Shown here: positions 1-29,736 of the stretch, piece by piece
Position numbering within the stretch: the first letter of the stretch is position 1
Layout: every line of letters begins with the position of its first letter
Virus record (IMG/VR): IMGVR_UViG_3300032061_000007
Span: 1 to 29,736 of that record
Source of the DNA: a virus
Direction: 5' to 3' (one strand)
DNA length: 29,736 nucleotides
Notes under the pieces: generated by a model
Told to the model about the DNA's origin: nothing
The model's input: the letters and a program-made list of their open reading frames with translations, nothing else
Databases searched by the model: none
Translations under genes and position numbers: made by a program

Positions 1-579
1 AGCGCCAAATGCACCGATTTGTGATGTAATACCACGATAAAAATGTTTAAGTTGCTTAGCTCGTTGACCCTGATCACCTTTCAATTCGCCTTTATTACTT
101 TCTTTGGATTCTTTTTCAGTCAACATCATGCCTAATGAATCCAAAATAAATAACACTTCTGGTCGGTCATCTTCAGGAAATTCATCCTCAAAGAAATGTA
201 TTGTTTCGGTAATTGCTTTTTTGGCTTCATCAATAGTTGTGATATCATACTTTTGCATAGCATCATCATCCGTATTAACGCCTATACCTTGTAAAAATGG
301 TTCATCAAGAGCATGTTCAGTGTCCAAAAACACAGGAAACACACCTTGATCTTGCGCATGTTTTGCGATAGATGCTGCAATTAAAGACTTACCTGCACCT
401 GGCTCTCCTGCTATTAGAATTGATTTGCCAAGTGGAATACCTTTGAAAAATGAACCAGATACGATATTATTTAATACATATGATCCAGTATCAATCCACG
501 TTTTTACTTCTTTAAAACCAACCGATATACCAGACTTTTCCATCTTCTTCTTTAGAAGACTTCCTATACTTTTTGACAT
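1..579 (-). CDS. uvsX: UvsX/RecA-like recombinase, N-terminal part (cut by window edge)
   Basis: Reads from ATG at 579 leftward off the window; 193 codons are visible and the C-terminus is missing. A RecA-type ATPase core is visible: Walker A GEPGAGKS near residue 58, a FLDTEHAL segment after it, and Walker B LFILDSLGM near residue 145. In T4, UvsX forms the presynaptic filament for strand exchange and recombination-dependent replication, displacing gp32 with UvsY's help. A strong ribosome binding site (GAGGGGGA) lies 5 nt before the ATG. It is downstream of gp32 on the same strand, separated by a terminator-like hairpin, so expression probably depends on partial read-through. RecA-family membership is secure; UvsX rather than RecA is inferred from the T4-like context. 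Confidence 0.9.
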   Translation of the reverse strand, partial: MSKSIGSLLKKKMEKSGISVGFKEVKTWIDTGSYVLNNIVSGSFFKGIPLGKSILIAGEPGAGKSLIAASIAKHAQDQGVFPVFLDTEHALDEPFLQGIGVNTDDDAMQKYDITTIDEAKKAITETIHFFEDEFPEDDRPEVLFILDSLGMMLTEKESKESNKGELKGDQGQRAKQLKHFYRGITSQIGAFGA

Positions 580-590
580 TATTTCCCCCT

Positions 591-623
591 CAAAAATTGT
601 TGGTGGGTGTGAAACACCCACCA
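591..623 (-). terminator. Rho-independent terminator between gp32 and uvsX
   Basis: Perfect 10-bp stem (TGGTGGGTGT with its complement, 601-623) with a 3-nt loop. Read on the minus strand it is followed by ACAATTTTTG, giving a five-U tract. It lies 7 nt after the gp32 stop codon, so it should end most gp32 transcripts and lower uvsX expression relative to gp32. Confidence 0.8.
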
Positions 624-629
624 GTGATA

Positions 630-1547
630 TTACTTACCAGCCGCTTCTGCACGTCTACGAGCAAGAATATCCATTACACCACTATCAGATTTGCTAGTTG
701 ATGATTTAGTTGTCGATTTTGATTCTATTGCATCAGAACCATTGTCATTTACTGTATCATCAGTGGCGTCGTCAGATGGTAATGATGCTACGATGCCATC
801 AGTACTACTTGTTGAAGATGATCCACTATCATCATTATTCCATTCAAATGGTTCACCAGTTAATGCAGCATGTAATACAGCTTCAACATATTCAAGTTTT
901 GGTTCACGTGGAAGTTTGTCTTTAAGCACATATAATTCAGTGTCTTTAAGTTTATCCATGTCAACGGCACTTGGCTTGCGTGCGAAGCTTGATGTAGAAT
1001 ATGATGCGTATTTGCCATTTGATGTTTTATTTAAACGGAAGTCATAACCATTTTCGTAATCAGTGGGAATGCAATCCAAATCATCAAGCACAATAGCTTT
1101 CTTAATGATTTCATAGATTTCTGGTTCCATATTAATAAGTTTATGGTCCGAACCTTCATAATCGAATGGTGATTTTTGGATCAAAATTTGACCAATATAA
1201 CTTCTTTTTTTGTAGAATTTACCACCATTCTTATCATCGTCTTCTTTATAGAATTTCTGTGCCTGTGCACAAATTGGACATGGCTTATTGTACATACCAA
1301 GACATGGTACAAAGCGTTTTTTAGTTTGACCGTCTATTTCAACATCCAGCTTATGTAGATGTTTTTCGATTAAGAAATGTGATGCATTTGGATCGGCATC
1401 TGGTAAGAAACGAACGATTGCAGTTTCATCATAGGCCATTTCCCAGAAACGGTACCAATCGACGTTATTAGAATTTGAATTTTTTGATTTTTCTTCTTCT
1501 TCTTTTTTAAATTGATTTTTTAAATCTGATAAACTTAATTCTGACAT
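630..1547 (-). CDS. 32: Single-stranded DNA-binding protein, T4 gp32-like
   Basis: 305 aa, close to T4 gp32 (301 aa). The N-terminus carries a basic/acidic segment (LKNQFKKEEEEK) like the gp32 cooperativity arm. A zinc subdomain is visible: His63/His65, Cys82, Cys90 and Cys93 (C-x7-C-x2-C), comparable to the His-Cys3 site of T4 gp32. An aromatic-rich OB-like core (VDWYRFWEMAYDET, residues 29-42) would contact ssDNA. The tail after residue 235 is Ser/Thr/Asp-rich, the expected partner-recruiting acidic tail, but it ends in a basic patch (ILARRRAEAAGK). The ATG at 1547 has a GGGAGAAAA ribosome binding site. gp32 coats ssDNA at the fork and in recombination. A sigma70-like promoter precedes it and a terminator follows. 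Confidence 0.9.
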   Translation of the reverse strand: MSELSLSDLKNQFKKEEEEKSKNSNSNNVDWYRFWEMAYDETAIVRFLPDADPNASHFLIEKHLHKLDVEIDGQTKKRFVPCLGMYNKPCPICAQAQKFYKEDDDKNGGKFYKKRSYIGQILIQKSPFDYEGSDHKLINMEPEIYEIIKKAIVLDDLDCIPTDYENGYDFRLNKTSNGKYASYSTSSFARKPSAVDMDKLKDTELYVLKDKLPREPKLEYVEAVLHAALTGEPFEWNNDDSGSSSTSSTDGIVASLPSDDATDDTVNDNGSDAIESKSTTKSSTSKSDSGVMDILARRRAEAAGK

Positions 1548-1586
1548 ATTTTTTCTCCCTCATATTCAGACATTTTATTTTGACAT

Positions 1587-1616
1587 ATTATACAACATTT
1601 TCAATTACTTAGACAA
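1587..1616 (-). promoter_or_regulatory. Sigma70-like promoter for gp32
   Basis: Minus strand: TTGTCT (1611-1616), an 18-nt spacer, then TATAAT (1587-1592). Predicted start near 1580 leaves a leader of about 33 nt before the gp32 ATG. No TATAAATA-type late motif is present here, which fits early/middle expression of a replication gene. Confidence 0.55.
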
Positions 1617-1660
1617 CTATTTTTAATAATTCTTACATAAAATTTAAAATCACCTTACCT

Positions 1661-1831
1661 TTATAATTCGTTAGTTTTTGCTTTAAGTGCTTCTGCAACT
1701 TCAGCATAATCTTTTTCAAGTTCAGTGGCCTGCTTTTCAAGTTCGACCATCTGTTCAGCAATAGCTTGCCGGTCAGTTTCTAAATCCTTCAGAGCTGTTG
1801 TCAGCTCAACTATTTCATCTATATTGGACAT
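1661..1831 (-). CDS. Small coiled-coil protein, unknown function
   Basis: 56 aa from ATG at 1831 to TAA at 1661, with a very strong ribosome binding site (AGGAGGGAATT). The product is acidic and almost entirely alpha-helical in appearance, with heptad-like spacing of Leu/Ile/Val/Ala (for example IVELTTALKDLE and MVELEKQATELEK), so a dimeric or trimeric coiled coil is likely. A perfect TATAAATA late-promoter motif lies 16 nt upstream, so it is probably a late gene although it sits between gp32 and the ligase. I do not recognise the family. The existence of the gene is well supported by the RBS, promoter and full-length coding character. Confidence 0.75.
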   Translation of the reverse strand: MSNIDEIVELTTALKDLETDRQAIAEQMVELEKQATELEKDYAEVAEALKAKTNEL

Positions 1832-1846
1832 AATTCCCTCCTACTA

Positions 1847-1854
1847 TATTTATA
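1847..1854 (-). promoter_or_regulatory. T4-type late promoter (TATAAATA)
   Basis: Exact TATAAATA on the minus strand, 16 nt before the ATG at 1831. The predicted transcript start is just before the AGGAGGG ribosome binding site. In T4 this octamer is read by the gp55 late sigma factor. Confidence 0.65.
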
Positions 1855-1863
1855 GATTTTCTT

Positions 1864-3321
1864 TTATTTTTGTGTTTTAGTTTGCTTCATTTTCATCGCC
1901 AATTCTTTCATTTCAAAGACACGTTCTAGTGTATCTGTGGTGTCTTTATCATAACGAATTTCAGTGAATCGCGGATGCGACAATGCATGATAATCATGGG
2001 TTCTGCCTTTAGTGATATCATTACATTCAACGGTCATGATTTGACCAATCATATCCTGCCGGCGGGAATTGAAATATGTAAGCTGATCATCAGTGAATCC
2101 AGAAACGCTACCTTTAATTTTTCCATCGTCAGTTTCAAAAGTCATGCTACCAAAGGTGTCTTCGCGCTTAGTTCCCTTCTTACCTTCAATGAATCCAGTG
2201 ATGCGGACATCTACTTCAATAATAAGCTTCATTTTCCATTGTTCAGTGCTGGTACCATCCCTAAAGACTGCATCCATATTCTTTAATATAGAACCTTCCA
2301 ATCCAGCTTCCATCCAATTCTGAGTCCGATGCATGGCTTCTTCCAAGTCATTAACAACATATGCTTCTATTAGCTGCACATGCTGATCACCTTCACGAAC
2401 GATATTCTTTAAGGCTTCCCATCTATCAACATATTTAGTAGTGTTCTTTACACGGTTAGCTGCATTGGTATATTCTGGAAGATTTACATAATCCCAGACT
2501 TCACACATAATGTTGTTATGTGGAACATCATCTGAATTAATCAACCCATTACCAAGGTGTCTTGGTAGAATAAGTTTTCCATTTTTGAAATCGTTTACAA
2601 TTTCGTCTTCCAGTGAAGTGCCATTTTTGGTATCAAGTTTACGCAATGTTGGTAAAATCTTTTCAAGAAGTATTTCATCAAGGCGTACTGTCAATTCACC
2701 AATGTATTTTCCATCAGGGTAATTCACAAATGTTTCTGTTAATACAGGATAATCATATTGTTCGCCACTTCGTGAGTTATACGTTACATTACCATTTTCA
2801 ACGGTAACTTCCCTATAAGTGCCATCTGCCTTAAGATTGATCAATGCAGGAAACTTTACTTTCTTCTGATTTTTATCTGTTAAAATTGAACAACGCATAT
2901 AAACTGGCTTAACAATTAAATTTTTGTGGACTTTGTTTATTTGGGTTCGACCAAGATTGATCTTTAAGTCCCGGTCAATGATTCGTCTAATGATGTCGGC
3001 TTCATTTTCGGGTAATGAATTAAGAATATTAAGAAGTGCATTATGAGCATCATTCCCAGTTAACGTGCGGGTGACAAACAACTCGTCAAGCATATCCAAT
3101 GCTTCTTCAAGATGCATAGTGATTTTAGTAGAATCAAATGGGGGTTGATCTATATTCTTAAGAGTGATACCATATGTATGGGTCACTTTATCATAAGCCA
3201 TTTTTAAAACGCGTGTGAATAATGCATTATCCTTATGCTTCTTAAGGATTTCTAGCTTATAATTGGTGCCATTGTCTGCATTTAACTCTTCGATGATTGT
3301 TGATGGATTTATTGTAGTCAT
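1864..3321 (-). CDS. 30: ATP-dependent DNA ligase, T4 gp30-like
   Basis: 485 aa (T4 gp30 is 487). It seals nicks by adenylating a lysine with ATP, transferring AMP to the 5'-phosphate, and joining. The lysine motif is KADG near residue 164, in the same place as T4 Lys159; here the following residues are TYR, so the usual KxDGxR arginine is shifted by one. Other segments matching T4 ligase are ALFTRVLKMAYDK near the N-terminus, MCEVWDYV, GLEGSILKN (motif IV) and EQWKMKLIIEVDVRI (motif V lysines). I chose the internal ATG at 3321 because GCGAGGTAA lies just before it; an in-frame ATG ten codons upstream (3351) has no ribosome binding site. It lies 52 nt downstream of the terminase large-subunit stop. 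Confidence 0.92.
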   Translation of the reverse strand: MTTINPSTIIEELNADNGTNYKLEILKKHKDNALFTRVLKMAYDKVTHTYGITLKNIDQPPFDSTKITMHLEEALDMLDELFVTRTLTGNDAHNALLNILNSLPENEADIIRRIIDRDLKINLGRTQINKVHKNLIVKPVYMRCSILTDKNQKKVKFPALINLKADGTYREVTVENGNVTYNSRSGEQYDYPVLTETFVNYPDGKYIGELTVRLDEILLEKILPTLRKLDTKNGTSLEDEIVNDFKNGKLILPRHLGNGLINSDDVPHNNIMCEVWDYVNLPEYTNAANRVKNTTKYVDRWEALKNIVREGDQHVQLIEAYVVNDLEEAMHRTQNWMEAGLEGSILKNMDAVFRDGTSTEQWKMKLIIEVDVRITGFIEGKKGTKREDTFGSMTFETDDGKIKGSVSGFTDDQLTYFNSRRQDMIGQIMTVECNDITKGRTHDYHALSHPRFTEIRYDKDTTDTLERVFEMKELAMKMKQTKTQK

Positions 3322-3341
3322 TGTTACCTCGCAAAAGCGAT

Positions 3342-3370
3342 ATTTTACCATATAAACAATGACTTAACAA
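3342..3370 (-). promoter_or_regulatory. Sigma70-like promoter for DNA ligase
   Basis: Minus strand TTGTTA (3365-3370), a 17-nt spacer, then TAAAAT (3342-3347) preceded by TGG, giving an extended -10 (TGnTAAAAT). Predicted start near 3335. The short leader contains a small TCGC/GCGA hairpin whose 3' arm touches the GAGG ribosome binding site. This would let the ligase be made early although it lies behind late terminase genes. Confidence 0.5.
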
Positions 3371-3373
3371 CAT

Positions 3374-4933
3374 TTACATAACAATTCCATATAATTCACT
3401 TTCATCTAAATCAGCATCATCGTCATCATCGTCATCAAATAAAGTATCTATTTCTTCATCATCATATAATAAGACTTCCTGCATTACGCGTATCATTATA
3501 ATAAGTGCCATTATTAAATCGTCGGTAATACCCAATTTAGCTTCAAAACTGGCACCTTTTCTTACAAAGAATTTCAATTCTGTCATAAGCACCTTACTTC
3601 GTATTGTCATACGTGGTCGGTCTGAGTCAATTAATGTCTTCAAATCCATGCATGCACGCAATTTAGCTTTATTGGATGTATAAAATCCACGCTTATCTTT
3701 GCCTTTATCATGAAACATTACACCTGGTAGTTCGGTATCATTAGCATCTTCATAACTTTCAATTGCACTGATAACACCTTCACCAACACCATTATTTTCG
3801 ACACTATAAAATGATTCACTTCCAGCTTTTTCAATAACATTCAATATCCAAATCAATTTCTTAGTAAATTTTGGTGTAGATAATGTGTTTTCTCTAAATT
3901 CTGCTACTTGATTCAACTGTGGAAATGAAAATACCTGAATTGTACTGTAATCGCCCCCGGTACCTGTTCCCACATCAACCCCAATAATGTATTTTTTCTG
4001 CTTCTGGATTTGTTCCCAAAATTTAAACCCATTTTTAACAAGGATAGGGTCTGTGCTTTTAAGATTTGATAGACGAATGCCATGTATAAGTGTTTCTTCA
4101 GAACTGATGAATTCATTATTATATTCACGGCGCCATTTAAGTTCGCCAAACTTCGCAATTATATCAGCTCGGAACTTATCATCCCGCATTTTTTTTCCGT
4201 GCGCGTCCATTGGAACTTCGCGCCATGTAACTTCCACTGGTGAAAATCCATTTTGTTCAGCAATTGCACCATGCCATAACATTGAAAATTGATCTTCTGA
4301 CCCATTTGGTGTAGATGTAATGATGCAATCCCCGCCAGTAGATAACGTCGGTAATATAGACGCCCAGAAATCTTCGGCTACCAGTGGTTTTACAAATGCG
4401 AATTCATCAAGATAAAGTAGACTAATAGAACGGCCACGCCCTGTGTTTGCTGTAGTCGCCTCTGCATATAATTCTGAACCATTGTCAAATGACACTGTGT
4501 GCACATTATATTCAGTCACACCGGGTTTCAACCAATCAGGCAATGATTCATATTGGAATTTGATACGTTTCATGATATCTTTAGCATCTGAATGTCGGCG
4601 TGATGCAATCAGTATATTCATATCGGGGTGGAAAATAGCCTTCCAAAGTAAATACGATGCTGATGTTTCTGTCTTTCCTGACTGACGTGAAGTCAATGTA
4701 ATTGCCCATTGATTGTTTAAATAGTTATCTATCATTTTTATTTGATAGTCACGAACATCAAATGGTATTTCCCCAGCTTTTGGGTGTTGGATGTGTACGT
4801 ACTTACGGATGAAATAAATCGGGCCTTCGTCATCGCTAATGACAGGCTTCATACACTTTCTGAGTTCATCAATCATCTCTTCAGTGTATTCCATCTCTTG
4901 ATATGGAGCTTTTATTAGTGCTGCTTTTGCCAT
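3374..4933 (-). CDS. 17: Terminase large subunit (packaging ATPase/nuclease), T4 gp17-like
   Basis: 519 aa. The ATPase half has Walker A SRQSGKT (82-88), Walker B LLYLDEF (172-178) and the coupling motif TSTPNG (206-211). The RNase H-fold nuclease half has Asp320 (GVDVGTG), Glu379 (VENNG) and Asp471/Asp472 (TDDLIMA), the expected metal-binding triad. The motor docks on the portal, cuts concatemers and pumps DNA into the prohead. The C-terminus has an unusual run of seven aspartates (500-506) in a very acidic tail. It is shorter than T4 gp17 (610 aa). The gene follows the small subunit by 22 nt, as in T4, and probably shares its late promoter. Confidence 0.95.
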   Translation of the reverse strand: MAKAALIKAPYQEMEYTEEMIDELRKCMKPVISDDEGPIYFIRKYVHIQHPKAGEIPFDVRDYQIKMIDNYLNNQWAITLTSRQSGKTETSASYLLWKAIFHPDMNILIASRRHSDAKDIMKRIKFQYESLPDWLKPGVTEYNVHTVSFDNGSELYAEATTANTGRGRSISLLYLDEFAFVKPLVAEDFWASILPTLSTGGDCIITSTPNGSEDQFSMLWHGAIAEQNGFSPVEVTWREVPMDAHGKKMRDDKFRADIIAKFGELKWRREYNNEFISSEETLIHGIRLSNLKSTDPILVKNGFKFWEQIQKQKKYIIGVDVGTGTGGDYSTIQVFSFPQLNQVAEFRENTLSTPKFTKKLIWILNVIEKAGSESFYSVENNGVGEGVISAIESYEDANDTELPGVMFHDKGKDKRGFYTSNKAKLRACMDLKTLIDSDRPRMTIRSKVLMTELKFFVRKGASFEAKLGITDDLIMALIIMIRVMQEVLLYDDEEIDTLFDDDDDDDADLDESELYGIVM

Positions 4934-4955
4934 TGGTAGTCCCTTACCTTATTGG

Positions 4956-5414
4956 TTAATCATTGTCCTCTTTTAATATTTTCTTCAAAATATCATTTCT
5001 ATCAGCAACAATAACATTGTTAATGGTATTTGCATTCTGTTTACCAGCATTCCCACTTAATTTGGCGGATTCTAATGCCATCTTGTCATTATGTTCTTTT
5101 TGACGTTGCATTAACTTGACTGCATCTAATGCCGCATCAAGATACTGTTTTGATACTTCCATCGTTCTGGGGACATATTTCGGTTCAATAGATTCTAGTT
5201 GATCCATTCCATCTTCAAACGCTTCTACAGCTTTATTATGTAAGTCACGAATATTATTCATGATTTCTTCGTCTGGATGTGATATAATATCTGGTAATGA
5301 GTCGTCAACTTGAACCAAATCAGCAGATACACTTTCATCGTTCTCTTCTGGAGGTAAGATGTTTAATGCCTTTTCTAAATTCGTTGATCCGTCAAATGTT
5401 GGCTTCTTTTTCAT
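4956..5414 (-). CDS. 16: Terminase small subunit, T4 gp16-like
   Basis: 152 aa (T4 gp16 is 164). The N-terminal 50 residues are acidic and low in structure. The central part (IMNNIRDLHNKAVEAFEDGM, then RTMEVSKQYLDAALDAVKLM) is helical, matching the paired-helix oligomerisation core and R-x-x-E-V-x-x-x-[L/Y] pattern seen in small terminases of T4-like phages. Gp16 forms rings that help gp17 engage concatemeric DNA. I chose ATG 5414 because GGGGAGAAAC sits before it; an in-frame ATG at 5438 lies ahead of that site. The position directly upstream of gp17 supports the call. A minus-strand late promoter motif lies 38 nt upstream. Confidence 0.75.
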   Translation of the reverse strand: MKKKPTFDGSTNLEKALNILPPEENDESVSADLVQVDDSLPDIISHPDEEIMNNIRDLHNKAVEAFEDGMDQLESIEPKYVPRTMEVSKQYLDAALDAVKLMQRQKEHNDKMALESAKLSGNAGKQNANTINNVIVADRNDILKKILKEDND

Positions 5415-5437
5415 GTATGTTTCTCCCCAAACCCACA

Positions 5438-5445
5438 TATAAATA
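5438..5445 (+). promoter_or_regulatory. Late promoter (TATAAATA), rightward, overlapping a divergent partner
   Basis: Exact TATAAATA on the plus strand, 31 nt before the plus-strand ATG at 5476. Its downstream region overlaps the minus-strand GATAAATA at 5452-5459, so the two promoters fire through one another. Confidence 0.6.
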
Positions 5446-5451
5446 TAATAG

Positions 5452-5459
5452 TATTTATC
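5452..5459 (-). promoter_or_regulatory. Late promoter (GATAAATA), leftward, for the terminase operon
   Basis: GATAAATA on the minus strand, seven of eight matches to TATAAATA, 38 nt before the small terminase ATG. Predicted start near 5446, inside the oppositely oriented promoter. Confidence 0.5.
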
Positions 5460-5475
5460 CAGAAAGGTAGGAAAA

Positions 5476-6009
5476 ATGGAAAAAGATTCAAAATTGCCAC
5501 AACATTTGGCCTTAGTATATGAAAATATAACGTATTATTCGCTTGAAGAAGCTGAAGATAGCATAAATGCTGAAAAATTAGACAGCACATCAATTTTAGA
5601 AATTGGGGAAGATTTGCCCATTTTTTATGATGGTGAAGTTATTTTATATAAAATCAATGATAACATGTATCCAGGAATGATCATTGATATTCTACTCGAA
5701 AACAATAAAGAACTTGCATATTTAGTTGTAAAACGAATGGGAGTTGCCCAACTTTATGATATTATAACATTATCATTTGACACCGATGGTGGTGTTGAAG
5801 TTGTAATTGATGCATATTCTGGCGGAATTCACCAATCATTATCAAATAATATGGATATGGCCAAGATTTTTAGTATTGTGTCATGTGGTACTGTTGATCT
5901 GGAACAATATATTGTTCGATCTGTTCAAGAAGCAATTGATTATCACACTGATATGATGGATGCCTTAGATGAATTTACAGATCCAGAAAAGACTGTTACA
6001 ATTCATTGA
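5476..6009 (+). CDS. Unknown acidic protein, late-expressed
   Basis: 177 aa, acidic, with no signal peptide or clear membrane segment. It has an alternating beta-like core (PGMIIDILLENNKELAYLVV, about residues 66-85) and a helical C-terminus. I do not recognise a family. The ATG at 5476 has an AAAGGTAGGAAA ribosome binding site and an exact late promoter 31 nt upstream, so it is probably made with the structural genes. It is the first plus-strand gene after the terminase promoter and faces the minus-strand gene at 6026-6472 tail to tail with a 16-nt gap and no evident terminator. Confidence 0.75.
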   Translation: MEKDSKLPQHLALVYENITYYSLEEAEDSINAEKLDSTSILEIGEDLPIFYDGEVILYKINDNMYPGMIIDILLENNKELAYLVVKRMGVAQLYDIITLSFDTDGGVEVVIDAYSGGIHQSLSNNMDMAKIFSIVSCGTVDLEQYIVRSVQEAIDYHTDMMDALDEFTDPEKTVTIH

Positions 6010-6025
6010 CTGCATTAAAAGATTA

Positions 6026-6472
6026 TTATGACTCAGTGGTGTGCATCATCCAGCTTTTCACAGATGCATTAAGTTCACTATCAAATCGCTCTGATAATTC
6101 AAAGAATGATAATGAAAAATACTTTGAATTGTTACCAGTTACAATTATGCGGGTGCCCTGAATAGTTATATCTTTTATGCCTGGTTTTTCTTGCAATGAT
6201 GTTTCAATTGCATATAAAATATGATCAACACCAGAAAAATCAACAGTTGTATATGCAACATCAAAATAAAATCGGTTAGCATTTATCTTAATATTTTCCG
6301 ATAAAATAAACGCTGGTATAGTTGGTTTAATCGATGGATCAGTTAGATACATGCCATAATTCTTCCAATAATGGCAAACGATAGAAACTACAGCAGCATT
6401 AAATACTGTGCATTCATCGTGATGTTTTGTCAAATCGACACCAATTAATTTTCCTAAGCTATCAATATTCAT
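6026..6472 (-). CDS. Unknown protein, late-expressed
   Basis: 148 aa from the chosen start. Several beta-prone segments (NRFYFDVAYTTVDF, IKDITIQGTRIIVTG) suggest a small mixed fold; no catalytic motif is evident. Three in-frame ATGs occur at 6484, 6475 and 6472. The late motif AATAAATA at 6490-6497 would start transcription close to 6484, so the first ATG would be at the very 5' end and its own codons (ATGGAG) supply the Shine-Dalgarno. ATG 6472, with GGAG six nt upstream, is therefore preferred. The gene stands alone between two plus-strand units. No function is inferred. Confidence 0.65.
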   Translation of the reverse strand: MNIDSLGKLIGVDLTKHHDECTVFNAAVVSIVCHYWKNYGMYLTDPSIKPTIPAFILSENIKINANRFYFDVAYTTVDFSGVDHILYAIETSLQEKPGIKDITIQGTRIIVTGNNSKYFSLSFFELSERFDSELNASVKSWMMHTTES

Positions 6473-6489
6473 CATGTTCTCCATGACTA

Positions 6490-6497
6490 TATTTATT
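6490..6497 (-). promoter_or_regulatory. Late promoter variant (AATAAATA)
   Basis: Seven of eight matches to TATAAATA on the minus strand, 18 nt upstream of the preferred ATG at 6472. Its position argues that the first in-frame ATG (6484) is not used. Confidence 0.45.
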
Positions 6498-6511
6498 GAT
6501 TCTAGAATACA

Positions 6512-6541
6512 TTGCCTTAAACGTGATATATGTGGTATTAT
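6512..6541 (+). promoter_or_regulatory. Sigma70-like promoter for the glycosyltransferase/methyltransferase cassette
   Basis: Plus strand TTGCCT (6512-6517), an 18-nt spacer, TATTAT (6536-6541) with TGG directly before it (extended -10). It precedes the first cassette gene at 6564. No late TATAAATA motif is present between here and 10335, so this cassette is probably under host-type or early control, unlike its structural neighbours. Confidence 0.45.
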
Positions 6542-6563
6542 ATTTGTTTTATGGTATTAATTA

Positions 6564-7208
6564 ATGATAATTCTTACAGCAATAACACCACACCCACCAT
6601 ACAAAGATGAATTAGGGCCATGGACACAAAGTTTATATGATTTCGGATATCATGGCACATATAAATACTTAGAAGATACAACAAATTGGATGGGTAATTG
6701 TCTACAAAAGCCAGAAGTCATTTTAGATGTATATAATTCACTGGATGACGATGTATTATGGCTTGATGTTGATATGCGGGTCAAACAAGAATTAACCTTG
6801 ATTGAAGACAATATAGACAAATATGATTTCATGTGCTATGAGCGAATCGATTGTAAACTACATAATGTAGGATGGCACTGGAATGCCGGTGTGATGTTTT
6901 TTAAACAATCGGAAAAAGGTAGATTGCTTTTAGAAACATGGGCGACCATGTGTGCCGAAGCAGACCCAGATAGTTTTATGCCTGAACAAAAAGCATTACA
7001 TTTTGCGTGGCATAAAGTCAATCCTAAAACATTATCATTACCAGAAATATACAATGCTGATTGGGATAAAAATTTGGATGATGTTGTAATAGAACATGGG
7101 AAAGCCAGTCGCAAGTATAAACACATTGTAGAAAGTGGTAAAAAAATGAGTGGTGTTCCATGGAATGTCACAATTGAAGAGGGACGAAAATTAAAAGATG
7201 AATTTTGA
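6564..7208 (+). CDS. GT-A fold glycosyltransferase (GT8/GT32-like)
   Basis: 214 aa. It has the hallmarks of a retaining, metal-dependent nucleotide-sugar transferase: a DxD motif in WLDVDM (residues 67-71), NAGVMFF (107-113), a following EQKAL (141-145) and a C-terminal HGKASRKYK segment (178-186) that may bind phosphate. There is no signal peptide, so it acts in the cytoplasm. Donor and acceptor cannot be read from sequence; candidates are host surface glycans, phage DNA bases or virion proteins. It is the first gene of a coupled plus-strand cassette; its stop overlaps the next start by 11 nt. The ribosome binding site is weak. Confidence 0.75.
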   Translation: MIILTAITPHPPYKDELGPWTQSLYDFGYHGTYKYLEDTTNWMGNCLQKPEVILDVYNSLDDDVLWLDVDMRVKQELTLIEDNIDKYDFMCYERIDCKLHNVGWHWNAGVMFFKQSEKGRLLLETWATMCAEADPDSFMPEQKALHFAWHKVNPKTLSLPEIYNADWDKNLDDVVIEHGKASRKYKHIVESGKKMSGVPWNVTIEEGRKLKDEF

Positions 7209-7470
7209 TGATATAATTAACGAATTTAGAACATTTTCAACAATAACTGGTTCTGGTCCCGGATATTTTTATGCGCGAGATGATACATTCTTCTATTTAG
7301 TTAATGACCACGATCAAACAATAAAAGTAGGATATAGAATGACATTTGATAGATGGGTAAATAGTGTCGACTATCTACTAGCATTTCCTGAATCAGAAAA
7401 ACTAATGAAAGCAATAAAATTCTTTCTTAAATCAAAACAAATTAATCAATCAATTGTGGTAGAATTATGA
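7198..7470 (+). CDS. Small unknown protein in glycosyltransferase cassette
   Basis: 90 aa. Starts inside the last codons of the upstream glycosyltransferase (11-nt overlap) and its stop overlaps the next ATG (ATGA). It contains an aromatic, beta-like stretch (GYFYARDDTFFYLVNDHD) then helical segments. I recognise no family. The overlap at both ends shows it is a real member of the translationally coupled cassette and it may act with its neighbours. Confidence 0.65.
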   Translation: MNFDDIINEFRTFSTITGSGPGYFYARDDTFFYLVNDHDQTIKVGYRMTFDRWVNSVDYLLAFPESEKLMKAIKFFLKSKQINQSIVVEL

Positions 7471-8084
7471 GTGACTTACGAGTAACAGAAACATTAACTA
7501 TTAATGGTATTGATATAACCAAACAACCACCAATATTGATACCGGGTGGAATCAATTGGCGATGGAACTGGATCGATGCATTAATTAAACAATACGGTTG
7601 GAAAGTCGGGGCAGAACTTGGTGTTAAAGAAGGACGATGTTCGACTTTTCTTTTAATGAACAATCCAGACTTATTCTTACACGCAGTCGACTTGTGGAAT
7701 GTTCAAGAAGGTAACGATCAAAAAGAAGGTGGGGAAACTTATGAAAACTGGGACAATGAAGGATTTTATAAAGCATTTTCAAAAGCAGTAGATAATAATT
7801 TTGTTGACCGATGTAAAATATGGCGTGGCTATACTGATTGGGCAGTAGACTTCATTGAAGATGATAGTTTGGACTTTGTTTTTATTGATGCTGACCATAG
7901 TTTTGAAGGTGTTAGTGGTGATATCCAGAATTGGAAATCAAAAGTAAAAGCTGATGGCGCTATACTTGGTCATGACTATAGTTGGCCAAGTGTTCAGAAA
8001 GCAATCACACAGGAATTTAGTGATCCATCAAAAGTATGGACAGGATGGAACAATACATGGGGCATCTGGAAAAAAGATATATGA
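7467..8084 (+). CDS. Class I SAM-dependent methyltransferase (Methyltransf_24-like)
   Basis: 205 aa. The SAM-binding glycine loop is GAELGVKEG (48-56), followed by an acidic ribose-binding strand (HAVDLW, 72-77), then FVFIDADHSFEGV (137-149) and GAILGHDY (164-171). The IDADHSYE-type signature is typical of small O-methyltransferases found near glycosyltransferases in polysaccharide and glycan clusters. The start overlaps the preceding stop (ATGA), and its own stop overlaps the next ATG. The probable substrate is a sugar or glycan made by the adjacent transferases, but that is inference from context. Confidence 0.8.
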   Translation: MSDLRVTETLTINGIDITKQPPILIPGGINWRWNWIDALIKQYGWKVGAELGVKEGRCSTFLLMNNPDLFLHAVDLWNVQEGNDQKEGGETYENWDNEGFYKAFSKAVDNNFVDRCKIWRGYTDWAVDFIEDDSLDFVFIDADHSFEGVSGDIQNWKSKVKADGAILGHDYSWPSVQKAITQEFSDPSKVWTGWNNTWGIWKKDI

Positions 8085-8269
8085 TATTCATTATTCATCA
8101 CACATCAAATCCACATGCGTATATTAAAACTGTAGTGGCACCTCCGCGTCTATGCGAATGGACAAAAAATATGTCAGAAGCCCAAGTTTTCGAAGTGGAA
8201 CGGGAAGCCGATGCCGCTGCAAAATATATTACTGAAAACGCATTCAATGTAACTGTTAAACAAATATGA
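8081..8269 (+). CDS. Small unknown protein, cassette member
   Basis: 62 aa from ATG 8081, which overlaps the methyltransferase stop in an ATGA arrangement; an in-frame ATG at 8036 lies within the upstream gene and is less likely. The N-terminus is hydrophobic and histidine-containing (MIFIIHHTSNPHAYIK) and the C-terminal half is an amphipathic acidic helix. Its own stop overlaps the next start (ATGA). No family is recognised. Retention in a chain of exact start-stop overlaps is the main evidence that it is real. Confidence 0.6.
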   Translation: MIFIIHHTSNPHAYIKTVVAPPRLCEWTKNMSEAQVFEVEREADAAAKYITENAFNVTVKQI

Positions 8270-8457
8270 CTAAGGATGATATACGCATTTTACGATTAGC
8301 GTTACAAGCTGTAACACATGAATTGGATGATTTTATTATCGCATGTGTAGATGAAAATGGTCAGCCAAAGAAACCTGCCATGGGATCATTAATGAAAGCC
8401 AAGGCATGTTTACCAGAAGGTCATAAAAATGCATTTGCAAAAAAGGTGAAAAGATGA
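8266..8457 (+). CDS. Small unknown protein, cassette member
   Basis: 63 aa, ATGA overlaps at both ends. An N-terminal helix (DDIRILRLALQAVTHELDDF) is followed by a Gly/Pro/Lys-rich C-terminal half ending in a basic tail (AFAKKVKR). No motif is recognised. It directly precedes the NADAR gene and could be a small partner, but nothing in the sequence shows this. Confidence 0.6.
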   Translation: MTKDDIRILRLALQAVTHELDDFIIACVDENGQPKKPAMGSLMKAKACLPEGHKNAFAKKVKR

Positions 8458-8939
8458 TTGAACAATTTACGTTTTTCTGGAGTGGTATTTTTAGCCAATG
8501 GTATACGGCACCCTTCATAATTAATGGGATACCATATAACTGTGCTGAACAATATATGATGCAGCAAAAAGCATTGACCTTTAATGACTTTGAAATCGCA
8601 TTGAAAGTTATGTGCACTAAGAATCCACGGGAGCAAAAAGCATTAGGGCGACAAGTCAAAAATTTTAAAATGATTAAATGGGCTGAAGTTGCTCGTGATA
8701 TCGTATACACCGGCAACTATGCAAAATTCACTAAGAATCCAGAATTATATGAACAACTAATAGCAACACAAGGAACTACATTAGTTGAAGCCAGTCCCAA
8801 GGATACATTGTGGGGAATTGGTTTAGCCGAAGATGACCCACGGGCGTTAAATCGTGAAACATGGTTAGGTAAAAACTGGTTGGGTGAAGTATTAACCAAA
8901 GTTCGTGATGACATTATTAAAAGTTCAGAGGATTTCTAA
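8454..8939 (+). CDS. NADAR-domain protein (YbiA-like, DUF1768)
   Basis: 161 aa, a full-length single NADAR domain. Diagnostic segments are FWSGIFSQWY (8-17), INGIPYNCAEQYMMQQKA (23-40), VEASPKDTLWGIGL (111-124) and NWLGEVL (141-147), all matching the YbiA family pattern. YbiA acts as an N-glycosidase in riboflavin metabolism, and some NADAR proteins are reported to remove ADP-ribose from guanine bases, acting as antitoxins to DarT-type toxins. In a phage, a counter-defence role or a role in nucleotide-sugar handling are both possible. It is ATGA-coupled to the upstream gene and TAATG-coupled to the downstream methyltransferase. Confidence 0.85.
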   Translation: MIEQFTFFWSGIFSQWYTAPFIINGIPYNCAEQYMMQQKALTFNDFEIALKVMCTKNPREQKALGRQVKNFKMIKWAEVARDIVYTGNYAKFTKNPELYEQLIATQGTTLVEASPKDTLWGIGLAEDDPRALNRETWLGKNWLGEVLTKVRDDIIKSSEDF

Positions 8940-9574
8940 TGAAACTAAACATAAGTAACAACGCAATTAAGTACATTCAATTACAACGAACTGATCACAA
9001 AGTTCCTGGTATGATTGCTGAAGCATATTCAAAAGACATTGAAGATGATTTCAATATCATAAAAGAATATCTACCAGAAAAAGCTACGAATGTACTTGAT
9101 ATAGGATGTGGCATTGGTGGCATAGATGTATTATTATATCACTACTTCGTTGCGCAAAACACAAATCCTCATATGTGGATGTTGGATAAATCAGAATTCC
9201 CAACACAAATGCGTTATGGCTGGGGAGAAACTACGCCATTCTACAATTCACTAGACTTGACTTATGCCACATTACTTGCTAATGATGTACCATCGAAAAA
9301 TATTCATTGTGTTGAAGCTAATCTGAATTTCACCATTGATATTCCAACAAATGTCGAAATGACTTTAGTGACATCATTTCTGTCATGGGGATTTCACTAC
9401 CCAGTAGAATCATATATTAAAAATGTGATGAAAATACTCACTAAGCGTGGTCGAGTCATAATCGACTTGCGGTATGAATCAGATGTCAACGTTCTTAAAC
9501 TCTATTTTAAGAACGTTGAAATAATAATTCAAAAAGGAAAAGCATACAGAACTGTATGCTGGGGGAAAAAATGA
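8939..9574 (+). CDS. Class I SAM-dependent methyltransferase
   Basis: 211 aa. SAM loop VLDIGCGIGG (52-61) with an acidic second motif (MWMLDKSEF) and the usual late strand (GRVIIDLRY). The substrate domain is unfamiliar. The start overlaps the NADAR stop (TAATG), and its stop overlaps the next glycosyltransferase start (ATGA). The 3' part contains a perfect 13-bp inverted repeat (9487-9518) that is listed separately. The call as a methyltransferase is firm from motif I; a sugar or glycan substrate is inferred only from the neighbouring glycosyltransferases. Confidence 0.78.
   Translation: MKLNISNNAIKYIQLQRTDHKVPGMIAEAYSKDIEDDFNIIKEYLPEKATNVLDIGCGIGGIDVLLYHYFVAQNTNPHMWMLDKSEFPTQMRYGWGETTPFYNSLDLTYATLLANDVPSKNIHCVEANLNFTIDIPTNVEMTLVTSFLSWGFHYPVESYIKNVMKILTKRGRVIIDLRYESDVNVLKLYFKNVEIIIQKGKAYRTVCWGKK
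9487..9518. repeat. Perfect 13-bp inverted repeat inside a methyltransferase gene
   Basis: CAACGTTCTTAAA (9487-9499), a 6-nt loop, then TTTAAGAACGTTG (9506-9518). There is no U-tract on either strand, so it is not a standard terminator. It lies 53 nt upstream of the next glycosyltransferase start, inside coding sequence, and could be an RNA structure affecting the coupled downstream gene, or a protein-binding palindrome. Confidence 0.75.
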
Positions 9575-10335
9575 AAGTAGTATTCTTTAACGTAGACAAA
9601 GAAGATCAAATAACGTCACTGTCTGACAACAGAAAAAATTATGAAATTATTTGGGCCATGATGGAAAGTGTGCGTCTGGCCATGCCGGATGCTGATATCG
9701 TTCAACTATCAGATAACGAAAGCGCCATCATCGAAAACGTTGATGAAATTTATCGATGTGGGCCTAAACCAAAATACCTTATGCCTGCACGTATGAAATA
9801 TCAATATGAATATTTAAAGCATCATTGTCCGTATGGTGAAAATGTTATCTTCATTGATCCAGATATAATTGTTCAACATGATTTATCGGATGTATTTGAT
9901 GATAATTTTGATGTTGGTTTAACATGGCGAGATAATCTTGGTCAACTTTCCGAACAGATGCCGTTTAATGCAGGTGTGGTGTTTTGCGTTAATAAGATGG
10001 CAAGTAAACTTTTCTTTTTAACAGCATACAATATGATTGAACATGGAATAGAAAATGTTAAACAATGGTATGGTGATCAATTAGCAATGATTGATATTGT
10101 TGGCCGTGAAAATTACAAAAACAGAACGTCAGATTATATTGAGACCAAAGATATCGTCTTTAAAATGTTTCCATGTGCATCATATAACTATTCACCCGTC
10201 GGCGAAGAAATATTAAGGGTATTACATCCATCAGAAAATTGTAAAACATTTGATAGACTTAAAACCAAACATGTACTTCATTTTAAAGGTGGCTTAAAAG
10301 ACCATATGACATCATACTGGGAAAAACTTTATTGA
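9571..10335 (+). CDS. GT-A fold glycosyltransferase (GT8-like)
   Basis: 254 aa from ATG 9571, chosen because GGGGGAAAA lies directly before it and it overlaps the previous stop (ATGA); an in-frame ATG at 9556 lacks a site. GT8-type features: FIDPDII with DxD at 96-98, PFNAGVVF (131-138), WYGDQLAM (167-174) and a C-terminal HFKGGLKDH segment resembling the phosphate-binding HxKG motif. Cytoplasmic, probably Mn2+-dependent. It is distinct from the first transferase of the cassette, so the cassette may build at least a two-step product. It is the last plus-strand gene, and its end overlaps the convergent minus gene by 7 nt. Confidence 0.8.
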   Translation: MKVVFFNVDKEDQITSLSDNRKNYEIIWAMMESVRLAMPDADIVQLSDNESAIIENVDEIYRCGPKPKYLMPARMKYQYEYLKHHCPYGENVIFIDPDIIVQHDLSDVFDDNFDVGLTWRDNLGQLSEQMPFNAGVVFCVNKMASKLFFLTAYNMIEHGIENVKQWYGDQLAMIDIVGRENYKNRTSDYIETKDIVFKMFPCASYNYSPVGEEILRVLHPSENCKTFDRLKTKHVLHFKGGLKDHMTSYWEKLY

Positions 10336-10586
10336 TATGGTGTCATATTTTTAAGCATGCGTTCTATGGATATAAGTTCTTTACTAATGTCTGGTAAATC
10401 TTCCATAAAATCAAGTTTTGGTGTTTGTTCCAAATCTTTAAGTGCTGCTATTATATGTTTATGTGCAGATGCAACTTTTTTATTGTAAAGCTTTACATTT
10501 TCTGGAGTTTTTTCATCAAGATCGGATCGTTTCATTGGAAGTTTATAACCAACAATATTTCCTTCATTTAATACATTTAATTTCAT
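10329..10586 (-). CDS. Small protein with MKLNxLNEG leader, candidate internal head protein
   Basis: 85 aa, helical, charged. The first nine residues, MKLNVLNEG, nearly match the start of another protein at 28505-28819 (MKLNQLNEG), while the bodies differ. LNE followed by G (6-9) fits the cleavage pattern of the T4 prohead protease. By analogy with T4 internal proteins it may be targeted to the capsid core, clipped after Glu8 and packaged. A GAGGATAG ribosome binding site and an exact late promoter (10619-10626) precede it, consistent with virion assembly timing. The body function is unknown. Confidence 0.6.
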   Translation of the reverse strand: MKLNVLNEGNIVGYKLPMKRSDLDEKTPENVKLYNKKVASAHKHIIAALKDLEQTPKLDFMEDLPDISKELISIERMLKNMTPYQ

Positions 10587-10618
10587 TTGTTCTATCCTCT
10601 ATTCATTTTGCCCACAGT

Positions 10619-10626
10619 TATTTATA
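10619..10626 (-). promoter_or_regulatory. T4-type late promoter (TATAAATA)
   Basis: Exact octamer on the minus strand, 33 nt before the ATG at 10586; predicted start near 10613. Confidence 0.6.
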
Positions 10627-10647
10627 TCGACCATATATTATAAAACT

Positions 10648-11154
10648 TTAGATTTTAGTTTTACCAAAAAGCTGATTTTCTGTCATGACTTGAAATATCC
10701 ATCCACGGGCATTGCAATATTCCATAGCAGATGCCCATTTCGCAGCATTGACTGCTGTAGTCATATCCTGATAGGCACGAGTTTTCTTATTACGTGATGT
10801 GCTGGCAATTCCTGCCAGCATTTTCTTTTGCTTCTGTGATTCAAGTAACAATAATGCCCGTTTAGCTTCCTCAAATGGTTTTACTTCAATCACATGAATA
10901 ACGGTATTCTTATTATTATCAATAAATTCTACAACAAAATCAGTATGATACCGCATTTGTTTCTTTTTTACTGGGTTGTAATATGGAATTATTACACTTT
11001 CACTGGCCCAGGCTAATACATTAGGGTGGGTATCAAGTTTTTCGGCTAAAAACTTTTCCCAAGAACTACGCATAATAATTGGCGTCTTGCCAACATATCT
11101 ATCTAAATTAGTTGGATAAAATTCAACTGGTTCTGGAAAAGATTTGTTCTTCAT
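10648..11154 (-). CDS. 4: Head completion protein, T4 gp4-like (TnsA/restriction-like fold)
   Basis: 168 aa (T4 gp4 is 150). The diagnostic pattern is RSSWEKFLAEKLDTHP, then AWASESVIIPYYNP, then RYHTDFVVEF and HVIEVKP, closely following T4 gp4 (RSNWEKFFFEWLD, WGSETAVIPYF, RYFMDIW, FIEIKP). The D...E-x-K arrangement is that of a TnsA-like nuclease fold. In T4, gp4 acts late in head maturation, before tail joining. The start overlaps the preceding stop (TAATG), so it is translationally coupled to the tail-tube-like gene upstream. Its coding strand contains a hairpin that would be a plus-strand terminator (listed separately). Confidence 0.82.
   Translation of the reverse strand: MKNKSFPEPVEFYPTNLDRYVGKTPIIMRSSWEKFLAEKLDTHPNVLAWASESVIIPYYNPVKKKQMRYHTDFVVEFIDNNKNTVIHVIEVKPFEEAKRALLLLESQKQKKMLAGIASTSRNKKTRAYQDMTTAVNAAKWASAMEYCNARGWIFQVMTENQLFGKTKI
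10799..10830 (+). terminator. Possible plus-strand terminator for the glycosyltransferase cassette
   Basis: TGCTGGCA (10800-10807), a 5-nt loop, TGCCAGCA (10813-10820), extended by one G-T pair, then TTTTCTTTT on the plus strand. The only plus-strand transcripts here would come from the cassette ending at 10335. It lies inside gp4 coding sequence, so coincidence is possible. Confidence 0.4.
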
Positions 11155-12200
11155 TAGCTAATTTTTGATAGTTTTGATGCCTGATCAGATGGTGCTGGTG
11201 CTGATTTTGATACTGACCCTTCCAAGGGTGCCGGTAATTGTGCTACATAACCATTTCGTTTCTTCTGAGCAGCAACGCGTTGGTCTTCTGGTGCGATTGC
11301 AGGCGATTTTGGATTTGATGTGCTTAGCAATGTCTTTCCAGCTAAACCGGCAACAGCGCCACCAGAAACGCCTTGTAGGTTAGTTTGTGTGTTAATGGTG
11401 CCTGCAACAGCCTGTGAACCAATATTAGTTGCTGCTTTAATATATCCAGATGGCGGTGTTGTTAATGCTCCTTCAGCCAAATCAGCATATTTGGCCGCAC
11501 GTAGTAAATCAAATGGTGTATCTGGATAATGTTTACCATCTACTTCCATAGACACATTTTTATAGTTATATGTTATTGTGAATGTACCAATACCATCTTC
11601 CTCAGTATTAAATGCAGACATATCAATATTAAGAATTTGAGGGTCTTGAAATGTCCAGATTCTAATATGGCCACGTGCATCGGCCAATAAACCATAGCTT
11701 ACATATTGATAAAGTTTAATTTGTTGTATAATGACACCAGTGCCGCTATTTTGTCCTAATGGATTCACGCCAGCATATGTTAATGGGTCAGTATCTAATG
11801 TCGGTAATATTTTATCATTGTTAAAACGAGTGTGCTTGGTCGAAAATGGATGTGTTGTGTCCTTTTTCATTTCACCACTAATAGCCTGATTCAAATAATA
11901 TTGAAGAAATCCTAAACTTTTATTATCACTATCATCCATTAATGTCATTGATAGTTCTGGATATCGAATGCCAGTCAATAGATGATAACGGTACCCATAT
12001 TGGTTGATTTCTTCATAATTGAAATCAAATTTAGGTTTATCTGCTTCGGTAGCATAATAATGAAATTTTTTAACATCCCGGCCAAGGCCAGCTACATGAA
12101 ATTCAACGTCAAAACTATATGGACGTGCAGGATGCGGCATTGTTCCTAAAACAATGGATGCTGGGTTTTGATCTATTGGTAAAATATTACTAATTGGCAT
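11154..12200 (-). CDS. Tail-tube-like baseplate junction protein (gp54/gp48-like)
   Basis: 348 aa (T4 gp54 is 320, gp48 is 364). The first 230 residues look like a tail-tube fold: RPYSFDVEFHVAGLG, then YPELSMTLMDDSDNKSLGFLQYYL, and a final strand pair GIGTFTITYNYKNVSM. That pattern (aromatic strand, then an acidic turn, then a helix) is shared by gp19 and the gp54/gp48 tube initiators that seat the tube on the baseplate. The last 110 residues are Ala/Gly/Pro/Ser-rich and probably flexible. It lies between gp4 and gp19, separated from gp19 by a terminator and with its own late promoter. It could also be an unusual second tube protein; gp54 versus gp48 is not resolved. Confidence 0.6.
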   Translation of the reverse strand: MPISNILPIDQNPASIVLGTMPHPARPYSFDVEFHVAGLGRDVKKFHYYATEADKPKFDFNYEEINQYGYRYHLLTGIRYPELSMTLMDDSDNKSLGFLQYYLNQAISGEMKKDTTHPFSTKHTRFNNDKILPTLDTDPLTYAGVNPLGQNSGTGVIIQQIKLYQYVSYGLLADARGHIRIWTFQDPQILNIDMSAFNTEEDGIGTFTITYNYKNVSMEVDGKHYPDTPFDLLRAAKYADLAEGALTTPPSGYIKAATNIGSQAVAGTINTQTNLQGVSGGAVAGLAGKTLLSTSNPKSPAIAPEDQRVAAQKKRNGYVAQLPAPLEGSVSKSAPAPSDQASKLSKIS

Positions 12201-12217
12201 TTATTTCTCCACGTTAT

Positions 12218-12225
12218 TATTTATG
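12218..12225 (-). promoter_or_regulatory. Late promoter variant (CATAAATA)
   Basis: Seven of eight matches on the minus strand, 18 nt before the ATG at 12200, followed by GTGGAGAAA as the ribosome binding site. It lies just past the terminator that ends gp19 transcripts. Confidence 0.5.
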
Positions 12226-12241
12226 TGGTTTGCATACACAC

Positions 12242-12267
12242 AAAAAAGGCACCCAAATGGATGCCTT
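12242..12267 (-). terminator. Rho-independent terminator after tail tube gene
   Basis: Minus strand: AAGGCATCC, loop ATTT, GGGTGCCTT (9-bp stem with one G-U pair), then a run of six T. It lies between the gp19 stop at 12291 and the next gene, closing the sheath-tube transcript. Confidence 0.82.
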
Positions 12268-12290
12268 CTCAACTTTATTATAATTGCTTA

Positions 12291-12890
12291 TTAAGCGCCA
12301 ACAAGAGCACTTGCTGGATCAGCTGAATTATTATATTCAACAATTGCGTTATCAAATCGCATATTTAATGTAATTTGAGTTGGATCATCACTTTCCCAAG
12401 ATAATTCACCATATGCTGCGCTAACAAACCAACATCCCTGAAGTGTCCAACGTTCAATAACTGTTGGTTCACCGCTATCAGCACCATCACCACCAGTGAT
12501 TAACAACTGAGAAGTGAATTTATATGCTCCACCGCTAATAGCTGCATCTAGACCAAGTGGAACAGATGCATTACTAGTTAAGCTTATCTGTTTGTTGATT
12601 TGTTGCTGAATTACGGTTGCAGCACCATTAGCAATATCATCTTCGATAGTCATATCGATAGGGTCCCAGCTATATTTACCTGCTATGAATCCTTTCGTGT
12701 TATAGCGATTTAATTCAACTTCGTTAAATGTAACAGTTGGTTTTGTCGCTGTAACGCACTGACGGGTCAGTGCTGAACTATCTGCATTGCCACCAATCCC
12801 TTGAAATGTTACAATATATCGGTGTGATTGCTTTGGTTGCAAAATACCTGGTTGTGTTCCCGGTACGCCTAAATTCAAAATATTTGCCAT
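12291..12890 (-). CDS. 19: Tail tube protein, T4 gp19-like
   Basis: 199 aa (T4 gp19 is 163). Typical tube-protein layout: N-terminal RYIVTFQGIGG strand, an ALTRQCVTATKPTV segment, FNEVELNRYNTKGFIAGKY, WDPIDMTIEDD, and C-terminal WTLQGCWFVSAAYGELSWESDDP then ITLNMRFDNAIVEY. These are the strand and turn motifs of the hexameric inner tube. It directly follows the sheath gene (19-nt gap), as in T4, with GGAGAAGATA as ribosome binding site, and ends at a strong terminator. Confidence is high from motifs plus order. Confidence 0.88.
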   Translation of the reverse strand: MANILNLGVPGTQPGILQPKQSHRYIVTFQGIGGNADSSALTRQCVTATKPTVTFNEVELNRYNTKGFIAGKYSWDPIDMTIEDDIANGAATVIQQQINKQISLTSNASVPLGLDAAISGGAYKFTSQLLITGGDGADSGEPTVIERWTLQGCWFVSAAYGELSWESDDPTQITLNMRFDNAIVEYNNSADPASALVGA

Positions 12891-12909
12891 TTTATCTTCT
12901 CCTTATCCT

Positions 12910-14226
12910 TTATAGTGCTGCGCCAGTTGATAGTACACGAATAGGCACATAGATAAATTCAACGGCTTTGACAGGCTTAATCGCAATATCAACCCACATT
13001 TCATTTGCATCTATTCTAGCAGGTGTATTATTTGTATCATCAGCAACAACTGCAAAGTCATATAACCCACCGCGTGATAAAATATCACCCAAGTATCCAC
13101 TGATAGATGAACTTAAATTATCGCGTGTAATCTGGTCATTTGGTTGGAACAAATAATCCATAGAACTTTTACGAATGGTACGTCGAATTGATGCAACCAA
13201 TCTAACAACATTAACTCTATCTAATGCACTAGAAATTGATGCTTGTGTTTTATTACCAAAACATACCAAACCTCTACCAGGAAATCTGTCAATTGGATTA
13301 ACATTAGCAAGATAAAGAACATCACGTCCACCTTGACCAAGCAACACTTCACTTAATGTACCTGCACCAGTAGATGTGCTTACATTTGTTATTTGTGCAC
13401 AATATGTCATGCTATCGATTACACCACGTCTGAAACCTGCTGGTGCATCCCAAATATTTGCATTCTTATCATTTAGTGCAATAACACGAATCATTGCATC
13501 AGATGCTGGAATCCAAACACTTGAACCATCCAAATTGGTACCAACGCCACCAGTATAATAAACTGCGGCATAATCAGACTTAGGAAAATCAGCTGCTGAC
13601 GTAGCAAAATCACCTGAACTAAGTTCCTGTGGACCATCAAATATAGTAAATACCTCATTGCCCATATCATTTGACAAAGCTATAAGATTTGTTGCTACAC
13701 TTGAATCTACACCAGTTGTAAACTCTGTAGTGATTCCGTGCCATGAACTAACACCAAAGCCCGGTGCTAATGCTATATTGTATTCATAGTAACCACTACG
13801 AATACCACTTGTAGTACTTACAATTTGTGCGTTAATCGCATCTAATACTGCCTTATACCCTGTCGCGGTTTCCGCTGTTGTTGCTAAATCAACATTAGCA
13901 CGAACAACATAGCAAAAATTACCCGCATTCAAAAAGTTATTGATTGCGTGTAAACCATATTCATTTAAGAAGTGCCCTTGTTGGATTACACCAGCAACGT
14001 CTTTAAACGTAGCAATACCATATGTATCAGCTAATTGTGACGCGCTTGTGATTGTTCTAATCACACCGTATTCCTGTGTCCCCGGTGCAGTTCCTAATCC
14101 ATCCGGAGTTGGTTTATCTTCTTCAGTTGCGATAAAAAACAACGGAACTGTTGGTGAAGCACCCGGAATGTAAAAGGATTCATCTATTACTGTGACCGCC
14201 ACTCCCGGCGAAACTAAACTTGGCAT
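12910..14226 (-). CDS. 18: Tail sheath protein, T4 gp18-like
   Basis: 438 aa, much shorter than T4 gp18 (659), so it probably keeps the conserved core and lacks one or more outer domains. N-terminus PSLVSPGVAVTVID matches the sheath SPGV arm that links neighbouring subunits; later GLHAINNFLNAGNFCYVVRA matches the family (FLxxGxxxxVVR), and the C-terminal WVDIAIKPVKAVEFIYVPIRV matches the conserved terminal domain. I start at ATG 14226 because AAGGAGATT lies just before it. A late motif lies 39 nt upstream. The sheath surrounds the tube and contracts on infection. Confidence 0.92.
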   Translation of the reverse strand: MPSLVSPGVAVTVIDESFYIPGASPTVPLFFIATEEDKPTPDGLGTAPGTQEYGVIRTITSASQLADTYGIATFKDVAGVIQQGHFLNEYGLHAINNFLNAGNFCYVVRANVDLATTAETATGYKAVLDAINAQIVSTTSGIRSGYYEYNIALAPGFGVSSWHGITTEFTTGVDSSVATNLIALSNDMGNEVFTIFDGPQELSSGDFATSAADFPKSDYAAVYYTGGVGTNLDGSSVWIPASDAMIRVIALNDKNANIWDAPAGFRRGVIDSMTYCAQITNVSTSTGAGTLSEVLLGQGGRDVLYLANVNPIDRFPGRGLVCFGNKTQASISSALDRVNVVRLVASIRRTIRKSSMDYLFQPNDQITRDNLSSSISGYLGDILSRGGLYDFAVVADDTNNTPARIDANEMWVDIAIKPVKAVEFIYVPIRVLSTGAAL

Positions 14227-14264
14227 TTTAAATCTCCTTTTCAAATGCTTTTCTATACAATAGA

Positions 14265-14272
14265 TATTTAGT
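14265..14272 (-). promoter_or_regulatory. Late promoter variant (ACTAAATA) for sheath
   Basis: Keeps the TAAATA core on the minus strand, 39 nt before the sheath ATG. The same ACTAAATA form precedes gp13 and the gene at 21749-22528. Confidence 0.45.
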
Positions 14273-14295
14273 TACGATGCACTAAAATTTAGAAA

Positions 14296-15192
14296 TTATG
14301 GCGTATTTACATCCGTAGGTGGGGGCATTGAGTGACCACTATCTGTTCCTTGTGGGTCTTCAGTGACATCTAAAGGCGTTCCCATAAGGTCTATTCCGGT
14401 TCCTGTAGAAGTTACGCCATCAGGAATTGATCCATGTGCATCACCAATCACCAATTCATCTAGCTTGCCGGTATATGGGGTGCCATCTCTTATGACTGTT
14501 CTAATACCTTCTACAAAACCAGAACCTTTAACTTCAACCATCGGACCAGATAACCAAATAGGCAACTCAAATGACAATGTGCTTCCAATCACAGTATCTT
14601 CTGTGCCAATTGGTATTTCTGTATCTAATCCAACATCAGTTAATGTAACTCTGGTGATACTTGTCCAATCCCATTCAGAATCATTTGATTGAATCATTAA
14701 ATCTGGATTGAATAACATTAAAATCTGTTCCAACATTTGCAGATGCTGGTCTGTATTTGACGCAAACATATGCAATTCCATAGTTAACATATATGGTGTT
14801 GGAATGCTTCGCGCTTTTACTCTTATACTTTTTACCGCATCTGTTGCATCTGATGCTTCTTCCATATCTTGTACAGTAATGTAGCTTTTTCTGTCTATAA
14901 TATTTGGATGCCGGCGTGCTTCAGGACGTAAATCTATAGCAGCCATATATGCTGACATAATGGGTACGCTTGCATTTACACGGTCATTAATATATGGATC
15001 AGAATTCCCACGTGCTTGAACAATCATATTGGCCATGCGGTCTTGTGATGCATAGCGAACCGGAACAGTCACAAAAATAGACTGACCATTATCACGCTTG
15101 CCAGTAGAAATCCGTAGTCCAGAAAACAAATGCACAAATTGTGTTAAGTACTTACGAATCTGTTCATTATAGTAGTAGTATTTGAATGCCAT
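14296..15192 (-). CDS. 15: Tail terminator/sheath stabiliser, T4 gp15-like
   Basis: 298 aa (T4 gp15 is 272). The N-terminus FKYYYYNEQIRKYLTQFVHLFSG parallels T4 gp15 (YFYNSSFRRYATLMGDLFS), followed by VTVPVRYASQDRM (T4 IRVPITYASKEH) and TPYMLTMELHMFASNTDQHLQMLEQIL with NPDLM. Gp15 forms a hexameric ring capping tube and sheath and docks onto the gp13/gp14 neck. The tail after residue 250 is Thr/Pro/Gly-rich and probably disordered. No clear ribosome binding site precedes ATG 15192; it starts 11 nt after the preceding stop, so translation may depend on coupling. Homology fixes the start. Confidence 0.88.
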   Translation of the reverse strand: MAFKYYYYNEQIRKYLTQFVHLFSGLRISTGKRDNGQSIFVTVPVRYASQDRMANMIVQARGNSDPYINDRVNASVPIMSAYMAAIDLRPEARRHPNIIDRKSYITVQDMEEASDATDAVKSIRVKARSIPTPYMLTMELHMFASNTDQHLQMLEQILMLFNPDLMIQSNDSEWDWTSITRVTLTDVGLDTEIPIGTEDTVIGSTLSFELPIWLSGPMVEVKGSGFVEGIRTVIRDGTPYTGKLDELVIGDAHGSIPDGVTSTGTGIDLMGTPLDVTEDPQGTDSGHSMPPPTDVNTP

Positions 15193-15203
15193 TATTTAAA
15201 CAA

Positions 15204-15605
15204 TTATTTTTTAATTGAACGTGTTTTATTATCATCAACATCTTTTTCATAATCAATCTTCTTGCCGTCCAATGCTTGTTTCAATCGATATGCAAATGTT
15301 TTATCTTTAATTTGACCAGATGGAAAATTATTTGACAAATATCCCACAGAAAAATTAATAGCGGGTTTTTCAATTATTTCAGTTATATTAGCTTCACCGC
15401 CATTATCAGATAATATATAAGTTTTATTATGAAGCATAAATGTAACTTGACTTTTGTCTTTATCTTCTTCAATAAATTTACCACCCATTGCTTTAATAAC
15501 TGTATGAAAATTGAATTTATTCCAATCTTTTGGTGATTCAGTTAATGTTTCATCACTTTCTGTTATTGACATTCCTGCCAATTTTCTTAATCTATTGTTA
15601 TCCAT
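15204..15605 (-). CDS. Leader-bearing small protein, candidate internal head protein
   Basis: 133 aa. The N-terminus MDNNRLRKLAGMSITESDETLTES is shared in pattern with four other proteins in this window (LAG fixed at residues 9-11). ITE|S (14-17) and LTE|S (21-24) fit [L/I]xE cleavage by a T4 gp21-type prohead protease. The body is charged, beta-prone in the middle (KSQVTFMLHNKTYIL) and helical at the end; no family is recognised. The ribosome binding site AAGGAATT and 36 nt of upstream sequence duplicate those of the next gene. A late motif (AATAAATA) lies 43 nt upstream. Likely packaged in the capsid, by analogy with T4 internal proteins. Confidence 0.65.
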   Translation of the reverse strand: MDNNRLRKLAGMSITESDETLTESPKDWNKFNFHTVIKAMGGKFIEEDKDKSQVTFMLHNKTYILSDNGGEANITEIIEKPAINFSVGYLSNNFPSGQIKDKTFAYRLKQALDGKKIDYEKDVDDNKTRSIKK

Positions 15606-15636
15606 TAATTAATTCCTTATTCATTTTTATCAATTG
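15601..15636. repeat. Direct repeat copy B (leader/RBS region)
   Basis: 36 nt matching 34 of 36 positions with 15958-15993. It covers the first codon, ribosome binding site and upstream region of the gene at 15204-15605. Here the repeat is non-coding, but it still contains the codons IDKNE and a stop that end the neck-like gene in the other copy. Confidence 0.85.
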
Positions 15637-15647
15637 AATCACTATCG

Positions 15648-15655
15648 TATTTATT
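15648..15655 (-). promoter_or_regulatory. Late promoter variant (AATAAATA) overlapping a stop codon
   Basis: Minus-strand motif 43 nt upstream of the ATG at 15605. Its first bases coincide with the TAA of the gene at 15654-15962. Confidence 0.45.
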
Positions 15656-15962
15656 AGAATCCAACAGACCAATATTTATTATCTGTGGACGATTCAATCC
15701 AACGAATTTTTAATGCGATAAGCTTTTTCAAATCACTAATATCAAGTCTACTATTGTGTAGATCAGTAGGAAACATAGCAATAATTCCATGAATACCTTC
15801 AAAAACATCAGCTGCATCCTTACCAAAAATTGCTTTAAGTTTAGCGTATATTTTTTGCTTATTTGCATCCAATTCTGATACTTCTACTTTTGATGCTTCA
15901 GTTAATTTAGCAGTTTCTTTTAATGGCAATCCTGCCAAACGACGTGCTTCATGTAAGTCCAT
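15654..15962 (-). CDS. Leader-bearing small protein, candidate internal head protein
   Basis: 102 aa. N-terminus MDLHEARRLAGLPLKETAKLTEAS, with LAG at 9-11, LKE at 14-16 and LTE|A at 20-23, the latter an excellent prohead-protease site. After it come alternating helices (KQKIYAKLKAIFGKDAADVF, SDLKKLIALKIRWIE). The mature part would be about 80 aa. No family is recognised. It begins 11 nt after the neck-like gene's stop, with AAGGAGTTA as ribosome binding site. Its upstream sequence is duplicated before the next leader gene. Inferred role: encapsidated, perhaps ejected, protein. Confidence 0.65.
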   Translation of the reverse strand: MDLHEARRLAGLPLKETAKLTEASKVEVSELDANKQKIYAKLKAIFGKDAADVFEGIHGIIAMFPTDLHNSRLDISDLKKLIALKIRWIESSTDNKYWSVGF

Positions 15963-15993
15963 TGATTAACTCCTTATTCATTTTTATCAATTG
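15958..15993. repeat. Direct repeat copy A (leader/RBS region)
   Basis: 36 nt matching 34 of 36 positions with 15601-15636. This copy holds the end of the gp14-like gene (IDKNE-stop), the ribosome binding site and the ATG of the leader gene at 15962, so it looks like the parent copy. Confidence 0.85.
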
Positions 15994-17389
15994 GTTCTTT
16001 GTTTGGATCACTTAACATCTTCTTCAATGATCCACGTTGTGTTTCACCAGAATCTAATGACTGGCGAACTGCTGATTCTTTATGAATCCATCTATATCCA
16101 TCCCATTGATACAAACGTGGAACTTCATAACTTTCGTTCAGAAAATATTCATTCACTGTTGGATTAGTAGGAAAATCTAAACCAACTGTATATGGCGATC
16201 CATCATTAGGAATGCCATCTTGTGAAAATAGATCATTAGTATCACCGTATAAATCATCATCTGCAAACCCAAATTCACCAGCATTATCAGCTTCGCGGTC
16301 ATTAGCATTATTTAGTGAAATATCACTACCTTGTGAAACCAATGGATGTGGTGCAGTCAAATCAATGAATCCATCACTAGGATTACCCAATACATCATAA
16401 GTTTCTTGACGATGTTTAGCAGGTACAGCAGTAACTTTGTATAAATGATCGCGCCATCTACGGTCATAACCATCAGAAGCAACTTCAACATCAATCACTT
16501 CATAGATACGTCCATCTACACCATTTGCTGGACCTCCTTGGTCGTTGCTATTATCAGCAATATGTGGTAGTGTAACAATATCACCAGTACCAATTGCCCG
16601 TCCCAACGTGGTTTTTACATCACTAATCAATAACGTCAATTCAACTTGGTCAGTTGGTATAAGAAATCCAGCATAACCTAAATCATGTGGTTTATCAGGA
16701 ATTTCATACCAGCATAATAATGAAAATGGATCATTGCTATATGATCTATCACGATTTTCAATGAAAAATTTATCCTGTACGCCTGTTGCGCCAGCTTCTG
16801 AATATAATTCAAGATTCTGAAGTTTCCAGTTGCTGTTATTGAATGTGGCTTCGGCGGCAACAAATCTATAGTATCTATATGCCGCATTGTCAATAATATT
16901 TACCTGAAAACGCTGAAGCGTCGTGGCTTGGGACATAGTAAGAACACCTAGTGCATCCCATGTGTTACCATCATTTGATCCTTCAAAATTAATTATCTGG
17001 GGCAAACTACCAGTTTCATAACCAGCAATTCCAACGCCATTAATAATGATTTTATCTTTACTATCTGGGCCGAAATCAATTTGTACATATTCTTGACTTA
17101 TATTTGTTGGTATAGTAGCACTTTCATAGAAACTATCAGTTGCATCGTCGAATGCTTCTTCTGGACTTCTATAAGGTTTTGTTGCGGGAGAACCACTAAA
17201 CACTTGTGTTCTATTAGAACCACCTGTGACATCTTTATATTGATCAAATACACCATCGTATGTATACACATTTAAATCAGTGCCACCCGCATAAAGCATT
17301 TCACGAATGAGTCTATCAACAAATTTCCAGTCGTTACCGGTATCTTTTCTTTTGTTGAAAAATAATGTGTTACTACGTTGAACAGTCAT
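15974..17389 (-). CDS. Neck protein, gp14-like, with inserted discoidin-type domain
   Basis: 471 aa, far longer than T4 gp14 (256). The N-terminal (10-50) and the 200-330 region (GDIVTLPH, RIYEVIDVEV, YDRRWRDHLYKVTA) follow the gp14 neck pattern, where a GDLIYFP-type turn precedes a FEI strand and a DPFY/YQL segment. Between them, about residues 72-198 look like an F5/8 type C (discoidin) beta-sandwich: YVQIDFG, INFEGSNDGNTWDAL and YRYYRFVA. Such domains commonly bind carbohydrate. The C-terminal 100 residues are acidic, with a YQWDGYRWIHK segment. It sits between gp13-side and gp15-side genes, supporting a neck role. The gp14 assignment is moderate; the discoidin-like insert is visible by pattern. 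Confidence 0.55.
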   Translation of the reverse strand: MTVQRSNTLFFNKRKDTGNDWKFVDRLIREMLYAGGTDLNVYTYDGVFDQYKDVTGGSNRTQVFSGSPATKPYRSPEEAFDDATDSFYESATIPTNISQEYVQIDFGPDSKDKIIINGVGIAGYETGSLPQIINFEGSNDGNTWDALGVLTMSQATTLQRFQVNIIDNAAYRYYRFVAAEATFNNSNWKLQNLELYSEAGATGVQDKFFIENRDRSYSNDPFSLLCWYEIPDKPHDLGYAGFLIPTDQVELTLLISDVKTTLGRAIGTGDIVTLPHIADNSNDQGGPANGVDGRIYEVIDVEVASDGYDRRWRDHLYKVTAVPAKHRQETYDVLGNPSDGFIDLTAPHPLVSQGSDISLNNANDREADNAGEFGFADDDLYGDTNDLFSQDGIPNDGSPYTVGLDFPTNPTVNEYFLNESYEVPRLYQWDGYRWIHKESAVRQSLDSGETQRGSLKKMLSDPNKEPIDKNE

Positions 17390-17392
17390 TTA

Positions 17393-18100
17393 TTAGTCAT
17401 TCCCACCGAACCATTTGAAAAATGAGTTAATTGCTTTTGCAGCAGCTAATCCACCAGCAGCACCAATAAGTAAACCACCAATTAAATCAAATGCACTCAC
17501 ACTACCTTTCTTTTGTTTTTTCTTAGCTTTATCAATTTCAGTATTCAACATCGCAAGGTCTGTTCCTGATATTTTATTCACATCATAGCCAGATTTTTTA
17601 AGTTTCTTCCATTCATCTGGTGTTATGATTTTATCAATTTTATTTTCCAAATCTTTGCGCTGTTTTTTAATATCTTTAGGCTCTTCAATAGAAACTAAAT
17701 CACCTTCTACTAATGAATTATAACCCAATACGGTTTCAAGTATATTCACTGCATATCGAATAGTTTGTTCATTGGTGAGTGATTTATTTTTCTGGAGGAT
17801 TCGCGCTTGATCTTTACAACTTTCCCATGTAGCTTTTATATTTTCTTTGTCTGGGAAATTTTCTATGATTTTTTTCAAACGATATCCTGAATGATTATTA
17901 ACCATTGACAGAATATCAGCACTTTCTTTTATACCAGCACGTTTCTTAACAATACCCATAACATATGCCCAAAAACGATCTTCAGATTCCTTGAATCCTT
18001 GATCTGCTGCTGCTTTTTTGGCTTCATCCCAGTATTTTTTGATTGTCTTTAATGACTTGTTACTGTCATCTGCCATATTTTTAAGTGCGGTTTCTGGCAT
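17393..18100 (-). CDS. Unknown protein with C-terminal hydrophobic segment
   Basis: 235 aa, very lysine-rich and helical. The first 55 residues (TIKKYWDEAKKAAADQGFKE, FWAYVMGIVKKRAG) resemble a short module common in phage and plasmid proteins (W-x-x-A-K-K ... Y-x-x-G-I-x-K-K). It is followed by IKES (57-60), a possible protease site, so this module could be removed. A coiled-coil-like stretch runs from about 140 to 200. The C-terminus has a Gly/Ala-rich hydrophobic segment (about 206-226, FDLIGGLLIGAAGGLAAA) that could span or disturb a membrane. It sits between neck genes. It could be a packaged membrane-active or ejection protein; this is inference. Confidence 0.6.
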   Translation of the reverse strand: MPETALKNMADDSNKSLKTIKKYWDEAKKAAADQGFKESEDRFWAYVMGIVKKRAGIKESADILSMVNNHSGYRLKKIIENFPDKENIKATWESCKDQARILQKNKSLTNEQTIRYAVNILETVLGYNSLVEGDLVSIEEPKDIKKQRKDLENKIDKIITPDEWKKLKKSGYDVNKISGTDLAMLNTEIDKAKKKQKKGSVSAFDLIGGLLIGAAGGLAAAKAINSFFKWFGGND

Positions 18101-18114
18101 TACTTACTCCTATA

Positions 18115-18339
18115 TTATCCTTTTACAACTGCTTTTATTCCACTCTTCAACAAATCTTGTTTACCATTGTACATCGTAATAAATTCCATCAAAGACTTTT
18201 GAATTCCCAACGGAATACCAAACATATTTCTAGTAATCAACATAAATTCAGATGCTGGCATTGTTTGAATAACCGTATCATCTTTATAAATTTCAATTTG
18301 TATAGGTGGTGGTGTAATACCCAATTCTTCAACTAACAT
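18115..18339 (-). CDS. Small unknown protein between neck genes
   Basis: 74 aa. GGGGATAAAAT serves as ribosome binding site. It starts 4 nt after the gp13-like stop, so it is in the same operon. Sequence is mixed, with a beta-like N-terminal half (PPIQIEIYKDDTVIQTM) and a helical C-terminal half. No family is recognised. Its place suggests a small neck or head-tail joining component, but nothing more can be supported. Confidence 0.6.
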   Translation of the reverse strand: MLVEELGITPPPIQIEIYKDDTVIQTMPASEFMLITRNMFGIPLGIQKSLMEFITMYNGKQDLLKSGIKAVVKG

Positions 18340-18342
18340 ATT

Positions 18343-19206
18343 TTATCCCCACAAAAATCCCCATGGTTCTTCGCCATATTTAAGGTTAAACAAATCATCT
18401 TTCAATGCATCTTTTTCATCATTACCTTCAGATATTAATGCATCACCCGGTAAGTCTAATGATCCACCTGGACCTGGTTGACCAGAAACTTTACGGTAAG
18501 CACCACCAAGTGTTACCTTTGCACATGCGCGTGCATAGTAATGAATCCATCTACCAGTTTCGATGTCATTCATCAGTTCAGCATCAGTTCGTGAATATTG
18601 GATATGCAATAAATATGTGCTATCTGAGGTCTTTGGTACGTTCAGTAATTCGATATATGGACCGTTTAATCGATTTCTATCATCCCATTCCATTGTTGGA
18701 CTTGTTTCTGGAACTTGTGCTTGTTCATCAGTATCCAAACCAGTATAATCAAGTGCTGCACCATATCCAATTTGCCCACCATTTAATCCAGAATGAAATC
18801 GATAGCTTATATAAGCTGCGGCTAATGTATTAAGTGTTTCCAAAAACGAGCGCTGAATGTAATATGATGCAATATCAAATGGCTGATTAGTTAACATAAA
18901 TTCATACAAATATGTACCAAACTGCGTACCTTCAATACCAGCAATAAATCCATAATCTAAACGCTGAACATCCAATACATCGATAACATAGTCCGGCATT
19001 GCATATATACGCTGATTCAGCACTGGATTTAAGAACATATATCCATCTTTGTAAGCTGGTGAAGCTGTGGCACGAAATTCCTGTAATGATTCGTGTATGG
19101 CATCATTAAGTTGATCATCAGTCAATTCAACGTCTACCATCCCATCACCCAAATCACGGCGGATTCTGGCGGCAAGGGCTTGCCATGTTGTATCACTTGC
19201 TGGCAT
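18343..19206 (-). CDS. 13: Neck protein, T4 gp13-like
   Basis: 287 aa (T4 gp13 is 309). The family pattern is clear: RIRRDLGDGMVDVELTDDQLNDAI (about 13-36), then YAMPDYVIDVLDVQRLDYG (68-86), a central RSFLETL/YISYRFH region, and a C-terminal WIHYYARACAKVTLGGAYRK ... LDLPGDALISEGNDEKDAL. Gp13 with gp14 seals the portal after packaging and receives the tail. The ribosome binding site is GGAGAAA and a late motif (ACTAAATA) lies 36 nt upstream. Together with the gp14-like and gp15 genes downstream, it forms the head-tail connector module. Confidence 0.85.
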   Translation of the reverse strand: MPASDTTWQALAARIRRDLGDGMVDVELTDDQLNDAIHESLQEFRATASPAYKDGYMFLNPVLNQRIYAMPDYVIDVLDVQRLDYGFIAGIEGTQFGTYLYEFMLTNQPFDIASYYIQRSFLETLNTLAAAYISYRFHSGLNGGQIGYGAALDYTGLDTDEQAQVPETSPTMEWDDRNRLNGPYIELLNVPKTSDSTYLLHIQYSRTDAELMNDIETGRWIHYYARACAKVTLGGAYRKVSGQPGPGGSLDLPGDALISEGNDEKDALKDDLFNLKYGEEPWGFLWG

Positions 19207-19241
19207 ATCACTTTCTCCAAATAATTATTTCACTATCTATA

Positions 19242-19249
19242 TATTTAGT
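19242..19249 (-). promoter_or_regulatory. Late promoter variant (ACTAAATA) for the neck operon
   Basis: Minus-strand TAAATA core 36 nt before the gp13-like ATG, in the short gap after the 168-aa gene. Confidence 0.5.
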
Positions 19250-19260
19250 GATATGCTTTC

Positions 19261-19767
19261 TTATTTTGGTTTATATTGAGTTTTACGATAATTCTTCCAA
19301 TTGTCCCCTCGACGGGCATGTTTGATATCATCCCAAGTATCTGGTAAATTAGTAGCATTTCTGCTAGGACGTATCTTCACACCATATAATTCACGGTCTT
19401 CGCGATCAATATCGAAGCTTTTGCGGCGTTCTTGTGTGGTTTTTGGTCTACGAAAGTATCTACGACGGCCTTTACCGGAACCAAAGCCATTATACCAATA
19501 GGATGGTTGTTTTTTCTTTTTGGGCTGGAAGGCAGATGGAATATCATCATATGTAACATCATCACCTAATTCAGTAGTAATGTCATACCAATCATTTCTT
19601 AGACGTAGGAAATTGATACCATTCCATCTAATACAATCATAGATGTCATCATATACACATCGTTGTTCTGTGCCGGGTATTGTGATATATCTTTCTAATT
19701 CATACGAATATTCAATCGCAGATTTTGAAATAATAATACGAGGTAAGAAAGGTTTTGTATTGTGCAT
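19261..19767 (-). CDS. Unknown basic protein
   Basis: 168 aa. The N-terminal 75 residues look folded (IIISKSAIEYSYELERYITI, aromatic- and Tyr-rich). The rest is strongly basic and aromatic (QPKKKKQPSYWYNGFGSGKG, then RRRYFRRPKTTQERRK), probably nucleic-acid contacting and flexible. I recognise no family and see no catalytic motif. Translation start ATG 19767 with GGAGAAACG; the first two G of that site lie in a 7-bp hairpin (19777-19795), which may tune translation. It precedes the neck operon and is probably late. Confidence 0.65.
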   Translation of the reverse strand: MHNTKPFLPRIIISKSAIEYSYELERYITIPGTEQRCVYDDIYDCIRWNGINFLRLRNDWYDITTELGDDVTYDDIPSAFQPKKKKQPSYWYNGFGSGKGRRRYFRRPKTTQERRKSFDIDREDRELYGVKIRPSRNATNLPDTWDDIKHARRGDNWKNYRKTQYKPK

Positions 19768-19776
19768 TGCGTTTCT

Positions 19777-19795
19777 CCATTAATTAATTTAATGG
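19777..19795 (-). promoter_or_regulatory. Hairpin overlapping the ribosome binding site of the basic protein
   Basis: CCATTAA, 5-nt loop, TTAATGG (perfect 7-bp stem) on the minus strand, whose 3' arm supplies the first two G of GGAGAAA, 10-18 nt before the ATG at 19767. No U-tract follows, so translational control is more likely than termination. Confidence 0.4.
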
Positions 19796-19839
19796 AAACC
19801 AGCAATACCCCCCTAATTGTTTGTGCTTAATAAAATACA

Positions 19840-19998
19840 TTACTTTTCACTTTCTATAATTGGTTTGGTTCGAATTTCATGTTTAATATATTCTAATCGT
19901 TTATGGAGTTCTTCTTGTGATAGATTTGAATCAACAGAAATATACCATATTCGACGATTATCATCTTTTACGGTACTTTTCACTATATTACCATTCAT
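19840..19998 (-). CDS. Small unknown protein coupled to the capsid-like gene
   Basis: 52 aa from ATG 19998, which overlaps the TGA of the upstream capsid-like gene in an ATGA arrangement. The sequence is charged, with a beta-type start (RRIWYISVDS) and a helix (SQEELHKRLEYIKHEI). No ribosome binding site beyond weak GGTTAA, so coupling is probable. No family is recognised. The remaining 70 nt to the next gene (19768-19839) hold only the hairpin above. Confidence 0.6.
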   Translation of the reverse strand: MNGNIVKSTVKDDNRRIWYISVDSNLSQEELHKRLEYIKHEIRTKPIIESEK

Positions 19999-20939
19999 TT
20001 TATTTTAACCTCAAGTAGTTTAAAGTATTTAGATGAATCAACCATTTCACTTGAGCAAAAAGTCAATCCAAATTTACTTACTGATTCACTAAATTTGGTA
20101 ATATATGGTGCAAATACTACCCCAGCATCAACCTCATTATCGCCACGGTAGGCTATTAATGCAAAATCACCATCATATTCATTAGTATAATAAATATCAA
20201 TTGTACCATTTTGTTTACCAGCATGACAAAACGATTGTTTTTTAAAATCTTCATCAATAGTAAAAAATGCGGAATCTTTATACAATTCAAAAACCGAATC
20301 ACTCAATAAAATAATATTTCCACAACCACGTCTTGTTTCAGTTGCTATAGTATGAGCATTAGACATAAACATCAAACTAAGTTTTTCAGCAGATTTTCTT
20401 GAAGAATCAAGATCGATAGTTACTTTGGTGGATGCATTCATGATTTCATCGAAAATATACTTATCTAATCCAATAGAAAAATCTGAATTTGTAATTGGTA
20501 CTTCTTTAGCCTCTACCGCAGATTTCATAATAGAAAGCATTAGTTTTGGTGTATTATCATACTCGCTTACCAATTCAGCAAATTTTTCTTCTGAAATCTT
20601 ATTTGCTTTCATTGGATCGATTTCATATACATCAACAGGAACATACGCATGTTCTTTAGCATTCCATACCCATTCATCACGTGGATCAGGGTTTTTAAAT
20701 TCGCGATGTCTCAATACATATGATAGACCAACATCAGAATTCATTGGCTGGGTTCCAACAAAATTAAGACTAATCATGTTTTCATAAATTTTAGCTACAT
20801 CACATAAACTATCTTTTTGCTGATTAATAGTTTTCATAGAATCAATATGTGCAAATTGATTAGTAAGAAGTGCCTTCATCATTTCCTTTCTTGATGAATT
20901 ATCAGCCAATTCATCGATAAATTGTTCTATTATATCCAT
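19995..20939 (-). CDS. gp23-family capsid-like protein lacking the spine-helix region
   Basis: 314 aa (T4 gp23 is 521, gp24 427). Clear T4 major-capsid segments: NFVGTQPMNSDVGLSYVLRH (59-78; T4 has CGVQPMNSPTGQVFALR), ATETRRGCGNIILLSDSVFEL (199-219; T4 TGRGEGNFIIASRNVVNVL), and IYYTNEYDGDFALIAYRG plus DAGVVFAPY (249-279; T4 YIDQYAKQDYFTVGYKG, DAGIYYAPY). The intervening spine-helix signature (IEAKSRxLKA...QDLRAVHG) is missing, and the C-terminal KTRYG is degraded. It is not a normal major capsid protein. It may be a vertex, minor or accessory capsid subunit. The two genes just upstream carry the missing segments. Coupled to both neighbours (TAATG, ATGA). Confidence 0.7.
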   Translation of the reverse strand: MDIIEQFIDELADNSSRKEMMKALLTNQFAHIDSMKTINQQKDSLCDVAKIYENMISLNFVGTQPMNSDVGLSYVLRHREFKNPDPRDEWVWNAKEHAYVPVDVYEIDPMKANKISEEKFAELVSEYDNTPKLMLSIMKSAVEAKEVPITNSDFSIGLDKYIFDEIMNASTKVTIDLDSSRKSAEKLSLMFMSNAHTIATETRRGCGNIILLSDSVFELYKDSAFFTIDEDFKKQSFCHAGKQNGTIDIYYTNEYDGDFALIAYRGDNEVDAGVVFAPYITKFSESVSKFGLTFCSSEMVDSSKYFKLLEVKIK

Positions 20940-21727
20940 TATACACTATCCTTATCAATTTTGCCATAACGTGTCAGCATAGGTAGTGTTGGTGTAAATG
21001 TATCAGCATCCATTGTAACAGCAATAAACATGATTAAAATATATGGACAAAAATGCTTGATATTTGGAATCATTTCATCCATTTCATCTGCTATATCTTT
21101 AGCAACTAATCTAACCATATCATCTTCAACATCAAGACCATGCATAGCCTTCATATCTTGTGAAGCTTCTAGCGACCAGGACGTACTCATTTTTCGTGAA
21201 AATGCTTCTATAGCTTGTTCATCAACTAATGATACTGGCCCTGACATAACCGTGACAGGAACATCATCAAATATTTTAGCTTGATTGATCACAGCAACAG
21301 TTAACTTAGCAAGCAATTTCCAGTTGTTAATGTCATTAAATGACGATGCTGTTTTATTTTTATATGCTGCATATGCATTATCTAACAATGCAATAGCAAT
21401 ATCATGATGTTTATGGTCTTTAGGAACCAGTGTTTCAACAAATTTATCCCATTCTTCTTTAGTAAGATTGGGTGTATAAAACCAACCCATCTTGTTTAAT
21501 TCATATTCATTATGTGCTTCTGTGACAGCTAATTCGCCATTGGCACGAACGCCAGAGTAAATTACCTTGGCGCCACGGTCAGCCAAATATTCAAATTCTG
21601 GTTTAAGATTGTTTATATATTCCTGTGCTTTAGAAGCAATCATATTACCAACTGGAATTTTTACGATATAAATCGTATCTGCTTTTACTTCAATTGTTTC
21701 AACTTCTGTAGGTGCAATAATATTCAT
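20939..21727 (-). CDS. Paralog 1 with gp23-type spine-helix and C-terminal segments
   Basis: 262 aa. Residues 1-65 form an unknown N-terminal domain (IYIVKIPVGNMIASKAQEYI ... KVIYSG). Residues 169-216 match the T4 gp23 spine-helix region closely: EQAIEAFSRKMSTSWSLEA and QDMKAMHGLDVEDDM against gp23 KQVIEAKSRQLKAAYSIEL and QDLRAVHGMDADAEL. The end (FCPYILIM ... LPMLTRYGKI) parallels gp23 YAPYVALT ... GFKTRYGI. The gp23 QPM and RRGxGN parts are absent, complementary to the gene downstream. Strong GGGGAGGAA ribosome binding site and an exact late promoter 30 nt upstream. Function unknown; a capsid-fold derivative is inferred. Confidence 0.65.
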   Translation of the reverse strand: MNIIAPTEVETIEVKADTIYIVKIPVGNMIASKAQEYINNLKPEFEYLADRGAKVIYSGVRANGELAVTEAHNEYELNKMGWFYTPNLTKEEWDKFVETLVPKDHKHHDIAIALLDNAYAAYKNKTASSFNDINNWKLLAKLTVAVINQAKIFDDVPVTVMSGPVSLVDEQAIEAFSRKMSTSWSLEASQDMKAMHGLDVEDDMVRLVAKDIADEMDEMIPNIKHFCPYILIMFIAVTMDADTFTPTLPMLTRYGKIDKDSV

Positions 21728-21748
21728 TGTTTTCCTCCCCGTATATTA

Positions 21749-22528
21749 TTATATTTTATTTATAGAACCATACCGCATCATGAATCGAATTGTTGGTTCA
21801 CCTGTGGTGGTATTAATTATAGCTTCTGTTGGCATAATTAGAATATATGGACAAAATACACTAAGATGATCACACAGATCATCATATTCTGCGGTTAATT
21901 CCTGAGCCAATCCTATAAAATAGTTAGGATCAAACCTATCGCCATAGTATGCAGCGCAATCTTGCGGGCGTTCCATATTCCATGCTGCTAATAGCTGTAC
22001 TGTTTTCGCTTCTATTGCTTTTTGTCCAACCACATCAATAGGGCCGCGCATTGGAAATATAGGTAGGTCTTTAAATATTCGTGAATTTTTAATAATGTAA
22101 ACAGCTAATGATGCAATTATTCGCCAATCTATCATTGGTTTGCCTACTGATACCAATTGCTCATACCATTTATATTGGTTTTCAAGCAATACATTTACAG
22201 CATCAGTAACATAATAATCAGCAAATTCCTTGCTAACAAATTCATCCCATTGCTGCTTTGTTCCAGCATCTTTATATGCGGTAGAATCTGCCAATGGTTC
22301 ATCGGCCTTTACATCATGTGAATCAGTGTTGACTACGATATTAATAGGCCCATCGGTGTTGTAACCTATAAATGTAACATCACTGCCTTTTGATCTCAAA
22401 ACATCAAAATGTGGTGCAATTGATTCAATAAATTTCTTTGTTTTTACTGCTGAGTTATTCCCGGCTGGAAATTGAACCAGATATAATACATCTGGTAATA
22501 CTGGAATAGTATCCACTTTAATAGTCAT
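21749..22528 (-). CDS. Paralog 2 with gp23-type spine-helix and C-terminal segments
   Basis: 259 aa, a diverged tandem copy of the neighbour at 20939-21727. Shared landmarks are LVQFPAGN (paralog 1 IVKIPVGN), RGPIDVVGQKAIEAKTVQLL (SGPVSLVDEQAIEAFSRKM), ERPQDCAAYYG (EASQDMKAMHG), VFCPYILIM (HFCPYILIM) and IRFMMRYGSINK (LPMLTRYGKIDK). The IEAKT-x-x-L-x-A-A-W and MRYG elements again resemble T4 gp23. The GGGAGGATA ribosome binding site is strong and a late motif (ACTAAATA) lies 30 nt upstream. A bidirectional terminator separates it from the accessory block. The N-terminal domain is unassigned. Confidence 0.62.
   Translation of the reverse strand: MTIKVDTIPVLPDVLYLVQFPAGNNSAVKTKKFIESIAPHFDVLRSKGSDVTFIGYNTDGPINIVVNTDSHDVKADEPLADSTAYKDAGTKQQWDEFVSKEFADYYVTDAVNVLLENQYKWYEQLVSVGKPMIDWRIIASLAVYIIKNSRIFKDLPIFPMRGPIDVVGQKAIEAKTVQLLAAWNMERPQDCAAYYGDRFDPNYFIGLAQELTAEYDDLCDHLSVFCPYILIMPTEAIINTTTGEPTIRFMMRYGSINKI
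21757..21764 (-). promoter_or_regulatory. T4-type late promoter (TATAAATA) inside the 3' end of paralog 2
   Basis: Exact octamer on the minus strand, 30 nt before ATG 21727, encoded within the last codons of the upstream paralog. Confidence 0.6.
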
Positions 22529-22557
22529 AAGTATCCTCCCAATTTAACTTATAACTA

Positions 22558-22565
22558 TATTTAGT
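22558..22565 (-). promoter_or_regulatory. Late promoter variant (ACTAAATA) for the capsid-like trio
   Basis: TAAATA core on the minus strand, 30 nt before ATG 22528 and just past the terminator. Confidence 0.5.
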
Positions 22566-22580
22566 GAATTTTTTATAAAG

Positions 22581-22609
22581 TAAAAAGAAACCGGCTTTTG
22601 GCCGGTTTT
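22581..22609. terminator. Bidirectional rho-independent terminator
   Basis: AAACCGGC, 5-nt loop, GCCGGTTT (perfect 8-bp stem, 22588-22608). Minus strand is followed by CTTTTTAC, plus strand by TTTTA within the stem end. It ends the accessory block transcript before the capsid-like trio. Confidence 0.82.
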
Positions 22610-22660
22610 AAGTGAAATAGCATGACATTTCCGCTCTAATTGCGTGGTGTGATTGGCTAT

Positions 22661-23092
22661 TTAAAACATATAAGTTGTTTTTTCATCAATGATTTTAGCG
22701 ATGCTTTTAGTGTCAACAGGTTCGGAATTGCGAAATGTTGCTATATTATCACTACCATTTGCTGAAACACCTTTTAGTTCAAGATTAATGATATTTTTTC
22801 CAGAACCGGATGGTGCATCGAATATAATGTACAGTGAACCACTGAATTCAGTATCCGACTTAGTATATCCCTTAAATTCTAATATAGCCATAGAACGGTT
22901 TTCACGGTTTATGGTGCGTACTGATGAAGTGAATCGCTGCTTAGGAAGCTTTTTACTAATATCGGTTAGTACTGCTACTGCGAACTTTGTAAAGTAATCG
23001 TTTAGAAGAAATCCTTTTGATGCTTCATTAATTTGTTCAACATCTTCTTTCAGTGCCATACCTGCCAGTTTGCGTGTTCTATTTTCGTCCAT
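22661..23092 (-). CDS. Leader-bearing protein, candidate internal head protein
   Basis: 143 aa from ATG 23092, chosen because the leader then aligns with the other family members (MDENRTRKLAGMALKE); an in-frame ATG four codons upstream lies in the duplicated junction. LAG at 9-11, LKE at 14-16, INE|A at 21-24 as the likely prohead-protease site. The body is beta-rich (MAILEFKGYTKSD, SGSLYIIFDAPSG, INLELKG) with no recognised family. A short repeat before the ATG is shared with the next leader gene. A terminator lies past its stop. Confidence 0.65.
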   Translation of the reverse strand: MDENRTRKLAGMALKEDVEQINEASKGFLLNDYFTKFAVAVLTDISKKLPKQRFTSSVRTINRENRSMAILEFKGYTKSDTEFSGSLYIIFDAPSGSGKNIINLELKGVSANGSDNIATFRNSEPVDTKSIAKIIDEKTTYMF

Positions 23093-23110
23093 TATTAGGC
23101 CCATCCTTTA
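23088..23110. repeat. Direct repeat copy C (leader junction)
   Basis: 23 nt matching 22 of 23 positions with 23565-23587. It spans the stop of the 153-aa gene and the start of the 143-aa leader gene. Confidence 0.8.
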
Positions 23111-23569
23111 TTTGGTTACTATATGTAAGTAAATGTTATTTTGTTCAAAAAATTTGTTTACTGTTTTGTAGCCTTGCATAACTTGTTGTTTCTGTACTTT
23201 TTTAGGAGTTGTTATATCAAATCCTATAGATTTAGTATCAAAATGCGATTTCATAAATGATGTTATAGCTTTTTTTGCATCGGCAAGTGAATCAATACCA
23301 TCAAGTGTGATATCATATACAACACCATTTTTTAAATCACGTGGGATGGATGATTTTGTTTTGAATCCAATAAATACATCAAATTCATTTCCATCTGAAT
23401 AAATGTCACCAAAACCAATACCATTACACCAGCCATTCAAGTTTTTAAACTGATCAAATGTTTTGTATAATGTATCATAATCGTTATTATTGAGGACAGA
23501 TCCATCAAGCACACCTTCTGATAATTGTTCTGTTAATCCTGCCAATTTTCGTATTCTATTCATATCCAT
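23108..23569 (-). CDS. Leader-bearing protein, candidate internal head protein
   Basis: 153 aa from ATG 23569 (aligned with the leader family; an in-frame ATG at 23581 overlaps the upstream gene). Leader MDMNRIRKLAGLTEQLSEG with LAG at 9-11, LTE at 12-14 and LSE|G at 16-19, a near-ideal prohead-protease site. The body has a Gly/Asp-rich first part, beta strands (EFDVFIGFKTKSS, GVVYDITLDG) and a helical, basic end. No family is recognised. The ATG lies 2 nt after the stop of the 50-aa gene, so translation is coupled. Confidence 0.65.
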   Translation of the reverse strand: MDMNRIRKLAGLTEQLSEGVLDGSVLNNNDYDTLYKTFDQFKNLNGWCNGIGFGDIYSDGNEFDVFIGFKTKSSIPRDLKNGVVYDITLDGIDSLADAKKAITSFMKSHFDTKSIGFDITTPKKVQKQQVMQGYKTVNKFFEQNNIYLHIVTK

Positions 23570-23587
23570 TATTAGTCCCATCCTTTA
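23565..23587. repeat. Direct repeat copy D (leader junction)
   Basis: 23 nt matching copy C at 22 of 23 positions. Here it encodes the last residues (GKGWD) and stop of the 50-aa basic gene and the start of the leader gene, so it is probably the parent copy. Confidence 0.8.
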
Positions 23588-23724
23588 CCTTTATGCTTTT
23601 GTTTGCGCTTGTATGAACCCTTACCTTTACCAGAAGGCACCACTTGTTGACGAAACATATTGGTTGTACGCAACACTTTCGCAACTGGGTTTCCTTTATC
23701 TACTGTGATGTCTTTAACTTTCAT
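23572..23724 (-). CDS. Small basic protein, unknown
   Basis: 50 aa from ATG 23724 to TAA 23572. The N-terminal half (MKVKDITVDKGNPVAKVLR) is mixed. The C-terminal half is rich in Lys and Gly (GKGKGSYKRKQKHKGKGWD), so nucleic-acid or virion-DNA binding is plausible. Its 3' end and stop have been duplicated before the gene at 23092. No clear ribosome binding site (GGCAGATAT, weak). The coupled spacing to the leader gene (TAATAATG) supports it as real. No family is named. Confidence 0.6.
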   Translation of the reverse strand: MKVKDITVDKGNPVAKVLRTTNMFRQQVVPSGKGKGSYKRKQKHKGKGWD

Positions 23725-23776
23725 TATATATCTGCCTTATTTGTTAATTATGTTATCGGCCTATTTGAGTTAATCT

Positions 23777-24106
23777 TTAGAATGCACCATGAAATTTATC
23801 GTAATCTGCTGGACTTAATTTAGCTTTAGCTGTTGCCCACAGTACTTGTTCATAACGGCGAGTGACTTTACCTACATCTGGTGATAACTGGTGTTCAACA
23901 TCCTGAATCATTTCAAGAGCGGTGAAAACTTTTTCTAAAGATTTATTCTTTATCAACTTCGCACCTTCTACCAGTGCTGCGGCGTGATCATTGTTATCTG
24001 TCATATCTGCTATTTTTGCTACTGCTTTATCAAATGCTGGACCTAAGTCTTTAGCTTCATTTAGTGTGATGCCAGCCGCATCAGTTAATTCCTGTAATAA
24101 ACTCAT
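23777..24106 (-). CDS. Helical protein with AAG/LNEA leader, candidate internal head protein
   Basis: 109 aa, almost wholly alpha-helical. The leader MSLLQELTDAAGITLNEAK resembles the other capsid-type leaders in spacing (AAG at 10-12) and ends in LNE|A (15-18). The mature part would be about 90 aa with AFDKAVAKIADM, EKVFTALEMIQDVEHQL and YEQVLWATAKAKL helices. No family is recognised. It lies 4 nt downstream of the gene at 24111-24449, with AGGATAATATT as ribosome binding site. Confidence 0.6.
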   Translation of the reverse strand: MSLLQELTDAAGITLNEAKDLGPAFDKAVAKIADMTDNNDHAAALVEGAKLIKNKSLEKVFTALEMIQDVEHQLSPDVGKVTRRYEQVLWATAKAKLSPADYDKFHGAF

Positions 24107-24110
24107 AATA

Positions 24111-24449
24111 TTATCCTAATTCCTTTTTAACAAATGCAAGTGCATCTTCTATTTTAATTGTTGTTTTTGGTTTATCCAATCGCATCTTTTTCTTTTGTTT
24201 AGCACTCATAGTATCAACACCCACAATATAGGTATAATCATAATCAACACTAATGCCCTGTTCAGGTGGTAATAATGGATCATATATTTTAACTGTGGTG
24301 CTTTTGGTATCATTAATAACATGCATATATTGTACAGAAACAGAACCTTTATGAGTAATTTTAACAGCATACCCAAGTTTTTCGAATTTTTTGGTCAGCC
24401 AGGCGACTGCACGATTTACACCTGTTATTTTAATTTCAGTTAAGATCAT
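24111..24449 (-). CDS. Unknown small basic protein
   Basis: 112 aa, basic, with beta strands (KITHKGSVSVQYMHVI, VDYDYTYIVGVDT) and a lysine-rich stretch (MSAKQKKKMRLDKPK). Very short LTE near the N-terminus (MILTEI) could be a minimal prohead-protease site, but the following Ile is atypical. There is no ribosome binding site; the ATG lies 7 nt after the preceding stop and 4 nt after a CATAAATA motif. It is translated by coupling or from a leaderless late transcript. Function unknown. Confidence 0.55.
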   Translation of the reverse strand: MILTEIKITGVNRAVAWLTKKFEKLGYAVKITHKGSVSVQYMHVINDTKSTTVKIYDPLLPPEQGISVDYDYTYIVGVDTMSAKQKKKMRLDKPKTTIKIEDALAFVKKELG

Positions 24450-24453
24450 GTTG

Positions 24454-24461
24454 TATTTATG
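24454..24461 (-). promoter_or_regulatory. Possible late promoter (CATAAATA) giving a near-leaderless transcript
   Basis: Minus-strand motif overlapping the TAA of the gene at 24457-24711, ending 4 nt before the ATG at 24449. A start at the usual distance would fall at the ATG itself. Confidence 0.3.
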
Positions 24462-24711
24462 TATTTGCTAGTATATTTCGCAATCGTTTTATCTCATGAA
24501 AATAAACTTTATCAAAATCCGGGTGCTTTTCACTTACTATGTAGTATTGATCTGGGTAGCCTGCCGCATCTGCCCAGCTATCATGTTTCTTGACCTTAAC
24601 AAATCCCGCTTCAGTACAGGCTATTCGATAGGCTTTGGCCCGGATATAGCGATTCCGATGCTGAATCCAGTTCAGCATCGGATGTCTACGATGTAAATTC
24701 ACATTAATCAC
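24457..24711 (-). CDS. Unknown small protein, GTG start
   Basis: 84 aa starting at GTG 24711 with a perfect AGGAGGT ribosome binding site 6 nt upstream; the nearest downstream ATG (residue 12) has no site. Basic, His/Arg/Tyr-rich (HRRHPMLNWIQHRNRYIRAK), then a DSWADAAGYPDQYYIVSEKH segment. No family is recognised. Codons 10-20 contain a perfect 12-bp hairpin (24654-24682), unusual this close to a start. Confidence 0.6.
   Translation of the reverse strand: MINVNLHRRHPMLNWIQHRNRYIRAKAYRIACTEAGFVKVKKHDSWADAAGYPDQYYIVSEKHPDFDKVYFHEIKRLRNILANT
24654..24682. repeat. Perfect 12-bp inverted repeat in 5' coding region
   Basis: TCCGATGCTGAA, 5-nt loop, TTCAGCATCGGA. It is GC-richer than its surroundings, has no U-tract, and lies 29 nt inside the GTG-started gene at 24457-24711. 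Confidence 0.75.
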
Positions 24712-24785
24712 TAACTACCTCCTGCGTCAAATGAACCAATAATTTAGCTTTGTCACTTAATATATCGGCGCATGACTGGAAAACT

Positions 24786-24953
24786 TTAAGATTTATCGTT
24801 AGCTATTTGTGATGCTAATGACACAATTACATCTTTTAGCTCTTTTTCCTTAACTTCATCAACTTCATCAGAATCTTCTAATATAATTAATTGAGTTACT
24901 TTCTTTTTAAGTGCGTCAACCACAACCATCATTTCACGTGCTGTATGTAACAT
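24786..24953 (-). CDS. Small helical protein, unknown
   Basis: 55 aa from ATG 24953 with TAGGAGTTA as ribosome binding site. Acidic and helical (REMMVVVDALKKKVTQLIIL, then DEVKEKELKDVIVSLASQIA), possibly a coiled coil. It starts 10 nt after the preceding stop. No family is recognised. The 74 nt between its stop and 24711 contain no gene. Confidence 0.62.
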   Translation of the reverse strand: MLHTAREMMVVVDALKKKVTQLIILEDSDEVDEVKEKELKDVIVSLASQIANDKS

Positions 24954-24962
24954 AAGTAACTC

Positions 24963-25391
24963 CTAATGTGCCCAGTACCACATTTGTAGCTTATTGGTAC
25001 CTTCGATTCGTTCTAAAGGTCGTTTTAAATTAGACCATGTTTCAGTATCATTCATTTGACAAATATACACTTTTTCATGCAATGTGTCAATTTCATCAAA
25101 TATTTCCCGAATTCCGTTTAGTGCCGCAAATGGATTAGTGGTATTATTCTGTTTTACAAATATACAATATACTTTTAACATCCCAGTTTTAATGCGTAGA
25201 TGTGTGCCCATCAATTTGGATGGATTGTCAGCATGTTCGTCTAGATATTGTTCCAGTTTTTTACGCGGTCTGACAAACTGCATTAATACTGCATTAGTAG
25301 TTTCATCTACATCAGCAAAATTATCTACAGGCATCCATGTAATAATAGTGCCTTTCTTCAGTTTACCAGGGTTTCTGTCAAATATAACCAT
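24963..25391 (-). CDS. Unknown protein, late-expressed
   Basis: 142 aa. Beta strands near the start (GTIITWMPVDNFADV, AVLMQFVRP), a basic middle, then MLKVYCIFVKQ, a helix (NPFAALNGIREIFDEI) and KVYICQMNDTETWSNLKRPL. The last part (a helix, then a short strand, then W-x-x-L-x-x-x-L) resembles the end of macro domains, but the glycine loops that bind ADP-ribose are not visible, so I do not assign that family. Ribosome binding site TGGAGCTAA; late motif AATAAATA 32 nt upstream. Confidence 0.62.
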   Translation of the reverse strand: MVIFDRNPGKLKKGTIITWMPVDNFADVDETTNAVLMQFVRPRKKLEQYLDEHADNPSKLMGTHLRIKTGMLKVYCIFVKQNNTTNPFAALNGIREIFDEIDTLHEKVYICQMNDTETWSNLKRPLERIEGTNKLQMWYWAH

Positions 25392-25416
25392 ATTAGCTCC
25401 ATTTTAAGTTCATTTC

Positions 25417-25424
25417 TATAAATA
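25417..25424 (+). promoter_or_regulatory. Late promoter (TATAAATA), rightward, in an overlapping divergent pair
   Basis: Exact TATAAATA on the plus strand, 33 nt before the GTG start at 25457. Shares two bases with the opposite motif at 25423-25430. Confidence 0.6.
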
Positions 25425-25430
25425 TTTATT
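25423..25430 (-). promoter_or_regulatory. Late promoter variant (AATAAATA), leftward, in an overlapping divergent pair
   Basis: Minus-strand motif 32 nt before ATG 25391. It overlaps the rightward motif, so only one polymerase could occupy the site at a time. Confidence 0.5.
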
Positions 25431-25456
25431 GTAATGAATAAAATGTGGAGTAAACC

Positions 25457-25744
25457 GTGGAATTAGCTGAAATCGAAAACTTAACCGAAGCACAACTTGA
25501 TGAAGTACTACGACGAGGATTTGCTGTAAAACATGGTAAACGCGTCCGAGTTAAAGTTAAAAAACGTCGTGCTGGAAGATTATCAATTAAACAAAAGCGA
25601 TCATTGAAGAAAGCGCGTCGGAAAGCTGCACATAGTAGCGTGGCCAAGCGTCATCGCAGAAAATCGATGAAGATACGTAAAAGACGCAATGTCAAGAACA
25701 TTAAAGGCGGAAATCGTGCTAAATCGAGATCAACAAATCGTTAA
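25457..25744 (+). CDS. Highly basic protein with LTEA leader, candidate DNA-condensing internal protein
   Basis: 95 aa, starting at GTG 25457 with GGAG six nt upstream. After an acidic leader (MELAEIENLTEAQLDE) containing LTE|A (9-12), the rest is extremely Lys/Arg-rich (RVRVKVKKRRAGR, KKARRKAAHSS, AKRHRRKSMKIRKRR). If clipped at LTE|A by the prohead protease, the acidic leader would be removed and a histone-like basic peptide released inside the head, as with basic internal proteins of T4. A late promoter drives it. Its last bases overlap the convergent DHFR gene by 4 nt. Confidence 0.65.
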   Translation: MELAEIENLTEAQLDEVLRRGFAVKHGKRVRVKVKKRRAGRLSIKQKRSLKKARRKAAHSSVAKRHRRKSMKIRKRRNVKNIKGGNRAKSRSTNR

Positions 25745-26253
25745 CGTTTATAAACCATAAACTTTAAACCATCTTTTTCTTCACCAGATTCAATTTTAAA
25801 CCATTTGTTCAAGACTTTAATCGGAAAAAATCTATCACAATCATATGTTCCAGGAACAATAGTTAGATAGATTTTTTTCGTGAAGGTAAGTGCATGAATG
25901 AATAACTTTTCACCACCAATTACAAATATTTCTTTATTATATGGTGCATTAAATGATATCAAGTGTAATGATGTGGATACATGTGCATCAGGAAGTTGTT
26001 TGATAGTATTACTCAGCACATAACAATCCCTATTTGGTAAAATGCTTGTCTGCTTGACTAAATCAGTACCAGATGATTTACTATATCGCATTTCTGCAAT
26101 ATCTTGATATGTATTGCGACCCATGACACAAATATTGTCGTTGGTTATATCTTGGAAATGTTTAAGGTCTTCTGAATAATGCCATGGTATTTTACCATTT
26201 TTACCAAAACCACCGGATTCATCAACAGCCACAATTATATTTAATTTTCTCAT
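25741..26253 (-). CDS. frd: Dihydrofolate reductase
   Basis: 170 aa. NADPH-dependent reduction of dihydrofolate, feeding thymidylate synthesis during phage replication. Visible motifs: NIIVAVDESGGFGKNGKIPWH (the N-terminal strand and Met20-type loop), SEDLKHFQDIT with the substrate-binding Asp/Phe region, VMGRNTYQDI (NADPH site), YVLSN and EIFVIGGEKLF (GG turn). Length fits bacterial and phage DHFR. The ATG has no ribosome binding site, but a TGATATAAT extended -10 ends 8 nt before it, which would give a near-leaderless mRNA. It is the only nucleotide-metabolism gene in this part of the window. Confidence 0.93.
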   Translation of the reverse strand: MRKLNIIVAVDESGGFGKNGKIPWHYSEDLKHFQDITNDNICVMGRNTYQDIAEMRYSKSSGTDLVKQTSILPNRDCYVLSNTIKQLPDAHVSTSLHLISFNAPYNKEIFVIGGEKLFIHALTFTKKIYLTIVPGTYDCDRFFPIKVLNKWFKIESGEEKDGLKFMVYKR

Positions 26254-26260
26254 GGCCGCA

Positions 26261-26269
26261 ATTATATCA
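26261..26269 (-). promoter_or_regulatory. Extended -10 sigma70 promoter for DHFR
   Basis: Minus strand TGATATAAT, an exact TGnTATAAT, with its last T 8 nt from the A of the DHFR ATG. No recognisable -35 and no Shine-Dalgarno, so a leaderless early transcript is predicted. Confidence 0.5.
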
Positions 26270-26300
26270 TAATATCGTTATCGGCGGTAGCCTAATTTAA

Positions 26301-26906
26301 TTATTGACCGTGATATATCGTTTTCAAAATATCATATAGTTGATCATCAGTAAGATCACTAACATTAAGTTTAGTGCCATTTGCAACATTGAATAGTTTT
26401 GCTACATGATATGTTGCTGCAATGGATGCATCTGGATCATTTGGTTTGAAGCCAAAATATTTACCAAGCTTCTTAACGATTTCTTTTCTATCTGGTTTAG
26501 GATTTTTGATTTTTTTCTCATTTTTCTTGAACCATGCTAGAAGCTTGTTCAATGCATCATTTACATCTTTGCCTTTTACTTTACGATATGCTACGCCAGA
26601 ATTTTTCAACATTGAAGAAAACATTTGCAATTCAACTGGGAAATCTTTAACTACAGCGTTGGCGCTGGTACTTAAATGAATAATGAACTGCATGTGGTAA
26701 ATTGAATTGTGAATTGTCACAGCCCAATCTTTATCAGCAAATTCAATTATAACAACATAACCCAAAATTTTTACAAGTTTTGCTGAAGCAATCCAAGCAG
26801 ATTCAGGGAACATTTTTGACATTCCCTTATTAAAGTTATCAATGGCTTTCTGAACACCAGCAAGATATTCATCATCTACCATTGGTTTTACATCTTCAAG
26901 TTTCAT
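26301..26906 (-). CDS. Unknown protein in the accessory block
   Basis: 201 aa. An N-terminal helical part with a beta meander (LVKILGYVVIIEFADKDWAV, YHMQFIIHLS) and a lysine-rich linker (KKNEKKIKNPKPDRKEIVKK), then a small helical C-terminal domain with DLTDDQLYDILKTIYHG. No motif is recognised. It lacks the [L/I]xE leader of its neighbours. The ribosome binding site is AAGGAGTAG, and it starts 10 nt after the preceding gene, so it is co-transcribed with a leader-bearing gene. Confidence 0.65.
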   Translation of the reverse strand: MKLEDVKPMVDDEYLAGVQKAIDNFNKGMSKMFPESAWIASAKLVKILGYVVIIEFADKDWAVTIHNSIYHMQFIIHLSTSANAVVKDFPVELQMFSSMLKNSGVAYRKVKGKDVNDALNKLLAWFKKNEKKIKNPKPDRKEIVKKLGKYFGFKPNDPDASIAATYHVAKLFNVANGTKLNVSDLTDDQLYDILKTIYHGQ

Positions 26907-26916
26907 ATACTACTCC

Positions 26917-27180
26917 TTATTTTGACCACCAGTGTTTTTTCTTTGGTTTACTACTTGATGATTTATGATGCATTGGCTTTACTTTATGTGCTTCTTTAGA
27001 TGCCTTATGTATAGCAGCCTGCACATGTGTGATCATTTCATCAATTTCTTTATCAGAAGCGTTAGGATGCGCTTCTTTCAGACCATTTTTAAGACCTGTG
27101 TGTAGTAAATCATTAATTTCAAAAATTTCTTCTGATTCAGTTACAATACCTGCTAATTCTCTTACTCTACTTTCATCCAT
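26917..27180 (-). CDS. Leader-bearing small basic protein, candidate internal head protein
   Basis: 87 aa. Leader MDESRVRELAGIVTESEE with LAG at 9-11 and VTE|S at 13-16 (IFE at 19-21 is a second option). The middle is helical (SDKEIDEMITHVQAAIHKAS) and the tail is His/Lys/Ser-rich and basic, ending KPKKKHWWSK, suited to binding packaged DNA or a membrane. Ribosome binding site TGGAGAAAT; a late motif overlapping the upstream stop lies 57 nt away. No family is recognised. Confidence 0.65.
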   Translation of the reverse strand: MDESRVRELAGIVTESEEIFEINDLLHTGLKNGLKEAHPNASDKEIDEMITHVQAAIHKASKEAHKVKPMHHKSSSSKPKKKHWWSK

Positions 27181-27236
27181 GATTATTTCTCCAGTTTAAA
27201 TCATTACTTATCTTATATAATGGTTTATATGACCAA

Positions 27237-27244
27237 TATTTATT
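27237..27244 (-). promoter_or_regulatory. Late promoter variant (AATAAATA) overlapping a stop codon
   Basis: Minus-strand motif sharing the TAA of the gene at 27240-28397, 57 nt before ATG 27180. Confidence 0.4.
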
Positions 27245-28397
27245 TAAATTCCTTTATCATCTTCTTTTCTGATGGATTATTCATTTTACTACCGTCACTT
27301 AACTTAACATTATGAAAAGTTGTTGGGAATCTGGCAAAATCTTTTCCAAGTACAGAAATCGACCATACAACTTTGTTAACTACAGTGAATTGCGCACCAT
27401 CTGCAAAAGTGAATGTCATTTCACCTTCAATAACTTGGCCTACATTGGCCCGATGATGGATTTCATCCAAATTATTCTTTTTATTTAGAATTAATGCTAA
27501 CTTCTGAATATTTTTATTTGTATATTGAGCGATAACGTCATCAGCATTGCGTTTTACTTCATTATCTATCCATTTTTTATAATCACTTTTAAGCACATAA
27601 ACTCTATATCCCAGCTCTTCATTATATTCATTATTAGTAATACGATAGAACATAAACGCTGCTATTGGATTTTTAAATTTTGGCTCTTGTTTGATGCTGT
27701 TGGCATTCGGCTTAGTAGCTAAATACGCATTAACTTCTTTCATTGCATTATCGAAGTCATGTTGTATAGATTTCACTAAACCGGGACGAATTTCTTTAGT
27801 CAAATTATCCATTTCCTTTTTAACACGAACAACATCACTATGTGATGCTACTTGGTGTTGTTCAGCTTCTTTCTTTTTATTTTCTTTTGCACGAAGATCA
27901 TTTTTTGAAACTTGGAGCGTCTTAAGTTCTTTTAATATATTGGCCAGTGCTACTATTTCATCTGACGCGTGTTTCATATTTGTTAACAAACCACCAGAAT
28001 CTTTGACCTGCTTCATTATTCGATGTAATTTAGCAACAGTATTAATTTGTATCATTGGTAAATCATAAAGATTAACGCCAGTATTATCTTTCAACCATTG
28101 AACTCGTGTAGCATAGTCTTTGAATTCTGGGGCAGAAAAAACACGATCCAAGTAATTATAGTGAAGACGGTGAAATGCATCGTCGCATAAAGTCATTATA
28201 GAACTTGACAAATCTTTATATTTTGATTTGATCAAATAACCTTGTTCAAATGCAGTCTGAATATCAGCTAACCACATAGGAAATCTATCATGCTTTTGTG
28301 CCCTACTATATGCAGCAATATGCGGAAAATTTTTGATATTTAGTTCTTGACTGTAATCTTTAGACTCATTCAATGGGTTAATATCGTTAAGTAACAT
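27240..28397 (-). CDS. Large leader-bearing protein, unknown, candidate internal head protein
   Basis: 385 aa, the largest protein of the accessory block. Starts MLLNDINPLNESKD with LNE|S (9-12), a possible prohead-protease site. Residues about 150-230 form long charged helices likely to coil (IVALANILKELKTLQ, VVRVKKEMDNLTKEI). The C-terminal 65 residues form a beta-rich module (IEGEMTFTFADGAQFTVVNKV then VLGKDFARFPTTFHNVKL), which looks like a compact domain of its own. No family is recognised. GAGGAAAAA is the ribosome binding site. A packaged protein of this size would recall T4 Alt in scale, though no ADP-ribosyltransferase motif is visible. Confidence 0.62.
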   Translation of the reverse strand: MLLNDINPLNESKDYSQELNIKNFPHIAAYSRAQKHDRFPMWLADIQTAFEQGYLIKSKYKDLSSSIMTLCDDAFHRLHYNYLDRVFSAPEFKDYATRVQWLKDNTGVNLYDLPMIQINTVAKLHRIMKQVKDSGGLLTNMKHASDEIVALANILKELKTLQVSKNDLRAKENKKKEAEQHQVASHSDVVRVKKEMDNLTKEIRPGLVKSIQHDFDNAMKEVNAYLATKPNANSIKQEPKFKNPIAAFMFYRITNNEYNEELGYRVYVLKSDYKKWIDNEVKRNADDVIAQYTNKNIQKLALILNKKNNLDEIHHRANVGQVIEGEMTFTFADGAQFTVVNKVVWSISVLGKDFARFPTTFHNVKLSDGSKMNNPSEKKMIKEFK

Positions 28398-28426
28398 AAT
28401 TTTTCCTCATAGTGTGTGATATATCT

Positions 28427-28432
28427 ATTATA
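28427..28432 (-). promoter_or_regulatory. Possible -10 element (TATAAT)
   Basis: TATAAT on the minus strand just past the terminator, 30 nt before ATG 28397. No -35 is visible, so this is weak. Confidence 0.3.
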
Positions 28433-28438
28433 ACGGCC

Positions 28439-28480
28439 AAAATCAGAAAAGATTTAACCTAAATTAATAATCTTTTCTGA
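28439..28480 (-). terminator. Rho-independent terminator, long stem
   Basis: Perfect 12-bp stem TCAGAAAAGATT (28443-28454) and AATCTTTTCTGA (28469-28480) with a 14-nt AT-rich loop. On the minus strand it is followed by TTTT. It ends the transcript of the two genes at 28505-29088. AT-rich stem and short U-tract make it moderate in strength. Confidence 0.6.
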
Positions 28481-28504
28481 CTTGATAGATTTCGTACATA
28501 TTCA

Positions 28505-28819
28505 TTATTTACTATTAACACGTTTCAAGAAATCATCATACCATGCTTTCAAATCATTTGAATATGAATCAAGCGTGGATGTCCATTTATCAAATTCTTT
28601 TTGATTTTTTGATGACATTTTACCTGATTTTGCTACATCGGTTGCTATGCTCTGAATTAGATTCGTCATCTTGGTACGGAACATAGCATACCCATCATCA
28701 TTTTTACGATATAATGTCAGCTTTTTGCGTAATTTAGTATTTTCTGGGTCTTTAAATGCAGCAAGAACATTTTTAGCTTTGTCAGCACTTGCCCCTTCAT
28801 TAAGTTGATTAAGTTTCAT
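28505..28819 (-). CDS. Small helical protein with MKLNxLNEG leader, candidate internal head protein
   Basis: 104 aa. Starts MKLNQLNEGASADK; the first nine residues match those of the unrelated protein at 10329-10586 in eight positions. LNE|G (6-9) is a good prohead-protease site. The body is basic and helical (MFRTKMTNLIQSIATDVAKS, STLDSYSNDLKAWYDDFLKR). The ATG overlaps the upstream stop (TAATG), so it is coupled to the leader-bearing gene before it. No family is recognised. Confidence 0.62.
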   Translation of the reverse strand: MKLNQLNEGASADKAKNVLAAFKDPENTKLRKKLTLYRKNDDGYAMFRTKMTNLIQSIATDVAKSGKMSSKNQKEFDKWTSTLDSYSNDLKAWYDDFLKRVNSK

Positions 28820-29088
28820 TACTTATTTTCCATTTCCTTAGAAACGGACTTCTGCATATCACTTGCCCATGCTGAAAGTTTTGGATTCTGGTCTTTATTC
28901 CAGCGAACTAAGTTGATTAATGCTTTAGAAATAGCTTCCCAGCCTTTCTTTTTAGCCAATGCAACAAAATGCGCTTTATTCATATCAGTTACTTTCTTAC
29001 CATCTGGTACTTCTAAAATACCTATATTCTTTGCTTGAACACTTGCCGCACCAGCTGCCTCTAAAATTGCATCTTTAGTAATTGCCAT
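28819..29088 (-). CDS. Small helical protein with AILEAAGA leader, candidate internal head protein
   Basis: 89 aa. N-terminus MAITKDAILEAAGAASVQAK; ILE|A (8-11) fits the cleavage pattern, and AAG at 11-13 recalls the leader of the gene at 23777. The body is basic, with HFVALAKKKGWEAISKALIN and a C-terminal helix. No family is recognised. It is the first gene of a two-gene unit ending at the long terminator, with AAGGAGTAT as ribosome binding site. Confidence 0.6.
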   Translation of the reverse strand: MAITKDAILEAAGAASVQAKNIGILEVPDGKKVTDMNKAHFVALAKKKGWEAISKALINLVRWNKDQNPKLSAWASDMQKSVSKEMENK

Positions 29089-29123
29089 AATAATACTCCT
29101 TAAAATTTGTAAATAGCGTTAAA

Positions 29124-29309
29124 TTAATCCATTTTTGATGTGGGTTTATATACTCCACCACCATGTATTCTAAAGCTTCCAGCACTAATTTGCTTTTTAA
29201 GCTTTTTCTTTTTGCATTCGGGACACTTTTTAAGTGGATCATCACTCATTTTCTGTATCACTTCCATATCATGACCACAATTAGCACAAATATACTCATA
29301 AATTGGCAT
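29124..29309 (-). CDS. FmdB-family zinc ribbon protein
   Basis: 61 aa. MPIYEYICANCGHDMEVIQ and DDPLKKCPECKK match the FmdB zinc-ribbon signature (MPxYEYxCxxCG ... PxxxCPxC), with a zinc site from Cys8, Cys11, Cys29 and Cys32. The C-terminus SFRIHGGGVYKPT also fits (typically FKGxGFY in bacterial members). FmdB proteins are small putative regulators of unknown mechanism; a phage copy may bind nucleic acid or a polymerase. It has an AGGGGGAAA ribosome binding site and an exact late promoter 19 nt upstream, so it is likely a late, perhaps regulatory, product. Confidence 0.82.
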   Translation of the reverse strand: MPIYEYICANCGHDMEVIQKMSDDPLKKCPECKKKKLKKQISAGSFRIHGGGVYKPTSKMD

Positions 29310-29327
29310 AATTTCCCCCTTTTAAAA

Positions 29328-29335
29328 TATTTATA
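29328..29335 (-). promoter_or_regulatory. T4-type late promoter (TATAAATA)
   Basis: Exact octamer on the minus strand, 19 nt before the zinc-ribbon ATG at 29309. Confidence 0.62.
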
Positions 29336-29427
29336 TCAATATCACGTATTTATGCCTAAAGTTTTCAATATTCTGGCCGTTAGTATAAGTGTACATTGTA
29401 ACGCATGATTTTAAGTTGAGGTGAAAT

Positions 29428-29661
29428 ATGCCTACACATGATGAATACCAAGATTTGTTTAATCAAGTATGTGATCCACTTGATTGGAAAGGGCCAATTG
29501 ATGCTGTAGTTAATGTTGAGATTCCCTGGTTAAATGATATTATGGATGCAATTACATATTTCACTGGAATACCGGCTACAGATATCGAAGTCGAATGTAT
29601 AAGTTCAGATAAATGGATTATTAAATGTGTTGGTTATAGAAATGGTCCGTGTGGGCCTTAA
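29428..29661 (+). CDS. Small acidic protein, unknown
   Basis: 77 aa on the plus strand, with a GAGGTGAAA ribosome binding site. Acidic, with Trp-rich stretches (DPLDWKGPIDAVV, VEIPWLNDIMDAIT) and a beta-type C-terminal half (DIEVECISSDKWIIKCVGY) with three cysteines in the last half (ECIS, KCVG, GPCGP). No family or membrane segment is recognised. It diverges from the zinc-ribbon gene; the 118-nt gap holds the zinc-ribbon late promoter and no clear plus-strand promoter. Confidence 0.62.
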   Translation: MPTHDEYQDLFNQVCDPLDWKGPIDAVVNVEIPWLNDIMDAITYFTGIPATDIEVECISSDKWIIKCVGYRNGPCGP

Positions 29662-29736
29662 TAATGACTTAATAATAGTCATGTATAACATGATTATAGT
29701 TAAGTAGAAAGGTATTAGATTAAAGTTTATTGGGTG
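29662..29736. other. Window-edge intergenic stretch
   Basis: Only 75 nt are visible. A weak ATGACT/AGTCAT hairpin (6 bp, no U-tract) lies just after the last gene. GAAAGG near the right edge could be a ribosome binding site for a gene that starts beyond the window. Confidence 0.3.

Follow-up and report, generated by a model that had tools for sequence, protein, structure and literature searches.

What does a compact block of eight plus-strand genes do in the midst of late genes that run the other way? The window, meaning the whole stretch of DNA analysed here (G000, a virus record of 29.7 kb), carries a T4-like set of late genes on the minus strand, namely ssb, an ATP-dependent DNA ligase, terL, terS, a gp4-like head closure gene, two tail tubes, the sheath, a sheath stabiliser, and gp23-like capsid proteins. 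The gp23-like capsid protein appears to be divided between two interleaved chains. The plus-strand block, hereafter the cassette, separates terS/terL and the ligase from the genes for head closure, tail tube, sheath, and capsid. TerL is 41–43% identical to those of the jumbo phages Phosso, PA5oct, XacN1, and RAS14, and a DNA search for a close relative of the window found none. A scan for Rfam RNAs (riboswitch or other) and tRNAs was also negative. The explanation that we judge best, with a confidence slightly on the positive side when taken as a whole, is that the window phage is a divergent T4-like jumbo myovirus and that the cassette is its accessory operon.

The eight open reading frames lie at 6564–10335, where the initial annotation placed them, and its description of overlapping genes opposite to the structural genes holds (Table 1). 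The consecutive junctions measure −11, −4, −4, −4, −4, −1, and −4 nt, an overlap at seven of seven, compared with 3 of 32 adjacent minus-strand (late) genes in the same window (Fisher p = 7.8e-6). Two starts were corrected: gene 4 most likely begins at 8081, with an ATGA overlap, instead of 8036, and gene 8 at 9571, after GGGGG, instead of 9556. The genes are presumably co-transcribed; the tight coupling had further been taken to imply a stoichiometric or sequential pathway, which overlap by itself does not demonstrate. The GC content of the cassette (0.351) equals that of the window (0.348), and its composition thus carries no sign of recent transfer.

Table 1. Features of the cassette and its immediate surroundings (window coordinates).
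Feature	Coordinates	Strand	Remarks
ORF between terS and cassette	5476–6009	+	No family match
ORF between terS and cassette	6026–6484	minus	
Candidate promoter upstream of gene 1	6512–6541	+	TTGCCT-18-TATTAT, TG before −10; string match
Gene 1, GT-A/GT8-like glycosyltransferase, 214 aa	6564–7208	+	LWLDVD, WNAGV, EQ motifs; PF03407 E 0.015
Gene 2, 90 aa	7198–7470	+	Overlaps gene 1 by 11 nt
Gene 3, Methyltransf_24 SAM methyltransferase, 205 aa	7467–8084	+	PF13578 7.4e-12; phrog_2675 4.3e-18
Gene 4, 62 aa	8081–8269	+	ATGA start; longer ORF from 8036
Gene 5, 63 aa	8266–8457	+	Distant matches rejected
Gene 6, NADAR (YbiA type), predicted ADP-ribosyl-guanine/N-glycosyl hydrolase, 161 aa	8454–8939	+	PF08719 6.3e-50; TIGR02464 1.4e-44
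Gene 7, class I SAM methyltransferase, 211 aa	8939–9574	+	Weak Pfam (best 0.004) and weak NCBIfam; DIGCGIGG motif
Gene 8, GT-A/GT8-like glycosyltransferase, 254 aa	9571–10335	+	FIDPDI, FNAGV, DQ motifs; PF03407 7.5e-4
Convergent ORF	10329–10586	convergent to cassette	Overlapped 7 nt by the last cassette gene

A sigma70-like promoter, rather than a late one, had been said to precede the cassette, and only the second half of this statement stands. An ATAAATA core resembling the T4 late promoter, picked post hoc as the top 7-mer, lies no more than 100 nt ahead of 11 genes, where 1.4 would be expected, and gene 1 is not one of them. The region holds 35 sigma70-type sites compared with 33.0 ± 5.9 in shuffles, and the candidate promoter of gene 1 is therefore not distinguishable from chance; no Shine-Dalgarno sequence precedes the gene 1 start. 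Given its antisense orientation relative to the structural genes and its lack of ATAAATA, the cassette might be expressed early instead of together with the virion proteins.

Genes 1 and 8 both possess the DxD, NAGV, and (D/E)Q motifs of GT-A/GT8-like transferases. Taken alone, both score below the curated Pfam cut-off for PF03407, but a profile built from uncultured phages, without any window protein, matches gene 8 with an E of 2.8e-21 and gene 1 with an E of 7.5e-5, the latter improving to 2.7e-6 once gene 8 joins the profile, which bears out the annotation of two GT8-like transferases. Direct DNA and protein searches of phages and viral contigs with genes 1, 7, and 8 returned nothing, and relatives surfaced only through loci collected with gene 3: tblastn of the cassette against 80 such loci found gene 8 homologues in L139, L151, L141, L182, and L184. 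A search of plasmids gave a weak relative of gene 8, a Leisingera nucleotide-sugar transferase that adjoins a GT4 gene; scans using gene 8 and the Leisingera protein as a pair gave no match. AlphaFold run without an alignment yielded no usable model (pLDDT 32).

The two SAM methyltransferases were likewise confirmed. Gene 3 passes the curated cut-off of PF13578 (46.5 vs 26.3 bits), and gene 7 combines weak family scores with a class I motif. The homologue of gene 7 in L184 (33.5% identity over 200 aa, E 4e-30) adjoins a Methyltransf_24 gene and three glycosyltransferases. Family searches with genes 2, 4, and 5 assigned them to no family. Antisense matches to gene 5 in NADAR loci were rejected as weak and situated inside a longer coding region of virion type.

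The partners of these enzymes in other phages are informative. Searching viral contigs with the gene 3 alignment collected 80 viral loci, and a further 80 collected with NADAR served for comparison. Using an expanded transferase profile, we found the gene 1/8 family in 24 of the 80 Methyltransf_24 loci and in none of the 80 NADAR loci (p = 1.6e-8), a contrast that is somewhat favoured by the first profile seeds having come from the gene 3 set, although the profile was expanded against a single target database that contained both sets. In six of the 24 loci, the transferase and Methyltransf_24 form one polypeptide of 566–659 aa, and the fusion in L181 has a weak MptE-like segment in its middle. 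In the jumbo phages XacN1 and RAS14, a gene 1/8-family transferase whose domain scores an E of about 1e-35 is fused at its N-terminal side to a methyltransferase (TylF/Methyltransf_24 in XacN1, with a score below cut-off in RAS14), and MptE-like genes adjoin. The cassette thus shares with XacN1 ORF373–375 and the RAS14 equivalent a methyltransferase with a gene 1/8-family glycosyltransferase, an overlapping operon, and a related terL, but there the enzymes are fused, have MptE-like companions, and lie far from terL in a module without NADAR. In cyanophage ACG-2014f, a gene 3 relative comes after a 2OG-Fe(II) oxygenase and shares an overlap with a GT8-like gene.

The uncultured phages L184, L182, L151, L132, L144, and L129 are also comparable, having Methyltransf_24 together with one to three GT8-like genes in overlapping modules. 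They differ from the cassette in their added sulfotransferase-like, APS kinase, or MptE-like genes, in the lack of NADAR, and in their orientation, which is that of the capsid genes, whereas the cassette is antisense. Only L184 among them shares a gene 7 homologue with the cassette; its order is GT, GT, APS kinase, gene 7-like methyltransferase, Methyltransf_24, sulfotransferase-like, and GT, with overlaps present. Since gene 3 relatives stand beside or are fused to GT8-like enzymes, a glycan is the common substrate to be expected, and gene 3 is most likely a sugar O-methyltransferase.

These neighbours bear directly on the proposal of DNA hypermodification, one of three functions that the initial annotation offered, in which the transferases would glycosylate a modified base in the phage DNA and the methyltransferases would act on the same base. 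T-even phages modify their DNA with two glycosyltransferases, the T6 second-sugar enzyme being a GT-A (PMC13216743), and the PHROG matched by gene 3 bears the label DNA methyltransferase. However, that match covers only positions 318–456 of a 599-position profile, and the label is probably misleading given the fusion or adjacency of gene 3 relatives to GT8-like enzymes. The cassette also lacks genes for hydroxymethyl-base synthesis or other base modification; a search within it for a hydroxymethylase, TET/JBP, Mom, or kinase partner found none. The companions of the related modules beside capsid genes are instead sulfotransferase-like, APS kinase, and MptE-like genes. DNA hypermodification is disfavoured and the least probable of the readings considered here, and the comparison favours another of the three functions, virion glycosylation.

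The position of the modules points the same way. Head/neck adjacency was examined in part of the 24 transferase-bearing loci: flanking genes scanned individually in L129, L132, L144, L151, L157, L182, L139, and L141 encode capsid, decoration, portal, or neck proteins, and a pooled scan of the flanks found tail proteins too. In L129, L132, L144, and L157, the module begins directly after the capsid gene or after one more small gene. The cassette itself is located among virion genes, in antisense orientation, with head closure/tail tube to one side and terminase to the other. Since a large share of every phage genome consists of virion genes, adjacency is weaker evidence than the linkage of glycosyltransferase and methyltransferase.

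A parallel exists in cluster O mycobacteriophages, where an O-methyltransferase and three glycosyltransferases follow the portal and precede the protease and capsid with overlaps of 4–8 nt (Corndog gp35–gp38; Catdawg 33–36; PMC4351075). According to PMC11600133 and PMC12619734, which cite Freeman 2023, virions of this type are glycosylated on the capsid and tail tube. Both gene sets thus combine an O-methyltransferase with several glycosyltransferases in an overlapping operon among virion genes. The cluster O module differs in being sense with the structural genes, in lacking NADAR, and in having a demonstrated function. Comparisons of the cassette with the Catdawg glycosyltransferases and O-methyltransferase by HMM, BLAST, and hhalign gave no significant match; the claim is therefore one of analogous function and not of membership.

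The main rival to a virion target, which is the weakest link of our reading, is a module acting on the host surface, where the same enzymes would alter LPS, O-antigen, or capsule during infection to block superinfection or change a receptor. Glycosyltransferase clusters of jumbo phages, above all cyanophages, have been proposed for such a role (PMC7824862), the cassette runs in an orientation of its own and lacks the late motif, and the Leisingera relative of gene 8 has a GT4 neighbour. On the other hand, no NDP-sugar synthesis gene, epimerase, flippase, or membrane protein was recognised in the cassette. The jumbo-phage polysaccharide cluster is defined in PMC7824862, which describes reduced sets in non-cyanophages, by an NDP-sugar epimerase/dehydratase or nucleotidyltransferase with glycosyltransferases, and the cassette does not contain this combination. 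Related modules, moreover, cluster within head/neck genes. We consider host-surface modification unlikely, if the strongest of the alternatives.

NADAR does not fit a glycan pathway. The identity of gene 6 was confirmed and is certain, its score being 170 bits against a Pfam cut-off of 35.1. An alignment with PDB 8bau shows that seven of eight ligand or catalytic residues named in PMC11543638 are kept (E43, K50, R79, W89, E125, D130, and W133, in the numbering of that paper; chain positions in the alignment are higher by two), with Ala at R93. In gene 6 they correspond to E32, K39, R66, W76, E112, D117, and W120, among which E32, K39, and E112 are the conserved catalytic Glu, Lys, and last-strand acid. 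Gene 6 therefore resembles the NADAR/YbiA ADP-ribosyl-guanine hydrolases in fold family and key residues, and has Glu where T4 gp30.3-type phage NADARs have His. The substrate of NADARs is ADP-ribosylated guanine (PMC11543638, PMC11125620), and counter-defence by guanine de-ADP-ribosylation is predicted for them, although conserved activity is no guarantee of DarT1 protection in vivo (PMC11125620, PMC9503650). No DarT or other ART gene was matched among the cassette and adjacent proteins, and a DarT1–NADAR toxin–antitoxin pair was thus not found. Phosso, XacN1, and RAS14 have one to three NADAR genes each, at a distance from terL; those of XacN1 and RAS14 are distant from the Methyltransf_24 gene as well. 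Comparison across relatives, which had been suggested as a check, hence supports the methyltransferase–glycosyltransferase core through the fusions in XacN1 and RAS14 and places NADAR elsewhere in those genomes. Together with the absence of the transferase family from NADAR loci, this led us to reject the idea that NADAR belongs to one sugar or base pathway with the other enzymes. Given its separation in relatives and the published activity, gene 6 is treated as a passenger, presumably co-transcribed, with a separate job: it would strip ADP-ribose off guanine or off related ADP-ribose derivatives that host defences produce.

A further alternative takes the eight genes for unrelated, moron-like cargo collected under one promoter at a variable site that head closure and terminase flank, with no glycan pathway in common. 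The stretch by the head closure gene indeed differs in relatives, with ribonucleotide reductase and glutaredoxin in Phosso and OLIVR5, and this accessory site may be the one that the cassette fills; NADAR is unlinked elsewhere, and genes 2, 4, and 5 lack families. Against this, the glycosyltransferase and Methyltransf_24 families are recurrently linked and fused, and L184 unites relatives of genes 7 and 3 with glycosyltransferases. Unrelated cargo is accordingly improbable, more so than a host-surface module.

We therefore lean modestly towards the cassette being a glyco-methylation module, likely with a virion-protein acceptor, plus an independent NADAR counter-defence passenger. Genes 1 and 8 would transfer sugars from host NDP-sugars to an acceptor, and genes 3 and 7 would cap or modify the transferred sugars by O-methylation. 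The likeliest acceptor would be one or more virion proteins of the capsid or tail, which is favoured because the same kinds of enzyme recur as compact overlapping modules in the head/neck blocks of unrelated phages. More tentatively, and with slightly more doubt than belief, GT8-like and Methyltransf_24 enzymes, often fused and often accompanied by sulfotransferase-, APS kinase-, and MptE-like genes, may be a widespread capsid-side module of unrelated tailed phages that gives virions a coat of methylated or sulfated glycans, the window being a T4-like jumbo variant inverted relative to the late genes, with NADAR captured within the operon. If true, virion glyco-methylation would be a recurrent module across tailed phages and not a mycobacteriophage peculiarity. 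This would bear on phage annotation, as the fused enzymes are possibly mislabelled as DNA methyltransferases in databases, and on the recognition of phage coats, for which the cultured phages XacN1 and RAS14 would offer testable partners.

The GT8-like transferase domain and the Methyltransf_24 domain, the families of cassette genes 1 and 3, are joined on a single phage polypeptide of 566-659 aa at six loci with gene 3 relatives (L142, L145, L148, L153, L157, and L181), and the middle segment of the L181 fusion is also a weak MptE-like match. The jumbo phage XacN1 (L206, 258445-264341) carries a methyltransferase-GT fusion and two MptE-like genes with 4-nt overlaps; these adjoin two very large ORFs (>1000 aa), which may encode tail fibres. 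In Phosso and OLIVR5 (L027 and L115), ribonucleotide reductase and glutaredoxin genes adjoin the head-closure gene, a position comparable to that of the cassette in the window. The gene 7 coding sequence contains a 17-nt inverted repeat (9483-9522, 94%, 6-nt loop) with a perfect 12-bp stem.

The late-promoter-like core ATAAATA, chosen after the fact as the top 7-mer, lies within 100 nt upstream of 11 window genes versus 1.4 expected, and precedes many minus-strand genes.

Judged from protein matches, two minus-strand ORFs appear to share the gp23-like capsid protein between them in split, interleaved form; an intact capsid gene may lie elsewhere in the phage genome. In ORF 19995-20939 the similarity is to the N-terminal VGxQPM motif plus a later part of the A-domain (OLIVR5 MCP 88-119 and 274-401); in ORF 20939-21727 it is to the spine helix together with the C-terminal strand (199-246 and 392-421). 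The minus-strand ORF 21749-22528 is a paralogue of ORF 20939-21727 (31%, E 1e-43).

Capsid-region and small-protein features of the window
Feature	Position	Strand	Basis
gp23-like capsid region	19995-22528	-	protein matches to OLIVR5 MCP
Small protein	15204-15605	-	common N-terminus
Small protein	15654-15962	-	common N-terminus
Small protein	22661-23104	-	common N-terminus
Small protein	23108-23581	-	common N-terminus
Small protein	26917-27180	-	common N-terminus

No cassette protein has the MDxNRxRKLAGx-like N-terminus of the small proteins. Because this N-terminus resembles a capsid-targeting or prohead-cleaved leader, it suggests that the small proteins form a set of packaged internal proteins.
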